This document shows positions 1-64,000 of a DNA stretch of 64,000 bases, in pieces (position 1 is the first letter of the stretch; the number at the start of each line of letters is the position of its first letter). The DNA comes from Methanoregula sp. (lineage in GTDB: Archaea; Halobacteriota; Methanomicrobia; Methanomicrobiales; Methanospirillaceae), in NCBI RefSeq assembly GCF_028712425.1, contig NZ_JAQTQD010000002.1, forward strand, positions 62,001 through 126,000, given 5' to 3'. A program made the position numbers and the translations under genes. The notes under the pieces are model-generated. The model ran no database searches. It worked only from the letters and a program-made list of their open reading frames with translations, and was not told the origin of the DNA.

Positions 1-1414
1 TGAAATCGATCTCGAATGTTTCCGGAACGCCCGTCAGTGTAACACGCCCGTACATGTCGAAGATTTCAGGTGTGAGTTTCCGGATATCGGGTATCACTTC
101 GAGCACCCGCTTTCCCTCAATACCGTAAAGCCCTGTCATCTGCCCGAACGCACGGTTAACGGAAAGATACACCCAGTCCGAAGGGTGGCCCTCCCCATCG
201 TAGATCATGCGACAGTAGGCAAACCCTTCGAGCATGTTCTCGAAGAGCGTGCGGTACTTCAGTTCACTCTCCCGCAGCGCATTTTCGATCCGTTTCCTTT
301 CCGTGATGTCAAAAAATGTGACCACGGCGCCAACAATCTCACCATTGGCGCGCTGGGGGTAGGACCAGTACTCGGCAGGGAACGAGGTCCCGTCGGCACG
401 CCAGAGCACTTCATCATCGACATGCGTGCCCGCGCCTCTCCTGAATGCCTGGTAGATCCGGCATTCTTCAACCGGGAACGGGGAACCGTCCGCATGCTTC
501 CCGTGGATCTGCCTGTGCATGTTCCTGCCGAGCAGTTCCTTCTCGTCAGAGTATCCGAGTATCCTGAGGCAGGCCGCATTGCAGAACGTACAGTTGCCGT
601 TCATGTCGATCCCGTACACCCCCTCAGCTGCCGAGTTGAGTAAAAGGAGTATCTTCTCCTCGCTCTCCTTCAGGGCATCCTCGGCACGGGTGCGCTCCGT
701 GATATCAACTCCCACAGCGATGAACCGGGCCTGTTCATCGCTTGCCGGGGGCAGCATCTTGGTATTCCAGAGAATGGTCTTTGTCGATCCGTCACGGCAG
801 GAAATGGCGGTCCGGAAATTTTCCAGGTAATCATTTTTTTCAATGATGCCGGCAATCGTTCTGGTGATCTCCTTCCGGTATCCGTTGTCAGGATACAGGT
901 GTTTCCAGATCGTGTTTTTGCCGATGACTTCGTTTGCAGGGTAACCGCTGATCTCTTCTGCTGCCCGGTTCCATTCGCGGATGATACCGTTCTTTTCCAT
1001 TACTATCAGCAGGACATTGGCATTCTGGACAATCCCCAGCTGGATATCCCCCGCCTTCTTCAGGCTGTCCCGTGACGCAGTGACAGCCTCGAAAAGGAAT
1101 GCGATAAGAGCTCCGACGGCCACGAACACGCAGGCGAGGATGAATGCTCCTGCGACTTCACTGGCACCGGCCCCGTAACCAATGACAAGGAGGCAAAAGA
1201 TCGCGCTCAGCAGGACTGTACCTACAATGCCTTTTTTCCGGTAGTGGTAGGCAAGGAGGGTGATGGGAATGTAGTACAGGTGCATGAAGATGATCGTGAT
1301 GCCGTTTGCCAGGCACCACGCGGTCAGGATGATGACGACAGCCGATGCTGCCAGCACCAGTGCCTGCCACCGCCGCTCGGTCATCCGGATTCCCTGCACC
1401 CGGGGAATTTTCAT
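1..1414 (-). CDS. Membrane PAS-domain sensor protein, probably a histidine kinase (C-terminus cut by window edge)
   Basis: The reading frame opens at an ATG at 1414-1412 and stays open to base 1, so the C-terminus lies outside the window; about 471 codons are visible. The first ~110 residues hold about four hydrophobic helices, a membrane sensor region without a large external loop. At least three PAS domains follow: one begins near LGIVQNANVLLIVMEKNG, one near ILLLLNSAAEGVYGIDMNG and one near YRTLFENMLEGFAYCRMI-type sequence. A kinase core is expected beyond the edge but is not seen. It starts 12 bases after the stop of the next kinase upstream, with a weak AGGGAT ribosome site, so the two are probably co-transcribed. 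Ligand unknown. Confidence 0.8.
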   Translation of the reverse strand, partial: MKIPRVQGIRMTERRWQALVLAASAVVIILTAWCLANGITIIFMHLYYIPITLLAYHYRKKGIVGTVLLSAIFCLLVIGYGAGASEVAGAFILACVFVAVGALIAFLFEAVTASRDSLKKAGDIQLGIVQNANVLLIVMEKNGIIREWNRAAEEISGYPANEVIGKNTIWKHLYPDNGYRKEITRTIAGIIEKNDYLENFRTAISCRDGSTKTILWNTKMLPPASDEQARFIAVGVDITERTRAEDALKESEEKILLLLNSAAEGVYGIDMNGNCTFCNAACLRILGYSDEKELLGRNMHRQIHGKHADGSPFPVEECRIYQAFRRGAGTHVDDEVLWRADGTSFPAEYWSYPQRANGEIVGAVVTFFDITERKRIENALRESELKYRTLFENMLEGFAYCRMIYDGEGHPSDWVYLSVNRAFGQMTGLYGIEGKRVLEVIPDIRKLTPEIFDMYGRVTLTGVPETFEIDF

Positions 1415-1426
1415 GAACAGTATCCC

Positions 1427-4042
1427 TTATTTCTTCTCATGCAGTACCATCGTGAACTTCGTACCGGATGAGCGGTCGAGCTCGATCGTCCCAAAGAGCT
1501 GGTCAACAAGGTTTCCGACAAGCCGGAGGCCCAGGGACGGCGTGTTCTGCCAGTCGATATCCGAAGAGATGCCGATCCCGTTATCCTGGACAACGACTGT
1601 CAGGATCTCTCCTTCTTCTGTCATCCGGATAGTAAGCTCACCCTTCCTCCCGTCAGGGAACGCATACTTGATGGCGTTCCCCACTAGTTCGTTGAGGATG
1701 AGCCCGAGAGGAATTGCCGTATCGATGTTCAGGAGGATCTTCCCAATATCAATGTTGAGGGCAACCTTCTGCCGATCGACTTTGTAATGACCGAAGATCT
1801 GGGTGACGAGATATTGGGTATAATCCGCAATATCGATCGAGGAGAGGTCCTCTGTCTGGTAGAGTTTCTCGTGGACAATGGCCATTGCCCGGACACGGCT
1901 CTGCATATCGCTTAAAGCCTGCTTCATTCCCGGATCTTCAAGTGTCCGCAGCTGGAGCTTCGTTAAGCTGATGATGATCTGGAGGTTGTTGTTAACCCGG
2001 TGGTGGACCTCCCGCAGGAGCAGCACCTTCTCGTCAAGGGATAACCGTATGGCAGCCTCTGCCTGTTTCCGGACTTCAACTTCCTCTTCGAGAGCTTTTG
2101 TCCGCTCCTTCACGATCTTTTCAAGACCGGCATTCAGGCGTGCAAGGTCAGCCTCTGCTTTCTTAACCGAGGTTATGTCCCGCAGTGATTCAATCGCACC
2201 GACGGTGTTTCCCTGAGAGTCGATCAAGGGGGACGTGACAAGCGAGATGGGGATCTTCCGGCCGTCTGCCTTTGTAATGACAGTCTGGGCGGTCACGGTC
2301 CGGCCGACCCAGTGGATATCCGAATAATCCAGCCGGGCCGAGTCCTTGTCAGGGTCCAGGACAAGATCGATGAGAAGCGGCCGCCGCCTGCCATATGCCC
2401 AGAGGCTGTATTCATAATTGCCTATTCCGATGATCTCTTCTGCAGGCACTCCGCTCATCACTTCGAGCGCCCGGTTCCATGCCAGCACGGTACCGGTTTT
2501 GTCAATAACATACGTGGGGTCCGGGAGGAAACTGATAATGTCCATGAAGAGTTGCCGGGACTCCCGGAGTTCCTCCTCGACCTTCTTGCGCTCGGTCATA
2601 TCGTGCGCAACGCAGACAATCGCGCGGACGGCCCCGGTGCTGTCATGCATGACGGATGAAGAAAGGATGATGGGAATCTTCCGGCCCCCCTTCGTCATAA
2701 AGATCCGCTCGATTTCCGTAACTGCCCGTGTCCCGGGCAGCATGCCGGTCGCTGCACCGTCCGGACGGGGACTGTCGGGCGAGAGGAGGTGGGAGAACGA
2801 ACGGCCGACCAGTTCATCCGACCGGTATCCCAGCACATCGCAGGTCCGCCGGTTCACGGACTGGATGGTGGCATCCGGCTCCAAGACAATCAGCATGTCG
2901 AACATGCTCTTTAAGATATCGTCGAAATAATCCCGGGAAACCGTTGTCTGGACCAGGTCCGCAGTCATCCTGTTGAATGAGTCCGCAAGCTCCCCGATCT
3001 CGTTCATCGAAGAGATCTCAACCCGCGTATCCAGGTTGCCCTTGCTGATCTCGCGGGTGGCATCACGGAGGAGGATCAGGGGTTTTGTGATGAACCGTGA
3101 TAGGAGGATGCCGGCAATGGACGCTAAGACGAGGCTTGCGAGCAGGATGATGATAGTGCGGTACAATCCTTTATTGAACTCCCGGTAGACCTCATCCACC
3201 GGCATCTCAACGACAACCGCCCAGTCCGGTTCTCCCAATGAGACATAATTGGCAATTACAGCATCTCCTTCCATGCCCTGTGTCACTTCTGCATCGTATA
3301 CCGTATCCCTGCCACTCACAAACCGGCGGACATCCTCAAGGCCAAGAACATTCTCTCCTTTGAGGATCCGGCTGATATCTCTATAGGCGATGAGGTTCCC
3401 CTGTCCATCCACGACATATGCAGTACCCCCCTCGCCAATCTTCAGGTTCCCGACAAGGTCCCACATGAACTTCAGGTTCACCTCAGCAGCCAGGACCCCC
3501 TTGTAATCCCCGAAGATATCCGTGACCGGTACTGCCATGACCACCATCGGCTCGCTGGATTTTTCATCGATATAGGCCGGCCCGATGAAGGTTTTTCCCT
3601 GGACTGCCCGTGCAAAGATATCCGCCCTGATTGGTTCTGAGATCTGGTTTGATTCGGCCCGCGAGACCCGGGATGACCGTGCCAGTTCCTCACCCGTGGC
3701 ATTGAACAGGATGACCTGACGGAATGCCGGATCGAAGTGCAGGAGTTTATCCAGGGTTGCCTTCTGCTGCTCCGGCGGCGAAGTCGCGATGCTTGACAGG
3801 TATGCGGTCTCCCGGAGTTTGTCCATCCTGTCAGTGACCATATTTTTCACGGTGTCGGCTGCGCCTTGGGCAATGAGTTTCTGCTCGTAGGATATGGTCC
3901 TCTGCTGGTTCTGGTAATTGGAAAAACCCTGGAGGCCGGTGGTGATGAGGACGATGGTGAGGCTCATGGCAACAAACGCGATTGCCAGCGTTACCGTAAG
4001 GCTGCGTGACTTCTTTTTATCCGAGGGGGTCTGGGGTGGCAT
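1427..4042 (-). CDS. Membrane sensor histidine kinase: dCache-like sensor, HAMP, two PAS, HisKA_2 and HATPase
   Basis: About 871 residues. A first membrane helix lies near residues 17-38, an extracytoplasmic dCache-like sensor spans roughly 45-290, and a second helix leads into a HAMP linker (about 318-370). Two PAS domains follow (about 375-495 and 505-630). A HisKA_2 dimerisation domain carries the acceptor histidine in REVHHRVNNNLQ, and the ATPase domain has the N box LNELVGNAIKYAF and a DNGIGI G box. The start at 4042 was chosen because GGAG sits 9 bases upstream; an ATG at 4051 is the alternative. The architecture is that of a transmembrane receptor for a small extracellular ligand. The partner regulator is not adjacent and the ligand is unknown. 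Confidence 0.9.
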   Translation of the reverse strand: MPPQTPSDKKKSRSLTVTLAIAFVAMSLTIVLITTGLQGFSNYQNQQRTISYEQKLIAQGAADTVKNMVTDRMDKLRETAYLSSIATSPPEQQKATLDKLLHFDPAFRQVILFNATGEELARSSRVSRAESNQISEPIRADIFARAVQGKTFIGPAYIDEKSSEPMVVMAVPVTDIFGDYKGVLAAEVNLKFMWDLVGNLKIGEGGTAYVVDGQGNLIAYRDISRILKGENVLGLEDVRRFVSGRDTVYDAEVTQGMEGDAVIANYVSLGEPDWAVVVEMPVDEVYREFNKGLYRTIIILLASLVLASIAGILLSRFITKPLILLRDATREISKGNLDTRVEISSMNEIGELADSFNRMTADLVQTTVSRDYFDDILKSMFDMLIVLEPDATIQSVNRRTCDVLGYRSDELVGRSFSHLLSPDSPRPDGAATGMLPGTRAVTEIERIFMTKGGRKIPIILSSSVMHDSTGAVRAIVCVAHDMTERKKVEEELRESRQLFMDIISFLPDPTYVIDKTGTVLAWNRALEVMSGVPAEEIIGIGNYEYSLWAYGRRRPLLIDLVLDPDKDSARLDYSDIHWVGRTVTAQTVITKADGRKIPISLVTSPLIDSQGNTVGAIESLRDITSVKKAEADLARLNAGLEKIVKERTKALEEEVEVRKQAEAAIRLSLDEKVLLLREVHHRVNNNLQIIISLTKLQLRTLEDPGMKQALSDMQSRVRAMAIVHEKLYQTEDLSSIDIADYTQYLVTQIFGHYKVDRQKVALNIDIGKILLNIDTAIPLGLILNELVGNAIKYAFPDGRKGELTIRMTEEGEILTVVVQDNGIGISSDIDWQNTPSLGLRLVGNLVDQLFGTIELDRSSGTKFTMVLHEKK

Positions 4043-4188
4043 CGGTGTCATCTCCGTGTTCGTCTCACTCGTTCATCCTGATCATACGGGTGATGAACCA
4101 TGACTACGGGGCACCCCGCTCCGATGGATGGATCCTGCATCGAAATCGTGTTCATCACACCACAGATTTTCATGGCTTGCCCTTCGTC

Positions 4189-5262
4189 TCAACGGAGGAT
4201 CTCGTCTGCCCTGCTCAGCAGGCCTTCGCTGACCGGAAGGCCGAGTTGTTGCGCCTGCCAGTAATTCAGCTGGAAATAGTTCTCAGCGGTGACCACCGGG
4301 ATCCCGCCTGCCGGTGTACCCCGGAAGATTTTGTCTGCCAGGATTGCTGCCTGCCTGCCCTGCGGGACACTCCGGGGTGCCAGGCCAAAGACCGTCTCAT
4401 GGCCATTAACGGACATGGACGGGCCCCCTGCCGGGATGGCATGCGCATCCGCGAATTCGCCGATAACGGCAAAACTGTTTGGTGTCACGAAGAGCGGCTC
4501 GGCAATGGCTAAAATGGCCGTGTCTTTGCCAGTAATGGATGCAGCCTGTTTGTTGAGTTCCGCCTCAAGCTCGGTTGCATTGTCCACAGGGATCTCAACC
4601 AACGTGATGCCGTCGGCGGACGCTGCGGTTCGCAGTGCAATAAGCTGGCTTGTGGTTGTGGGATATCCCCTCTGGTAAGGAATGAGCATACGCTTTGCGC
4701 CCGGCGCCAGTTCGCGCATGACCTCGTACCGCTGGAGGGTTAAGTCAGGACCTCCCCAGCGCACACCCGTGATATCCCCGCCGGGCTGCCGTACGCTCTC
4801 GATAAGGCCGGTCTCTTCCGTGAAGACATTGGCAAATACCACGGGAATGCCGGTTCCTTTCATGGCGGCTTTTGCCTCCTGCGATGCTTCCGTGGGGAAG
4901 ACAAGGACCAGGTCAACCTTGTTGTCCCGGAATTCTTGTAAGGCTGACTGGTATGCCGGCTGGTCAAAACCAACCATTTTCCGGGAATCGTAGACTATGT
5001 TTTTCCCTTCGGTATATCCCAGTTCGGCCATCTTCTCGCGGAAACCGTCTTCCGTATCGGCAAAAAATGCCATGCCGCTCAAGATCCCGACATGCCAGAC
5101 CTTTCCGGAGCTGCTGTTCTTTTCCTGCCCCGTGCCTGAACATCCTGCAACCAGTATCGCTCCCACAAGGAGCGTGAGGGAAAGGATCGTGAATATAAAG
5201 AATACATTCCGCGTCATGTTCCTCTGCCTTCCATACCGTTTCATCGGATCGTTTTTTGTCAT
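4189..5262 (-). CDS. ABC-type substrate-binding lipoprotein (ABC_sub_bind / COG2984 family), orphan
   Basis: 357 residues. A hydrophobic N-terminal stretch ends in a lipobox-like LVAGC (Cys about 41), so the mature protein should be lipid-anchored outside the membrane. The body matches the COG2984 (TrpX-like) periplasmic binding protein family, with a C-terminal ending of the form QLGLPVSEGLLSRADEILR that is typical of it. A strong ribosome site (GAGGAG) lies 7-8 bases before the ATG at 5262. The usual permease and ATPase partners are absent; instead it sits 9 bases after a giant kinase gene and upstream of a membrane sensor kinase. It may present a ligand to a kinase rather than feed a transporter (inference). 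The ligand cannot be told from sequence. Confidence 0.85.
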   Translation of the reverse strand: MTKNDPMKRYGRQRNMTRNVFFIFTILSLTLLVGAILVAGCSGTGQEKNSSSGKVWHVGILSGMAFFADTEDGFREKMAELGYTEGKNIVYDSRKMVGFDQPAYQSALQEFRDNKVDLVLVFPTEASQEAKAAMKGTGIPVVFANVFTEETGLIESVRQPGGDITGVRWGGPDLTLQRYEVMRELAPGAKRMLIPYQRGYPTTTSQLIALRTAASADGITLVEIPVDNATELEAELNKQAASITGKDTAILAIAEPLFVTPNSFAVIGEFADAHAIPAGGPSMSVNGHETVFGLAPRSVPQGRQAAILADKIFRGTPAGGIPVVTAENYFQLNYWQAQQLGLPVSEGLLSRADEILR

Positions 5263-5271
5263 GCCTGCTCC

Positions 5272-8200
5272 TCACGCCTTCTCATGCAAAACCATCGTGA
5301 ACCGTGTCCCCGATGATCGGTCGAGTTCAATTGTGCCATTGAGCTGGTCCACGAGGGAGTTGACCAGCCGGAGCCCCAGGGACGGGGCGTTCTGCCAGTC
5401 AAAGTCCGGGGGTATCCCGATCCCGTCATCAAGAAAAATAATGGTAAGGGTCTTCTCTTCGCGCTTGATGTTAACCGAGATCTCCCCACCTCTCCCTTTG
5501 GGGAACGCGTACTTGAGCGCGTTTGAGATCAGCTCATTGAGGATAAGCCCGAGCGGGATTGCGGTATTGATATCAACCCTGACATCGGGTGCATCGAGGG
5601 TAAACCGTATGCCCCGGCTTTTTGCGTCATAGAAGTGGAGGAGGCCGGTCCCGAGGAATTTGACATAATCGTTCAGGTCGATATGCGAGATATCTTCGGC
5701 CCGGTAGAGTTTCTCGTGAACAAGGGCCATCGCCTTGACCCGGTTCTGGCTCTCGCGTATCGTCCCAAGAACGGACTCGTCCTTTACCTGGCGTGACTGG
5801 AGGTTTAAAAGACTCACGATGATCTGGAGGTTGTTCTTCACACGGTGGTGGATCTCCTTTAAGAGCATCGTCTTTTCTTCAAGAGACGCCTTGAGTTTCT
5901 CTTCGGCGGCGATACGCTGCAGGTTTTCCTCCTCGAGAGCTTCGTTTGCCTTTGAAAGCGCCTCAGTGCGGTCTTTTACCCGCTGTTCCAATACCGTATT
6001 CAGGGAACGGATCTCTGATTCCAGCAGTCTCCGGTTCGTGATATCGATATTAACACCGGTAATCCGGAGAGCGGTGCCATCCTCATTCTTTTCTACAACT
6101 TTCCCTCTCCCGAGGATCCAGAGCCAGCCCCCGTCTTTTGTGCGCATCCGGTACTCGATCTCCAGCTGGGATTCACCTTCCTGGATCTTCCGCTGTAGAT
6201 CGGCAACAACCCTCTTTCTGTCATCCGTGTGTATCCATCCGGTCCAGGTATCAAAGTCAGCCGAAAACTCCCCGGGTTCGTACCCGAGCATGGTGTAAAA
6301 CCGGTCGCTGAAGACTGCTGTGCCCGAGGGAACGTGCCAGTCCCAGAACCCGGCATCGGCCCCTTCAAGGGCAAGGCGGAGACGCTGTTCGCTTTTACGA
6401 ATGGCATCCTCTGCCTCCTTCCTCTGCTGGATCGGCCGGGTGGTGACAACGATCCCGTTCACGCCGGGAACGTCGAGCAGGTTATTTGCTATGGCTTCAA
6501 CCCAGATGTATCCCCCGTCAGATTTCCGGATCCGGAACTCGGTAGGAATGCCTGAATTTGTCCAGTCGAAAACACCCTGGAGATCCTGTCTCACAAATTC
6601 AAGATCATCGGGATGGATGTAATCCATGGGATTCTTTCCGATGAGGGATCCCCGGGGAAGTCCGAGTATCCGTTCAGCAGAATCTGATTCATAGGTGATT
6701 TTTCCTTCGCGGTCGAGAACACGGATGATATCCGAGGAGTTCTGGATCAGGGCCGAGAACCGCGTCTCGTTCTGCCGGACTGCCTCTTCTGCCCGGATAC
6801 GTGCGGTGACGTCCCGTAAAGAGACGAGATTTGCCGGTTTTCCCTCGTAGGTAATGACTTTACCAATACTCTCAACATAAATCTCCGCTCCTTTTGCCGT
6901 TATGACCTTGTATTGGGCCAGATAGGCGTCATGGCCCTGCGCCACTTCCTCAAAGTCACGGATTGCATCCTTTCGGGACTCGGGAGCGACGAACTCCATC
7001 GCATTCCTGCCTTTGAGTTCTTCGGGAGTATCGACCCCCAGCGCCCGTGCGGCGGCTGTATTGGAAAACAGGATATTTCCCTGCAGGTCGAGAATGAAAA
7101 TAATTTCAAGAGCATATTCCACAAGGGAACGGAATTTCTGTTCGCTTGCCTCCAGTGCCCGGGCTGCAACATTCTTATCCGAGATATCCCTGACGACACA
7201 GAAGATCAGTTTCCGGCCCGAGAAGACAGCAGCATTCGTGCTTATATCGACGTCCAGTAAAGTGCCGTCCTTCCTCCGGTGACGTGTCTCGAAATGGTCC
7301 CCTCCTTCGTTCACGCTGCTGATCATGCCCTCAAGCTGCTCTTTTGTGGCAACCGCTTCCCAGTCCCAGACATGGAGGTTTTTCATCTCATCCGGGGTAT
7401 ACCCGAGCATGTCGGCGAACCGCTGGTTTGCCTCAAAAACCCGTCCGTCCTGATCAAGGGTGACAATACCGTCGCGGGACTGGTCTACCAGGATCCTGCG
7501 GCGGGCAGCCTCTTGAGCAAGTAACCGTTCGGCTGCTTTCCTTTCGGTGAGATCAAGGATGACCCCGACCATGCGGACGGCTTCGTTCGCCGCATTCCGT
7601 ATAATATAGCCCCGGTCAAGAACATCGGCATACGATCCGTCAGCTTTACAGAAACGGTACTCGTCTGACCAGTTCTCACCTCCAGTATCAATTTTTCTTT
7701 GGAGGCCGGTTACCACCCGTTCCCTCTCGTCAGGATGGACAAAGCTCTCCCATGTTTTTATGGTGAACTCGATTTCATCTTCCCGGTACCCGAAAATGTT
7801 GCTGATCCCCTCGTTCCACCACAGGTGGCCGGTGGTTAAGTCCCAGTCCCGGATGGTATCGTTTGTTGCATGGGAAATGAACCTGAAACGTTCATTGGAC
7901 TCCCGCACCGCCTCTTCGGCTTGCATCTTCTCCGTTACATCCTCATAGATTGCTACAATTGCTCCGGATTCGAGCCGGTACACATAGTTGTCCCGCCACC
8001 CGGAGATCCGGTTGTCCTTGTACAGTGAAACGGGAAATGCCTCTGCATATCCGGTTTCTGCAACACGCTGGAAGACTGCAAAAAGACCGAACTCCACGAC
8101 GCCCGGGAAGACCGAAAGCACGCTTTTGCCGACAACATTCTCCTTTCTGACGTTTTCAATCCTCTCTACGGCGCGGTTGATATCGCGGATGATGAAGTCC

Positions 8201-9468
8201 TGTCCGCTGAAAACAGGTTCATAGATAACCACGCCGCTACTCATGGTGTTGAAGAGGTCCCGGAAGCGTGACTCGCTTTCGGCAAGGGCTTTTTCTCCCC
8301 TCCGCATCTCTGTGATATCGGTGAGGACATTCAGAGAGGCCGGGCCCCCTTCGAATTCGATCAGGTTGCCCCGGACAATAACCTGCCGTTCCTGGCCGGT
8401 GTGTGTCAGTATCCTGATCTCATAGGGGTCAACGGTAATTCCCATCATACGTTGTTTCATGGAAGCGATGACACGTTCCCGGTCCTCGGGCACGATGAAG
8501 TCCAGCATGGACTTCCCGATGAGATCCTCATGGGCATACCCGGTGCTCTCGGACGCAGCCCGGTTCACGAAGAGAAGTTTTCCGTTCCGGTGCACAAGGA
8601 TAAAATCGGGCACCTCCTCAACCAGCGACCGGAATTTCCCCTCGCTTGCCCTGACGATCTCCTCGGTCTGTTTCCGCTCGGTAATGTCCCGGATCACCTC
8701 AATCGCACCGACGCGGTTTCCCGAAGTATCATACAGGTGAGTGGCAGTCCCCCAGAGACATGCGCCTTTGCCGCCGTAGATTCCAGCAACAAATGTCTCG
8801 GACGTTATGCGGTCATCATCGCGCTGGACAAACGGATACCGGTTCAGGATCTCGGTATCGGATTCGAGAACAAGATCGATCAGGAGTGGTCTTCTCTCAC
8901 CGTAGAAGGGGATGCTGTACTCATGATCGCCCTTCCCCAGCATATCCGCTGCAGGAACACCCGTCAGGTCTTCCATGGCATTGTTCCAGGCGATTACGGT
9001 GCCGGTGGTATCGATCGCCAGTACCGGGTCGGGGAGGAAAGCGAGGATGTCTCCAAGGCGTTTCTGTGTCTCCTGCTGTGCCCGTTCCGCCCGTACCCTC
9101 TCCTGGAGGTTTTCCCAGAACCGGATCGTCCTCCGCGAGATGTTCGGGAGGTCCTCAAAGACCGTTGCCGACTTGACGATATAATCAACAGCGCCGGACT
9201 TCATGATCTCGACGGCAAGACGCTCGTCCCCGTACCCGGTCATGATAATTAACGGGGTGGTGACCCTGTCATCCTCCCGGTTGATGATGTCAATGCCCCT
9301 GCCGTCGGGAAGGTTCCAGTCCGCGATGATCAGGTCGGGGGATTCGCGCGCGATAATCTCCCGCGCCTTCCTGAGGGTTGCCGCAGTCTCGACACGGAAC
9401 TGCCCGGGGTCCTGCCGGAATGCATGGAGGATGAGTTCGATGTGTTCGCGGTCATCCTCAATAATCAC
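5272..9468 (-). CDS. Soluble REC / eight-PAS / HisKA_2 hybrid histidine kinase
   Basis: 1398 residues with no membrane helix. An N-terminal receiver domain (about 1-110) has the acceptor aspartate in IIADWNLPDG and the conserved lysine in DYIVKS. Eight PAS repeats follow, starting near residues 130, 255, 385, 510, 635, 755, 885 and 1015. The HisKA_2 domain has the H-box EIHHRVKNNLQI, and the HATPase domain has LNELISNALKYAF and DDGIGI. The only standard start in this frame after the previous stop is GTG at 9468, which leaves the first receiver strand short. A GGAGGAGAG sequence lies about 50 bases further up without a usual start codon near it. The preceding response regulator ends in the same frame. 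Likely a cytoplasmic multi-signal kinase. Confidence 0.9.
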   Translation of the reverse strand: MIIEDDREHIELILHAFRQDPGQFRVETAATLRKAREIIARESPDLIIADWNLPDGRGIDIINREDDRVTTPLIIMTGYGDERLAVEIMKSGAVDYIVKSATVFEDLPNISRRTIRFWENLQERVRAERAQQETQKRLGDILAFLPDPVLAIDTTGTVIAWNNAMEDLTGVPAADMLGKGDHEYSIPFYGERRPLLIDLVLESDTEILNRYPFVQRDDDRITSETFVAGIYGGKGACLWGTATHLYDTSGNRVGAIEVIRDITERKQTEEIVRASEGKFRSLVEEVPDFILVHRNGKLLFVNRAASESTGYAHEDLIGKSMLDFIVPEDRERVIASMKQRMMGITVDPYEIRILTHTGQERQVIVRGNLIEFEGGPASLNVLTDITEMRRGEKALAESESRFRDLFNTMSSGVVIYEPVFSGQDFIIRDINRAVERIENVRKENVVGKSVLSVFPGVVEFGLFAVFQRVAETGYAEAFPVSLYKDNRISGWRDNYVYRLESGAIVAIYEDVTEKMQAEEAVRESNERFRFISHATNDTIRDWDLTTGHLWWNEGISNIFGYREDEIEFTIKTWESFVHPDERERVVTGLQRKIDTGGENWSDEYRFCKADGSYADVLDRGYIIRNAANEAVRMVGVILDLTERKAAERLLAQEAARRRILVDQSRDGIVTLDQDGRVFEANQRFADMLGYTPDEMKNLHVWDWEAVATKEQLEGMISSVNEGGDHFETRHRRKDGTLLDVDISTNAAVFSGRKLIFCVVRDISDKNVAARALEASEQKFRSLVEYALEIIFILDLQGNILFSNTAAARALGVDTPEELKGRNAMEFVAPESRKDAIRDFEEVAQGHDAYLAQYKVITAKGAEIYVESIGKVITYEGKPANLVSLRDVTARIRAEEAVRQNETRFSALIQNSSDIIRVLDREGKITYESDSAERILGLPRGSLIGKNPMDYIHPDDLEFVRQDLQGVFDWTNSGIPTEFRIRKSDGGYIWVEAIANNLLDVPGVNGIVVTTRPIQQRKEAEDAIRKSEQRLRLALEGADAGFWDWHVPSGTAVFSDRFYTMLGYEPGEFSADFDTWTGWIHTDDRKRVVADLQRKIQEGESQLEIEYRMRTKDGGWLWILGRGKVVEKNEDGTALRITGVNIDITNRRLLESEIRSLNTVLEQRVKDRTEALSKANEALEEENLQRIAAEEKLKASLEEKTMLLKEIHHRVKNNLQIIVSLLNLQSRQVKDESVLGTIRESQNRVKAMALVHEKLYRAEDISHIDLNDYVKFLGTGLLHFYDAKSRGIRFTLDAPDVRVDINTAIPLGLILNELISNALKYAFPKGRGGEISVNIKREEKTLTIIFLDDGIGIPPDFDWQNAPSLGLRLVNSLVDQLNGTIELDRSSGTRFTMVLHEKA

Positions 9469-9534
9469 GATGTGGATGGCACGATCTTGTTTACCGGTGG
9501 ATTCCGTTGATACCGTACTCTCTCCTCCAAAGCG

Positions 9535-9990
9535 TCAGTGTATGGCCGGTTTTGCGTTCCAGCTCATCCAGTAGGTCCCGAGATCTTTCATCAGTCGTGA
9601 AAAGGACTTGAAATCCAGGGGTTTGACAATATAACTATTGGCATGGTAGTCGTACGACTGGGCAATATCGTTCTCCGCCTCGGAACTGGTCAGGACGACA
9701 ACCGGTATGCGGAGGAGTTCCGGTGTCGACTTTATGGCTTTTAAGACATCGAGCCCGTCGACACGGGGGAGGCGGAGGTCAAGGAGCACAAGGTTTGGCC
9801 GGGGATTCTTTTCCGGATCGCTGTATGCGCCCCTGGTGAAAAGATAATCAAGGGCTTTCTCGCCATCCGGGACATAGTGTATGGTGTTGGCCACCTGCTG
9901 GTCCCGCATCCCGCGGAGAACCAGTTCGGCATGGTCCTCGTTGTCCTCAACAAGCAGGATATGGAAAGGCTCCCCGGTCAGATCAGCCAT
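9535..9990 (-). CDS. Stand-alone response regulator receiver protein (Rcp1-like)
   Basis: 151 residues, a single receiver domain and no output domain. The N-terminal strand ILLVEDNEDH supplies the acidic pocket, the acceptor aspartate is in LVLLDLRLPRVDG, the switch threonine in VVLTSS and the lysine in YIVKPLDF. The longer alpha4-beta5 region and the RGAYSDPEKNPRPNL insert match the Rcp1 group that pairs with PAS or phytochrome-type kinases. It is the first gene of the minus-strand block and lies 66 bases ahead of the eight-PAS kinase, so it is probably the regulator or phosphate relay for that kinase (inference). Confidence 0.9.
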   Translation of the reverse strand: MADLTGEPFHILLVEDNEDHAELVLRGMRDQQVANTIHYVPDGEKALDYLFTRGAYSDPEKNPRPNLVLLDLRLPRVDGLDVLKAIKSTPELLRIPVVVLTSSEAENDIAQSYDYHANSYIVKPLDFKSFSRLMKDLGTYWMSWNAKPAIH

Positions 9991-10195
9991 AAAGTTCTCT
10001 CTATTATCTCACTCGTATTAGTATTTTGGGTGAACATGGGATGTTATGGCAATGGCAGGGTAAGCGGACAATATTTTCACTGCCGGATCCTTCAAAGGCA
10101 TTCTCGTTCCGGAACGATCGCGTCTTGTTTCGTGATCACAGTAAAAAAAGACGGTTCCTGTGGTCATGTCAGTATGTGGACGATAACGGAGAATT

Positions 10196-11617
10196 TCAGG
10201 GAAACCGGTATCCGTCAGCCGGTACGAGGATCTCAAACCGCGCCCCTTTTCCCGGCTCGCCGTTTTCGGTAATTGATATCCCGGTGATCGCGAGGATCTC
10301 CCGGGAGAGGAAGAGCCCGAAACCGGTGTTTTTCCCGAATCCTTTCGTGAACAACCGGCTTTTGTCTTCCCCTGCAATGCCGGTTCCGTCATCCTCCACC
10401 ACAATGACGAGTCCCTCTTCGCTCTCGCGGCAAAAGATCCGGATCTCTGTCATCTTCTCGCCGCCATACCGGAGGGCATTGTCAATGAGATTGTAAAAGA
10501 CCTTGTCAAAGAGCGGGTCGGCATAAATTTCCAGGCCGCCGGTCGTGTGCGTGACCTGAATCACCCTCATTGGTAACGATTCAGCAGCGCCTTCGACACT
10601 CCGCGCAACGGACTGCCAGGCCGGGTCCTGCCGCCCGAGGTCCTCATACTCTTTAGTGAAGCTGATCTGCCGCACGATGGTATCGACAACCTGCGCACCC
10701 TTGAGAATGTACTCGAGCCAGGGCGTGCCTTCGAGTTCGGTCTTTAAAATCCCGAAATACCCGTAGAGTGCCTGGATCTGGTTGCGGATATCGTGCCTCG
10801 TGATGCTTGCGAGGAGGTTCAGTTTATGGTTGGAGAGCCGGAGGGCCTCGGCTGCCCTCTTCAGTTCCGTGACATCCACGAAGATTGCGACAATATGATC
10901 GGGATCATAGGAGGAAACATGCACCCGTAACCAGAGGTTCTGATTTCCCTTGAGCCCGTCGATAGATTCCGGAACCCCGGTCTTTGCAACGCTCTGGCAC
11001 AGCAGGAGAAACCTGCCGGAAGAGTCGCCTGTTAAAAACGGGATTTGGGAGAACAGTGCCCCGGTAAGCGCCGGGGTCTGTGCCATGACCTGGAATTCCG
11101 GGTTTGCGTTAATGACCTCCAGGTCGGCCAGTGTTCCGTCTTCACTTGTGATCATCCGGCAGTAACAGAGCGCGTCGGGGATGCAGTCAAAGAGCGTCCG
11201 GAATTTCTCCTCGCTCTCAGATAAGCGCTTCTCCACCCCGGATTTGTAGATCGCTACCTCGATTGCTGATTGGAGTTCGCGTTCCCCGAATGGTTTGATG
11301 ATGTAGCCAAAGGGCAGTGTCCGTTTTGCCCGTTCGATCAGGACATCGTCGGCGTATGCAGTGAGGAATATCACCGGAATATGATACTCCGTGTGCACCC
11401 GGTCTGCCGTTTCGATCCCGTCCATCTTTCCGGCAAGGTGGATGTCCATGAGGACAATGTCAGGAAGGGAAGCCGGAATCCTCTCCAACGCATCCTCACC
11501 GGTTTTTGCAATCCCCTCAACCTTGTATCCAAAACCGGTCAGGACATCATGGATATCCATGCCAACGACAGTTTCGTCTTCGACAATGAAAACCGATGGT
11601 TTTCCGTTTCCTGCCAT
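10196..11617 (-). CDS. REC-PAS-histidine kinase with methanogen-type H-box
   Basis: 473 residues. A receiver domain (about 8-125) has VFIVEDETVV, the acceptor aspartate in DIVLMDIHLAGKMDG and the lysine in YIIKPFGE. One PAS domain lies near 135-255. The dimerisation helix carries the acceptor histidine in SITRHDIRNQIQALYGYF, the form common in Methanomicrobiales kinases. The HATPase domain has NLIDNALRYGG, EDDGTGI and the GFGLFLSREILAITG lid. No membrane helix, so probably cytoplasmic, taking input from an upstream kinase through its receiver (inference). About 205 bases separate it from the downstream response regulator gene, which may have its own promoter. Confidence 0.9.
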   Translation of the reverse strand: MAGNGKPSVFIVEDETVVGMDIHDVLTGFGYKVEGIAKTGEDALERIPASLPDIVLMDIHLAGKMDGIETADRVHTEYHIPVIFLTAYADDVLIERAKRTLPFGYIIKPFGERELQSAIEVAIYKSGVEKRLSESEEKFRTLFDCIPDALCYCRMITSEDGTLADLEVINANPEFQVMAQTPALTGALFSQIPFLTGDSSGRFLLLCQSVAKTGVPESIDGLKGNQNLWLRVHVSSYDPDHIVAIFVDVTELKRAAEALRLSNHKLNLLASITRHDIRNQIQALYGYFGILKTELEGTPWLEYILKGAQVVDTIVRQISFTKEYEDLGRQDPAWQSVARSVEGAAESLPMRVIQVTHTTGGLEIYADPLFDKVFYNLIDNALRYGGEKMTEIRIFCRESEEGLVIVVEDDGTGIAGEDKSRLFTKGFGKNTGFGLFLSREILAITGISITENGEPGKGARFEILVPADGYRFP

Positions 11618-11773
11618 CTTATACCAATAATGGATAATTCAAGCATAATAATTTCCGCTTATTTCTCACAAAAGAAAATTTTCGATCTGCCGGAAATTGC
11701 GGTCCCGTCTTCAGGGTTATTACCTTGATACAATACCTACAATACTTTCCGGAAACACACCTGTTATGTAAGC

Positions 11774-12169
11774 ATGCCGGGGAAACAGGACTGCATGCAG
11801 TGCGGGAAGTGCTGCGAGAAGTGGGGCTGGGACCAGAAGGGAATACCGGAGGACCTGGTCCCATGGATCGCGGAGCACCGCACCGATATCCTCCCGCATG
11901 TCGGGATCACCTTTGCAGACGGGAAGCGTTCAACTGCAGAGAACCTTGCGGCAGCCGACCTCTCCCGGGTCACCAGGATCGATTACTGGGTCAGCCCCAA
12001 AGGAAAGAAACTCAGGCACTGCCCGTTCTTTTTCCGGGCCGGTGACGGAAAGGTATACTGTCGCATCCACATGACAAAACCTGCGGTCTGCATTAGCTTT
12101 ACCCCGTGGAATGAAGGGATCCGCGACTATGCCTTAAACTGCCCGGCATGCCGGGACAGTATGCCGTAA
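11774..12169 (+). CDS. YkgJ-family cysteine-cluster protein (putative metal or Fe-S binding)
   Basis: 131 residues. The CMQCGKCC cluster at residues 7-14 is the family signature; further cysteines occur in HCPFF, YCRIHMTKPAVC and NCPACRDS, giving the spacing of the YkgJ/UPF0153 zinc- or iron-chelating family. No biochemical role is settled for the family. The ATG at 11774 lies 14 residues or fewer before the first cluster motif and no upstream start improves the match. It is transcribed away from the kinase on its left and toward the kinase on its right, so it is a single-gene unit. Confidence 0.85.
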   Translation: MPGKQDCMQCGKCCEKWGWDQKGIPEDLVPWIAEHRTDILPHVGITFADGKRSTAENLAAADLSRVTRIDYWVSPKGKKLRHCPFFFRAGDGKVYCRIHMTKPAVCISFTPWNEGIRDYALNCPACRDSMP

Positions 12170-12196
12170 TAACGGCGCTGAATACTCGTCCTGCAG

Positions 12197-13474
12197 TTAC
12201 CTGGTTTTTTGTGGCGGTTCTGCGAAGCGGTATGCCCCTTTTGGTATCAGCAGCTCGAACCGCACCCCCTTGCCCGCCTCGCCGGTCTCCCGGATGGTGA
12301 TCCCGGTGATGGAGAGAATCTCGCGTGCCAAAAAGAGGCCAAGACCGCTGCTCTTTCCTCCGCCCTGCTCAAAAATCCTGGATTTCTGTTCACTCTCGAT
12401 CCCGACACCATTATCGGTCAAAACAATCGTCATTCCGTCCATGGACTCGCGGTATGTGAGTGAGATCTCGGTAACTCCCTGGCCGTGGATAAAACTGTTC
12501 TCAACCAGGTTGAAGAAGACCTTCTCTAAAAGCAGGTCAGCATAGATCTCGAGCCCTTCGACCTCCATGCGGCGTTCGATCTTCAGGGAATCAAGGTGGG
12601 AGATCGCGTACAGGAACACCTGGCCGACATTCTGCCACTTGGGGGGCTGCATCCCCAGATCCTGGTAGTTCTTCGTGAAGTTCAGCGAACTGACGATCTT
12701 GCTGATGAGGAATGCTTCCTTGTCCAGGTAGGCTGTAACCTTTGTCCCGTCACGGGAGCTTCCTGAGAGCTGGATGTACGCGGAAAGGGCAAAGACGGTT
12801 GACTGGATGTCCTGGAAGATGACGGTGTTTAAAAGTTTCAGTTTCTTCCGGGCCTGATCGAGTGCCCGCTCCGCCATCTTTGCCTCGCTGATATCCCGGA
12901 CGATCGCAAGGACCCTTGGTTCGATCGTCCCGTCATCGCGCACGTGATCGATCCGGCGGAGCCGGATCTCGAGCGGGAACTCTTCGCCGTTCTTTCTTTT
13001 CCCAAACCATTCGAACTCCGTCTTACCGGTCTTTAGCGCAGCCTGGAATTTTCCCAGCGCCATTTCGTTGGTATACCCCTTCCCGCTCATGTCCGATGGT
13101 GCCGCAGCATGGATCTCCTCGCGGGAGACACCGTAGGCCAAAAGGACGTTATCGTTTACATCGATGATATGGCCGTCCGAAGAGTGGACGAAGATCATAT
13201 CCGGCGATCCCTCGTAGATCGCTTCCAGGTAATGCTTTGCGCTCCGGATCTCCTGCTCCCTCCGGCTGAGTTCATCGTAGTTCTGCCTGAGTTCCTCCTC
13301 GTTTGATGCAAGCCGTTCATAGGCCTCGTGAAGCTCCCTGTTCTTCTTCTCAAGTTCGGCAATCTTTTCCCGCAGTTCGGGATAGTAACTCTTTCGGAGC
13401 GATGTCTCTCCAAGGCCTATGATCCGGTCGCGCTGGACCTGCCAGTCAGTTCTTGTATCAGAGTGCTTCTTCAT
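12197..13474 (-). CDS. PAS histidine-kinase-like protein lacking the acceptor histidine
   Basis: 425 residues. A coiled coil (about residues 35-80, rich in E, K and L) is followed by one PAS domain (about 80-200), a dimerisation-like helix and an HATPase domain with intact NLVENSFIHG, TDNGVGI and SSGLGLFLAREILSITG motifs. In the paralogues of this window the H-box reads ITRHDIRNQ or ITRHDILNQ. Here it reads VIFQDIQST, so the histidine is glutamine (codon 12814-12812). It may therefore be a pseudokinase or scaffold, or use another acceptor. The start at 13474 overlaps the end of the alcohol dehydrogenase gene by 17 bases; longer versions would run far into that gene. Confidence 0.88.
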   Translation of the reverse strand: MKKHSDTRTDWQVQRDRIIGLGETSLRKSYYPELREKIAELEKKNRELHEAYERLASNEEELRQNYDELSRREQEIRSAKHYLEAIYEGSPDMIFVHSSDGHIIDVNDNVLLAYGVSREEIHAAAPSDMSGKGYTNEMALGKFQAALKTGKTEFEWFGKRKNGEEFPLEIRLRRIDHVRDDGTIEPRVLAIVRDISEAKMAERALDQARKKLKLLNTVIFQDIQSTVFALSAYIQLSGSSRDGTKVTAYLDKEAFLISKIVSSLNFTKNYQDLGMQPPKWQNVGQVFLYAISHLDSLKIERRMEVEGLEIYADLLLEKVFFNLVENSFIHGQGVTEISLTYRESMDGMTIVLTDNGVGIESEQKSRIFEQGGGKSSGLGLFLAREILSITGITIRETGEAGKGVRFELLIPKGAYRFAEPPQKTR

Positions 13475-14621
13475 AGATCCGTTCAATATCTGCCGCAACG
13501 GGTTGTCGCGGGTTGGTTGCCATGCAGGGATCGTGAAGGGCGTTTTTCGCCAGTTGCGGGATGTCCCCATTTGTCACCCCAAGATCCCCGAGCGTGTCGG
13601 TAATGCCCAGCGCTTCACGGAGGTTCCTGACCGATCCAATGATCCGTTCTTTTCTCTCCAATGGCGAAAGAGAAGCAAGGTTGAGGCCCATCGCCTTCCC
13701 TACCGTCTCGTAGCGTTCCGGGCAGGAGTCGTAGTTGAACGCCATCACGTGTTCGAGCAGCAGGGAATTGCACTCCCCGTGCGGGAGGTCGGAGAAGCCT
13801 CCGAGGCTGTGCGCCATGGCATGGACTGCACCAAGGCTCGCGTTCGAGAAGGCAAGGCCGGCAGAGAGGCTTCCGAGCATGGTCTGGAACCGGTATTCGA
13901 GATTCTCCGGGTCCTGGTATGCCTTCAAGAGAAATCCGTTCATCAGCTGGATGGACTCAAACGCATGGACGTCTGTAACCGGGGAGCTGGCATTGGAGAC
14001 AAAGGCCTCCACGCTGTGGGTGATCGCGTCCATCCCGGTATGGGCAGTAAGTTCAGGTGAGAGTGAGGTGAGCGGCTCGGGATCGACGAGAGCGATGTCC
14101 GGCACGATCATCTTGCTGATGATGGCGATCTTCACTTTCCGCTGCGTGTCGTTGATGATGGCGAACTGCGAGACATCCGCGCCTGTCCCGGCAGTTGTCG
14201 GGATGCAGATCATGGGTGGCGGGGGAACCCGTATCTGGTCCACACCTTCAAAGTCCAGGATGTTTTTTTTGTTGGAGGAGACGATACCGATACCTTTGGC
14301 GCAGTCGATCGGGCTGCCCCCGCCCACGGCAACGATGGCATCGCAGCCGGCCTCGTCATAGACCGCTGCCCCCGCCATGACTTCGGAGTCCCGGGGATTC
14401 GAAGTAATCCCGGAAAATACCGTGAACGCGATATCATCCTCTTCAAGACTTGCTGTCACGTCCCTGACCCAGCCGGCCTCGATGATATGCGGGCCGGTGA
14501 CAACGAGCACGTTCTGGGCGCCAAAGTTCTTCGCGTACCTCCCGGTGAGGAAACGGGCATCGGAGCCGATCACAAACTCCGGTGCAACGAATTTCCTGAG
14601 TTCGAATTGTTCTTTCGTCAT
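13458..14621 (-). CDS. Iron-containing alcohol dehydrogenase
   Basis: 387 residues, the full length of group III Fe-ADHs. The NAD(P) site GGGSPIDCAKGIG lies near residue 98. The metal ligands are in THSVEAFVSN, HAMAHSLGG and DLPHGECN, with an aspartate upstream (TGADVSQFA region). The C-terminus DPCMATNPRQP is typical. It should reduce short aldehydes or oxidise primary alcohols with a nicotinamide cofactor; the exact substrate is unknown. Alcohol use as electron donor is known in several Methanomicrobiales, but those enzymes are usually zinc or F420 types, so a detoxifying or fermentative role is equally possible. The downstream kinase gene overlaps its last 17 bases, so the two may be co-transcribed. 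Confidence 0.9.
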   Translation of the reverse strand: MTKEQFELRKFVAPEFVIGSDARFLTGRYAKNFGAQNVLVVTGPHIIEAGWVRDVTASLEEDDIAFTVFSGITSNPRDSEVMAGAAVYDEAGCDAIVAVGGGSPIDCAKGIGIVSSNKKNILDFEGVDQIRVPPPPMICIPTTAGTGADVSQFAIINDTQRKVKIAIISKMIVPDIALVDPEPLTSLSPELTAHTGMDAITHSVEAFVSNASSPVTDVHAFESIQLMNGFLLKAYQDPENLEYRFQTMLGSLSAGLAFSNASLGAVHAMAHSLGGFSDLPHGECNSLLLEHVMAFNYDSCPERYETVGKAMGLNLASLSPLERKERIIGSVRNLREALGITDTLGDLGVTNGDIPQLAKNALHDPCMATNPRQPVAADIERIYEEAL

Positions 14622-14773
14622 AACAAAATCCCGGCGCTACACTTCTAATCCAGCAATCATCGTATATTAAAATTTGGACGAATGCGGATAATCCGCGCAA
14701 TGGCAGGGTGAGTTAACGACGATCCGCTCGTGGTGGCGCCCACAATCCCGGGCGGGAAGCCGATACCGGCTGA

Positions 14774-15601
14774 TCAGGTACGGTCAGCCGGGAGCGTGAG
14801 ATACCCAAGAACGCGTTCCATCACCACCGGGTTTCGCGGCAGGTGGATGTGGCAGAACTGTCCGGGCGGAAGGATTGCTTCGTCCGTGCCAGGCCCAGTC
14901 GTGATGATCTCAAGCGTAATGCCCGGGAGGGCAGATTCGCTGTGCGTGACAACCCCGTCGCCGTGGAAGGTGGGACGGCAGCTGCCGTCACCATCCCGCT
15001 CCCAGGTTGCGCCATGGAACAGAGGAAAGAAGTCCGGTGATTCGCCCGGATTTCCCGTGACGATGATATGGTAGGCCATGTCCTGGCGGATGCCGGCAGC
15101 TTTGAGGTTGTGCATGACCGCACTTCCCGGGCGCACATCGTGCACGATCCGGTCAGCCGAGGGATTGTATCCGGGGGGAACGAAAACGCCCGTGAGCCGA
15201 TTGATGATCTCTGCTCCCTGCACCGGGTCAAAGAAGAGTTCGGCCATGGCGGAACCGTTGTTGGGCGGGCCAAGGCCAATGAGCTGCCGGGCGCGGGCCG
15301 TCTTTCTCTCTCCGTCAATCACTTCCAGGTAATAGCGGGCAATGCAGGTCCCGACCGAATGGCAGACAACATCGACATCCCCGTAATACCCGGTCTCGTC
15401 CCGTTTGCCCTGAACAAAATCCCCGATCACAGCTGCGATCTCCGGTATGTTCCGGTCAGCAAGCCCGGTATGGTCGAAGATCCATGCTGGTATCGATGCC
15501 TCTTTTAAGAGTGGCAGGAGCCGGTTCCAGATCCCCGGGTGACTGTTCCACCCGTGGACCAGGACTGCCGGAAGCCTGCCGGAATGTTTTTCGTTCTCCA
15601 T
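14774..15601 (-). CDS. Alpha/beta hydrolase (lipase/acyltransferase-like)
   Basis: 275 residues, cytoplasmic (no signal peptide). The oxyanion-loop motif VLVHGWNSHPG is near residue 14 and the nucleophile elbow reads VVCHSVGTCIARYYLE near residue 90, so the first position of GxSxG is Cys. A candidate catalytic histidine lies in GDGVVTHSESALPG near residue 230. It resembles triacylglycerol lipase-like or PGAP1-like hydrolases; the substrate is unknown. It stands alone, divergent from the RuBisCO gene on its right with about 140 bases between start codons. Confidence 0.85.
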   Translation of the reverse strand: MENEKHSGRLPAVLVHGWNSHPGIWNRLLPLLKEASIPAWIFDHTGLADRNIPEIAAVIGDFVQGKRDETGYYGDVDVVCHSVGTCIARYYLEVIDGERKTARARQLIGLGPPNNGSAMAELFFDPVQGAEIINRLTGVFVPPGYNPSADRIVHDVRPGSAVMHNLKAAGIRQDMAYHIIVTGNPGESPDFFPLFHGATWERDGDGSCRPTFHGDGVVTHSESALPGITLEIITTGPGTDEAILPPGQFCHIHLPRNPVVMERVLGYLTLPADRT

Positions 15602-15738
15602 GATTCCAAAACGCAGGTGCGGTTCGCACCCGCTGTCTGTTGTGCTGCGTAACGCCGGCCAAAACGATGGCAGGGAATGTTATTCTATTGTACACCTTTT
15701 TTAGCCAAGATAACCTTTACTACATTACAGGAACTGCT

Positions 15739-17031
15739 ATGGCGATTGACTGGTACAAGGAATTCGTTGACCTGAAGTACGAACCGGCAAAGGATGACCT
15801 CGTCTGCCTCTTCTATTTCGAACCCGCGGCGGGTGTCAGCGGCAGGGAAGCCGCCGGCCGGATCGCATCAGAGAGTTCGACCGGCACGTGGACCACGCTC
15901 TTTTCCATGCCCCCAAGGATGAAAGCCCTGCAGGCGACCGCATTCGACATTGACGGAAATGTCGTGAAGATCGCGTATCCCATCGAGCTTTGGGAAGAAG
16001 GCAACGCAGTCCAGCTCATGAGCGGGATCGCGGGCAATATCTTCGGCATGAAAGCGGTGAGGAACCTGCGCCTTATTGATGTCTCACTTTCTCCCGCATA
16101 CCTGAAGCATTTCAAAGGGCCGCACTTTGGGAACGACGGCATCCGGAAGATGATGGGGATCAAAAAACGTCCCCTTACCGGCGCAGTGCCCAAGCCGAAG
16201 ATCGGGTTCTCGGCAAAGGAGCACGCCGACATCGGGTACGAGACCTGGATGGGCGGCTTCGATTTCGTGAAGGACGATGAGAACCTCACCTCCACCTCGT
16301 TCAACAAATTCGAGGACCGGGTGAAGTACATGACAAAGCTGCGCGACAAGGCCGAGAAGGAGACCGGTGAGAAGAAGTCTGCGTTCTTAAACATAACCGC
16401 CGATGTCGAAACCATGAAGAAGCGGGCCGATCTCCTTGCCGCGAGTGGCTGGAACTACTGTATGATCGATGTCGTTGTTGCCGGAACGGCTGCTGTCATG
16501 ACCATGCGGGACTACTGCTCGGACCTTGGCCTTGCAATCCATGCGCACCGGGCCATGCACGCGGCGTTCGACCGGAACCGGAAACACGGGATCAGCATGC
16601 AGTTCCTCGCCAAGATGATGCGGCTTATCGGTGTCTCGCAGATCCATACCGGCACCGCGGTCGGGAAGCTGACCGGGTCCCGGAAAGAGTCGCTTGCGCT
16701 TGCCAACCTGCTGCGTGAGAAGAAGACCGCGGCAGTCGAGGGGATTCTTCTTGAACAGGACTGGGGGAAGATCAAAACAGCATTCCCGGTCTCATCCGGC
16801 GGCCTGCACCCGGGCCTTGTGCCGGACGTGATGGACATCTACGGCACCGAGATGGTGCTGCTTGTTTCCGGTGGGATCCACGGCCACCCGAAGGGGACAA
16901 GGGCCGGCGCGAAGGCGACCATTCAGGCAATGGAAGCATGGCAGGACGGAGTATCTCTTGAAGAGAAGGCAAAGAAGGCAAATGAGCTCAAAGAGGCCCT
17001 TGGCAAGTGGGGCCACTATAAACCTGTCTGA
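15739..17031 (+). CDS. rbcL: Form III ribulose-1,5-bisphosphate carboxylase (large subunit)
   Basis: 430 residues, archaeal length. Near the N-terminus SSTGTWTT binds substrate phosphate. The active-site block GFDFVKDDEN holds the carbamylated lysine with its Asp/Glu metal ligands. HAHRAMHAAF, the loop-6 lysine in HTGTAVGKLTG, SSGGLHPG and VSGGIHGHPKG complete the site, so it should be catalytically competent. Form III enzymes fix CO2 onto ribulose bisphosphate made from nucleosides (AMP pathway) or, in some Methanomicrobiales, from phosphoribulokinase in the reductive hexulose-phosphate pathway. No phosphoribulokinase, AMP phosphorylase or R15P isomerase is in this window. The start at 15739 was chosen for its match to the family N-terminus; an AGGA lies about 8 bases upstream. 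T-runs follow the stop. Confidence 0.95.
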   Translation: MAIDWYKEFVDLKYEPAKDDLVCLFYFEPAAGVSGREAAGRIASESSTGTWTTLFSMPPRMKALQATAFDIDGNVVKIAYPIELWEEGNAVQLMSGIAGNIFGMKAVRNLRLIDVSLSPAYLKHFKGPHFGNDGIRKMMGIKKRPLTGAVPKPKIGFSAKEHADIGYETWMGGFDFVKDDENLTSTSFNKFEDRVKYMTKLRDKAEKETGEKKSAFLNITADVETMKKRADLLAASGWNYCMIDVVVAGTAAVMTMRDYCSDLGLAIHAHRAMHAAFDRNRKHGISMQFLAKMMRLIGVSQIHTGTAVGKLTGSRKESLALANLLREKKTAAVEGILLEQDWGKIKTAFPVSSGGLHPGLVPDVMDIYGTEMVLLVSGGIHGHPKGTRAGAKATIQAMEAWQDGVSLEEKAKKANELKEALGKWGHYKPV

Positions 17032-17067
17032 TTTTTCCGCAAACGTTTTTGGGCGGCAGGTTTTTTT
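17032..17067 (+). terminator. T-run terminator after RuBisCO
   Basis: Three runs of five, five and seven T (17032-17036, 17046-17050, 17061-17067) follow the RuBisCO stop directly. Oligo-T is the usual intrinsic termination signal in archaea, and it separates RuBisCO from the next gene. Confidence 0.6.
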
Positions 17068-17149
17068 GCAGTCCGCCCGGGTGCCGCACCCATTCATTTT
17101 CACATCCCGCATGCCATAGTGATAATACCCGAACCCATGATTTTGCTGT

Positions 17150-17629
17150 ATGCCAGAAAAAGGAAAAATTACCCTTATTGAGGTATCTCCCATGGATGTC
17201 CTGGGGACCGAGAAGACCGGGACCTATGCCCTTATCCCGGAGCTCCTGATGAAGGTATTCAGCTACATGATGGAACAGAAGATCTCCATCGCCGGCCCGC
17301 CCGTCTTCAACTGCCATGAATGCTCTCCGGAAGCGGTACAAGTCGCAAATGCAAACGGTACTGCCCGGGTTGAAGTTGCCTGGCCGGTGACAGGCCCTGC
17401 GTCCGGAAGCGGGGATATCCGGCGGTACACTCTGCCCGGAGGAAAGATGGTTCATGTCATACACAAGGGCCCCTATGATTCCTGCGAATCCACGTACCTT
17501 TCTGCATTCGCATGGATAGAACAAAGAGGACTGACGATCAGCGGCCCGATTCGCGAGATTTATCCCAATGATCCGCGGGAAGTCCCCCCGGAAGAGATCC
17601 TGACAGAGATCTACATTCCTGTTGCATAA
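17150..17629 (+). CDS. GyrI-like / AraC effector-binding domain protein
   Basis: 159 residues made up of one GyrI-like small-molecule-binding domain, without a DNA-binding domain. The family features are a basic start (ITLIEVSPMDVLG), a central ALIPELLMKVFSYM helix, VAWPV, the HKGPYDSCESTYLSAFAWIEQRG block, and the IREIYPNDPREVPPEEILTEIYIPV ending that supplies the pocket glutamate. Members bind hydrophobic or cationic compounds, and some hydrolyse them. It has its own unit after the RuBisCO terminator. The ligand is unknown. Confidence 0.85.
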   Translation: MPEKGKITLIEVSPMDVLGTEKTGTYALIPELLMKVFSYMMEQKISIAGPPVFNCHECSPEAVQVANANGTARVEVAWPVTGPASGSGDIRRYTLPGGKMVHVIHKGPYDSCESTYLSAFAWIEQRGLTISGPIREIYPNDPREVPPEEILTEIYIPVA

Positions 17630-17695
17630 TCCCTCCAGAAGATCGCAGGGGGCAGGGTGACTGTTGTCTGAGAGGTCGCAACCTTCATTATCCGG

Positions 17696-18238
17696 TTACA
17701 ATTCGAGTTCCCACTTCTCTTCAAGGATCGGCTCGCCCCACTCGTTGTTAATGTGTGTGTCCGTGATCCGGAATCCTCTCCCGGCATACAGGTGCCGGGC
17801 AGCGTCCAGCGTGCTGAACGTCCAGAGAAACACTCTCTTGTAGTTTGCTCCCCGGCAGAACCCGATTGCACGATCCATGAGCCGGCGCCCGGCTCCTCTT
17901 CCCCTGCAATCCCTTTCCATGAAGTAGAACCGGAGCTGCGCTATCCTGTCTTCTGTATGCGTGATGGCAATACAGCCGCAGGGAGTATTATCCCGCTCTG
18001 CGATATACATGCAGTCACGGGCGCTGTCGAACTGCCGGAGGAACTCCTGCACGCCACCGGTAAGATAATCGTTCCAGACCTGTGAGGTGAACCCGTACTC
18101 CGTGGCATAGAGCGTCAGCTGCCCCCCAATTACAAAATCAATGTCGGTTTTCCTAAACGGGCGGATGGTAAAGGCGGAAGAGCTCTTCTCCTTCCGGGAT
18201 TCTTTTGGTGACATCTGTTGAGCATTTTTCCGGTACAT
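17696..18238 (-). CDS. GNAT-family N-acetyltransferase
   Basis: 180 residues. After a charged tail of about 22 residues comes a standard GNAT fold: FTIRPFRKTDIDFV opens it, CGCIAITHTEDRIAQLRFYFMERD gives strands beta4-beta5, and RGRGAGRRLMDRAI is the acetyl-CoA pyrophosphate loop (motif A). RVFLWTFSTLDAARHLYAGRGF is motif B. The acceptor substrate cannot be predicted. It is convergent with the GyrI-like gene. The first ATG was taken; an ATG at 18214 is also possible because the tail is not part of the fold. Confidence 0.87.
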   Translation of the reverse strand: MYRKNAQQMSPKESRKEKSSSAFTIRPFRKTDIDFVIGGQLTLYATEYGFTSQVWNDYLTGGVQEFLRQFDSARDCMYIAERDNTPCGCIAITHTEDRIAQLRFYFMERDCRGRGAGRRLMDRAIGFCRGANYKRVFLWTFSTLDAARHLYAGRGFRITDTHINNEWGEPILEEKWELEL

Positions 18239-18383
18239 TCAAAGACCGTGAGAGTGTATCGGGCAGAGGATGGGATATGGTTTTTGTTTTTTCGGGGGCC
18301 GGCCCGTGCCTGCCTCACGAACCGCAGGAATGGGCACCTGCACCCATCACAACCTTCATTATCCGTCGCTTCCATCGCAGTGT

Positions 18384-18578
18384 ATGCCAGACATCGTAGC
18401 CAGCAAGAAGGTACCGGAAGGAGTTGTGGTCATGTGGGGAGAGGGCAGTTCGATTAAGTCCGAGAATTTCAATTACCAGGACCTGATTGACCAGAAAGTG
18501 AATGTCCTTGACCTGCTGGACCGTCCGATTGCGTACAAGATTGATCCCAAACTCCACAAGATCAGTCCCAAATACTGA
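18384..18578 (+). CDS. Small conserved-looking protein of 64 residues, function unknown
   Basis: 64 residues with an ATG at 18384. The composition is protein-like and charged: a VPEGVVVMWGEG start, a DLLDRPIAYKID middle and an HKISPKY end. It has no membrane helix and no cysteine. The phase and codon use fit the neighbours, and an AT-rich element (CAACCTTCATTATCCG) ends about 19 bases before the start, where an archaeal promoter would be expected for a leaderless message. I do not recognise the family. It sits alone between the divergent GNAT gene and the redox operon. Confidence 0.55.
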   Translation: MPDIVASKKVPEGVVVMWGEGSSIKSENFNYQDLIDQKVNVLDLLDRPIAYKIDPKLHKISPKY

Positions 18579-18649
18579 TCTCTCTTTTCCCGTTTCGGTA
18601 TTGTATGAAGCTCGCAGGTACTGTCACTTGCATCCGCTATCGGGCCAAA

Positions 18650-18680
18650 AAGATATAAGTGTATAAGCAAACACTTATAC
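18650..18680 (+). promoter_or_regulatory. Promoter and inverted-repeat operator of the redox operon
   Basis: A TATA box (AGATATAAG, 18651-18659) lies about 35 bases before the ATG. It is followed at once by a perfect inverted repeat, GTATAAG (18661-18667) / CTTATAC (18674-18680), which also contains the nested pair AAGTGT/ACACTT. The repeat covers the expected transcription start. An ArsR-type dimer bound here would block initiation, which fits autoregulation by the first gene of the operon (inference). Confidence 0.65.
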
Positions 18681-18689
18681 AGATATTCC

Positions 18690-19607
18690 ATGGAGCCCTG
18701 CAAAAAGTGTGCCGAGTGCAACAATCTCTGCGAGATTGTCCCGCAGATGGCCGGGACATTCAAAGCACTCGGGGACTTTACACGGCTCCAGATCATTTAC
18801 ATCCTATCAACGGACACGAGCGGGACGCTCGGTGTCAGCGAGCTTGCAGGCCGGCTGAAGATCTCCCAGCCCGCGGTCTCGCAGCACTTGAAGACCCTCA
18901 AAGCAGAGGGGCTTGTCGGATCGCGCCGTGACGGGTTCTATGTGTACTACACCATCAATCGCGACCGGATGATGGAATTGCGGGACCACTTCGAGCTGAT
19001 GTACGCAACCGTCATGAAACAGTGCAGCCGTGAGATGGTCAGAAAGGCAACACCCGGCCGGAGCGTCCGGGCATGTGTCATCTATTACTCATACTCCGGG
19101 ATTACACGGCATGTTGCCGAGGGAATCCGGAATGCGAGCGGCTGCGATCTTGTCGAGGTCCGGACACGGGCAGCCTACTCTTCCTTTACCGCGTACACCA
19201 AGGGGGTTCTCCGGTCCCGGAAGGGCTTGTGTGACCCGATCGAACCGGGCGAGATCGATGTCTCGGGCTATGATCTCCTGATCATCGGCACGCCCGTATG
19301 GGCATGGAAACCGTCACCCGCAATCAACGCGGCAGTGAAAGCCCTCCGTGGCTGCGAGGGAAAGATGGCCGTGGTCTTCACGACATGCAACAACCAGCCG
19401 GGAGAAGCCCTTCCCCTCCTGAGAAAAGCGCTGGAGGAGCGGGGTGTGACAGTTATGGCTGAGATCAGCCTTGACCATGATGACGCGAAGAACCCGGATG
19501 CCGGCGGGGAACTGCTCCGGCAGATCATTGATGCAAACCCGCTCAGGGGCATAGCTGACGGAGAACCAGGTGAAGGAACCAGGGAGAATGTGGACGTGAA
19601 AGTATGA
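18690..19607 (+). CDS. Fusion of four-cysteine motif, ArsR-type HTH regulator and flavodoxin domain
   Basis: 305 residues. Cysteines at 4, 7, 10 and 14 form CxxCxxCxxxC, the spacing of a [4Fe-4S] ferredoxin motif. An ArsR/SmtB-like winged helix follows (about 20-100), with FKALGDFTRLQIIYIL, recognition helix SQPAVSQHLKTLKAEGLV and the wing RRDGFYVYYTI. Residues about 125-285 are a flavodoxin fold with the FMN loop YYSYSGITRHVAEGI, GTPVWAWKPSPAI and the TTCNNQPGEAL loop. A DNA-binding domain joined to both a possible cluster and a flavin site is unusual; it could sense redox state and act as an electron carrier (inference). The last four bases overlap the next gene (ATGA), and an operator lies just upstream. 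Confidence 0.88.
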   Translation: MEPCKKCAECNNLCEIVPQMAGTFKALGDFTRLQIIYILSTDTSGTLGVSELAGRLKISQPAVSQHLKTLKAEGLVGSRRDGFYVYYTINRDRMMELRDHFELMYATVMKQCSREMVRKATPGRSVRACVIYYSYSGITRHVAEGIRNASGCDLVEVRTRAAYSSFTAYTKGVLRSRKGLCDPIEPGEIDVSGYDLLIIGTPVWAWKPSPAINAAVKALRGCEGKMAVVFTTCNNQPGEALPLLRKALEERGVTVMAEISLDHDDAKNPDAGGELLRQIIDANPLRGIADGEPGEGTRENVDVKV

Positions 19608-20089
19608 ATGTGAAAATTATTTGTGCATCGTATACGGGAACAACCTTTGGAATAGCCGAACAGATTCGGAACGCCTGCGGGGGTGAGATCATCGAGATCC
19701 GGTCACGGGATCTCCTGTCCCGGTTTGTTGCATTCATGGCCCGCCATTCACCCGGCATGACCGTGCGGGACAGCGGCACCCTGCCGGACAATATCGATCT
19801 CTCCGGGTCTGATCTTGTCGTGATCGGGACGCCCGTCTGGGGCGGAAAACCCGTCCCGGCAATCAGGAAAGCCCTTGCCGCGCTCACGGGATGCAGGGGG
19901 AAAAAAGCAGTGATCTTCGCTACCTGTTCCGGGGATCCCGGTACGACACTCCAGGTCATGGAAAAGGAGCTTTTAGCAAAAGAGATGATCGTTGCCGGGC
20001 AGTTCTCTCTCACGGAAAAGGAGATCAAGGACGGCACTCCCGTAGCGGCACTGATAGCAAAAGTACAGGAGACTCTGAGGCAGGGATGA
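19604..20089 (+). CDS. Flavodoxin-family protein
   Basis: 161 residues, one flavodoxin domain. The FMN phosphate loop is SYTGTTFGIAEQIRNA near residue 6. The aromatic loop region is GTPVWGGKPVPAIRKAL near residue 75, and FATCSGDPGTTLQVM follows. It is clearly related to the flavodoxin half of the preceding fusion protein, so the two probably arose by duplication. It should carry one or two electrons through FMN in the cytoplasm. It overlaps both neighbours by 4 bases (ATGA), which indicates translational coupling inside the operon. Confidence 0.88.
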   Translation: MNVKIICASYTGTTFGIAEQIRNACGGEIIEIRSRDLLSRFVAFMARHSPGMTVRDSGTLPDNIDLSGSDLVVIGTPVWGGKPVPAIRKALAALTGCRGKKAVIFATCSGDPGTTLQVMEKELLAKEMIVAGQFSLTEKEIKDGTPVAALIAKVQETLRQG

Positions 20090-20901
20090 AAACAATTCTC
20101 TATTACTTCACCGGCACCGGCAACTCGCTTGCCGCAGCAAAAAAGATCGCTCTGGCACTGGGAGAGACCGAGCTTGTACCGATTGTCTCGCTTCAGGATA
20201 CCTCAGGCAACATCGTACCCGCTGCTGAACGCATTGGTATTGTTGCCCCGGTCTATTTCTGCGGTCTGCCTCTCATGGTGGCGGAATTTGCAGGGCGCCT
20301 GGATCCTGCAGCGGCAGAATATCTCTTCTGTGTCATGACTCACGGAGGTGGCGGGGAGTCCGCGGCACTCCGGCAGCTTGACAGTATTATCCGTAAACGG
20401 AAGGGACGGGGGCTCGACGCGGGATTCGGGATTGCCATGCCCGGGAATTATATCCTGATGTACGAACCCCTGGCGGTTGAGAAACAGCGGGAGATCTTAC
20501 AAAAAGCGGACGGGGTAATCGGTGACATAGCGGGGGCTGTCGGATGGTGCGAGAAACGCACTCTTCCCTCATCCCTCATCGGCCGCGTGCTGTATTCCCT
20601 CGCGTATCCGTATTTCCGGTCTCATGTTCGTGACGGCGATAAAAAATTCACCGTAACGGAGAAGTGCACGGCCTGCGGGACCTGCGTTGCGATCTGCCCC
20701 TCGGACAATATCGAACTGGTCAATAACCGGCCAGTCTGGAAACACCAGTGCGAGCTCTGCTGCGGCTGCATCCATACCTGCCCGGTGCAGGCAATCCAGG
20801 CCGGGCCAAAGACGGAATCGTGGGGGCGGTACCGGAATCCGGATGTCACGGTTGCCGACCTGAAAGCCCAGCACGGTAAAGCGCCTGAAAAACAAATTTG
20901 A
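20086..20901 (+). CDS. EFR1-type flavodoxin/ferredoxin protein
   Basis: 271 residues. The N-terminal half is flavodoxin-like with the FMN loop YYFTGTGNSLAAAKKIA. The C-terminal part carries two [4Fe-4S] motifs, CTACGTCVAICP and CELCCGCIHTCP, near residues 195 and 225. This is the EFR1 family (ferredoxin with flavodoxin-like domain), which can split or join one- and two-electron steps. The ATG at 20086 overlaps the previous stop (ATGA); upstream starts would run into the flavodoxin gene in another frame. In the operon it is the natural link between soluble flavodoxins and the membrane iron-sulfur proteins that follow (inference). Confidence 0.9.
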   Translation: MKTILYYFTGTGNSLAAAKKIALALGETELVPIVSLQDTSGNIVPAAERIGIVAPVYFCGLPLMVAEFAGRLDPAAAEYLFCVMTHGGGGESAALRQLDSIIRKRKGRGLDAGFGIAMPGNYILMYEPLAVEKQREILQKADGVIGDIAGAVGWCEKRTLPSSLIGRVLYSLAYPYFRSHVRDGDKKFTVTEKCTACGTCVAICPSDNIELVNNRPVWKHQCELCCGCIHTCPVQAIQAGPKTESWGRYRNPDVTVADLKAQHGKAPEKQI

Positions 20902-20917
20902 TTCAAAGGAAATTACC

Positions 20918-21676
20918 ATGACAGAAAACACAGAAACCAAAAAAGCATCGTCACGCCAGAACATCCGGAAATGGATCCTGATCCTTTCGTTCATCCTGAT
21001 CCCGGTCACGATCTTCTACATCTCCCCCATCATCCCCATGATGGGCGCCGGAGAAGGCATAGCCTCGGGCAGCCTGCTCCTGTACATTACGCTGTTTATC
21101 CTCTCGCTTGTCGTGGCCCGGCTTTGGTGCGGGTGGCTCTGCCCAATGGGCGCATGGCAGGAGATCTGTTCGCCGGTCATAAAGGGAACTGTAAAGGAAG
21201 GCTGGCGCAACTGGCTCAAGTACGGCATCACCGCCATCTGGCTTGGTATGCTCGGGTTCACCTTTTTCCAGGCTGGCGGGATCCGCTCTGTGGACCCCTT
21301 CTATGGCACCGTGAACGGTATCTCGATCTCCTCGGTTCAGGTCCTGATGATCGTAGGAATGATCTTCCTCTTCATCTTCATCATCGCCTTCATCACCGGA
21401 AAACGCGGGACCTGCCACGTGTTCTGCCCGATCGCCGGGATCATGGTTGCAGGACGGAAGATCCGGAACCTGTTCCACTGGCCGGCGCTGGGTCTCTCAG
21501 CCGACTCCTCCCGCTGTATCGACTGCCGGAAGTGTTCGAAGGAATGTCCCATGGGCCTTGACGTGAACGGAATGGTCCGGAAGGATGAGATGGAAAACGC
21601 CGACTGCATCCTCTGTGCCAGTTGTGCCGATGCCTGCCCGAAGGGTGCAATCACGTACGGCATAGTGCGCAGGTGA
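20918..21676 (+). CDS. NapH-like membrane [4Fe-4S] protein (copy 1)
   Basis: 252 residues. About four membrane helices (near 18-40, 50-70, 100-120 and 140-162) are followed by two ferredoxin motifs, CIDCRKCSKECP and CILCASCADACP. The NapH/NosR-type elements CGWLCPMGAWQEI after helix 2 and CHVFCP after helix 4 are present. Such proteins pass electrons between the quinone or membrane side and a partner reductase, with the clusters on the cytoplasmic side. It lies 16 bases after the EFR1 gene. Its close paralogue follows directly, so this is a tandem duplication. Confidence 0.9.
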   Translation: MTENTETKKASSRQNIRKWILILSFILIPVTIFYISPIIPMMGAGEGIASGSLLLYITLFILSLVVARLWCGWLCPMGAWQEICSPVIKGTVKEGWRNWLKYGITAIWLGMLGFTFFQAGGIRSVDPFYGTVNGISISSVQVLMIVGMIFLFIFIIAFITGKRGTCHVFCPIAGIMVAGRKIRNLFHWPALGLSADSSRCIDCRKCSKECPMGLDVNGMVRKDEMENADCILCASCADACPKGAITYGIVRR

Positions 21677-21720
21677 AAAAAGGGTATGGCCCTGTGCCGG
21701 ATGCAGACGAGGGAAAGAGA

Positions 21721-22503
21721 ATGAAAAGCCCGTTGGCAGGGAGGAGGATTCTGGGATCCCCGCGGCAGCGGGTGCGCCTTGCACTCATCATCCTCTCGTT
21801 CATCCTTTACCCCATCACCTTTGCCTACCTCTCGTGCCCGATCATCACCGAGGCGGCAGGACTGGGGATCGTGGCGGGCGGCCTCGTTATATTCATCCTG
21901 CTTTTCCTGAGCTCGCTCGTTGTTGCACGGCTCTGGTGCGGGTGGCTCTGCCCCTCGGGTGGCCTGCAGGAGTTGATGCGGTCTCTCTCTGATCCGCGTA
22001 TCCGGACAACAAGACTGGACTGGCTGAAGTATCTCGTTTTTCTTGGGATCTTCGGCAGCATTGGGTATGCGATCTGGTCGGCCGGCGGGCTTTCCAGCAT
22101 CGACCTCTTCTACCGGACGGAGAACGGAATTTCCCTTCTTGCAGCAGGTGGGATTGCTGCATTTCTCGGGCCGGTGATTATGATTCTCGCATTCACGCTC
22201 ATCTTCGGGAGACGCGGATTCTGCCACACGTTCTGCCCGTTCGCCCCGATGCTTATTCTCGGCAGGAAAATCCGGAACCTGTTCCGCTGGCCGGCGCTGG
22301 GCCTCTCCGCCGATTCCGGTCATTGCATCGATTGCGGGGTATGTTCAGCGGGATGCCCGATGAGCCTTGATGTGAATGGCATGGTCAGGAAGGATGAGAT
22401 GGAGCAAACGGAATGTATCCTCTGCGGTGAATGTGCGGACACCTGCCCGAAGGGTGTCATCTCGTACGTGTGGAAAACAAAGGAAAAGCGGGAGGTTTCG
22501 TGA
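21721..22503 (+). CDS. NapH-like membrane [4Fe-4S] protein (copy 2)
   Basis: 260 residues, same layout as copy 1: four helices, CGWLCPSGGLQEL, CHTFCPFAPM, then CIDCGVCSAGCP and CILCGECADTCP. Stretches such as NGMVRKDEME and PALGLSADS are shared almost unchanged with copy 1, so the duplication is clear. The start at 21721 follows a GGGAAAGAGA ribosome site; frames opening earlier would overlap copy 1. The stop overlaps the next start (TGATG). Two paralogues kept side by side suggest a heterodimer or two serial electron carriers (inference). Confidence 0.9.
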   Translation: MKSPLAGRRILGSPRQRVRLALIILSFILYPITFAYLSCPIITEAAGLGIVAGGLVIFILLFLSSLVVARLWCGWLCPSGGLQELMRSLSDPRIRTTRLDWLKYLVFLGIFGSIGYAIWSAGGLSSIDLFYRTENGISLLAAGGIAAFLGPVIMILAFTLIFGRRGFCHTFCPFAPMLILGRKIRNLFRWPALGLSADSGHCIDCGVCSAGCPMSLDVNGMVRKDEMEQTECILCGECADTCPKGVISYVWKTKEKREVS

Positions 22504-23123
22504 TGGACGGAATCAGGAGCGGGAAGAAGATCCTTGATGTCGTTTCGGACCGGATCATCAGCATCACATCGGGGCGTACCGTGCTCGTGGCGTTTGCCGG
22601 GATCCTGGTCACGGGATTCCTTGTCAACGGTCGTCCCTTTGGTATTGCGGAACTTAAATCGATCACCGGGGGGGTCGGCATCCTTGACATGGAAGTGTTC
22701 TACACGCCGGAACAGGCCTACGCGTTCCTCGCGGCCATGGGAGAAGCCGGCCGGTCGTTCGAGCTGACCCGGATCATCCCGCTCGACCATCTCGTCCCGC
22801 TCTTCTACGCGCTCTTCCTCTCGACGCTCATCACGTGGATCCTGCACCGGTGGCTCCCAGCGGAAAGCGGCTGGCACCGGCTCAATGTCGTTCCCGTCAT
22901 CGGGGCACTCTTCGATTACCTGGAAAACCTCGGGATCATCGCGATGCTCCTTGCATACCCGATGGAGATGTACAGTGTTGCGCAGATTACCATGGCGGCC
23001 ACGCTCCTCAAGTTCGGGTTTTCCGTGCTTGCCGGTATAATCCTGCTCGTAGCATTTGCAGGATGGATGGTCACGGCGCTGCGGAAAATTTCCGATGCGT
23101 TCGGAGTATCTCATGCAAAATGA
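22503..23123 (+). CDS. Four-helix membrane protein of the redox operon, family not recognised
   Basis: 206 residues. Four hydrophobic segments lie near residues 24-42, 97-120, 128-152 and 165-195. Between the first two is a hydrophilic, probably external, loop of about 50 residues (GGVGILDMEVFYTPEQAY). There are no cysteine clusters and no haem motifs, so it is unlikely to carry electrons itself. Arginine and histidine in the helix 2-3 loop (LHRWLPAESGWHR) are the only conspicuous polar groups. It starts inside the stop of the second NapH-like gene and overlaps the radical SAM gene by 11 bases, so it is made with them; it could anchor the enzyme or present a membrane substrate (inference). 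Confidence 0.8.
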   Translation: MDGIRSGKKILDVVSDRIISITSGRTVLVAFAGILVTGFLVNGRPFGIAELKSITGGVGILDMEVFYTPEQAYAFLAAMGEAGRSFELTRIIPLDHLVPLFYALFLSTLITWILHRWLPAESGWHRLNVVPVIGALFDYLENLGIIAMLLAYPMEMYSVAQITMAATLLKFGFSVLAGIILLVAFAGWMVTALRKISDAFGVSHAK

Positions 23124-24195
23124 TAACGCCCGGGAAAAATTCGACTCGGTGATCAGCGAGACTCTCGCACAGGCAGTCCGGATCATTGCCGGTAACCCAA
23201 CTCTTGTTATCCCCGGATCGGTCATCCTCCACAACCAGCGGAAGGCTGCCTCCGTGCGGCTGAAGCACGAGCGGGAGGGATTGATCGTCCCACCCATCAT
23301 CATCGCAAGCATCACCTCGCGCTGCAACCTTGCCTGCACCGGCTGTTACATGAGAGGACGGGAGGACAAACAGGCTGGTGAGATGAGCCCGGACACCCTT
23401 GCATCACTGGTCAGCCAGTCAGAGGAACTGGGGGTCTCGGTTATTGTCATTGCCGGCGGCGAACCACTCGTCCGGCGGGATGAGATCCTCTCGATCGCAC
23501 AGGCCCATCCCGCGATCCTCTTTCCGGTCTTTACGAACGGGCTCCTGATCGATGAGGCGCTGGCTGAGGCAATGGCAGCATGCCGGAATATTGTCCCGGT
23601 TATCAGTTTCGAAGGATTCCGCAAGGACACGGACTCGCGGAGGGGCGACGGGGTCTATGAACGGCTCCTCTCCACCTGCGCATTGCTGAAAAGCCGGAAT
23701 ATCTTTTTCGGCTGTTCGGTCACGACCACACGGGAAAATTTCTCCCGGGTCACAAACGAAGCGTTCATCCGCGAGATGACCCGTGCCGGCGCCCGGGTCT
23801 TTACATACGTGGAGTACGTACCCATGGCGCCCGGCACAGAAAACCTCGTCCTCACCCGTGAACAAAAGAAGGTCCTTCAGATCGTTCTCGCGGACTTCAA
23901 CCGGAAATTTCCGGCGCTCTTCATTGGTTTTCCTGGGGATGAGGATGAGTATGGCGGGTGCCTTGCGGCCGGGCGGGGATTTGTGCATGTCGGGCCGTCG
24001 GGGAATCTCGAGCCCTGCCCGGCTGCGCCGTACTCGGATGCGAACCTTGCAGAGGTCCCATTACGGGAAGCGCTCCGGTCCCGGCTGCTCTCACGGATCC
24101 GTAACGAACACGGGCTGCTTACGGAAACGACCGGTGGTTGTGCGCTCCGGGCGAACCGGGTGTGGGTGGAGACGATGATTGCGTTGGATAAATGA
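23113..24195 (+). CDS. Radical SAM enzyme, last gene of the redox operon
   Basis: 360 residues. The cluster motif is CNLACTGCYMRG (CxxxCxxC) near residue 75, and the SAM-binding GGEP lies near residue 117. The barrel continues to about 280. The C-terminal part has cysteines in GGCLAAGRG, EPCPAAPYSD and TGGCALR, which resemble a reduced SPASM-like auxiliary cluster region. The N-terminal 60 residues (ETLAQAVRIIAGNPTLVI) are an extra helical part. Related proteins include MoaA/PqqE-type and B12-independent radical SAM enzymes; the substrate is unknown. The ATG at 23113 overlaps the membrane protein gene by 11 bases. The flavodoxin and ferredoxin genes before it could supply the low-potential electrons it needs (inference). 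Confidence 0.9.
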   Translation: MQNDNAREKFDSVISETLAQAVRIIAGNPTLVIPGSVILHNQRKAASVRLKHEREGLIVPPIIIASITSRCNLACTGCYMRGREDKQAGEMSPDTLASLVSQSEELGVSVIVIAGGEPLVRRDEILSIAQAHPAILFPVFTNGLLIDEALAEAMAACRNIVPVISFEGFRKDTDSRRGDGVYERLLSTCALLKSRNIFFGCSVTTTRENFSRVTNEAFIREMTRAGARVFTYVEYVPMAPGTENLVLTREQKKVLQIVLADFNRKFPALFIGFPGDEDEYGGCLAAGRGFVHVGPSGNLEPCPAAPYSDANLAEVPLREALRSRLLSRIRNEHGLLTETTGGCALRANRVWVETMIALDK

Positions 24196-24240
24196 GAGAA
24201 GAGACAATCGTGACGGGACCTTCGCCCTGGTTCCGGAACC

Positions 24241-24250
24241 AATAAATAAT
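24241..24250 (+). promoter_or_regulatory. TATA box of the lipoprotein gene
   Basis: AATAAATAAT lies 21-30 bases before the ATG at 24271, the distance expected for a leaderless archaeal message. Confidence 0.5.
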
Positions 24251-24270
24251 CCCGGGGAATCATTCCGGTT

Positions 24271-24768
24271 ATGAGAAAAACTATTCTTTCTTTCGCCATT
24301 GCATCCCTCCTCATCACGTTCCTTTTCTGTGCAGGATGTACGACAACTCCCGTCTCACCTCCGAATTCGCCGGCTGAAATTACCCCGTCACCGGACGTGA
24401 AGTATCCAGACATCACCGGCACCTGGAAATCCGAAAACGAGGCCGGGTGGAACCTGAACACGACCATCCAGGATGTCGCGGTCGGCGAGAATACATGGGT
24501 GTTTGCTTCGCAGGAAGGTCCCGTTGTCAAAGGCTTCAAACTCTTCCGGCAGCCCTATGGCCCTGATGTAAACCAGACCGTTCTCGGCATTGTTGATCCG
24601 GATGGGAAATCCCTCACGATCATCGACCAGCCGGGTGGCTGGGCAAAGGGCACGCTGATTGATCCGGATACGATGTCTATTGTGCTGACGTATTCCAGCG
24701 GGAAGGACACCGGTGGAAACTCCTTTGCGCTGATCATGATGCTGCACCGGGTAAAGGGCACGGTCTGA
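24271..24768 (+). CDS. Small extracytoplasmic lipoprotein, function unknown
   Basis: 165 residues. The signal sequence (RKTILSFAIASLLITFLF) ends in the lipobox CAGC near residue 24, so the mature protein should be lipid-anchored outside the cell. A Ser/Pro/Thr-rich linker (about 25-45) leads to a beta-rich domain starting at DITGTWKSENEAGW, of a kind seen repeatedly in methanogen lipoproteins of unknown role. No catalytic motif is visible. It is a single-gene unit with its own TATA box. Confidence 0.75.
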   Translation: MRKTILSFAIASLLITFLFCAGCTTTPVSPPNSPAEITPSPDVKYPDITGTWKSENEAGWNLNTTIQDVAVGENTWVFASQEGPVVKGFKLFRQPYGPDVNQTVLGIVDPDGKSLTIIDQPGGWAKGTLIDPDTMSIVLTYSSGKDTGGNSFALIMMLHRVKGTV

Positions 24769-25231
24769 TGGCAGGGAAGGGCTCCCCCTGGTGTATATCA
24801 GCAGCAGAAAAAGCACATCCTGCACCAGCGATGCCTCCCGGCATCTCATAGCGTGTGCCGGATGGCAAATTCATAGTTTTTTATAAAAATTCTATTTTCG
24901 GATTTCCTCTTCCCTGTTCTGGGTAAAATTTTCGTTCATAGCGGTGGCCGGTTGGCCTCCGGACTCTGGATCGGAGTGCTGGCTGTGCGATTTTTGCGCA
25001 TTTTTACGGGCCGCTAAAAAGCACGGTTTATTCCTGATAAAAACGCCCCGATTCTGAAAATACTCAAATATCGGGAAAATTTCCGTGGGTGTTGGCACCG
25101 TTTCCACTGCCGAATTTTTTGGCCTGCGGCTCCCTCACATTCTCCGTCGTAGGGAAGTATCCCGGGGAGAGTCTCTTTCCTCCCCCGCCCCCACGGGATC
25201 CCGGGATCACTTTCCTGCCGCATCCCCATCC
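24769..25231. other. Intergenic region before uvrB, nothing recognised
   Basis: About 460 bases without a supported gene. It is AT-rich at 24870-24900 (T/A runs) and 25010-25080, then GC-richer. Short frames here have no recognisable product. The uvrB promoter forms its right edge. Confidence 0.5.
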
Positions 25232-25242
25232 CTTTTAATATC
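25232..25242 (+). promoter_or_regulatory. TATA box of uvrB
   Basis: CTTTTAATATC centred about 27 bases before the GTG at 25265. This supports a leaderless uvrB message and that start codon over upstream ATGs. Confidence 0.6.
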
Positions 25243-25264
25243 CCGTTCCAAGATCCTAAGCACC

Positions 25265-27199
25265 GTGACAGAATTCGAGCTCGTCTCCAGCTTCGGGCCG
25301 GCCGGTTCGCAGCCGGAAGCGATCAAAGAACTGGTAAAAGGTCTGGAACAGGACAAACAGTACCAGACGCTCCTTGGTGTCACCGGCTCCGGCAAGACCT
25401 TCACGATGGCAAACGTGATCGCGGCAGCGCAGAAGCCCACGCTCGTCCTCGCTCACAACAAGACGCTTGCTGCCCAGCTCTACTCTGAGTTCTGCGATTT
25501 CTTCCCGAAGAACCGCGTGGAATACTTTGTCTCGTACTATGACTATTACCAGCCCGAGTCCTACATCCCGGCAAAGGACCAGTATATCGAGAAGGATTCG
25601 GCCATCAACCCCAAGATCGAGCAGCTCCGCCTCTCCGCAACCGCCTCGCTCTCGTTCCGGAAAGACGTGATCGTGGTAGCATCAGTCTCCTGCATCTACG
25701 GTCTCGGCAACCCGGAAAACTTCCGGAATATGGGGTTTGAACTTACCGTTGGCCAGAAGATCACGCGGAACGACATCATGAGCCAGCTCATCGACATCCT
25801 CTTCGAGCGAAACGATCTTGAACTGATGCCGGGCCGGTTCCGGGTCAAGGGCGACACCATCGACTTCATCCCCGGGTACTTCAACAACATCATCCGTATC
25901 GAGCTCTTCGGCAACGAGATCGAGCGGATCCGCGAGGTGGACAAGAACACTGGTGCCGTGAACGAGGAGATGAAGTATTTCTATGTCTATCCTGCCCGCC
26001 ACTTCGTTACTCCCGAGAGCGCCCGGAAATCTGCCATTGCATCAATCCAGAAGGAGCTTGGCGAAGTGCTCCCCACCCACGGCCTGATCGAAGCTCACCG
26101 GCTCGAACAGCGGACCCGGTACGATATCGAGATGATCGAGGAGACCGGTTCCTGCAAGGGCATCGAGAACTATTCCCGGCATTTCGATGGCCGGAACGCG
26201 GGCGAGAAACCCTACTGCCTGCTTGACTATTTCCCGGACGATTTCCTGATGATCATCGATGAGAGCCACCAGATGATCCCCCAGCTCCACGGGATGTACA
26301 ACGGTGACCGTTCGCGCAAGAAAGCGCTGATCGACTACGGTTTCCGGCTCCCGAGCGCGTACGACAACCGGCCCCTGAGGTTCCACGAGTTCGAGCAGTA
26401 CATGAATTCGGTGATTTTCGTTTCGGCAACGCCGGGCGAGTATGAACTGAAGAAGTCGGGCAAGGCAGTGGAACAGATCATCCGTCCCACGGGTCTTGTC
26501 GATCCTGAAGTTGAGGTCAGGCCTATTGAAGGGCAGACGGATGACGTGATCCGTGAAGTGGAGAAGACCATTGCGCGGGGCGACCGCGTCCTTATCACGA
26601 CGCTGACGAAAAAGCTCGCCGAGGAATTGTCCGAGTTCCTCTCGGACCGGAAGATCCGGACACGCTACCTCCACTCTGAGATCCAGACCCTTGAACGAAG
26701 TGAGATCATCCGGCAGCTCCGGCTCGGTAAATTCGATGTCCTGGTCGGGATCAACCTGCTCCGGGAAGGTCTTGACATCCCCGAGGTCGGGTTCATCGGG
26801 ATCCTCGACGCGGACAAGGAAGGCTTCCTCCGCGATGCCCGGAGCCTGATCCAGATCATCGGGCGGGCGGCCCGGAACGTGAACGCAAAGGTCGTGCTCT
26901 ATGGCGACAACATGACCGACTCCATGAAGAAGGCCATTGCCGAGACGAAACGCCGGCGCACCCTTCAGATCGCGTTCAACAAGAAGCACAATATCACCCC
27001 GCAGACCATCATCAAACCGATCAAGGAAAAGGAGGTTGAGGTCACCGACACCAAGCATGTGCCGAAAACCGAGATCCCGAACGTTATCATCGATCTCGAG
27101 AAGCAGATGCGGGACGCGGCCGAGAGCCTGGACTTCGAGAAGGCAATTGCGCTGCGGGACCAGATCAAGAAGCTGAACGAGCGGCTGAGCGGGAAATAA
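25265..27199 (+). CDS. uvrB: Excinuclease ABC subunit B
   Basis: 644 residues, slightly short of the bacterial length. Walker A is TGSGKTFT near residue 40. The beta-hairpin that opens damaged DNA has YYDYYQPESYIP. Helicase motif II is LMIIDESHQ. SATPGEYEL, the LLREGLDIPEVG block and QIIGRAARN complete the helicase core. The C-terminal UVR domain (MRDAAESLDFEKAIALRDQI) binds UvrC. It loads onto lesions with UvrA for nucleotide excision repair. The GTG start at 25265 gives the family N-terminus FELVSSFGPAGSQPEAI. uvrA and uvrC are not in this window; bacterial-type UvrABC in methanogens is known and was acquired by transfer. Confidence 0.97.
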   Translation: MTEFELVSSFGPAGSQPEAIKELVKGLEQDKQYQTLLGVTGSGKTFTMANVIAAAQKPTLVLAHNKTLAAQLYSEFCDFFPKNRVEYFVSYYDYYQPESYIPAKDQYIEKDSAINPKIEQLRLSATASLSFRKDVIVVASVSCIYGLGNPENFRNMGFELTVGQKITRNDIMSQLIDILFERNDLELMPGRFRVKGDTIDFIPGYFNNIIRIELFGNEIERIREVDKNTGAVNEEMKYFYVYPARHFVTPESARKSAIASIQKELGEVLPTHGLIEAHRLEQRTRYDIEMIEETGSCKGIENYSRHFDGRNAGEKPYCLLDYFPDDFLMIIDESHQMIPQLHGMYNGDRSRKKALIDYGFRLPSAYDNRPLRFHEFEQYMNSVIFVSATPGEYELKKSGKAVEQIIRPTGLVDPEVEVRPIEGQTDDVIREVEKTIARGDRVLITTLTKKLAEELSEFLSDRKIRTRYLHSEIQTLERSEIIRQLRLGKFDVLVGINLLREGLDIPEVGFIGILDADKEGFLRDARSLIQIIGRAARNVNAKVVLYGDNMTDSMKKAIAETKRRRTLQIAFNKKHNITPQTIIKPIKEKEVEVTDTKHVPKTEIPNVIIDLEKQMRDAAESLDFEKAIALRDQIKKLNERLSGK

Positions 27200-27289
27200 G
27201 AATTCCTTGGTTTTTTCAGCAATTAAGGAAAAAAAGATAAAACCTCAACAACTATTGCGATGCATCCCACCCCCTTCGGAGGTCGCTCG

Positions 27290-27520
27290 GGGGGCTCGTC
27301 GCCCCCTCGCTGGGCAAAATTACCTATCCTCCTTTATGAGTAATTGACCCTTCGCGGGGCGTCCCTTCGGGGTGCTTCATTCTGCAAGAATGAAGCAGAG
27401 GGTTTTGGAAAAAACCCTCTCATCGAATCCCAACGGGATGAGATGGGAGAAGAGTGCGGAAGCGCTCTTCGACTTCGGCGGCATCTATCATAATAGGGGT
27501 ATGGGGGCATCAGCCCCCAT
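27290..27520 (+). ncRNA. Candidate structured RNA: run of consecutive perfect hairpins
   Basis: No gene is supported at 27200-27584. The stretch holds a GC hairpin (27290-27306), an 11-bp perfect stem with a GCA loop (27373-27397) and a 10-bp stem with a GGAA loop (27397-27420). Next is a stem CATC-GA-ATCCC / GGGAT-GA-GATG (27421-27445), whose two GA steps face each other as tandem G-A pairs. A 9-bp stem with a GGAA loop and one G-U pair (27449-27470) and an 8-bp stem with an ATCA loop (27501-27520) complete the run. The GNRA loops, the G-U pair and the tandem G-A pairs form only in plus-strand RNA, so that strand is favoured. Function unknown; no known family was recognised. Confidence 0.5.
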
Positions 27521-27584
27521 CATTGTATCGGAGTATCGTGATGGTCATTGTGAAGGAATCATAAAAAAAAGTCCAAGGAAGATG

Positions 27585-28739
27585 TTATCCTCTCATCTTT
27601 CCTGGGGTAAGGTTGTCGTACACCATAACCTTCTGTTCGAACGGGTTATAACCAACGTATTTTATTTCATTGGCATTGTTCGAGAACTCCCATACCGGCA
27701 TGAACTCCGACATTGTCTGTTCGCAGGGTTTCCATACAAGGCGTGCATTCTCAAGGTCTCCATAGCCCGCATATTCCAAGGCTTTTCTCGCTTCATCCAG
27801 ATCAGGTTTTATACTGCTGGCACCCTTCTCCAGTGCTGCACCCGCGCTGAACACAGCTGTATCTCCCTTAACGTCAACCTTGGAAACTACCACAGGAACT
27901 CCATCCTTTTCAAACGGAATCAGATAGTAATCCGGATAATTTTTGTTAAGGGAATGAACGAGCACGGTATTTCCCGGACTACTTCCCTTAAGCTCTTCCT
28001 GGAACAGATCCTGTTTATTCATTTGTTCGCGTGCGAAACCGGCAATGTCCGTCTCTGCCGTGATGGGGGTACTTACTGCGGATTCATCCATTAACCGGAT
28101 GTTTTCAATCTCCTTATCGTAATCAGGAGCGCCGCCGCGGCTTCCCCAGTAACCCTGAACCGTTACCCAGTAATTATCCCAAGTCGAAGAAGGGAAATCG
28201 ACCTGAGTAAATTCATTCTTCCATGAATTAACGGCATAATATATGTTAGCTGACATTGTGTACCAGGGATCCTGGACCCAGACACCGTTGATCTGGTAAA
28301 TCTGGCCCCCGTACTGGGTGTAACTCACACCTTTTACTGCATTCCAGTGATACCCCTCATGAATCAACGAGGCAGAAGGGATTCCCCGGTTGACAGTATC
28401 CACAGCCTGCCCCATTATTGCAGCGTCAGCTGAACTCCACTTGTGATCGTCAGTGATAAGATTTGTCACATAGTTTCCCACAACGTCTTCGAGTCCCTGA
28501 GGATCGGTGGACCATCCGGATTCGATGTTATGGTTCTGGATAAATGTGTACAACGTATTCTGGCTTACGAGACTGCTGTGGAAATCGATCCACATCTGGG
28601 CAACAGCAGGACCGCAATAATAGTCGGTTTCCTGCTGGTAATACGGCACTGCAAGATTGGTATCTGTTGCAAGCACTGGCACTATCAGGAACGACAGAAG
28701 TACCAATAAGAAAACAATACTTCGTAATGAGTTGTTCAT
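27585..28739 (-). CDS. Secreted C39-like cysteine peptidase
   Basis: 384 residues. A signal peptide (hydrophobic core IVFLLVLLSFLIVPVL) is followed by a C39/papain-like domain. The nucleophile is in TDYYCGPAVAQMW near residue 41, the histidine in EGYHWNAVKGV near 125, and the aspartate in NGVWVQDPWY near 150. The C-terminal 170 residues hold a PepSY-like or protective domain that ends in GYNPFEQKVMVYDN. It should act outside the membrane on peptides or proteins. The start at 28739 was chosen because it opens the signal peptide directly. Not linked to a bacteriocin exporter, so its target is unclear. Confidence 0.82.
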   Translation of the reverse strand: MNNSLRSIVFLLVLLSFLIVPVLATDTNLAVPYYQQETDYYCGPAVAQMWIDFHSSLVSQNTLYTFIQNHNIESGWSTDPQGLEDVVGNYVTNLITDDHKWSSADAAIMGQAVDTVNRGIPSASLIHEGYHWNAVKGVSYTQYGGQIYQINGVWVQDPWYTMSANIYYAVNSWKNEFTQVDFPSSTWDNYWVTVQGYWGSRGGAPDYDKEIENIRLMDESAVSTPITAETDIAGFAREQMNKQDLFQEELKGSSPGNTVLVHSLNKNYPDYYLIPFEKDGVPVVVSKVDVKGDTAVFSAGAALEKGASSIKPDLDEARKALEYAGYGDLENARLVWKPCEQTMSEFMPVWEFSNNANEIKYVGYNPFEQKVMVYDNLTPGKMRG

Positions 28740-29170
28740 GGTTTTGCTTCTCCTATCATCGGATTTCTTAGGCAGGATCAGAATCCTGGTATTCCTGTAT
28801 GGGCAAGGGAGGTGCAAATTATAGTGTCGCGTTTGTCGGAGGACTTTGTGTAAAGGTTTCTGAACCGTACCTGACAATGTTTAATCCGGAACCTCTCCGG
28901 AAAACGGACTGCTTTATCCATTATCGGAAATATTCCCTCCCAGCAAGAATGCGGAAACATCACGTTCTGGGTACAAGAAAATTTTCTGCAATTCTATTTC
29001 AACCCCCGAAAAGCGTTCGGTTTTATCCGAACACCGTGAAATAAGAAAAAGTGGAGTGGTGTGTACCATCCAAAATGCATCTTCACGAATCTGCCGGACT
29101 ATATTCCAAAGATATTGCAAGAACTGTGGAGGTTGATCCAAGACCTATGGATGGATTTGCAATGGTCGGA
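28740..29170. other. Intergenic region, nothing recognised
   Basis: About 430 bases between the C39-like peptidase and the HTH membrane protein, both on the minus strand. AT-rich with no convincing gene; the short plus-strand frames show no protein-like composition. The peptidase promoter should lie near its right of 28739. Confidence 0.5.
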
Positions 29171-29698
29171 TCAGGATGACTGGAGGGAATCCGCCTTAAA
29201 TGATGTCCGGATCCTGAAAAGCCGGATGAGAACCAGAATCCCGGCTATGAGAAGAAGAATTCCAATGCAGGTTGGTAAGAGGTCCGGGTATAAATAACCG
29301 GAATAACCCCCGCCGTGCATGGGTGTTGAGACGGGCGGTTGTGTCATCGGGAACCAGGCCACGACAAATGCAGTAATGGATCCGGCCAGAAAAAGGAATC
29401 CGGTTGTTGTAAGAAGAATGGATATTGGGATCGAATTTTCCGGTGCCAGCAGATTTACTCCATTTCGGGTTATCTCATAATACTTCCACTCATGTTTATC
29501 GGGAACGGTGACGATCAATCCCGCGCCGGACATAAGAGCAAGATGTTCGTGCACTGTTGACTTGGCGATCTTTAACTCGCGTGACAATTCACTGATCGTC
29601 CTTCTGCGTTGGGCAAGTTTTTTCAGGATTGTAATGCGAGTATCGGAAGACAGGACCCGGAACAATTCTTTTGTAAGGATTATTTTTTCTGAGTCCAT
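29171..29698 (-). CDS. Membrane-anchored winged-helix transcriptional regulator
   Basis: 175 residues. The N-terminal winged helix (about 8-85) has LFRVLSSDTRITILKKL, recognition helix AKSTVHEHLALMSGAGLI and a wing ending in YYEITRNGVNLL. Two membrane helices follow near 92-115 and 140-162, and the tail is short and basic. This layout, an ArsR/TrmB-like DNA-binding domain tied to the membrane, is frequent in Methanomicrobiales. It may control the downstream C39-like peptidase gene on the same strand, 430 bases away (inference). Confidence 0.82.
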   Translation of the reverse strand: MDSEKIILTKELFRVLSSDTRITILKKLAQRRRTISELSRELKIAKSTVHEHLALMSGAGLIVTVPDKHEWKYYEITRNGVNLLAPENSIPISILLTTTGFLFLAGSITAFVVAWFPMTQPPVSTPMHGGGYSGYLYPDLLPTCIGILLLIAGILVLIRLFRIRTSFKADSLQSS

Positions 29699-29951
29699 TG
29701 GATCTTGTATTTGAATAATTTATATGTTAAATTTTGCATTCAGACGAAACAAATATTATTCCACCGGAATTTTGCCGATCCTTGCAGAAAAGGGATCGCT
29801 TTTGAAACAATTATGCAGGTGATTGTTTTATCATGAAAATTATGAGTTTTGTCGATAGAAACGTGTACGACAAAAACACGGTGCAGAGTGAAATTCTCAT
29901 CGCTCTTGTGCGAAGTAGATTCGCTTCATGCGGGTCCTTTTACGGGTGTCA

Positions 29952-32429
29952 TCATCCCAGCCCCCACTGCGCCAGCGTAGTCCGCGACGGATCCACATCC
30001 GCCCAGCTCCAGCCGAGCGCCTCGATGATCCGGGAGATCGGTTGTCTGATGGTCTTCTCCAGCATCAGTTCGAGGTCCACCACGAACTCCGGTGGCACCT
30101 GGTCGGCATACTCGAAGCAGAGCACGTCCGTCTTGGGATATTTGGCGGTTACCGTCTTGATGTAAATCCGCTTGGGCTTGCTGCCCTTCCCGAACTCCGT
30201 GTGCAGGTACTGGTTGGCATACTTTGCGCCCCGCACCTGTGCATCATCATTGTCGTAATCGTTCAGCGCTTTGCCGATCCCACCCGGGATCCCGATCTCG
30301 TCCAGCGTGTACTTCCCGGCCCGGTACTTTTTAATCACGTCCCCGAGGAATGTTTTGACCTCGGGGAGGCCCTTGCCGTCCAGGATGAGTTCCATCACGG
30401 TCTTCTGTACGTGCTTCGTGATCTGCGGCGTGTCGCTCCGCTTGATCTCGAAGCCCACGATGTCCGTTTCCTTGACATCCTCCCCCTCTTTCCAGACAAG
30501 CGAGCCTGCGTACCGTTTCTTCTTGCCGGCCTGGAAGAAGCGGGCATAGATCTTCTCGAACTTGATGGAGAAGAAGTGGACATCGGCATTGAGCTCGTTC
30601 TTTGCAAACACGGAATAACTCCCGTTGAGGGTTTTCTCAATCGAACGGGCTAGTTCGATCGTCTTCTCCCGGTCGACCGGCGGGAGCTGGATCATACAGG
30701 AGTCCGTGTCACCGTAGATGACCGTGTAGCCCATCATCTCGATCTCCCGCCGCGTGTGCTCGATGATCGCACGGCCCACAGAGGTGACAGCAGAGCCGAT
30801 CTCCCGGTCGAAGAGCCGGAACCGGGTGTACCCCGAGACCCCGTAGTAGGTGTTCATAATGACCTTGAGCACGTTCTGCTGCATGTCGTACATGATGTAC
30901 TCCGGCGAACCGAACACGAAGGTGTTGCGCAGGCGCTTCTTCTCGTCCCGTTCCTTGAGGAGCTCTGATATGATACTGCGGGTCAGCCCATCAGGTTGCT
31001 TGCGGAACCGGATCCCATTGGGCGCCCGGAGTTCGCCTTGGGAATCCTTGGTCTCCATCGAGGCGTTTATGGTCATCATTGCCATCGGGTAGAGCGACTT
31101 TAAGTCGAGCACCACCACGTTCTCCCGCACGCCTTTGCTCGGCTCGAAGACCGTTGCCCCTTCGAATTCCTCGGCATTGGCAAATCCTTTCGAGGGGAGC
31201 ACGTACTTTCCGAACGCCTTTCTCAGGACGTAGACATCGATCACGTTCGAGGAGTTCAGGGTCCGGTCAAGCGGGCAGCCCACGTACCGGGCGATCTCGC
31301 GGTAGAACCCGATGATGTTGTCCTTTTTGTTGATCCCTACGCAGAGTTCCACGTCCTTGAAGTTATACTCAACAAGGAGCGCCGGCTGTTTCTTCCAGAG
31401 ATCGGAGATCGTCCCGGTGTACCGGACTTTCTGCTGCCCGAGTTCCTCCATCGCGATCGCGTCAAGGCGGTAGGACTCCTTGAGCGTGGAATGCATCTTC
31501 TTGTACGCAGTGAGGAGGTCAAAGAGCGCCCGGCCCCGGAGGGCGTTTCGCTCGGTCATGCCCGGGATGCGGGCGAGCGAATCGGATTTCAGGCCGAGCC
31601 GTTCCATCCTGCCGGTGATGTAGGGCATGTCGAAGTCAACGAAGTTCCAGCCCGAAAGGATGTCCGGGTCCCGGGCAATGATATAGGCGGTGAACGCCCG
31701 AAGCATCGCAGTCTCGTCTGAATAGGAGCAGATTGTGTGGGTGCCCTGCCGGAAACACCCGTTTTCGAGTCCTCCTTCGCCAACCTTCCCGGCGATCTCG
31801 CCCGGCAGCTGGCTGCTGCCGGGGGTCAGCAGGAACGTAGTGTAGTCCTCGTCGAACGAGTCATAACAGGTGATGCAGATGATCGCATCGCGCTGCGTGT
31901 CGGGGAAGCCCCGCTCGTCCTCGCACTCGATATCGATGATGCAGGTCCGGGCCGGGGCATCGATCTCGATCGGCGTGATCTCATGATAGTCGATGTTCTC
32001 TGATGATGCAGCAACCCCCCCGGTCAGCCCGGTGTCGATCATGAACCGGGTGGCAAAGGGAATGTCCGCCTCGAAGTGGCGGTACCGCTCGCGGACATCC
32101 CGCACATCTCCCGGGCGCTGGGTAATGATCCGGCGGAGCTGCTCTCCCCGGATCGAGCGGTACACGGTTCCGGTTTCAAGGGTTGCCTTCGGTGGGAGTG
32201 GCGTGCTCTCTGCCTGGTCGGACGGGATATAGAAATACGGAACAAAACCGGTTACATCCAGCCGGACAGTTTTCCCGCGGATGTCCCTCCCGAAGATGTG
32301 GATGACGGGCCCGCCGGGGGAGTTGCTGTACTCTACCTGGTTGATCGCGATCCGGAAACCTCCGGCGAATGCATCAAGCGTGCAGGCGGCATCCAGGCAG
32401 CTCCCGCTGCCGGCAGACTGCGAAGCCAT
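29952..32429 (-). CDS. polB: Family B DNA polymerase
   Basis: 825 residues, no intein. The 3'-5' exonuclease motifs are IDIECEDERGF (Exo I), NFVDFDMPYI (Exo II) and an Exo III region further on. Polymerase motif A is DLKSLYPMAM, motif B is KVIMNTYYGVSGY and motif C is YGDTDSC, so proofreading and synthesis should both be active. The start at 32429 follows the mdh stop by a single base. Longer frames would run into mdh. The C-terminus lacks an obvious PIP box of the QxxLxxFF type. It is the main replicative or repair PolB candidate here. Confidence 0.95.
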   Translation of the reverse strand: MASQSAGSGSCLDAACTLDAFAGGFRIAINQVEYSNSPGGPVIHIFGRDIRGKTVRLDVTGFVPYFYIPSDQAESTPLPPKATLETGTVYRSIRGEQLRRIITQRPGDVRDVRERYRHFEADIPFATRFMIDTGLTGGVAASSENIDYHEITPIEIDAPARTCIIDIECEDERGFPDTQRDAIICITCYDSFDEDYTTFLLTPGSSQLPGEIAGKVGEGGLENGCFRQGTHTICSYSDETAMLRAFTAYIIARDPDILSGWNFVDFDMPYITGRMERLGLKSDSLARIPGMTERNALRGRALFDLLTAYKKMHSTLKESYRLDAIAMEELGQQKVRYTGTISDLWKKQPALLVEYNFKDVELCVGINKKDNIIGFYREIARYVGCPLDRTLNSSNVIDVYVLRKAFGKYVLPSKGFANAEEFEGATVFEPSKGVRENVVVLDLKSLYPMAMMTINASMETKDSQGELRAPNGIRFRKQPDGLTRSIISELLKERDEKKRLRNTFVFGSPEYIMYDMQQNVLKVIMNTYYGVSGYTRFRLFDREIGSAVTSVGRAIIEHTRREIEMMGYTVIYGDTDSCMIQLPPVDREKTIELARSIEKTLNGSYSVFAKNELNADVHFFSIKFEKIYARFFQAGKKKRYAGSLVWKEGEDVKETDIVGFEIKRSDTPQITKHVQKTVMELILDGKGLPEVKTFLGDVIKKYRAGKYTLDEIGIPGGIGKALNDYDNDDAQVRGAKYANQYLHTEFGKGSKPKRIYIKTVTAKYPKTDVLCFEYADQVPPEFVVDLELMLEKTIRQPISRIIEALGWSWADVDPSRTTLAQWGLG

Positions 32430-32430
32430 A

Positions 32431-33297
32431 TCAGGGCACGACCTTCCCGCAGAGGCCGGCAACGAACCTTCCTGCCTCCGCCATCTTGTCGAGTTCCCAG
32501 GGATCCAGTTCCCACTCTTCGATCTCTTGTATCCCGTCCCTGCCGATACGGACCGGTACCCCAAGAGAGCACCGATCGAGACCGTACTCCCCGTCCAGTA
32601 CCGCGGAGCAGATTGCAGTTTCCCTGGTATCTTTCAGGACCATCCGGACAAGCCGTGCAAGGTGGAGTGCCGGCCCGAACACGGTCCCGCCTTTGCCCCG
32701 GATAACTTCCATGCTTGCACCCTGCAGTTCACGGAGGATCTCCTCCCGCACAGGACTATCAACCGGTGCATCAAGCCGGGAACATACCGGCACCTGGTGT
32801 TCCCCGTGCTCCCCGAGGACAGAAGGCTGGCCGCTGATATTCCGGGAACGGAGGGCGATGCCGAAACGGGCACTGTCGAGCTGGCCGCCGAACCCGATAC
32901 AGCGTTCGCGGGGAATGCCGGTGGACTGGAAGAGATTATAATTATTGATATCCATCGGGTTTGTCACGGTGATCAGGACCCCCGAAAACCGCTTCAGGAG
33001 CCCGGCGCAGGAGCGCGTTGCCGGAAGATTGGCAAGGAGCAGGTCCGCCCGTGTCTTCACGGAAGGGTTTCGCGGCATTCCGGCAGAGAAGACGCAGAGA
33101 TCGGTATCCCTGATATCGTTCATGTCGGTACTTATTGCAATGTCGAGCCCGGTATGGCGGAGGTCGAGCACCTGCGCCCTGAGCAGGTCGGGAGCGGTAT
33201 CATACAGGACGAGTTCGTCAGCAATACCAAGCGATGCAGCAAGGTAAGCTAGCTCCCCGCCGATTCTCCCCACACCAAGGATTGCCAGACGCACCAT
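32431..33297 (-). CDS. mdh: Malate dehydrogenase (LDH/MDH family)
   Basis: 288 residues. The Rossmann start is AILGVGRIGGELAY and the adenosine-binding aspartate is in ELVLYDTAPDLL. SAGMPRNPSVKTRADLL has the substrate loop with arginines, VTNPMDINNY follows, and the catalytic histidine is in VLGEHGEHQVP. It interconverts malate and oxaloacetate with NAD(P)H in the incomplete reductive citrate cycle of methanogens. It is slightly short for the family. The gene ends one base before the polB start, so the two are read together although they are not functionally related. Confidence 0.9.
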   Translation of the reverse strand: MVRLAILGVGRIGGELAYLAASLGIADELVLYDTAPDLLRAQVLDLRHTGLDIAISTDMNDIRDTDLCVFSAGMPRNPSVKTRADLLLANLPATRSCAGLLKRFSGVLITVTNPMDINNYNLFQSTGIPRERCIGFGGQLDSARFGIALRSRNISGQPSVLGEHGEHQVPVCSRLDAPVDSPVREEILRELQGASMEVIRGKGGTVFGPALHLARLVRMVLKDTRETAICSAVLDGEYGLDRCSLGVPVRIGRDGIQEIEEWELDPWELDKMAEAGRFVAGLCGKVVP

Positions 33298-33318
33298 CAG
33301 GTACCAATATGGGTTATG

Positions 33319-33331
33319 CTAATAATAAATA
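33319..33331 (+). promoter_or_regulatory. AT-rich promoter region between mdh and pyrD
   Basis: CTAATAATAAATA lies 19-31 bases before the pyrD ATG and 22-34 bases before the divergent mdh ATG. It may serve as TATA element for both genes. Confidence 0.45.
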
Positions 33332-33349
33332 ACGACCATTTCCTGATGA

Positions 33350-34237
33350 ATGGTTACCATCAGGCCGGGCCCGGTGAATGTGAGCGGTGTTGAGCTGCAG
33401 AACCATCTCCTCCTTGCGGCCGGTGTTCTCGGGACAACCGGTGCATCGCTGGCACGGATGCTCCAGCTGGGGGCGGGGGGCGTTGTGACAAAGTCCATCG
33501 GACCGCACCCAAAGGAAGGTCACAGCGGCCCGTGCCTCGTTGCCCTTGAGGACGGCCTGCTGAATGCGATGGGACTTCCCAACCCGTCAAAGGAGTTCGT
33601 GGACGAGCTGGCCCCGCTTGCAAAGAAGCCCGTGGTTGCCAGTATCTTTGGCGGCACCCCGGAAGAGTTTGCCGAGGTTGCCGGGTGGTTCTCCGGGAAG
33701 GTCGCGGCAGTCGAGCTTAACCTCTCCTGCCCTCATGCGGAAGGGTACGGGGCAGCCATCGGGAGCGATCCTGCACTTGTTGAGGCCTGCACCCGGGCTG
33801 TTGTTAAAACCGGGATGCCGGCATGGGTGAAACTGACCCCGAATGTAACGGATATCACTGCGATTGGCAGGGCAGCGGAGAAAGGTGGGGCGGGTGCAAT
33901 CGTTGCCATCAATACCGTCAAGGCGATGCGGATCTCAACCGGCCTCCGGCGCCCGGTTCTCGGCAACCGGTACGGCGGTCTCTCGGGCAGTGCAGTGTTT
34001 CCTGTTGCCATCCGGTGCGTGTACGAACTGTATGAGGCAGTGAAGATCCCCATCATCGGGTGCGGGGGTGTTTCGACTGCTGATAATGTCGTGGAGATGA
34101 TGATGGCCGGTGCATCAGCCGTTGAGATTGGCTCCGCGGTGCATGAGGATATCAGGGTCTTTGAGAAGATCCGGGCCGCCCTGTACGCAAAGGACGGCGT
34201 AATGGCGAGTGAGATCATGGGGTGCGCCCATGGCTGA
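33350..34237 (+). CDS. pyrD: Dihydroorotate dehydrogenase, catalytic subunit (class 1B)
   Basis: 295 residues. AGVLGTTGAS starts the FMN barrel, VVTKSIGPHPKEGH and NAMGLPNPS bind orotate, and the catalytic cysteine is in VELNLSCPHAEGYG. VKLTPNVTD, IAINTVKAM and GCGGVSTADN-type loops bind FMN phosphate. It oxidises dihydroorotate to orotate in pyrimidine synthesis. Class 1B enzymes need the PyrK subunit, which is encoded next and overlaps by 8 bases. Confidence 0.95.
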   Translation: MVTIRPGPVNVSGVELQNHLLLAAGVLGTTGASLARMLQLGAGGVVTKSIGPHPKEGHSGPCLVALEDGLLNAMGLPNPSKEFVDELAPLAKKPVVASIFGGTPEEFAEVAGWFSGKVAAVELNLSCPHAEGYGAAIGSDPALVEACTRAVVKTGMPAWVKLTPNVTDITAIGRAAEKGGAGAIVAINTVKAMRISTGLRRPVLGNRYGGLSGSAVFPVAIRCVYELYEAVKIPIIGCGGVSTADNVVEMMMAGASAVEIGSAVHEDIRVFEKIRAALYAKDGVMASEIMGCAHG

Positions 34238-34994
34238 CGGTACTCCCGTGACTGTAACAATCACGCGGATCCGGAACGAGACACCGAATATCCGGTCGTT
34301 CTTCTTTGACCAGCCGTTTGTCTTCAACCCGGGTCAGTTTGTGATGGTCTGGGTGCCGGGCGTGGACGAGATACCGATGGCGCTCTCATCGTTAAACAGC
34401 ATCACTGTGCAGAAGGTGGGCGATGCCACATCCGCACTCTTTGCCATGAAACCCGGCGACAAAATCGGGATCCGCGGGCCGTTTGGCAATGGTTTTTCAC
34501 AAGGCGAAAAAGTGCTCGCGATAGCAGGCGGGGTGGGCGCGGCGCCGCTCCTCCCGCTTGTCAGCGCAGATTGCGTCATGACCATGCTCCTTGGTGCTAA
34601 GACGGAGTCCGAGCTGCTCTTTTTGGACCAGCTTGACGAATGCACCGATGTCGTCATTGCAACAGATGATGGATCGCAGGGCTACAAGGGTTTTGTCACG
34701 GCCCTGCTGGATGACCTGACCCTTGCCAATTACGACCGGATTGCTGTCTGCGGTCCCGAAGTGATGATGCGTTCCGTGCTTGCCAAGGTGACAGAGAAGG
34801 GCGTAGAGCACAAGACCGAGTTCTCGCTCCACCGGTACATGAAATGCGGCCTTGGCGTCTGCGGGTCATGCTGTATCGACCCCTCCGGCCTCCGGGTCTG
34901 CCGCGATGGCCCGGTTTTCCCGGGCACGGTCCTGCAGAAGAGTGAATTCGGCCATTATATGCGGGATGCAAGCGGCTGTAAGAAAAGTATTTGA
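34230..34994 (+). CDS. pyrK: Dihydroorotate dehydrogenase electron transfer subunit
   Basis: 254 residues. The FAD-binding barrel has FNPGQFVMVWVPG and the NAD-binding half begins at VLAIAGGVGAAPLLPL. The [2Fe-2S] cysteines are in CGLGVCGSCCIDPSGLRVC near the C-terminus. It passes electrons from PyrD to NAD or another carrier. The start at 34230 gives the family N-terminus and overlaps pyrD by 8 bases, which fits translational coupling. Confidence 0.95.
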   Translation: MADGTPVTVTITRIRNETPNIRSFFFDQPFVFNPGQFVMVWVPGVDEIPMALSSLNSITVQKVGDATSALFAMKPGDKIGIRGPFGNGFSQGEKVLAIAGGVGAAPLLPLVSADCVMTMLLGAKTESELLFLDQLDECTDVVIATDDGSQGYKGFVTALLDDLTLANYDRIAVCGPEVMMRSVLAKVTEKGVEHKTEFSLHRYMKCGLGVCGSCCIDPSGLRVCRDGPVFPGTVLQKSEFGHYMRDASGCKKSI

Positions 34995-34998
34995 TCTG

Positions 34999-36504
34999 TT
35001 AGTCCATGCTGTGGCGTGGCGATTCTTCCTTCTCCGGTAATCCGAAGGAAAACGCCCCCGCAGGCACACGGATCTCGAAGCGTGCACCCCTGCCCGGTTC
35101 GCCGGTCTCCACGATACTGATCCCGGTAGAGTCCAGGATCTCTTTGGTGAGGAACATCCCGTACCCGGTATTCCGGTAATATTCACGGCGGAAAATCTTC
35201 TCTTTTACGCCGGCTGGTATGCCAACCCCGTCATCCTCGTACAGGACAACGAGATCATCACCATCCATGCGATAGGAAATCCTGCAGCGTGTGACGTTCA
35301 CACCATGGCGGAGGGAGTTCTCGACAAGGTTGTAGAAGACCTTTTCCAGGAGAAGGTCCGCGTAAATCGCGAGATCCCCGACCTCTTTCTCTACGCGGAC
35401 GTCCCCCAGGTCAAGATCCTTTATGGCATCGTCAATGGTGACCGAGAGGACCTGCCAGTGAGGCGACCGCGAGCCGATGAACTGGTAGTTGCGGGTGAAC
35501 CGGATCTGCTTCTGGATCAACTGGGTGATCTGCCCGATCTTCTTTATGTGCCCGATTGCCTCGGGGTTGGAGATCTGCTCCTCTGCAAGCGAGAGATACA
35601 TCACAATCGCTGTTATCTGGTTGAGGATGTCGTGCCGGGTAATCGACGAGAGCGTGTTGAGTTTCTTGTTTGCCAGCTGGATTGCCTCCTCGAACTGTTT
35701 GCGCTCCTCGATCTCTGCGAGGAGGCTCTCGTTTGCCCGGGTCAGTTCCCGCGTGCGTTCTATGATCCGTTCTTCGAGCTCCACCCGGGCCTTGTGGATC
35801 ACCCGCTCGGCAAGTTTCCTTTCGGTGATGTCCATGACAGAACAGATGATGATGTTGTTGGGTGAGGCTGATGCCGAGAGGACGAACTGCCGGATATCCC
35901 CGTCACGGGTGGAAAAATGCAGCTCGATATCCCCGGTTTGCGGGCGGGACCGGATCTCGCGGGTGAAGGAATGGTATTGTGCGCTGTCCGTGAAGAGTTC
36001 CTTGAGGTCTTTTCCCACGAGTTCGTTTCTGTCATAACGGAGCATGCGGGCACACTTCGCATTCAGTTCCTGGATCTTCAGGGTGTCAAGACCGAATGTG
36101 AAGATCCCTGCCTGGGAGTTCTCGAAGATGTCGCGGTACTTCCGCTCCTCTAAAACAAGCCCCTTGGCAAAGGATGATGTGACTACGCCAATTGTCACGA
36201 AGATGACGAACCATGCCGTAGATACCGCGACGATTGCCGGGTTGAAACTGGTGAGGGAATAGACCAGCACCAGGTAGATGGTGCTGACAAGGAGCGTGAA
36301 GATGACACCGTGGTCGGGATAGATGTAGACAAAGAGGATGATCGGGAGGAAGTAGAGGAACGGGAAGACTTCGTTGATCCCATGCGTGAGGGAGAAGATA
36401 GTCGAGGCGATGGCAACTGCGACGCTTGCCACGATGGCAGTGGACCAGAGGCCCCGTGCCGTGCCGGGCAGGATGCGGGGGGCACCGGACGGGATGGCGA
36501 TCAT
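34999..36504 (-). CDS. Membrane PAS histidine kinase
   Basis: 501 residues. The N-terminal 125 residues hold about four membrane helices with little outside them (FSLTHGINEVFPFLYFLPIILF marks the second pair). One PAS domain follows (about 140-250), then a coiled coil and a dimerisation helix with the acceptor histidine in SITRHDILNQITAIVMYL. The HATPase domain has NLVENSLRHG, EDDGVGI and GYGMFLTKEILDSTG. Its ATG overlaps the stop of the preceding sensor-only paralogue (ATGA), with GGAGGAGGA just before it. The two proteins are alike over the first 280 residues and may form a mixed dimer (inference). Confidence 0.9.
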   Translation of the reverse strand: MIAIPSGAPRILPGTARGLWSTAIVASVAVAIASTIFSLTHGINEVFPFLYFLPIILFVYIYPDHGVIFTLLVSTIYLVLVYSLTSFNPAIVAVSTAWFVIFVTIGVVTSSFAKGLVLEERKYRDIFENSQAGIFTFGLDTLKIQELNAKCARMLRYDRNELVGKDLKELFTDSAQYHSFTREIRSRPQTGDIELHFSTRDGDIRQFVLSASASPNNIIICSVMDITERKLAERVIHKARVELEERIIERTRELTRANESLLAEIEERKQFEEAIQLANKKLNTLSSITRHDILNQITAIVMYLSLAEEQISNPEAIGHIKKIGQITQLIQKQIRFTRNYQFIGSRSPHWQVLSVTIDDAIKDLDLGDVRVEKEVGDLAIYADLLLEKVFYNLVENSLRHGVNVTRCRISYRMDGDDLVVLYEDDGVGIPAGVKEKIFRREYYRNTGYGMFLTKEILDSTGISIVETGEPGRGARFEIRVPAGAFSFGLPEKEESPRHSMD

Positions 36505-37352
36505 TCCTCCTCCTCCAGGTCCTTCTTGGACCCGGGTTCCGGTGTGAGGATGGTCTTTGTCACCCTGCGCCGTTCGAGGATCTCGGCCTGAAGCTGCGCG
36601 TTTATCTTTTCCAGGTGTTCCGTCCGGGCACGGACCTGCACCTCGAGTTCTTCCAGGGTCTTCTTGATCTCCTCGTCAGCGACCTTGCTGCCGGTCATAT
36701 CGATCGCAGAACAGAGCACGCGGTTCCGTGACACCAGTACAGCCGAGACGATGAACCGGTGCTGGCCCCCGTCCCGTGACTGGAAGACCCCTTCAGTCTC
36801 CAGGTTCTGCGGACCGTTCCGGATATCTGCGATGAACTGGTCGCGCTCGGACGACCCGGTCCAGGTCTTTGAGAGGTCCTTTCCCACCAGCTCGCTCCGG
36901 TCATAGCGGAGCCATTGCGCGAACTTGGCGTTTGCCCCGAGGACCTGGAGGGTCGTGAGATCGAAACAGAAGATTCCGTCCTGGGAATTCACAAGGATGC
37001 TCCGGATCCGCATTTGCTCGTCGATGAGCCGCGTTGCGTAGGACGAGGAGACAACCCCGATGGTGATGAAGATGGCAAACCATGCCGTTGCAATCGCGAT
37101 GTGTTCGGGGTTGGTGAAGTCATACAGGTAGATCATCCCGATGTAGGTGAGGCTGACGCCAAGGGAGAAGAGAACTGCGCGCTTCGGGAAGAAGTACACG
37201 GAAAGGATGATGGGAAGGATGTAGAGGAACGGGAATATCTCGAAGATCCCGTGGGTTAAGGAGAATACCGTGGTGATAACAGCGCCAATGGTCGCTGCGG
37301 TGATGATGAACAGGTGAAGGACTTCCTCGTTTTCGGGGGAGATCTGTTTCAT
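36501..37352 (-). CDS. Membrane PAS sensor without kinase domain, paralogue of the next kinase
   Basis: 283 residues. It has the same four-helix membrane part (FSLTHGIFEIFPFLYILPIIL), PAS domain (about 140-250) and coiled coil as the kinase that follows, but it ends after the coil at KKDLEEEE, where the kinase core would start. No remains of H-box or ATPase are seen before the overlapping next start, so the loss is clean. It may act as a regulatory partner of the kinase or as a receptor for another output (inference). Confidence 0.85.
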   Translation of the reverse strand: MKQISPENEEVLHLFIITAATIGAVITTVFSLTHGIFEIFPFLYILPIILSVYFFPKRAVLFSLGVSLTYIGMIYLYDFTNPEHIAIATAWFAIFITIGVVSSSYATRLIDEQMRIRSILVNSQDGIFCFDLTTLQVLGANAKFAQWLRYDRSELVGKDLSKTWTGSSERDQFIADIRNGPQNLETEGVFQSRDGGQHRFIVSAVLVSRNRVLCSAIDMTGSKVADEEIKKTLEELEVQVRARTEHLEKINAQLQAEILERRRVTKTILTPEPGSKKDLEEEE

Positions 37353-37428
37353 ACTCTTCGTGCACCTGCCTGCAGCTCAGCAGGCTGTTTCCCTGCAAAT
37401 GGTAATGATCTATCGATTGGTTTCATCA

Positions 37429-37443
37429 CATATATTTTAAGGT
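37429..37443 (-). promoter_or_regulatory. TATA box of the paired sensor genes
   Basis: On the minus strand CCTTAAAATATATG lies about 80 bases before the ATG at 37352. It has the form of a purine/C-preceded archaeal TATA element; the message would have a leader of about 50 bases. Confidence 0.5.
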
Positions 37444-37487
37444 ATTTGTGCTGCCCGTGTGCATACGGGAAAAAGGCGGACGGCCTG

Positions 37488-38087
37488 TTACAATGCAGCA
37501 TTGTCCCCGTTGATCTGTTCGAGGTCCTCGAGCTTGTTGATATTCGTGAAAGACCGGAGTTCCGGGTCGAACTGCCTGAGGTCGTTCACGGGCACATACA
37601 GCGTATCGATGGACCGTATCATCGAGCGCAGTGAGTAGGATTCATGGGTCTTGAGGTACTCCAGGATAGCCTCGCGGCGGTATACGGCCATGAGGGGTTC
37701 GAGAAGGTCTGTATTCCAGCTGGGAATGGCTGCCTGGTGTTCACCAATAGCGGAGAAGAGATACGAGACAACCCCTGCATCAATGCAGGGCATGTCGCAG
37801 GCAGAGACGAAGATGAGATCTCCCTGTGCAGCAAGGGTGCCGGCATGGAGCCCGCGAATGGGGCCGATTCCCTGGCGGATGTCTGTAATACACCGCACGC
37901 CCTCGAGATGGTCGAAACGCCGGCACTGTTCCGGGTCGCGTGCAACAAGGATGATCTCGTCCACGATCCCCCGCAGCGTGTCAACGAGCCGCTCAATGAA
38001 CGTTTTACCCTGGTACCGGAAGAAATACTTCTCCTGCCCGTTGGCACGCCGTGCCTCTCCACCTACAAGGATGATCGCTGATCTCAT
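37488..38087 (-). CDS. mobA: Molybdenum cofactor guanylyltransferase-like protein
   Basis: 199 residues. The nucleotidyltransferase start is AIILVGGEARRANGQEKYFF, with the GGxxxRxxGxxK signature. The metal-binding aspartate is in FVSACDMPCIDAG, and a RQGIGPIRGLHAG loop contacts the nucleotide. MobA attaches GMP to molybdopterin, giving the bis-MGD-type cofactor of formylmethanofuran and formate dehydrogenases. The start at 38087 opens the fold directly; upstream frame runs toward ogt. No other cofactor gene is adjacent. A different nucleotide sugar or cofactor is possible because the family is broad. Confidence 0.85.
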   Translation of the reverse strand: MRSAIILVGGEARRANGQEKYFFRYQGKTFIERLVDTLRGIVDEIILVARDPEQCRRFDHLEGVRCITDIRQGIGPIRGLHAGTLAAQGDLIFVSACDMPCIDAGVVSYLFSAIGEHQAAIPSWNTDLLEPLMAVYRREAILEYLKTHESYSLRSMIRSIDTLYVPVNDLRQFDPELRSFTNINKLEDLEQINGDNAAL

Positions 38088-38145
38088 CTGCTCAGTACTA
38101 CTCCTGAATTCAACCAGATTTATTGGCTCTTCAGTATGTAGTAAT

Positions 38146-38604
38146 TTACGCAATGGTTTTTTTGAGGGTTTCCCGGTTCTTCTTCTCCATGGCAAGGAGC
38201 AGTTCCTTAATTTCGATCTCGGGAGAGAACCCGCCAATCCCGTTGGCTGCGACAACCCGGTGGCAGGGGATGACGAGCGGGGTGGGATTCCGGGCCATGG
38301 CCTGCCCGACTGCACGGGGTGCTGTCCCGACCACCCGGGCAATGTCGCCATACGTGGCAGTCTTCCCGTACGGGATCTCCCGTACGGCGCGGTAGATGCG
38401 GCTGTACGGGGTGTCGCCGTGGATCGCGACAGAGGAAAATGCCCTGAGGTCAACGGGCCTTCCCGCACAGTACTGCCGGATCAGGGGCGGGACGCTCCCT
38501 TTGATTCCCGTCCGCGAGAACCGGATGCGGCTGACCAGGTTCCCGCTCCAGTACACGTGGACATACCAGAGCCCGAGCCGGCAGGATCCGCTCAGGGTTT
38601 CCAT
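38146..38604 (-). CDS. ogt: Methylated-DNA--protein-cysteine methyltransferase
   Basis: 152 residues. The active-site block is PLVIPCHRVVAANG with the acceptor cysteine, preceded by the helix-turn-helix PYGKTATYGDIARVVGTAPRAVGQAMARNP. It removes alkyl groups from O6-guanine in a single-use reaction. The N-terminal domain is short (about 60 residues). The start overlaps the end of the helicase gene by 13 bases, so both repair-related genes are co-transcribed. Confidence 0.92.
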   Translation of the reverse strand: METLSGSCRLGLWYVHVYWSGNLVSRIRFSRTGIKGSVPPLIRQYCAGRPVDLRAFSSVAIHGDTPYSRIYRAVREIPYGKTATYGDIARVVGTAPRAVGQAMARNPTPLVIPCHRVVAANGIGGFSPEIEIKELLLAMEKKNRETLKKTIA

Positions 38605-40601
38605 TGCGCGAGCACCTCGCGGAACCGGTCATAATCGCAGGCGATTATCTCTTCCTGCATCCAGCCCGGCAGGGCATCCCTGACCTTCTTTTCACAAAAC
38701 CGCTTCTCCCCGAGTACGAGAACACCCCGGTCCTCCGGGGTCCGCAGCACCCGCCCGAGTGCCTGAAGCGAGCGGTTGACGGCCGGCAGGGTATAGCAGA
38801 GGAACTCCCCTTCGGGCCCGAACTTGTGCCGGTAATATTCGATCATCATCTTGCGTACCCGGTTGAATGGCGCAAGCGGGAGGCCGATCACCATGGCGCC
38901 CGAGAGCATCTCACCCCGGTAATCAAGCCCCTCGCTCCACTTTCCCCCGGCAACGGCAAACATGACGCCGGATTCGCGCCGCGCCGGCAGCGAGAGGAAC
39001 TCGGTCAGGGCCGCGCTTGCGCCTGCCGCATCGCGGGGCTCGATGAAGACCTTCTTTCCCCGGATGTCGCGTGCAGTAAGTTCCGCATACGTCTCGAGGA
39101 TCTGGTAACTGGGGAAGTAAATGGCACGGTTGCCTTTAAGCGAACAGAACGCCCGGATATACCCTGCAATACGGTTCGTATTCTCCTTGTTCTGCCGCAT
39201 CGAGTAAACGGTCGTGATATCGTTTGCGCAGGCGATGAGCCGGTTCTCCTTCGGGAACGCGTTGGGGAGGGAGAGCGTTGTCACGTTCCCGTTGCCGAAG
39301 TAGTATTTTTGGAAGCTCTCTACAGGAGAGAGCGTACCCGAGATCAGGATGGCGCAGGCATGGGAACCGCACACCTCCGAGAGCGAGGCAGCAGGATCAA
39401 TGCTGCGCACTTCCAGGGTGATGCCGGACTCCTCTTTGCGATACACGGTCAGGAACGCCGGGTCGGTTGCGGAGTTGGAGAGTCGGAGGAGGAACTCAGT
39501 CAGGCGCTCGATTGCCGTTTCGCGGAACTCACCCCCCTTGATGTTCTTCTCACGGATGGTCTCGGACAGACCCATGAGGTCGTCCACGATCTCGTCCATA
39601 TCCTTGTAGAGCGATTCGCGGACGATCATCCGGTCGAAGATCGCGGGATCGAACCAGTCCTCTGCCTCGACCGAGTTCTGGAGGCCCCGGATGAATTCCG
39701 TAAGCCGGGGAAGCACGTGCCGTACCGCCTCAGCCCCTTTGTGGCGCCGGGCCATGCCGGAGAGTTCACGCGAAGCCTGTTCGAGGTCGCGCTCCACCAT
39801 GGTCACGCTCTCGATGCCGGTAATCACGTCACCGCAGTTGTGCGCCTCATCGATCAGGAGAAGGATGTCCTTGTCCTCGACACCAAGGTTTGCATAGAGC
39901 TGCTCCCGGATCTGCCGGTCGAAGAGATGGTGGTAATTAAGGATGACCACGTCGGTGTTCTTTGCCGCGTGCATCATCAGCTCATACGGGCAGAGGCTGG
40001 AAGAGTATTCGGTAAGGTCCCTCGGGGGGACGGGGTTCTGGATCACGCGGTCGGCCTTGTTGCGCAGTTCCGTTGAGGGAACCATCCGCACACCAACACC
40101 CTCTGCGGGGACGAACATTTTACTGTTGATGTAATACGGGCAGAGGAGCGGGTGCTCTTTGTCCATCCTGCGGATCTGCTGGATGATGAACGGATCCTTT
40201 GCCGGAATCATCGCCCCTTTCTCAGCCCGGTCCCGCATCAGCGAGTTCGAGAAAGCCTTGACGCCCTCACAGCGCCGGTACACGTCCCCCTCTCCCCCCA
40301 GTGGGCACATGCTCTTCTTGCCAACGAGATACACGGTTTTGATCTGCGGGGCTTTCTTCTTCACGAGTTCGAGCTCGCGGATGAAGGTCGTGAGCTGGCT
40401 TACTGTGCGGACAGCAATCACAACCTTCCGGCCTTTGCGCTCGGCAAGAAGCGAAGCAACCACGCTCGATTTCCCGGAGCCGGTCGGTGCATCGATCATC
40501 GCAATACCGCCATCACGGGCAACCGTGGCCGCAACCTCCAGCATGTGGCGCTGGCCGGGCCGGTACTCGCTGTACGGGAAGAAGGTGTCGATGGTGTTCA
40601 T
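38592..40601 (-). CDS. XPD/Rad3-family iron-sulfur DNA helicase
   Basis: 669 residues. Walker A is DAPTGSGKSSVV near residue 40, and motif II is LLIDEAHNCGDVI. An Fe-S domain lies between motifs Ia and II with cysteines in SMCPLGG, YRRCEGVK, LLCPYYIN and SSLCPYELM. The C-terminal helicase half has LISGTLSP, GGKWSEGLDYRGEM and LGRVLRTPEDRGVLVLGEKRF. Such enzymes unwind DNA 5' to 3' in repair. The start at 40601 opens with DTFFPYSEYRPGQRHML, the family Q-motif region. Confidence 0.93.
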   Translation of the reverse strand: MNTIDTFFPYSEYRPGQRHMLEVAATVARDGGIAMIDAPTGSGKSSVVASLLAERKGRKVVIAVRTVSQLTTFIRELELVKKKAPQIKTVYLVGKKSMCPLGGEGDVYRRCEGVKAFSNSLMRDRAEKGAMIPAKDPFIIQQIRRMDKEHPLLCPYYINSKMFVPAEGVGVRMVPSTELRNKADRVIQNPVPPRDLTEYSSSLCPYELMMHAAKNTDVVILNYHHLFDRQIREQLYANLGVEDKDILLLIDEAHNCGDVITGIESVTMVERDLEQASRELSGMARRHKGAEAVRHVLPRLTEFIRGLQNSVEAEDWFDPAIFDRMIVRESLYKDMDEIVDDLMGLSETIREKNIKGGEFRETAIERLTEFLLRLSNSATDPAFLTVYRKEESGITLEVRSIDPAASLSEVCGSHACAILISGTLSPVESFQKYYFGNGNVTTLSLPNAFPKENRLIACANDITTVYSMRQNKENTNRIAGYIRAFCSLKGNRAIYFPSYQILETYAELTARDIRGKKVFIEPRDAAGASAALTEFLSLPARRESGVMFAVAGGKWSEGLDYRGEMLSGAMVIGLPLAPFNRVRKMMIEYYRHKFGPEGEFLCYTLPAVNRSLQALGRVLRTPEDRGVLVLGEKRFCEKKVRDALPGWMQEEIIACDYDRFREVLAQWKP

Positions 40602-40732
40602 TTCTTCAACAATATTGGCTGCCGGAGGTTTTATGGGTGTGGATGCAGCCGCACGGCTGGGGAGAAGGCGTACCTTCCGGTACGGGACGAAAGGAACTGC
40701 GGTTTACATCGATCACTTTTAATGAATTGGGG

Positions 40733-41701
40733 ATGACCGGTTCCCGGAATACGATGGATCCGTTCACGGTTGCCTATGCTGCCTATCTTGCCATTATTGC
40801 CGCACTTCTCGTCATCGTATCCGGGCTGCTCCGGGACAGGAAGTCCAGGATTCTCCTTCACCTGGTCTGCGGGTGCGTGCTGGCATGCTTTGTCGGGATT
40901 GTCAATCCGCAGTTTGAAGATGGCATCGCGGGGCTCCCGTACTACCTGGCCCTCCTTCTCTCTCCTCTGGTACTTCCCCTGTTCATTGCTGCGTCCCTGT
41001 TTATTGTCGGGGCGGGGAGACCGTCGCTGCTGAAAACTCCCGCCGTTTTTTTCGGGGCATTCGTATCTGTTCTTCTCTACCTGGAAATTATGCAGTACGG
41101 GATCGTTCGTCTCGGGGCGGCTCAGTGGAGGCTGGAACTGTTCATCGGGATCGCGTGCGTCCTGGTTCTGTCGGGCCTGGTATTTTTCATTCTGGACTGG
41201 CTGCTCTGCCGGATCTCCGGAGAGCCCACAAGCCGGCAGGAGGCTGCGGGCACGGATGTGGCATGCACCACCATCAGCCGGCAGAAACGGCTGGCGGTGC
41301 TTTCAGCCGTGATCCTGCTGGTACTGTGTTCGCCGATGGCCCTCGTCTCATGGATCAGTTATTCAGCGGTGACCTGCGGCGGGTTCGATGTGTACGAGGT
41401 CAACGAGTCCGCGGCGAAGCTGTACACGGTCGTTGCGGTTACCGGTGACGACTTCAGCCGCTTCCCCCGCATGAAACCGTTCCTGACGGGAGACCAAGCC
41501 GGCGATTCGCGTTGCAGCGAGGGCCTCACTATCGCCGTCCCCGGTACCTGCATCGGGACCGGTACGTATCTCTGCAGCGAGGGGAAGATGGTACGGGAAT
41601 ACGGCAACTCCCTCGGCGGAACCGGAACGGATAGTACACAGCCTGTGATCCTGGAGTACGGCGGGCGGTATTTTTACCTGATGAAGACGTGGGTTACGTG
41701 A
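40733..41701 (+). CDS. Multi-helix membrane protein, function unknown
   Basis: 322 residues. Helices lie near 14-32, 38-55, 65-92, 98-118, 128-155 and 185-207, then an extracytoplasmic C-terminal domain of about 110 residues begins after SWISYSAVTCGGFDVYEV. That domain has four cysteines (TCGG, SRCSEG, GTCIGTG, YLCSEG) that may form two disulfides. I do not recognise the family. The start is uncertain; ATG at 40754 is the alternative. It is divergent from the helicase gene. Confidence 0.72.
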   Translation: MTGSRNTMDPFTVAYAAYLAIIAALLVIVSGLLRDRKSRILLHLVCGCVLACFVGIVNPQFEDGIAGLPYYLALLLSPLVLPLFIAASLFIVGAGRPSLLKTPAVFFGAFVSVLLYLEIMQYGIVRLGAAQWRLELFIGIACVLVLSGLVFFILDWLLCRISGEPTSRQEAAGTDVACTTISRQKRLAVLSAVILLVLCSPMALVSWISYSAVTCGGFDVYEVNESAAKLYTVVAVTGDDFSRFPRMKPFLTGDQAGDSRCSEGLTIAVPGTCIGTGTYLCSEGKMVREYGNSLGGTGTDSTQPVILEYGGRYFYLMKTWVT

Positions 41702-41889
41702 CCGCGCCCGGGCGAATCCTCTCCCTTCTTACGAATCGTACGGCGTTCACCCCGCGGGTACCTGGCGCCATCCGGCTGTTGTGAGTGAGATCGTTTTGGA
41801 TCGGGACGGGGCTGTCGTATTCCGCCATGCCGGTGTGGGGATGGACGTACGATGACGGGTGCAATCGCCATGCCTGCCGAAAAAATGAT

Positions 41890-41907
41890 TATTGTGTATA
41901 CACAATA
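41890..41907 (+). promoter_or_regulatory. 18-bp perfect palindrome before the antitoxin gene
   Basis: TATTGTGTATACACAATA is a perfect palindrome ending 8 bases before the ATG at 41916. Its position fits an operator for self-repression by the antitoxin; VapB-type antitoxins commonly bind such palindromes. Confidence 0.65.
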
Positions 41908-41915
41908 GATCATTC

Positions 41916-42206
41916 ATGGTGACCAAGACCATCAACATCAAGGAATCAGCGTATCACGCACTCAGGGCACACAAGCGGGCCGGTGAGAGTTATTCCGATG
42001 TGATCCTCCGTATCACCGAGGGCGAGGAGAAGAGCGTCTGCGATTTTTTGCAGACAATCGATCCCGCGGTCAGGAGCGAGATCGCAGGATTTGTGAAAAT
42101 GAAAAAGTCCGAGCTTGATCATGTAAGGTCCCGGAAGGATTGCCAGGCAACCCGGCCTAGATTGCATCGTCATTCTCCAGCAGCCACTTCCAGACCGGCC
42201 GGATGA
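41916..42206 (+). CDS. Orphan VapB-like antitoxin (DUF217 type), unusual C-terminus
   Basis: 96 residues. The first 75 residues match the archaeal VapB/DUF217 antitoxin type: TKTINIKESAYHALRAHKR, ESYSDVILRI, then a helix and a charged end. The remaining 20 or so residues (RLHRHSPAATSRPAG) are unlike the family and are read antisense through the last 50 bases of the convergent ATPase gene. No PIN-domain VapC toxin follows. The natural stop and the toxin may have been lost by recombination here (inference). An 18-bp palindrome precedes the start. Confidence 0.72.
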   Translation: MVTKTINIKESAYHALRAHKRAGESYSDVILRITEGEEKSVCDFLQTIDPAVRSEIAGFVKMKKSELDHVRSRKDCQATRPRLHRHSPAATSRPAG

Positions 42207-43428
42207 TGATTGTCCTCCCTTCGACCCGCAGTTCATCATCCTGATCGCTGGTCAGGATCAGGCCACGGTCCAGCCTGAACTCATCCATCGCTTCAGCGAG
42301 GCCTCTAATCTCCCGCTCCCGGTTTTCCTCCGTGAATTCATAACAGACCTGGATCGCGCCGGTAATTTTTTTCCGGTCAACGAGGACGAAGTTGCATTCC
42401 CGGTTCTTCGTGAAGTAAAAGATCCCGCTTCCCCGCCGCCTCAGTTCGATATAGACGATATTTTCCAAGAGCCTTCCTTTATCCGGTGATAAGGAGAAGC
42501 CGCTGATGATACTGAAAGCGGTATCGATACAGTAGATCTTGCGGGGCGAGCCCAGCTGTTTTTTCACCGAGTAGTCGAACCGCGCGAGTTCGAAGAACAG
42601 GTATGCCCCGCTGAGATAGGAGATGTACTCCTTGACTGTGATGGCATTCATCAGCCCGAGACTTTTTTTCAGCGAGTTGTACGTAAACGGGAGTGTCATT
42701 GTGGATGCAAGGATCCCGACCAGCTCCCTCACCAGTCTCTGCCTGCGGATGGAATATCGTGCAATGATGTCCCGGTACAGGATGTTGTCGTACAGGGTTT
42801 TGATATAATCCGTGTCGCGATTTCTGAGGTATTCGGGCATCCCGCCGCATTCCGTGTAGCGCCCAAAAGCCCGGACAATGGTTGCTTTTTCTTCAGCCAG
42901 ATACAGCGATTCTTTGCGGACTGCGATGCCATGTAACCGGAGATATTCGACAAACGAGAACGGGTAGATCTCAAAGAGTTTGTACCGGCCGGTCAGCCGG
43001 GTCCCGAACTCTTTGCTGAGCAGGGCCGCGTTCGACCCGGTGAGGATCACTTTCTTCCCGCTGTCCTGGAGTCTTCGGACAAATGTCTCGAACTTTTCCA
43101 CGTTCTGGATCTCGTCAAAGAAGTACGTAGAGGACGACCCGTATATTTCCATGAGCACTTCATCGAGGATGGAAAAATCCTCTGCACGGAAACTGAGCAG
43201 CCGCTCGTCTTCGAAATTGACATAGCAGTAGTTCTTCTTTGTCTCCATGATTTGTTTTATGAGCGTGGACTTCCCGCATCTCCTGATACCGGCAAGGATG
43301 ATCACCCGGTTGTCATCCAGTGCGGCGAGGACCAGGGGAAGGATCGAGCGTTCGATAAAATCCCCTGGTTGTTCCATCCGGGCTTTCTGCTGGATGACGA
43401 GTTGCCGCAGCAGCTCTTTCGAGACCAT
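42157..43428 (-). CDS. AAA ATPase with DUF4143 domain
   Basis: 423 residues. Walker A is LAGIRRCGKSTLIKQI near residue 48, Walker B is YFFDEIQNVEKFE, and sensor 1 is ILTGSNAALLSKEF with the RLTGRYKLFEIYPFSFVEYL block. The C-terminal DUF4143 domain has a restriction-like ending (CIDTAF, ECNFVLVDRKK). These proteins are common in archaea, vary in copy number and are often near mobile or toxin loci; their substrate is unknown. It is convergent with the antitoxin and overlaps its end by 50 bases. Confidence 0.88.
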   Translation of the reverse strand: MVSKELLRQLVIQQKARMEQPGDFIERSILPLVLAALDDNRVIILAGIRRCGKSTLIKQIMETKKNYCYVNFEDERLLSFRAEDFSILDEVLMEIYGSSSTYFFDEIQNVEKFETFVRRLQDSGKKVILTGSNAALLSKEFGTRLTGRYKLFEIYPFSFVEYLRLHGIAVRKESLYLAEEKATIVRAFGRYTECGGMPEYLRNRDTDYIKTLYDNILYRDIIARYSIRRQRLVRELVGILASTMTLPFTYNSLKKSLGLMNAITVKEYISYLSGAYLFFELARFDYSVKKQLGSPRKIYCIDTAFSIISGFSLSPDKGRLLENIVYIELRRRGSGIFYFTKNRECNFVLVDRKKITGAIQVCYEFTEENREREIRGLAEAMDEFRLDRGLILTSDQDDELRVEGRTIIIRPVWKWLLENDDAI

Positions 43429-43429
43429 A

Positions 43430-43477
43430 CTAATTACTAATTAGCAGAAACGATAAAGGTTACTCATTGGTAATTAG
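43430..43477 (-). promoter_or_regulatory. Palindromic operator-like repeats before the ATPase gene
   Basis: CTAATTACTAATTAG (43430-43444) is a palindrome with one central base and lies one base before the start codon. The half-site TAATTAG occurs again at 43471-43477. A TATA-like TTTATC lies between. Likely control site (inference). Confidence 0.45.
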
Positions 43478-44105
43478 CGGAATGAATTTTGCCGGCGTAC
43501 CTTATGAGTTCTTCACCCCCTCTTCGTAATCATCGGAATCTTTTGGCAATCCGGGCCCTGTACGAGCCTGGATTGTCCCTCCAGGTACCCCTTCTCTGGT
43601 AATATCTGCAAAATCAGGTGCACTTTTGCTCAGTGTTTTCGAAATCCATGTATATTGGTCAATTGTAGGCAAACGGGCGATTTTCCGTGGTTTTGTAAAA
43701 CGCTTTTGTACGCTTTTGGGAGGCAGAAGTGAGGGGGAGGGGTAGTGCTGTATGGTCCGAATGAAAAGAACGCCTGTTTTCCGGCCAGATTTCGGGCTCC
43801 CGAAGTTGCGGGTCACATTACCTGTCACAGGTCAGATACAATCGAAGAATGCTTGCGCATTCTTCTCCTCCTCCAGATCGGAGGTCCTGTCGGACTGTGA
43901 CGGGTTTTTTGAAGAGGCCGGATCTGCACTATTATTAGAGGGGTTTGGGGGGTTCTACTTTCGGCCAGTATCACTTTCACACCATCAAATCAGCAAGTAT
44001 ATAGATGGTAAAGGTAAATGGAGGATCGTTGAATAATGCAGGGGAGATAATTAGGCACGATAAATTTGTGCAGGAATAATTTTCTTTTTGCAATGGGACG
44101 ATACG
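43478..44105. other. Intergenic region before the cas operon with clustered hairpins
   Basis: About 630 bases with no convincing gene. Four short perfect inverted repeats sit within 95 bases: TTCGGGCTCCCGAA (43791-43804), ACCTGTCACAGGT (43820-43832), a 9-bp stem with four-base loop (43844-43865; loop GCAA on the minus strand) and CCTCC/GGAGG (43870-43884). A TATA-like AAGTATATAG at 43995-44004 could start the cas message. Two short overlapping frames on opposite strands here show no recognisable product. Confidence 0.45.
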
Positions 44106-45986
44106 ATGATTGAAGCGATACGGGAGATTGGGGAGTATTCTCTTCAAAAAGATCAAATCAGCACGAATGAACCTCAGGGACTTATTGAAATTTTTTGTGA
44201 AGACATCCAAGGTCTATCAGAAAAACCTCCACATGTCCTCTCAATAAAAATTGAAAAAACCGGCAACAGTTTTTCTTTCATTGATGTACGTGAAGAAGAA
44301 GAGTATTCCAGAAAAAATAACTCGAAATATCTCTACCGGTTTGGCAGTTCACGCGGTACGAATATCACACCGTCATCAAAGGTAACCGAGATTGCTAAAA
44401 CTTATTCGATAAAAATTAAAAACTGGTTTGGGCAAAAATTTTCCCAAATGCCTTATGTTCTTGAAAATGACGAAATACAATACCTCTCCGAATTAGGAAA
44501 ATGTCTTGAAGACAACCAATCACAGATTATTGATCAGACACAATCAATCCTGTCGGATATCCGTACAAAAAAGGAATCTGCTTTTATTACCATCGTAATT
44601 TCAGAGAATGGCCAACGATATCATCTTGGAGATATCGACCTGTTCCGGAAAACTTTTATTCAAAAAAGCCGGGCGTCACTCTGGCAAAAATACAATACAA
44701 CATCTGTTGAAAAAGACAAAACCTGTTCTGTATGCCGAAAAAAGAAAGATGAAGTATACGGATTTGCATCAACGTTCAATTTCTATACTGTTGATAAACC
44801 CGGTATGGTCTCCGGGGGCTTCGACCAGAGTCTTGCCTGGAAAAATTATCCGGTCTGCCTTGATTGTGCACTCGCTCTGGAACGGGGAAAAAGATATCTC
44901 AATGACTTTGGTCATTTTCAGTTCTATGGTTATGATTACTATGTCATCCCCAAACCCCTCCTGAATGAAAATACACTCGTGTATGAAATTCTGAAAGATT
45001 TTCATGAAGATGCAGATAAGATCAAACTCACTGATAAGTATCAGTCGCTCATGAGCGATGCAAGGGAAGAAATTCTTAGTACCCTTGCAGAGAAAGAGAA
45101 CTCATTCCTCTGCAACATTCTCATCTATCAGGAAAATAATAACGAATTCAAGATCCTGCGATATATCGAAGATATCTTCCCCTCACGGTTGAAGCAGTTA
45201 TTCGATGCAAAAAATGTGATAGACAGTAAACCGGTTTTTCAGGATTTTCAGGTTACGGCTTTTAAAGATCAAAAGAGAATCGGTGAAAGACAATACAAGT
45301 TCACCTTTGAAACCCTCCGATATTTCTTCGGCAGGAATGCCGATGCGTATTTCTTTGACATTGTTGGTCGTATTTTTTCCGGAAAAGAAGTAAGCTGTCC
45401 GTTCATCCTTTCGGAGATTGTACGAAAGATACGGGACCAGCACAATCACGGCATTCCAACAAAGGAAACAACATTCAGGGGCATGGCATTGCTTGCGTAT
45501 CTGGACGAGCTGGAGTTATTCGGAAAACATAAGGATGGAAGGATTATGACAACGTTACCAAAAAGTATTGTTATTGACGGATCTTCAGAAACAAAAAAGA
45601 AAGCCGAGGAGATCTTTGATGAGTTCCCGGCATTTTTTGACTCGGCTGCGAAACGTACAGTATTTTTAGAAGGAGTACTGTGTCAGAAACTGTTGGGCAT
45701 TCAGCATCATGAACGGGGTGCTACGCCTTTCAGGACAAAGCTTCAGGGGCTCAGACTGGATCAGAAAATGATTCAGGCATTATTACCTCAAATCCAGAAT
45801 AAACTCGAAGAGTACAAGGCGAATTATTACCGGGATCTTGAGCAGATGATATCGGCCTCAATGATCGAAGCCGGAAAAGACTGGAGACTATCGAAAGATG
45901 AAATTGCATTCTACTTTGTTCTGGGTATGAACCTTGCCAGCCAGTTTACGACTAAAAAACAGGAAGATGAAGGAGATAAAAAATGA
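44106..45986 (+). CDS. cas8b: Type I-B CRISPR large subunit Cas8b (Csh1/TM1802-like)
   Basis: 626 residues (632 with the TTG at 44088). It shows features of the Cas8b large subunit: a variable N-terminal domain, a zinc-finger-like pair CSVCRKKKDEVYG and YPVCLDCALALERGKRYL near residues 205-260, and a helical C-terminus. It should recognise the PAM and hold the Cascade complex together with Cas7 and Cas5. The gene is visibly A/T-richer than the housekeeping genes and the later cas genes. It overlaps cas7 by four bases (ATGA). Confidence 0.88.
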   Translation: MIEAIREIGEYSLQKDQISTNEPQGLIEIFCEDIQGLSEKPPHVLSIKIEKTGNSFSFIDVREEEEYSRKNNSKYLYRFGSSRGTNITPSSKVTEIAKTYSIKIKNWFGQKFSQMPYVLENDEIQYLSELGKCLEDNQSQIIDQTQSILSDIRTKKESAFITIVISENGQRYHLGDIDLFRKTFIQKSRASLWQKYNTTSVEKDKTCSVCRKKKDEVYGFASTFNFYTVDKPGMVSGGFDQSLAWKNYPVCLDCALALERGKRYLNDFGHFQFYGYDYYVIPKPLLNENTLVYEILKDFHEDADKIKLTDKYQSLMSDAREEILSTLAEKENSFLCNILIYQENNNEFKILRYIEDIFPSRLKQLFDAKNVIDSKPVFQDFQVTAFKDQKRIGERQYKFTFETLRYFFGRNADAYFFDIVGRIFSGKEVSCPFILSEIVRKIRDQHNHGIPTKETTFRGMALLAYLDELELFGKHKDGRIMTTLPKSIVIDGSSETKKKAEEIFDEFPAFFDSAAKRTVFLEGVLCQKLLGIQHHERGATPFRTKLQGLRLDQKMIQALLPQIQNKLEEYKANYYRDLEQMISASMIEAGKDWRLSKDEIAFYFVLGMNLASQFTTKKQEDEGDKK

Positions 45987-46969
45987 GTGAAACTGTATCA
46001 AAACGTTCGGAACTCTTGTTCTTGTATGATGTGAAGGATATCAATCCCAATGGGGATCCGCTTGACGAGAACAAGCCCCGTATCGATGAAGAGACGATGG
46101 AAAACCTTGTCAGCGATGTCCGGCTGAAACGTACCGTACGGGATTATCTCCATGATTGCAAGGGGATGGATATTTTCATCCGTGGGTATCGTGACGATGA
46201 TGGATTGCTCAAAGGCAAGAAAACTGTTCTGGATGAAAACAAGATCTCAAATGCCGATGATCTGATAAAAAAATACATCGACATGCGCCTGTTCGGTGCG
46301 ACCGCAGCCATCTCAAAAAAGGGCGCAAAGGGATCCAAGAAATCTGAAAAAGAAGAGGGTGATGGTGAACAGAAAAACGAGAAGAACATTATCCTGACCG
46401 GTCCGGTTCAGTTCCGGATTGGCCGGTCCCTGCACCGGGTAAAATTGTCTTTTATCAAGGGAACTACGGTCATGCCTTCCCAAGAAAAGGGGAAAGCACA
46501 AGGAACCTTCACTGAACAGTATGTCCTTCCCTATTCGCTCATCGGATTCTATGGGATCGTCAACGAAAACGCCGCGAAGACAACCAAGCTCACTGATGAT
46601 GACGTGAAATGCCTGGTTGACGGCCTCTGGAACGGGACGAAGAACCTGATCTCCCGATCGAAAGTCGGCCAGATGCCCCGGCTTCTGATCAACGTGATCT
46701 ACAAGGAGAAGAATTTCCATATCGGCGATCTTAACGCATTGATCAAGAAAGGGAAAACAGACGTTTCCGATGAGGAGATCCGTGATATAACCCAGATACC
46801 ACTGGAAATTTCAGCACTCATCGACACGCTTTCTGCAAACGCTGCAAAGATCGATCATATCGATTATTGTATCGATCCGCATGTTCGTGTCACGGTCAAT
46901 GAAAAATCGATCAATCTTGAAGAGGCCCTGAAATCTGCCAAGTGCCCGGTGAAACAACTCACGCTCTGA
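45983..46969 (+). CDS. cas7: Type I-B Cascade backbone protein Cas7 (Csh2 type)
   Basis: 328 residues. The signature LYDVKDINPNGDPLDENKPRID near the N-terminus is typical of Csh2-type Cas7. A lysine- and glutamate-rich insertion (GAKGSKKSEKEEGDGE) lies near residue 120, and the C-terminal half closes the RRM-like fold. Copies polymerise along the crRNA spacer. ATGA coupling to cas8b. Confidence 0.92.
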   Translation: MSETVSKRSELLFLYDVKDINPNGDPLDENKPRIDEETMENLVSDVRLKRTVRDYLHDCKGMDIFIRGYRDDDGLLKGKKTVLDENKISNADDLIKKYIDMRLFGATAAISKKGAKGSKKSEKEEGDGEQKNEKNIILTGPVQFRIGRSLHRVKLSFIKGTTVMPSQEKGKAQGTFTEQYVLPYSLIGFYGIVNENAAKTTKLTDDDVKCLVDGLWNGTKNLISRSKVGQMPRLLINVIYKEKNFHIGDLNALIKKGKTDVSDEEIRDITQIPLEISALIDTLSANAAKIDHIDYCIDPHVRVTVNEKSINLEEALKSAKCPVKQLTL

Positions 46970-46974
46970 TCAAC

Positions 46975-47679
46975 ATGGATAAAGTACTGGTCTTCGATGT
47001 GTGGAGTGAATATGCCTACTTCCGGAAATTCTTTACCACTACGTCACCCCTCACATTTTCATTGCCTCCACGAACCGCCCTGTGTGGACTGATGGGTGCA
47101 ATCCTTGGTTTGTCAAAAGATACCTACCTTAAAAAATTCCCAAAAAAAGATGCACGTTTCGCAATACGGTTGTTAAATCCGGTGAAAAAAATCCGGTTTT
47201 CAGAAAACCTCATTGATACAGAATCCGTGAGCACGATGAACATCATCAAACAGCATACGCGGATACAATTCGAATTCCTGAAGGATGCGAAATACCGGAT
47301 ATATTTCTCGCATTCGGATCCCGGAGTCTATTCCTCGGCTCTGGAGATGATCTCCGGCCATAAATGCGTTTATACTCCCTGCCTGGGAATCACCGAGCAC
47401 ATCGCAAACTTTGGGTTCATTGATGAATATCATCTCGACAGGAGGGAAAATCCTGACGAAGTCATGCTAGACTCTGTCATTCCTAAGGATCAGATTCGGG
47501 AGATCCAGTTTGAAACAGGCAAGGAATACATGTCCGAAACCTTACCGAATGAGATGGCCGAGGACCGGACCGTGAACGAATACCAGCAGTTCATGTTTGA
47601 GCGGAACTGCAAACCGATCTCCGTGAAGGTTAATCATTTCTATGAGCTTGGGAACCATGAACGAATCCTCTTCATGTGA
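46975..47679 (+). CDS. cas5: Type I-B Cascade protein Cas5
   Basis: 234 residues. The N-terminal RRM-like block VFDVWSEYAYFRKFFTTTSPLTFSLPPRTALCGLMGAILG is characteristic of Cas5 (Cas5h). It binds the 5' handle of the crRNA and caps the Cas7 filament. The start is 5 bases after the cas7 stop. The stop overlaps the start of cas3. Confidence 0.9.
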   Translation: MDKVLVFDVWSEYAYFRKFFTTTSPLTFSLPPRTALCGLMGAILGLSKDTYLKKFPKKDARFAIRLLNPVKKIRFSENLIDTESVSTMNIIKQHTRIQFEFLKDAKYRIYFSHSDPGVYSSALEMISGHKCVYTPCLGITEHIANFGFIDEYHLDRRENPDEVMLDSVIPKDQIREIQFETGKEYMSETLPNEMAEDRTVNEYQQFMFERNCKPISVKVNHFYELGNHERILFM

Positions 47680-50068
47680 TCTTTTTTCCCATCCCGGAAA
47701 AAAACTCCAGGACCATATTTCAGCAGTTGCAGATTATTGTGAAAGAACGCATAAAACCGCCAGGCCGGATTTTTCTGCACTAGGGTATTCTCCCGATGTC
47801 CTTGCGGTTTTTTCCCGGACACTGGGTATTTGTCATGATTTTGGGAAAGCCACATCATATTTTCAGGAGTATCTGTTTGCAGATGATAAACAGAAAGCAA
47901 TCCTGAAAGCCCGGCCGGAAACGCACCACGGGCTTGTCTCTGCGATTTTCACTTACTATTGCCTCCGTGAATTATTGAAAAACGATACCGGTGATATAGA
48001 TTCATTGTTACCGTTTATCGGATTCATCCTTGTAAGAAGACATCATGGAAACCTGATAAATTTTTACGATGAAATTGCTGATGTACGAAAACCCGAGACA
48101 ACAGCTTTAATCAAACGCCAGTGCGATGCGATCAACAAAAACGATCTCAGATCTGCGTATCATAATTTAATCTCAAATGAAATTCTCGATTCCTTTTTCC
48201 CGGAGATCGATAGAACAATTACAGCAATCGTTCATGACGGGAATAAATTCTCCCTGAAGCCCAAACTGGAAAAGACAACCCCCGCTCCAGCGATGGAGGT
48301 ATTCACCCTATTTTATTTCTCAATTCTCCTTGATGGGGATAAGCGAGATGCAGCAGGTATTCCGGCAGATCAACATGAGCGAACGATAAGCCCGGATATT
48401 GTTGATCTCTACCGGAATGCGAAGGGTTTTACCAGTTCTCAAACCGCCATGAATAAGATTCGAAATGAGATCTACGCCGATGTGATCTCAAAAATTCCAT
48501 CGCTTGAACTTCATCAGAAAATATACTCGCTCAACGTACCGACGGGGACTGGAAAAACATTGACTTCTGTCTCGTTCGCACTGAAGTTACGGGAGAGAAT
48601 TGCCAGGGAAACCGGTGCGTCATCAAGGATTATCTATTGCCTTCCCTTCATGAGTATCATCGACCAGAATTTTGATGTCATTTCATCAGTGTTCTCGCAA
48701 TCCCCCGGCTCTGAAATACCCTCGGATATACTTCTCAAGCATCACCATCTCGCTGATTTGACTTACACATCGTCTGACGAGGAGGATTATGATGAAGATG
48801 AGTCCCGATTGCTGATAGAGGGATGGCATTCTGAATTTATTATAACAACTTTTGTCCAGTTCTTCCACACAATTATCTCCAACAAGAACCGGGCGGTACG
48901 GAAATTCCACACGATAGCCAATGCAATAATCATTCTTGACGAAGTCCAGTCGATTCCTCATCATTACTGGCTTTTATTCCATGATGTGCTCCAGACACTC
49001 GCCCGGTGCCTGAATATCCGGGTGGTATTCGTAACCGCTACACAGCCATTGATCTTCGATGAGAGGAAAGAAGGAGAGATTAAAGAACTTGCATCGAAGA
49101 AAAGAGATTATTTCTCTCAACTGGACCGGGTGGTTCTTACATTTAATGCTGAACCCTGCCCGATTCAAGTTTTTATCCCGGAAATCCAGAGCAGGATAAA
49201 GAACGAGTCCGAAAAAGATTTCCTGATCGTTCTTAACACCATCAAATCCGCAGAAAAAGTATACACCGAATTAGCTTTGAATCCGGCATCTGATACAGAA
49301 TATACATTCTTATCGACTCACCTCATCCCTCAAGAGAGACTAAATAGGATCCGGGATATCCGCGATCCCGACAATAAATCCCGGAAAATTATCGTGAGTA
49401 CGCAACTGATCGAAGCGGGTGTCGATATCGATGTCGATATCGTTTACCGGGACATGGCACCTCTCGACTCGATCAATCAGGTTGCCGGACGGTGTAACCG
49501 AAATAATTCTCAGGAGAAGCGAGGCGAGGTGCAGGTTATCACACTGACAGATAATGGGAAAAATTACTCTTCGTGGATCTATTCCCCATTCCTTCTGGGG
49601 ACAACCCGGAAGATTTTCGAAGAAAAAAGAACAGTGAATGAACAGGAATTCCTTTCTTTGAACGACCGGTATTTCCGCCTAGTGAACGAATTACACTCGG
49701 ATGATGAAGCAGAGAAATGTCTCGATATGATCCGGTATCTCAAATATGGTGATCTTCACGATACATTCCATCTAATCCAGAATGATTACCCAAAGATGGA
49801 TGTCTTTGTCGAATGCGATACGGAGGCACAGAAATTGTGGCAGCAGTTCAAGGAGACAAAATCCAAACCCCTGCTGGAACGAAGAAAAGAATTCCAGAAG
49901 ATCAAGCGGAAGTTTCTTGATTACGTCATATCCGTTCCTGAAAAAGATGCAAAACGATTATTCCAAAACGATCTTGGAATTGGATATATCAGCAAGGATG
50001 AATTGAAAATCTGGTATGATCAGAAAACTGGGTTCATTCCTGCTGATGGCGGAACAGTGATTATATGA
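47657..50068 (+). CDS. cas3: CRISPR nuclease-helicase Cas3
   Basis: 803 residues. The N-terminal HD nuclease has HPGKKLQDHISAVADYC and ICHDFGKATSYFQEYL, then the metal-binding HHGLVSA and RRHHGNL. The SF2 helicase has Walker A VPTGTGKTLTS, motif II ILDEVQSI (the DEVQ form common in Cas3), VTATQPL and IVSTQLIEAGVDIDVD. It degrades target DNA after recruitment by Cascade. The start at 47657 lies inside the cas5 end (23 bases); ATG at 47642 is the alternative. Composition is A/T-rich like cas8b. Confidence 0.93.
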   Translation: MNESSSCDLFSHPGKKLQDHISAVADYCERTHKTARPDFSALGYSPDVLAVFSRTLGICHDFGKATSYFQEYLFADDKQKAILKARPETHHGLVSAIFTYYCLRELLKNDTGDIDSLLPFIGFILVRRHHGNLINFYDEIADVRKPETTALIKRQCDAINKNDLRSAYHNLISNEILDSFFPEIDRTITAIVHDGNKFSLKPKLEKTTPAPAMEVFTLFYFSILLDGDKRDAAGIPADQHERTISPDIVDLYRNAKGFTSSQTAMNKIRNEIYADVISKIPSLELHQKIYSLNVPTGTGKTLTSVSFALKLRERIARETGASSRIIYCLPFMSIIDQNFDVISSVFSQSPGSEIPSDILLKHHHLADLTYTSSDEEDYDEDESRLLIEGWHSEFIITTFVQFFHTIISNKNRAVRKFHTIANAIIILDEVQSIPHHYWLLFHDVLQTLARCLNIRVVFVTATQPLIFDERKEGEIKELASKKRDYFSQLDRVVLTFNAEPCPIQVFIPEIQSRIKNESEKDFLIVLNTIKSAEKVYTELALNPASDTEYTFLSTHLIPQERLNRIRDIRDPDNKSRKIIVSTQLIEAGVDIDVDIVYRDMAPLDSINQVAGRCNRNNSQEKRGEVQVITLTDNGKNYSSWIYSPFLLGTTRKIFEEKRTVNEQEFLSLNDRYFRLVNELHSDDEAEKCLDMIRYLKYGDLHDTFHLIQNDYPKMDVFVECDTEAQKLWQQFKETKSKPLLERRKEFQKIKRKFLDYVISVPEKDAKRLFQNDLGIGYISKDELKIWYDQKTGFIPADGGTVII

Positions 50069-50778
50069 TCCTCCACACCTTCACCCTGACCCTCGGCTCC
50101 ACGCGCCCCATCCACGGCTCCGCCCACGAACTCCGGGGTTTCTTCGCCACCAAATTCAACGAATACGCGGAGCTCCACCAGCACAACGCGGACAAATTCA
50201 TCTACCGTTACCCGGTTGTGCAGTACAAGATGATCGGTAACGTCCCAACAGTAGTAGGAATCAACGAAGGCGCAGAAGTCCTCAAACAGATCTTCGATGA
50301 ATACCAGGAAATCCGGCTTGGGGAGAACACCTACCAGATCGTGGAACGCGGGATCTCGCTGAAGGATGAAGAGTTCGGGATCTCGGATAAAATCCACTCG
50401 TATGAGTTCGCGACCCCGTGGCTCGCGCTGAACCAGGAGAACTACCGGAAGTTCTACACCCTCAAGGGGAAGCCGGAGCGCGATGAATTTATGCGGAAGA
50501 TCCTGACCGGCAACATTCTCTCGATGGCAAAATCGCTCAACTACGATGTGCCCGGCCAAATCAAGTGTGACGCACAGGTGCACTTCCGCAAGGACCGGCT
50601 CAAGGATGTCAGCGTCATGGTTTTTACCGGGAAATTCCAGGCAAATTTCCTGATCCCGGACCTGCTTGGCATCGGCAAATCCGTCTCGCGCGGGTTCGGT
50701 GCAGTAAGGCAACTGAAAGGAGAGTATGGAGGCGACAGCGCATGCAGCTCGTCATCAACACACGGGGATCGTACCTGA
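50065..50778 (+). CDS. cas6: CRISPR RNA-processing endonuclease Cas6
   Basis: 237 residues. The C-terminal glycine-rich loop LLGIGKSVSRGFGAVR and the HFRKDRLKDVSVMVFTGKFQANF strand fit the RAMP fold of Cas6. Candidate catalytic histidines lie in ELHQHNADKF near residue 40. It should cut the repeat transcript, leaving the 8-base 5' handle ATTGAAAC. It is coupled to cas3 by ATGA. Base composition changes sharply here to GC-rich, and cas6 lies next to the adaptation genes, unlike the usual I-B order. Confidence 0.82.
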   Translation: MILHTFTLTLGSTRPIHGSAHELRGFFATKFNEYAELHQHNADKFIYRYPVVQYKMIGNVPTVVGINEGAEVLKQIFDEYQEIRLGENTYQIVERGISLKDEEFGISDKIHSYEFATPWLALNQENYRKFYTLKGKPERDEFMRKILTGNILSMAKSLNYDVPGQIKCDAQVHFRKDRLKDVSVMVFTGKFQANFLIPDLLGIGKSVSRGFGAVRQLKGEYGGDSACSSSSTHGDRT

Positions 50779-51710
50779 AGAAATCCAACAACTGTTTTCT
50801 CGTGAAGAACGATGAGAAGACCTTCGAGGTCTCGGCCGACAAGGTTGACAGCATCCTCATCACCACGTCCGCAACGATCACCACCGATGCGATCCAGTTC
50901 GCCATCGAGCACAACATCGACATCATCTTTCTCGATTATCACGGCAACCCGTACGGGCGCGTGTGGCATTCAAAACTCGGGAGCACCACACTCATCCGCC
51001 GCCGCCAGCTTGAAGCGGCGAACGAGGATACCGGCTTTTACCTCGCACGCGAATGGATAGCAAAGAAGATCGAGGACCAGGTCGATCTGCTCAAAGACCT
51101 GAAGAAGAACCGGCCCGAACAGAAAGAACCGCTCGAACAGTACATCACCCGGCTTGAAGTCCTGCTCGTATCGCTGAAGGAAATGAAAGGAACGCTTGAT
51201 TTCAAACGCGGATCAATCATGGGCATCGAGGGCATGGCCTCGCAGGCATATTTCGACGCGATCAGCAGTATCATGCCAGAGAAATGGAAGTTCAAGGGCC
51301 GGAGCCGGGACCCGGCGCGCGACGGGTTCAACTGCCTGCTGAATTACGGGTACGGGGTTCTTTACTCGCAGGTCGAACGCTCCTGTATCATCGCGGGACT
51401 CGATCCGTATGTCGGATTCCTGCACACAGATAACTACAACAAGCGGTCGTTCGTTTTCGATCTTATCGAATTATTCCGGGCCAACATCGACCGGACTGTC
51501 GTGAACCTCTTCATGAAGCGGCAGGTCTCGGAGGGGTATTTCGATCCAGTTCCCCACGGCCTGTATCTTAACAGGGAGGGAAAGGCGGCCCTCATCGGCG
51601 CGATCAACGAGATGTTCGACAAGGAGATCGAATACCGTGGACGAAATATCAAGACGAGGAATACCATTCAGATGGAGTGCCACCATATTGCAAACAAACT
51701 GATCAAATAG
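50742..51710 (+). CDS. cas1: CRISPR adaptation integrase Cas1
   Basis: 322 residues. The beta-sandwich N-terminus is followed by the helical catalytic domain, with the metal-binding glutamate in GIEGMASQAYFDAIS, the histidine in GFLHTDNYNKRSFVFDLIELFR and the acidic residue just after it. LLNYGYGVLYSQVERSCIIAGLDPYVGFLH is diagnostic. It integrates new spacers with Cas2. It overlaps cas6 by 37 bases, and a GGAG lies 13 bases or so before the ATG. Confidence 0.96.
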   Translation: MQLVINTRGSYLKKSNNCFLVKNDEKTFEVSADKVDSILITTSATITTDAIQFAIEHNIDIIFLDYHGNPYGRVWHSKLGSTTLIRRRQLEAANEDTGFYLAREWIAKKIEDQVDLLKDLKKNRPEQKEPLEQYITRLEVLLVSLKEMKGTLDFKRGSIMGIEGMASQAYFDAISSIMPEKWKFKGRSRDPARDGFNCLLNYGYGVLYSQVERSCIIAGLDPYVGFLHTDNYNKRSFVFDLIELFRANIDRTVVNLFMKRQVSEGYFDPVPHGLYLNREGKAALIGAINEMFDKEIEYRGRNIKTRNTIQMECHHIANKLIK

Positions 51711-51720
51711 GTGACGGCAC

Positions 51721-52014
51721 ATGACGATGGTCTGGGTGGTGTACGATATTGGGAAAACGACAACGCGGAACCATGTGGTCCGCATCTGCCTGAACAAAGG
51801 CCTGTACCGGGTCCAGAAGAGCGTGTTCCTCGGGAACCTGAATTCCAATGAACGCGACTCCCTCGCGCTGGAATGCGAACAGGAGATCGATCCGGAAGTT
51901 GATTCCGTATACGTATTCCCGATGGACGATGCCTCGTTCAAGAAGGTGAAACTGCTCGGCCAGGCTTTCGACAAGAAACTGGTGAGCGACGAACTCCTGA
52001 CGAAGTTTTTCTGA
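51721..52014 (+). CDS. cas2: CRISPR adaptation protein Cas2
   Basis: 97 residues, family length. The first strand is MVWVVYDIGKTTTRNHVVRICLNKGLYRVQKSVFLGNL, with the aspartate that is conserved in the Cas2 ferredoxin fold. It forms the dimer that bridges two Cas1 dimers. Ten bases separate it from cas1. Confidence 0.95.
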   Translation: MTMVWVVYDIGKTTTRNHVVRICLNKGLYRVQKSVFLGNLNSNERDSLALECEQEIDPEVDSVYVFPMDDASFKKVKLLGQAFDKKLVSDELLTKFF

Positions 52015-52016
52015 TC

Positions 52017-52610
52017 ATGCCTTCCGAAAGCGAAACCATCATCACGATCTCCGATGTGCTCGAATACCTGTTCTGTCCCCGGTTCATTTATTACATGCAC
52101 TGCCTCGATATCCCCCAGCATGAGGAGAAACGGTTCAAGGTGATGAAAGGGCGCGAGGTTCACGAAGAGAAGATGATTACAAATCCTGATTACCTGAGGA
52201 AGAAACTCGGGGTAGTCCAAAAAGAGATTAACGTGTTCATCGCATCCAAGCAGAATCATATCAAAGGAATTGTCGATGAAGTCCTCTTCCTTGATGATGG
52301 AACGGCCGCCCCGTTCGAATACAAATTTGCTGAGTTCAAGGACACGATCTTCAAGACCTACAAGTATCAGCTCGTCCTTCACGCCATGATGATCCGGGAG
52401 AATTACCATTGCGATGTGAAACGGGGATTCATCTGCTTTACACGGAGCAATCACCACATTGAAACTATCGAATTCACCGGGCAGGATTTCGAGCGGGGTC
52501 GAGAGATCATCGGGGAGATCCTTGAGATCATCGACAAAGGATTTTATCCGAACAAGGGTAAATACAAAAACAAGTGCATCGACTGTTGTTATGCAACAAT
52601 CTGCACCTGA
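52017..52610 (+). CDS. cas4: CRISPR adaptation exonuclease Cas4
   Basis: 197 residues. The first cluster cysteine is in EYLFCPRFIYY and the other three are in CIDCCYATIC at the C-terminus. RecB-type nuclease motifs include GREVHEEKM, a GIVDEVLF aspartate and FEYKFAEFK (the ExK pair). It trims prespacers for PAM selection. It is the last cas gene, 105 bases before the first repeat. Confidence 0.93.
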   Translation: MPSESETIITISDVLEYLFCPRFIYYMHCLDIPQHEEKRFKVMKGREVHEEKMITNPDYLRKKLGVVQKEINVFIASKQNHIKGIVDEVLFLDDGTAAPFEYKFAEFKDTIFKTYKYQLVLHAMMIRENYHCDVKRGFICFTRSNHHIETIEFTGQDFERGREIIGEILEIIDKGFYPNKGKYKNKCIDCCYATICT

Positions 52611-52715
52611 TTCTTATCTTTAAATAGGAATCGATAATTCCGCAGGAAGAAATTCATGCAGGAATTTTAAGTGATTTGGTCGCGATTCAGCGGAAAATAC
52701 GCAAAATTTCGCGGC
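52611..52715 (+). promoter_or_regulatory. CRISPR leader
   Basis: 105 AT-rich bases between the cas4 stop and repeat 1. A TATA-like TTTAAATA (52620-52627) could drive transcription of the array. The repeats end in ATTGAAAC and decay at the far end, so this is the leader side. Confidence 0.8.
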
Positions 52716-55700
52716 CTTCGAGCGAAACATCCACGAGAACAAGGATTGAAACGAAAATATTCCTTTCTAATAGACGGCGTAACAACAACTTCGAGCGAAA
52801 CATCCACGAGAACAAGGATTGAAACTCGTGATCTCCCTGGTTATCGGGTTTCTGGCCGGTCTTCGAGCGAAACATCCACGAGAACAAGGATTGAAACTTA
52901 TGGCGGTGTTCTGATGGCGGGATCTGCCGTTTCTTCGAGCGAAACATCCACGAGAACAAGGATTGAAACTCGATCACGACCTGACTGATTACCAGTTCTT
53001 CATTGACTTCGAGCGAAACATCCACGAGAACAAGGATTGAAACCATCCAGCCGGGCGGAATTAACATAATCAGTTTAAGCTTCGAGCGAAACATCCACGA
53101 GAACAAGGATTGAAACCCTGGCGCAATCGGTTCTTCCGATCGAGCCTAAGCTTCGAGCGAAACATCCACGAGAACAAGGATTGAAACCCCACCACATCGA
53201 GCACCGGTAATCGCGGCTCTTTCTTCGAGCGAAACATCCACGAGAACAAGGATTGAAACCCCATAGAACAGCCTGATACAATATTAGCGCTGTCTCTTCG
53301 AGCGAAACATCCACGAGAACAAGGATTGAAACCCGAGAACGGGCGCGGGTATGATCTCGTAAGTGATGCTTCGAGCGAAACATCCACGAGAACAAGGATT
53401 GAAACCAATTATGCATCAACCACCGTCTATAATCAAGCCACTTCGAGCGAAACATCCACGAGAACAAGGATTGAAACATTCCTTCGATAATTCACCGCTT
53501 ATCTTCCTTGTACTTCGAGCGAAACATCCACGAGAACAAGGATTGAAACATACGGCATCCGTTAAAGCCCTAATCGTGCAAGTATCTTCGAGCGAAACAT
53601 CCACGAGAACAAGGATTGAAACCCGTAATCTCATTGTTATAGCCTCGTATCGTCTATACTTCGAGCGAAACATCCACGAGAACAAGGATTGAAACCCAGA
53701 TAGCCGGTAAAATTCGGACGCGGGGTATGCACTTCGAGCGAAACATCCACGAGAACAAGGATTGAAACTAATATATGAAACGTCCGGCCAACCAGGGCCG
53801 CAACTTCGAGCGAAACATCCACGAGAACAAGGATTGAAACTCCGGATGCGTAATCGTAAGCAGCCTGGGCCTGTCTGCTTCGAGCGAAACATCCACGAGA
53901 ACAAGGATTGAAACCTGCGAATTTTGTCGGGACCGCGGATCCCGCCACCGCTTCGAGCGAAACATCCACGAGAACAAGGATTGAAACATATTCCAGATTT
54001 TCCCCTCGATCAGGTACAGGACCCTTCGAGCGAAACATCCACGAGAACAAGGATTGAAACCGGAGGTATTGGCCGTAGTGGCAGTCTTCATGATGCCTTC
54101 GAGCGAAACATCCACGAGAACAAGGATTGAAACCGGTACTGGTGGATATGCCCGGTTCGTTTATCGCTCCTTCGAGCGAAACATCCACGAGAACAAGGAT
54201 TGAAACCGGCTGGGTGTTCGACAAGAAGGCCATCTCGCCTGTCTTCGAGCGAAACATCCACGAGAACAAGGATTGAAACTGCACGAGGACGGGGCATACC
54301 TGTCTCTGGTCGTGGCTTCGAGCGAAACATCCACGAGAACAAGGATTGAAACCCGTAACCGCCCATAATCACGATACTGTCATCGGGAAGACTTCGAGCG
54401 AAACATCCACGAGAACAAGGATTGAAACCCATGATTCACCTCCTAATTTATCATTGTTCCAAATCTTCGAGCGAAACATCCACGAGAACAAGGATTGAAA
54501 CCAGTTGGTCCCTCCCCACAGTATAATTGTATCTGACTTCGAGCGAAACATCCACGAGAACAAGGATTGAAACAGCAGTCCGGGACTCTGACCACCCATA
54601 AGGACAATCTTCGAGCGAAACATCCACGAGAACAAGGATTGAAACACCGTCCATTTCGTGAGGTTCTCGGCGTGGATATCGTCTTCGAGCGAAACATCCA
54701 CGAGAACAAGGATTGAAACCCTGGTCAAAGGGGATATTGTCAAAGACCAGGGCCGCTTCGAGCGAAACATCCACGAGAACAAGGATTGAAACCCCTTTTA
54801 CACTTGTTCCTGGGTGCTGCCTTCATCTCCTTCGAGCGAAACATCCACGAGAACAAGGATTGAAACTCACCTATTCAATAAATATACTGCAAGCACTAAA
54901 CCTTCGAGCGAAACATCCACGAGAACAAGGATTGAAACTTTGTATTCACATAAACCGCGTAAATCAAAATGGACTTCGAGCGAAACATCCACGAGAACAA
55001 GGATTGAAACCAGAGCGTGGTCTCTTTTGTCAGGTTGATCGTCTTCTTCGAGCGAAACATCCACGAGAACAAGGATTGAAACCCTGGGTAAGCATGGAGC
55101 CCGTCATCGCACCCCGGCTTCGAGCGAAACATCCACGAGAACAAGGATTGAAACTTAGTCCTCCGCAGACCGTGCGTGGCATTGACACCAGCTTCGAGCG
55201 AAACATCCACGAGAACAAGGATTGAAACTATAGGTGTCCGTAGCGTTTCATTTTGGTCGGTTCTCTTCGAGCGAAACATCCACGAGAACAAGGATTGAAA
55301 CTATAGGTGTCCGTAGCGTTTCATTTTGGTCGGTTCTTCTTCGAGCGAAACATCCACGAGAACAAGGATTGAAACTTCATGGATCTCAATGAATCAATTC
55401 TATCAGTCAGCTTCGAGCGAAACATCCACGAGAACAAGGATTGAAACCTGAGGAGGTCGTTCTGATGGGCGAGGACCTCGTTTCTTCGAGCGAAACATCC
55501 ACGAGAACAAGGATTGAAACTCCGGTCGAGCCGGCGCTGTGCCATTGCGACATACTCTTCGAGCGAAACATCCACGAGAACAAGGATTGAAACAACGCAA
55601 CAACGTTGACCGCGTTGAGCATGCCACGCTTCGAGCGAAACATCCACGAGAACAAGGATTGAAACCCGGCTGCTTGACCGTTCCGGTCGCTTTCCGTGCC

Positions 55701-56173
55701 TTCGAGCGAAACATCCACGAGAACAAGGATTGAAACTCGCTCCAAGGCTCGAAGATGAGAAGGGGGGGAGCCTTCGAGCGAAACATCCACGAGAACAAGG
55801 ATTGAAACCTACATTTTTGCGGACCGCACTATCGAAGAGGCCACTTCGAGCGAAACATCCACGAGAACAAGGATTGAAACTTCAATTGAAGCTCGCAGGC
55901 TATGACGAACTTTTCAAAGACTTCGAGCGAAACATCCACGAGAACAAGGATTGAAACCTACATTTTTGCGGACCGCACTATCGAAGAGGCCACTTCGAGC
56001 GAAACATCCACGAGAACAAGGATTGAAACCCAGTGTCAGGCGCTTGACTTCTACAACCGGAAGGCTTCGAGCGAAACATTCACGAGAACAAGGATTGAAA
56101 TATGATGTACTGCGCGCCCTGGTAAGTGTAAGTAATCTTCGAGTGGCACATTCATCAAAACAAGGACAATTTT
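52716..56173 (+). CRISPR. Type I-B CRISPR array, 47 repeats plus one decayed repeat
   Basis: The 37-bp repeat begins CTTCGAGCGAAAC and ends AAGGATTGAAAC. Counted starts run from 52716 to 56065 for 47 repeats, with a decayed copy at 56137-56173, so there are 47 spacers, 34-40 bp long and mostly 35-36. Repeat 47 (56065-56101) has two changes, and the last copy has lost much of its identity. The orientation follows from the 3' ATTGAAAC handle, the cas genes upstream and decay downstream. Two spacers are present twice: 55229-55264 equals 55302-55338 except for one end base, and 55809-55843 equals 55958-55992. Confidence 0.99.
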
Positions 56174-56252
56174 ACATAATCTCCGCGAAAAAGATTCTTG
56201 CATTCCAAACAATCCCCCAATCCCTATATTCCCGGACAACAGATCTGTTCAC

Positions 56253-57593
56253 ATGGCAGTCCACCCCATCGAGGAGCGCTACGGCACACCGGAAATGCGT
56301 GCCGTCTGGAGTGAGAGGAACCGGTTTGCCTGCATCGTGGCGGCCGAGGTTGCGCTGGCAAAGGCCGAGGCGCACCACGGGATGATCCCGACAGCAGCGG
56401 CAGCCGAGATCGAGAGTAAAGCAAAGAACGCATCCCTCGAACGGGCAAAAGCGATCGAGCTCGAGATCAGCCACGATATGATGGCGATTGTCAAATCGAT
56501 CGCGGAAGTGACGGGCGAGTCCGGGCGATGGGTGCATTACGGCGCAACGAGCAACGATATCCTTGACACCGCGACCGGCCTCCAGCTCGGGCAGTCGCTC
56601 GATCTGATCGATACAAAACTCCGGAAACTCCTCGCGGTCCTCCTGAAGCGGGCGGAAGAGAACAAGACGCTGGTCTGTATTGGCCGGACCCACGGGCAGC
56701 ACGGGGTTCCCACGACCTACGGGCTTCGCTTCGCCATCTGGGCAAGCGAGGTCGGCCGGCACATCGAGCGGCTCGAACAGATGTGCCCCCGGGTCGTAGT
56801 TGGCCAGATGACCGGCGCGGTAGGGACCCAGGCAGCGCTCGGGCCAAAGGGGATGGATGTGCAGGCAACGATGATGGCAAACCTGGGGATGGGATCGGTG
56901 GATGTCTCCAACCAGGTGATTGCCCGCGACCGGTACGCGGAGTACTTCATGTTCTGCGCGAACGTTGCAACAACCCTCGATAAGATCGGTGTCGAGATCC
57001 GCTCGCTCCAGCGGACCGAGATCGGTGAAGTCGAGGAAGCGTTCGGCAAGAACCAGGTCGGCTCCTCCACGATGCCCCACAAGCGCAACCCGATAAAAAG
57101 CGAGCAGGTCTGCGGACTTGCCCGGATCATCCGCTCTGCTGTTGAACCGGCACTCCAGAACAACACGCTCTGGGACGAGCGGGATTTGACGAACTCCTCG
57201 TGCGAGCGGGTGCTTTTCCCGGAGGCCTCTATCCTCACCGACCACTGCCTCCGGCTCATGGCCGGGATCATCGTGGGGCTTGTCATCCGGAAGGATGCTA
57301 TCCGCCGGAACCTGGAGTTCCTCCACGGGATCAACATGGCTGAATCGGTGATGATCGAACTGACAAAGAAGGGCATGAGTCGGCAGGACTCCCACGAGAA
57401 GATTAGGGTCGCAAGTATGCAGGCCCTTTCTGAAGGAAAACCGCTTGTCGATATCCTTGCACAGGATCCTGACGTTGTCCGCTTCTGTTCAAGGGATGAG
57501 ATTGCAGCCCTGCTTTCTCCCGATGCCTACATAGGGACAGCCGTGAAGCAGGTAGAGCGGGTGATACAGAAACTCTCTCCGCTCGCGGCCTGA
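56253..57593 (+). CDS. purB: Adenylosuccinate lyase
   Basis: 446 residues, full length. VHYGATSNDILDTAT and GRTHGQHGVPTTYGLRFAIW hold active-site histidines, and GSSTMPHKRNPIKSE is the fumarase-superfamily signature with the mobile serine loop. It cleaves SAICAR and adenylosuccinate in purine synthesis. The ATG at 56253 follows a TATA-like CTATATTC by about 25 bases. It lies 80 bases after the end of the CRISPR array. Confidence 0.96.
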   Translation: MAVHPIEERYGTPEMRAVWSERNRFACIVAAEVALAKAEAHHGMIPTAAAAEIESKAKNASLERAKAIELEISHDMMAIVKSIAEVTGESGRWVHYGATSNDILDTATGLQLGQSLDLIDTKLRKLLAVLLKRAEENKTLVCIGRTHGQHGVPTTYGLRFAIWASEVGRHIERLEQMCPRVVVGQMTGAVGTQAALGPKGMDVQATMMANLGMGSVDVSNQVIARDRYAEYFMFCANVATTLDKIGVEIRSLQRTEIGEVEEAFGKNQVGSSTMPHKRNPIKSEQVCGLARIIRSAVEPALQNNTLWDERDLTNSSCERVLFPEASILTDHCLRLMAGIIVGLVIRKDAIRRNLEFLHGINMAESVMIELTKKGMSRQDSHEKIRVASMQALSEGKPLVDILAQDPDVVRFCSRDEIAALLSPDAYIGTAVKQVERVIQKLSPLAA

Positions 57594-57678
57594 TTCATGG
57601 ATCCTGTCCTGTATATGAAAGGCTTCGAGTGCATCCCGTTTCGTGAAAAGCGGCAGGTACCGGGCGTCACCCGGATAG

Positions 57679-57690
57679 AATATTTATAAC
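57679..57690 (+). promoter_or_regulatory. TATA box of the kinase-response regulator pair
   Basis: AATATTTATAAC lies 27-38 bases before the ATG at 57717, the typical archaeal promoter distance for a message with a very short leader. Confidence 0.6.
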
Positions 57691-57716
57691 CATTCCCGGA
57701 TAATACGACAATACCC

Positions 57717-59516
57717 ATGGATCGGTCTCTATCTGTAGCGGGGCATACCATTTCGCACACAGAGATCGTGCGGCTTTTTGTCATCGCCTCGCTCACCCTC
57801 TCGTGCATCTTCATCACGTCCATCTCGCTTACAAGGCATGTTGAGACGATCTACTCCCAGCTCTTCTACTTCCCGATCCTCTATGCCACGTACTTTTACC
57901 CCAGGCGCGGCCTCTTCCTTGCCGGGTTCTGTGCCGTTGTGTACGAAGTGCTGGCATACATATACGTATTCCCCGACACCGCCGGCCTGATCTATACGAC
58001 CGGCCAGGCGATCCTCTTTATCTGTATCGCCGCGGTCGTCGCATATTTCACCGAGAAGGTCAACACGAGCGAGACCCGGTACCGTGGTATCTTCGATACC
58101 TCGCTCCTTGGTATCGTCCTCTTCGACAAGAACACGTTTGCGATAAAGATAGCGAACTCCCATTTCTCGGCTATGACCGGCTATGGGACCGGGAATCTGC
58201 CCGGGATGAATTTTTCGCAGTTCTTCGATACAAGGGAAGAGCAGCGCCGGTTCTTCGAGTATCTCGGGTCGAGCGAGGACGTCATCAATTTCGAGACCCG
58301 GTTCCTGAAAGAAAGCGGCGAACCGTTCTGGGTGAACCTCTCGTGGAGCCGGATTGATGCCAACCTGGTCTCCTGCTCGGTCATCGACATCAACCAGCGG
58401 AAACTCGCCGAGCAGGCTGCCGAAGAGAATTCACAACGGTACCAGCAGGTTACCGACCACGCCCCAACGAGCATTGTTGTTATCAAAGACGGGAAGATCA
58501 TCTATACGAATCCGACGTTCCGGGCCTTCACCGGATATGATCCAGACGAGCTCATGGGAAAGGACTTCCGAAACCTTGTCCATCCGGATGACCGCGATGG
58601 TTTTCCGGCCCTGCCGGATACACCGGATTCCGGCGCTCCCCTCCCCGGACTGATGGAAGTGCAGTTCCGGACAAAGACCGGCGAGACAAAACTGGGCACC
58701 CTCTTCTTTACGTGGATCCACCAGAAGGGCAGCCCGGCAGTCCTGATCAACCTTGTTGACATCACCGAATATGAGCGGCTGAAGGAGTCGGTCCAGCATG
58801 AGAGTATACGTCGCCGGGGCATCATCAACACGGCAGTCCACGAGCTCCACTCCCCCCTCCAGCCCATCACGGGATACCTTGCCATGCTGACCGGGAACCC
58901 GGAGAAGTATGGCGTTACGGACGAGACAAAAGCCATTCTCGACCGGGTTGCAAAGAGTATTGACCACGAGCGCCAGGTCATCGACCAGATGCTGGAGCTC
59001 TCCGTGCTGGAAGCGGAGAAGATCCCGATCGACTATGCTGCCTTTGGTGTGCCAGGACTGCTCCACAGCATTATTGACAGTGGACGCTATAGCGCTCATG
59101 CTGAGATTGCAATCGATGTTCCGGATGATCTCATCTTCGATGCAGACCAGGCAAAGATCGCGACGGTTATCAACTCCATGCTCTCCAATGCGGTGAATTA
59201 TTCCAATCCCCCGCGGAGGATCCGCATCGTGTATGTTTCTACGCCACAGGACACGATGCACCGTCTCGCCATACGGGACAATGGGATAGGGATCACCAAC
59301 ACCCAGCTTGACGAGATCTTCAAGACTCAAAACGCCCAGGACCTTACAACAAATGGGAAAAAAGCCGGACGCATTGGTCTCTCGCTCTCGATTGCAAAGC
59401 GTTACATCCAGCTGCATGGCGGGTTCATCAGCGTGGATTCCGTGGTGAATGTCGGGAGCACGTTCACGATCCATATCCCGAAACAGCGCCCGGCAGAGGT
59501 GTCCCGTGACACATAA
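57717..59516 (+). CDS. Membrane PAS-PAS histidine kinase (HisKA type)
   Basis: 599 residues. About four membrane helices fill residues 20-118. Two PAS domains follow (about 120-235 and 240-360). The HisKA helix has the acceptor histidine in INTAVHELHSPLQPITGYLAML, which is the classical form and differs from the RHDIxNQ kinases elsewhere in the window. The HATPase domain has NSMLSNAVNYSNP, RDNGIGI and RIGLSLSIAKRYIQLHGG. The last 11 bases overlap the response regulator gene, its likely partner. Confidence 0.92.
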   Translation: MDRSLSVAGHTISHTEIVRLFVIASLTLSCIFITSISLTRHVETIYSQLFYFPILYATYFYPRRGLFLAGFCAVVYEVLAYIYVFPDTAGLIYTTGQAILFICIAAVVAYFTEKVNTSETRYRGIFDTSLLGIVLFDKNTFAIKIANSHFSAMTGYGTGNLPGMNFSQFFDTREEQRRFFEYLGSSEDVINFETRFLKESGEPFWVNLSWSRIDANLVSCSVIDINQRKLAEQAAEENSQRYQQVTDHAPTSIVVIKDGKIIYTNPTFRAFTGYDPDELMGKDFRNLVHPDDRDGFPALPDTPDSGAPLPGLMEVQFRTKTGETKLGTLFFTWIHQKGSPAVLINLVDITEYERLKESVQHESIRRRGIINTAVHELHSPLQPITGYLAMLTGNPEKYGVTDETKAILDRVAKSIDHERQVIDQMLELSVLEAEKIPIDYAAFGVPGLLHSIIDSGRYSAHAEIAIDVPDDLIFDADQAKIATVINSMLSNAVNYSNPPRRIRIVYVSTPQDTMHRLAIRDNGIGITNTQLDEIFKTQNAQDLTTNGKKAGRIGLSLSIAKRYIQLHGGFISVDSVVNVGSTFTIHIPKQRPAEVSRDT

Positions 59517-59877
59517 GGTCATGCTCGTGGAGGACGACCGGCCCATCCTCGAAATGATGGACCTCCTGATCCGGAGACTCAGTTATGAACCGGTCCTGAT
59601 GCCCGACGGGAATGCAGCCCTTGAGGTGATCCGGCGCGACCCGCCGGCGCTCATCCTCCTTGATATCATGATGGTGCCGATCGACGGCTGGACGTTTTTG
59701 AAACGCCTGCGGGAGCTTCCGGGGATGCAGGATCTTCCTGTCATTCTTTTTACAGCAGCCCCCGAGGTGGGTGAGCGGATGATGCAGATCCGCGATCCTC
59801 ATGTCAGTGTCCTCCACAAACCGGTCTCGCTGGATGTGCTGAAGGAAACGATCGTGAAGTATTTACCGGCTGGTTGA
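59506..59877 (+). CDS. Single-domain response regulator, partner of the preceding kinase
   Basis: 123 residues with a GTG start at 59506 that overlaps the kinase by 11 bases. VMLVEDDRPILEMM gives the acidic pocket, the acceptor aspartate is in LILLDIMMVPIDGW, the switch threonine in VILFTAAPEV and the lysine in VLHKPVSLD. No output domain, so it must act by protein contact. T-runs follow at 59891-59897. Confidence 0.9.
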   Translation: MTHKVMLVEDDRPILEMMDLLIRRLSYEPVLMPDGNAALEVIRRDPPALILLDIMMVPIDGWTFLKRLRELPGMQDLPVILFTAAPEVGERMMQIRDPHVSVLHKPVSLDVLKETIVKYLPAG

Positions 59878-60325
59878 ACCGGTTTCAGTCTTTTTTTCAA
59901 GTACTGCGGATTATTCTCCATATTGTTTCCACATTCTTGCCCGAACACGATGATAAATAATATATAATCGTTCCGGCCGAAGTATTGGCCATCGAGGATA
60001 ATCTCCTCTCTTATCACCGTTGTAACGCTGGTTGTTAAGAGACTGAATGATGTTACAGGAGATAATAGACTATTTATAGTAAATATGTCTTATGGGTAAA
60101 AAATACGATACTATATAAATTTTTTTCTCTCCCCATATGGTGGAACTAATAAAATATACTAAATTCTTGCCTATTCGCGGCAATGGGGATAAAATCAATG
60201 GATTTATCGTCCCCGGAATCATATACCCCACTATCCAAAACTATTGTATTGCAACGAACTTACAGGATCCGCATTCCGGAATCATCACGCAGGTTTTTAC
60301 CGTTCTCAAAGGACTGGAGGAAATT
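59878..60325. other. Intergenic region and possible long leader of the next response regulator
   Basis: About 450 AT-rich bases. An oligo-T (59891-59897) ends the previous unit. Two TATA-like boxes (TATTTATAG at 60071-60079 and CTATATAAAT at 60111-60120) precede the next gene. Inverted copies of ATCTCCT/AGGAGAT lie near 60005 and 60057. The frame is open from an ATG at 60137, but its first 63 codons do not resemble a receiver domain. Confidence 0.45.
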
Positions 60326-60715
60326 GTGGGCAAGCCGAGAATTCTTGTGGTTGAAGATGAGGCGATCATCAGCAGGGATATTGTGATGATCCTCGAGTCA
60401 ATGCAGTACCACCCTGTCTGTGCCGTAAGGACAGCAGATGACGCCATCACCAAAGCACGTGAACATGCACCGGATCTTATTTTAATGGATATCCATATCC
60501 GCGGGACTATGGACGGGGTCGGTGCTGCAAGGATAATCCGGGATGAGTTGCATATTCCGGTAATTTTTGTGACATCCTTTGGTGATGAGGCAACGATTAC
60601 CCGGGCAAAAGAGATCAATCCACATGGATACGTCCTCAAACCCTTTTCTGACTGTGAGCTGAAGTCAGCCCTTGATAGTGCCCTTTCCCAAAAGATGGAT
60701 GAAAATTCTGCGTAG
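60326..60715 (+). CDS. Response regulator receiver protein
   Basis: 129 residues. ILVVEDEAIISRDIV, the acceptor aspartate in LILMDIHIRGTMDGVGAA, the threonine in IFVTSFGD and the lysine in YVLKPFSDCEL show an intact receiver of the same type as the receiver of the REC-PAS-kinase at 10196-11617. The GTG at 60326 has a GGAGG five bases upstream and opens the fold exactly, so I prefer it over the ATG at 60137. No output domain. Confidence 0.85.
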   Translation: MGKPRILVVEDEAIISRDIVMILESMQYHPVCAVRTADDAITKAREHAPDLILMDIHIRGTMDGVGAARIIRDELHIPVIFVTSFGDEATITRAKEINPHGYVLKPFSDCELKSALDSALSQKMDENSA

Positions 60716-61026
60716 CATCACGGAGACAGGGAGGATCTTACGAAAAAGGAATGCCAGGGTCCGGATGCCACTGGTGAATAAACCGGTCATTTGGGTCCCC
60801 TCTATTGATCATGGTACGGGTATCCGGGATATCAATTTCCTGCGAACTTCCGGTTTATAACAATGCCCTGAAAGACTGTCTGTTTCTTTTCTCCGATAAC
60901 TCTCCCTGTCCGCCCCATCCCCTTGCGATGACAGGCTGGATGACTTCGTGGAGAAATCAGGTTTTGGCTCTTGTGGTGCAAGAAGCGATTCAGATGAATG
61001 ACATAGATTCGACAATAATAAAGGGC
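60716..61026. other. Intergenic region between convergent genes, nothing recognised
   Basis: About 310 bases between the response regulator and thrS, which face each other. No supported gene, repeat or RNA was seen. The right edge is the thrS terminator. Confidence 0.5.
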
Positions 61027-61041
61027 TAAAACAGAAAAAAA
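61027..61041 (-). terminator. T-rich terminator after thrS
   Basis: On the minus strand TTTTTTTCTGTTTTA follows the thrS stop directly, an oligo-T signal typical of archaeal termination. Confidence 0.55.
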
Positions 61042-62874
61042 TCAGATATATCTCGCCTTGAGCGAGAGTTTCTTCGGGGTATACAGCGGCCGGAACGGCT
61101 TCTCCTCGACTTCCTTCTTCACCGCAGCGATGAGAGCATCGGCAGTGAGCTGCTCCTTGTGAGGCTTGTTCGGCTGCGACTTCTTCCGGATCGTTACCGT
61201 TAGTTTCTTCGATGCGACTTCCTCGTCACCGACAACAATTACGTAGGGCACCCAGTCCATACCGGCTTCCCGGACTTTCTTGCCCATGGTCTCGTTCCGG
61301 TCGTCCATGTCGCACCGGATCTGCGCCGCGTTGATGGCGGTCATCAGTTCTTCTGCATAGCCAAGGTGCTTCTCGGTCACCGGCACGACCCGGACCTGCA
61401 CGGGCGAGAGCCAGGTGGGGAGCGCCGGTACAGCCTGGGTGGAGGTGTTTTCAAGGATTGCGCATATCACGCGCTCGACACTCCCCGTGGGAGAACAGTG
61501 GAGGATCGGCGGGTGGACGGGCGTCCCGTCTTCCTTGTGGTACTTGATGTTGAACCGGGTCGAGCTCTCGACATCGATCTGGACGGTCGGGTTCTCGATG
61601 GGGCGGAGCTGGCCGTCGATTGCGGCAAGGTCGATCTTTGCTATCCAGTAGTGGACGCGGTCGGAGAGGATCTCGATGAGCATTGGGCAGTCCGATTCCT
61701 TCACGATTTTCTTGACCCATGCCTCGTGCTCGGCATAGAATCCCTTCGTGCACCGGAATGCGGCAACGAGTTTTGTCTCGAAGTCCTTTCCGGTCTGCCA
61801 TCCCATTGCGAGCTGCTCCTCAAAGCACTTCAGGGCCTGGGGCATGTCAAGGCAGAGCGAGTGCATGTCGGGCATGGTGAAGGAGCGGAGGCGCTTTAAC
61901 CCGATGACCTCACCTTTCTGTTCGTGGCGGAACGAGTAGGTGGAGAGCTCGTACATCTTCATCGGGAGGTGGTTGGGGGAGATGTGCATGTCCCGCATGA
62001 TCGAGAACATGCCGAAGCAGGCCGCGAACCGGAGCATCATGTTCCGGTTGTTGGACTTGAACCGGTACTGCCGCTCGCCGAACTTGTCCGCATGCTCGAA
62101 GATCGCCTTGTCGCCGAGGTCGTACATGACAGGGGTCTCGACCGGTGTCCCGCCATATTCGAGCACCATCCGGAGCACGTAATCGGCAAGAAGGTCGCGG
62201 ATGAGTTTGCCCTTCGGCATCCAGCGGAGGCATCCGACGTCGGATGCGGGCTCGTAGTCCACGAGTTCTTTTCCGCGCATCAGGTCGACATGTGCCGGGT
62301 CTCCGCCGACCGGGGTCGCGATACCAAGTTCCTTCTTTACCATGCAGCCGAACGGGGAGTCATCGAGATATTCTTTAGTGTCGTGCTGTTTTCCGTCAGG
62401 AGTCAGGACGAACCATTCGTGTGTGACCTCTTTCTTCGCCGGTTTTGCCGTTGTCTCACCGGGGATGATAGTCTTGGAGAGTTCCGAGAGCGGGTGGCCC
62501 TTGCAGGAGAGCTTGAAGGACTTGTACCAGCCGAACGGGGCACGTTTGACGGTGAATCCTTCTTTCTCAAGGCCGGCCTTGAGTGCGTTGAGCACCGAGA
62601 CTGCCGTCTCGGGAGTGGCAAGGTCGTTTGAGAGGTGGGCGTACGGGTAGACAACGATCTTATCTACAGTGACCTGTCCTGCGGTCTTCTTCACTTCCTC
62701 GATACCCTGGAGTACCACGCCATCGAGATCCTCTTCATCGATCGATTCAACAGCGCAAAAAACAGTAAGTGCCTCGGTCTCCTTGTCTGAAAGGACAGAG
62801 GCCTCCTCTGCCATCTTTGTCTTCTTTTTGGCTTCGTATTCTATGTAATCTGAATGAATGAGAAGAAGTCGCAT
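61042..62874 (-). CDS. thrS: Threonyl-tRNA synthetase, archaeal type
   Basis: 610 residues. The N-terminal 145 residues form the archaeal editing domain related to D-aminoacyl-tRNA deacylase ([29 protein letters not shown]), which removes serine from tRNA-Thr. The class II core has motif 2 [25 protein letters not shown] and motif 3 [18 protein letters not shown]. The C-terminal anticodon-binding domain includes [18 protein letters not shown]. Expected length and all domains are present. Confidence 0.96.
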
Positions 62875-62923
62875 TGATTCATCTCCGATCCGGTAAGATC
62901 ATCCGTATACAATGGGTTTTCTT

Positions 62924-62935
62924 GGTATATTAAAG
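62924..62935 (-). promoter_or_regulatory. TATA box of thrS
   Basis: On the minus strand CTTTAATATACC lies about 50-61 bases before the ATG, giving a leader of roughly 25 bases. Confidence 0.55.
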
Positions 62936-62983
62936 GCGTAACACTGAACGCGGGAAGGTACGCGGACTCACGGGGATGCAAGT

Positions 62984-63205
62984 AGTACACCGCCCGACCC
63001 CCTATAGGCAGGAAACCTTGCCGAGGACGATTTTCCGGGGTGGATTTGCCGGAAGATTACCGGATTTTGGGTGGGGGGAGGGGGGGTCGGGCGGTGTACT
63101 TAAACCGGATTGGTATTTGTGATGATAGGTGTGGAGTCGGTGTTACGACTGACATTTTCAGACTATCCCGTAGATCGGATCAAAGAAGTACACCGTCCGA
63201 CCCCC
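62984..63205. repeat. Three copies of a 19-bp element upstream of thrS
   Basis: AGTACACCGCCCGACCCCC occurs at 62984-63002 (plus), as its exact inverse complement at 63082-63100, and again in plus orientation with one change at 63187-63205. The spacing is about 98 and 105 bases, so the copies form two alternating inverted pairs. No gene is supported at 62936-63441. Confidence 0.8.
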
Positions 63206-63441
63206 CCTCATCAGGGTTGATCCGTTCCAATAAAATGAGAATTACTGTTAATAGCATTCCAGAATAGCGCCATGTTCGGCCTTCTTCTCCACCAAAAACG
63301 CATGTACCAGACTGATCCGAGGATCCGGACAAACCGGGCACCGATCAGAGCGACAGGAAAAAAATGGGACAGAGGAATCCGTAGAACTGTGAGAGTTTTA
63401 CCTTTCTCTGGTCGGGGTATTTCACTTCCCCCGTACGAGAC

Positions 63442-64000
63442 CTACATCTCTTCTTCGGTGTCTTCGTCCCTGAAATCCCGGAGGTTCCGTGCGCCCGTTT
63501 TGTCCCGGTCCAGCAGCTTCGGATCAATGTGCCACTCGCTCCGGCGCAGGAGCCCGTGGAGCGTGCTCGCCTCCCGCACCGTGAGGTTGCACCGCCCGAG
63601 TATCCGGCGGATGAGGATGAGCGTATTCTCGCGCTTGAACTTCGGGTGGTGGATGCCGTCGAGATACCGGTCGATGTGCTGGTAGAGATACTCCATATCC
63701 TGCGGCGGGCAGAGGGCGTAGCTCGGCAGCGGGAGGTTCGCGAGCTCATAACAGACCACGCCGACCGCGTGCGAGAGGTTGAGGATCGGGTAATCCTCGT
63801 TCGTGGGAATGGAGCAGATCATGTCGCTCCGTTTCACCTCCTCGTTATTGAGCCCCCAGTTCTCGCGCCCGAAGAGGATCGAGATCCGTCCGTCAATATC
63901 CTTCACCCGCTCGCGGAGTTCTTTTGGCGAATAGAACGGCATCCGCATAGCGTGGCAGATCGACTTGCTCACGGTTCCGGTTGTTGCGATGATGATGTTG
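63442..64000 (-). CDS. SpoU/TrmJ-family RNA methyltransferase (start beyond window)
   Basis: The stop is at 63442 and the frame is open to base 64000, so the N-terminus is missing; about 185 codons are visible. IIIATTGTVSKS precedes the SPOUT knot motifs ILFGRENWGLNNEEV and IPTNEDYPILNLSHAVGVVCYEL. These bind SAM in 2'-O-methyltransferases of the TrmJ type, which modify tRNA position 32 in archaea. The C-terminal part (KRENTLILIRRILGRCNLTVREASTLHGLLRR) is the helical extension of archaeal TrmJ-like proteins. An acidic tail (DFRDEDTEEEM) ends the protein. Confidence 0.9.
   Translation of the reverse strand, partial: NIIIATTGTVSKSICHAMRMPFYSPKELRERVKDIDGRISILFGRENWGLNNEEVKRSDMICSIPTNEDYPILNLSHAVGVVCYELANLPLPSYALCPPQDMEYLYQHIDRYLDGIHHPKFKRENTLILIRRILGRCNLTVREASTLHGLLRRSEWHIDPKLLDRDKTGARNLRDFRDEDTEEEM

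Follow-up and report, generated by a model that had tools for sequence, protein, structure and literature searches.

How do radical SAM enzymes obtain their electrons inside the cell? Electron delivery to these enzymes in vivo, and the identity of the natural donor, have been called enigmatic, and flavodoxin is able to activate them in vitro (PMC10470005). A seven-gene cassette in Methanoregula sp., at positions 18690 to 24195 of a window of 64,000 nucleotides (the whole stretch of DNA that was analyzed), raises this question in a compact form. It brings together a radical SAM enzyme (rSAM), at least one flavin/Fe-S carrier, and a regulator with a flavodoxin domain of its own, and so could serve as a test bed for radical SAM electron supply. 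The reading we favor, to which we would give an even chance of being correct, is that the cassette is autorepressed and redox responsive, that its soluble carriers feed the terminal rSAM, and that its membrane proteins form an optional module.

All seven open reading frames and every junction between them were verified on the sequence, and layout, order, and all named junctions are exactly as in the original prediction. The genes lie on the + strand. The first encodes an ArsR-flavodoxin regulator (ArsR-Fld; 18690 to 19607, 305 amino acids), a winged-helix domain, as in a putative repressor, fused to a flavodoxin domain. It is followed by a stand-alone flavodoxin-like protein (gene 2; 19604 to 20089, 161 amino acids), an EFR1-family protein (gene 3; 20086 to 20901, 271 amino acids), two NapH-like membrane Fe-S proteins, a (20918 to 21676, 252 amino acids) and b (21721 to 22503, 260 amino acids), a four-helix membrane protein that we call Mem4 (22503 to 23123, 206 amino acids), and finally rSAM (23113 to 24195, 360 amino acids). 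The first two junctions are ATGA overlaps, gaps of 16 bp and 44 bp precede NapH-like proteins a and b, respectively, TGATG joins b to Mem4, and Mem4 overlaps rSAM by 11 bp. Chance adjacency of the seven genes is excluded because the cassette is conserved in other genomes.

ArsR-Fld combines an HTH_5 domain (7e-13) with a Flavodoxin_4 domain (7e-9). It passes the ArsR/SmtB metalloregulator model NF033788 (HTH_metalloreg), with 80.6 bits against a cut-off of 55, and falls far below the cut-offs for the named metal- and sulfur-sensing subfamilies CmtR, BigR, and TsoR. In an alignment of 32 regulators, C112 is invariant (32/32) and the N-terminal C4, C7, C10, and C14 are kept in most. The flavodoxin half retains YSxSGxT, which resembles an FMN phosphate-loop motif. 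When 295 genomes sampled from the phylum were searched, full-length matches to the fusion all fell within Methanomicrobiales.

That the operon is self-regulated, as had been proposed, gains support from a conserved operator sequence at its own promoter. The putative operator, GTATAAG-CAAACA-CTTATAC (18661 to 18680; assigned by conservation), lies 9 bp 5′ of the ArsR-Fld start codon and immediately follows a putative archaeal BRE/TATA-like promoter element, ccaaaaag-atataagt (18645 to 18660, + strand), recognized in the sequence. Across 32 non-redundant loci, GTATAAG-N6-CTTATAC has a partly conserved TATA-like stretch just 5′ of it and, in nearly every case, the start codon 5 to 9 bp 3′ of it. 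Of these loci, 19 keep all 14 palindrome bases; pairwise identity averages 84% over the operator, compared to 26% over the DNA 26 to 45 bp upstream. The 2.67-Mb genome holds a single exact copy, which rules out a genome-wide regulon and is expected of a dedicated autorepressor. Thus a palindromic operator at the regulator's own promoter, a criterion for ArsR/SmtB proteins, is present as conserved sequence to which binding is predicted. Judging by this conservation, the palindrome is a putative new switch, lying between TATA box and start codon, where binding would block initiation. We imagine that ArsR-Fld, by binding this site, would turn off its own operon, and that an oxidant, a metal, or a change in FMN redox state, sensed via the cysteines and/or the flavodoxin domain, would release it.

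The metalloregulator match and the CxxCxxCxxxC N terminus of ArsR-Fld would also fit a response to iron limitation or metal stress, with flavodoxins replacing ferredoxin or ArsR-Fld sensing a metal; flavodoxins are classic substitutes at low iron. We find this explanation quite unlikely. The cassette is rich in 4Fe-4S clusters (EFR1, the two NapH-like proteins, and rSAM), a poor choice in iron shortage, it has no metal transporter or resistance gene, and the N-terminal cysteines of the regulator are missing or incomplete in four loci (L067, L073, L084, and L085), a loss that weighs against our favored reading too.

The flavodoxin domain of gene 2 has weak family matches and scores under every Pfam cut-off; it is homologous to the flavodoxin domain encoded by gene 1 (about 35 to 48% identity in relatives). 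A stand-alone flavodoxin occupies the gene 2 position in most rSAM-bearing cassettes. Gene 3 is a full-length member of EFR1 (NF038196; 235 bits, cut-off 75), with a flavodoxin domain and motifs for two 4Fe-4S clusters. We know of no function for the EFR1 family, and the literature searched held no description of EFR1 between an ArsR-flavodoxin regulator and rSAM, of EFR1 with radical SAM enzymes, or of Methanoregula with flavodoxin. The flavodoxin (FMN) and EFR1 (FMN/4Fe-4S) would hand low-potential electrons to rSAM at the operon end.

Evidence for this pairing comes from the distribution of the cassette. Among 150 sampled Methanomicrobiales genomes, which are akin to each other, so that the counts are not independent events, full-length ArsR-Fld is found in 20, a closely related rSAM (E < 1e-90) in 18, and Mem4 in 14. 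ArsR-Fld and rSAM occur together in 12 genomes, in the same cassette in 11 and on separate contigs in one (G075). Cassettes with both are seen in Methanoregula, Methanoculleus, Methanospirillum, and further genera. All 23 rSAM-bearing cassettes begin with ArsR-Fld, followed by at least one soluble flavin/Fe-S carrier and then rSAM; the carrier between regulator and rSAM is EFR1 in 22 and an FMN-reductase-like protein in the remaining one (L120). The smallest versions consist of just ArsR-Fld, EFR1, and rSAM (L042 and L073) or ArsR-Fld, the FMN-reductase-like protein, and rSAM (L120). Relatives therefore supply both natural swaps of the carrier and a minimal three-gene version, and the genus Methanoregula has cultured isolates. 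The 3′ side varies as well, with another flavodoxin after rSAM in several cassettes and a DUF4332 gene plus a NapH-like gene in L041. These extra flavodoxins are weakly similar to BilS (E of about 4e-4) of the BilQ/BilS bilirubin-reduction operon; however, the score is 20 bits against a cut-off of 155, and the cassette has no bilirubin reductase.

Scattering of these genes in related genomes had been named as evidence that would count against the original prediction, and on this the relatives are mixed: a core is kept as a unit, whereas the genes around it differ. Of the 23 rSAM-bearing cassettes, 13 carry NapH-like genes; 9 carry Mem4, which always lies immediately 5′ of rSAM. Eight rSAM-bearing cassettes have neither (L037, L038, L042, L068, L073, L084, L085, and L120), and Methanoculleus L053 to L059 keep EFR1, NapH-like, and Mem4 genes without rSAM. 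The dedicated electron supply originally predicted thus divides. Its soluble part draws support, by association, from the carrier-rSAM pairing seen in every one of the 23 cassettes; the proposal that NapH-like proteins link rSAM to the membrane does not, since they accompany it in little more than half of these cassettes and occur, with Mem4, in Methanoculleus where rSAM is missing. For the same reasons NapH-like proteins and Mem4 look like an optional second module, and the gene combinations point to two joined modules, one of regulator, carriers, and rSAM and the other of NapH-like proteins and Mem4, the latter able, we would suppose, to work without rSAM.

The same Methanoculleus loci argue for the main rival to our favored reading, namely that the cassette is primarily for membrane electron transfer or detoxification, with EFR1, NapH-like proteins, and Mem4 under ArsR-Fld control and with rSAM as an accessory client gained or lost by lineage. 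Eight of the 20 genomes with ArsR-Fld have no closely related rSAM, and in a ninth the rSAM is elsewhere, implying that the regulator has other clients, a point against our favored reading. It also fits that bacterial NapH-like proteins are modular electron conduits (PMC8238504). The eight cassettes that have rSAM without NapH-like proteins or Mem4 speak against it, indicating that, alongside rSAM, it is the membrane module that varies more. A donor for NapH is also hard to name, since Methanomicrobiales are not known to have quinones or methanophenazine. On balance we regard the membrane-centered explanation as rather unlikely.

Domain searches give both NapH-like proteins a Fer4_5 domain (6e-15 in b; accompanied by Fer4 in a) and two 4Fe-4S clusters, and the two are about 45 to 51% identical to each other in relatives. 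Like the NapH/MauN ferredoxins (TIGR02163), a and b have membrane helices, a pair of CxxxCP motifs, and two 4Fe-4S motifs at the C terminus. Unlike in those systems, nitrate reductase and an FMN-binding domain are absent here, and the scores of a and b stay under the cut-offs of both NapH models (59.1 and 58.5 bits versus 213 for TIGR02163; 58.4 and 56.7 versus 234 for NF007013). None of the seven genes encodes a periplasmic reductase for quinol oxidation of the NapH type. In ANME archaea, NapH homologues are sporadic and their role is unknown (PMC9012536). Mem4 matches no family in Pfam, NCBIfam, or PHROG. Its AlphaFold2 model (pLDDT 89.7) found no match with E < 0.3 in a search against PDB structures. 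A separate hit to poxvirus P21 (E of 0.03) was dismissed as noise. Mem4 has seven invariant residues (R84, D95, D138, Y139, E141, N142, and K170), and roseobacter homologues, which adjoin Crp/Fnr regulators, retain R84, D95, DYxEN, and K170. Invariant charged residues in predicted membrane helices suggest that Mem4 is more than an inert anchor and may be an enzyme or an ion path.

That leaves the enzyme itself. rSAM passes PF04055 (61.8 bits, cut-off 29.5) and consists of an N-terminal helical part, the radical SAM core, and a twitch-like C terminus. In all 102 aligned sequences, the CxxxCxxC core cysteines (C71, C75, and C78), E117, N142, and three extra cysteines (C283, C302, and C343) are invariant. 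None of the curated NCBIfam SPASM/twitch subfamilies (NirJ, AhbD, SkfB, PqqE, mycofactocin, MoaA, and others) reaches its cut-off, the best being NirJ with 72 bits against 515, and seven bacterial and archaeal homologues likewise score under all these cut-offs. Homologues about 40 to 49% identical are found in Bacillota, Bacteroidales, Spirochaetales, WOR-3, Cloacimonadota, Chloroflexi, and others. By these comparisons rSAM is an apparently unnamed family spread over many anaerobic phyla, and a function found for a single member would help to annotate a large number of genomes. PADLOC matches to viperin and Csa3, which might have indicated a defense system, reflect similarity at the superfamily level only.

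Like SkfB, SuiB, anSME, and MoaA, rSAM has the radical SAM core motif followed by a cysteine-bearing C-terminal extension, but its invariant extra cysteines number three, not four or seven. In its AlphaFold2 model (pLDDT 80), C283 precedes and C302 follows a predicted hairpin, C343 follows a helix, and confidence is low at residues 277 to 288. In the twitch domains of MoaA and SkfB, the auxiliary cluster keeps an open site, at which MoaA holds GTP (PMC6231123). The three extra cysteines around the modeled hairpin resemble these enzymes. Together with the twitch-like C terminus they are the one clue, a structural one, to a substrate, which the original prediction took to be membrane associated or a small molecule. 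One can envision that, in our favored reading, rSAM would cleave SAM reductively, with its substrate positioned close to an auxiliary Fe-S cluster bound by the three extra cysteines.

Could rSAM instead mature peptides or proteins in the manner of SkfB or SuiB, as a SPASM/twitch enzyme, with the cassette making a modified peptide? Its top PDB matches, by sequence and by fold, are SkfB, SuiB, and anSME, consistent with that idea; the TM-scores, however, are only about 0.6, scores against all curated maturase models fall below the cut-offs, and with gaps of 44 bp or less at the junctions there is no room in the operon for a precursor gene. A small upstream open reading frame (18387 to 18578) was considered as the precursor and rejected, since 36 of 61 genomes have it, irrespective of whether they carry the cassette. 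We consider a maturase highly improbable.

Does rSAM elsewhere keep such company? Bacterial neighbor statistics were drawn from 80 rSAM homologue loci and loci from further searches. Within 1.2 kb and on the same strand, 75 non-cassette loci have genes for TetR (9), an OhrR-like MarR (4), flavodoxin (5), or an FMN-reductase-like protein (2), against 6 matches to these families in about 0.97 Mb farther out in the same loci, a contrast biased upward by neighbor profiles partly seeded from these loci, which inflates the near counts (L045, L046, L063, and L211 were not among the seeds of the TetR profile). A flavodoxin or FMN-reductase-like gene is near rSAM in 7 of the 75, and the other 68 have no linked flavodoxin, implying, against our favored reading, that the rSAM family does not depend on a dedicated donor.

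More tentatively, and with rather low confidence, we suggest a stronger version of our favored reading: the cassette would be an inducible, dedicated electron chain for a new rSAM family with three extra cysteines, in which an undescribed ArsR-flavodoxin fusion reads the redox state of the very carriers it controls and rSAM repairs or modifies a molecule damaged by redox stress. The neighbors of rSAM elsewhere, at a few bacterial loci, give hints of redox stress, which count for our favored reading as well. In Bacteroidales and one Clostridia genome, the rSAM homologue adjoins an OhrR-like MarR and glutathione peroxidase, as in OhrR peroxide-stress regulons; in contrast, the archaeal cassette is headed by ArsR-Fld and lacks a peroxidase, and the MarR neighbors themselves miss the OhrR model (181.6, 140.5, and 131.6 bits; cut-off 200). 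A paper on a Bacteroidetes iron stimulon was set aside as a mention of rSAM; its radical SAM gene is HydE, a different gene. Independent pairings of rSAM with a flavodoxin-fold gene, a further point in favor of our main reading, are seen in Bacteroidales (L138, L140, L145, and L146) and also in L062 and L046. Bacteroidales rSAM loci also have ferritin along with the peroxidase, and at L090 and L101 superoxide reductase and a flavin reductase-rubredoxin lie near rSAM.

A lipoprotein-like gene of 165 residues (24271-24768) follows the operon after a gap of 75 bp and is probably a unit apart from it; its position relative to the operon is retained at locus L033. On the 5' side of the cassette lie a RuBisCO large-subunit-like gene (15640-17031), named from a reading of its sequence rather than a family search, a gene for a GyrI-like protein (17150-17629) and a conserved ORF of 64 residues (18387-18578). 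Several Methanoregula genomes share this order leading into the cassette. At locus L081, the RuBisCO-like gene lies 111 bp upstream of the radical SAM gene, an interval from which the cassette is absent.

In every one of the Methanoculleus cassettes (L053-L059), the gene that comes before the cassette is sodium:solute symporter-like; a helix-hairpin-helix protein of the DUF4332 family is part of some of these cassettes.

Homologues of the radical SAM enzyme in Bacteroidales and one Oscillospiraceae genome (L137, L138, L140, L142, L145, and L146) are surrounded by genes for an OhrR-like MarR regulator, glutathione peroxidase, flavodoxin, and ferritin, a set that is incomplete in some of them; these are candidates for a peroxide-stress locus in its own right. 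Directly 3' of two other homologues is a gene judged from its sequence to be alkylguanine transferase-like (MGMT/ATL; L087:2146-2472 and L099:9086-9403).

Homologues of Mem4, the 206-residue membrane protein, occur on roseobacter plasmids (L209:6004-6549 and L210:5905-6453), with a Crp/Fnr-type regulator divergent from the gene at both loci.
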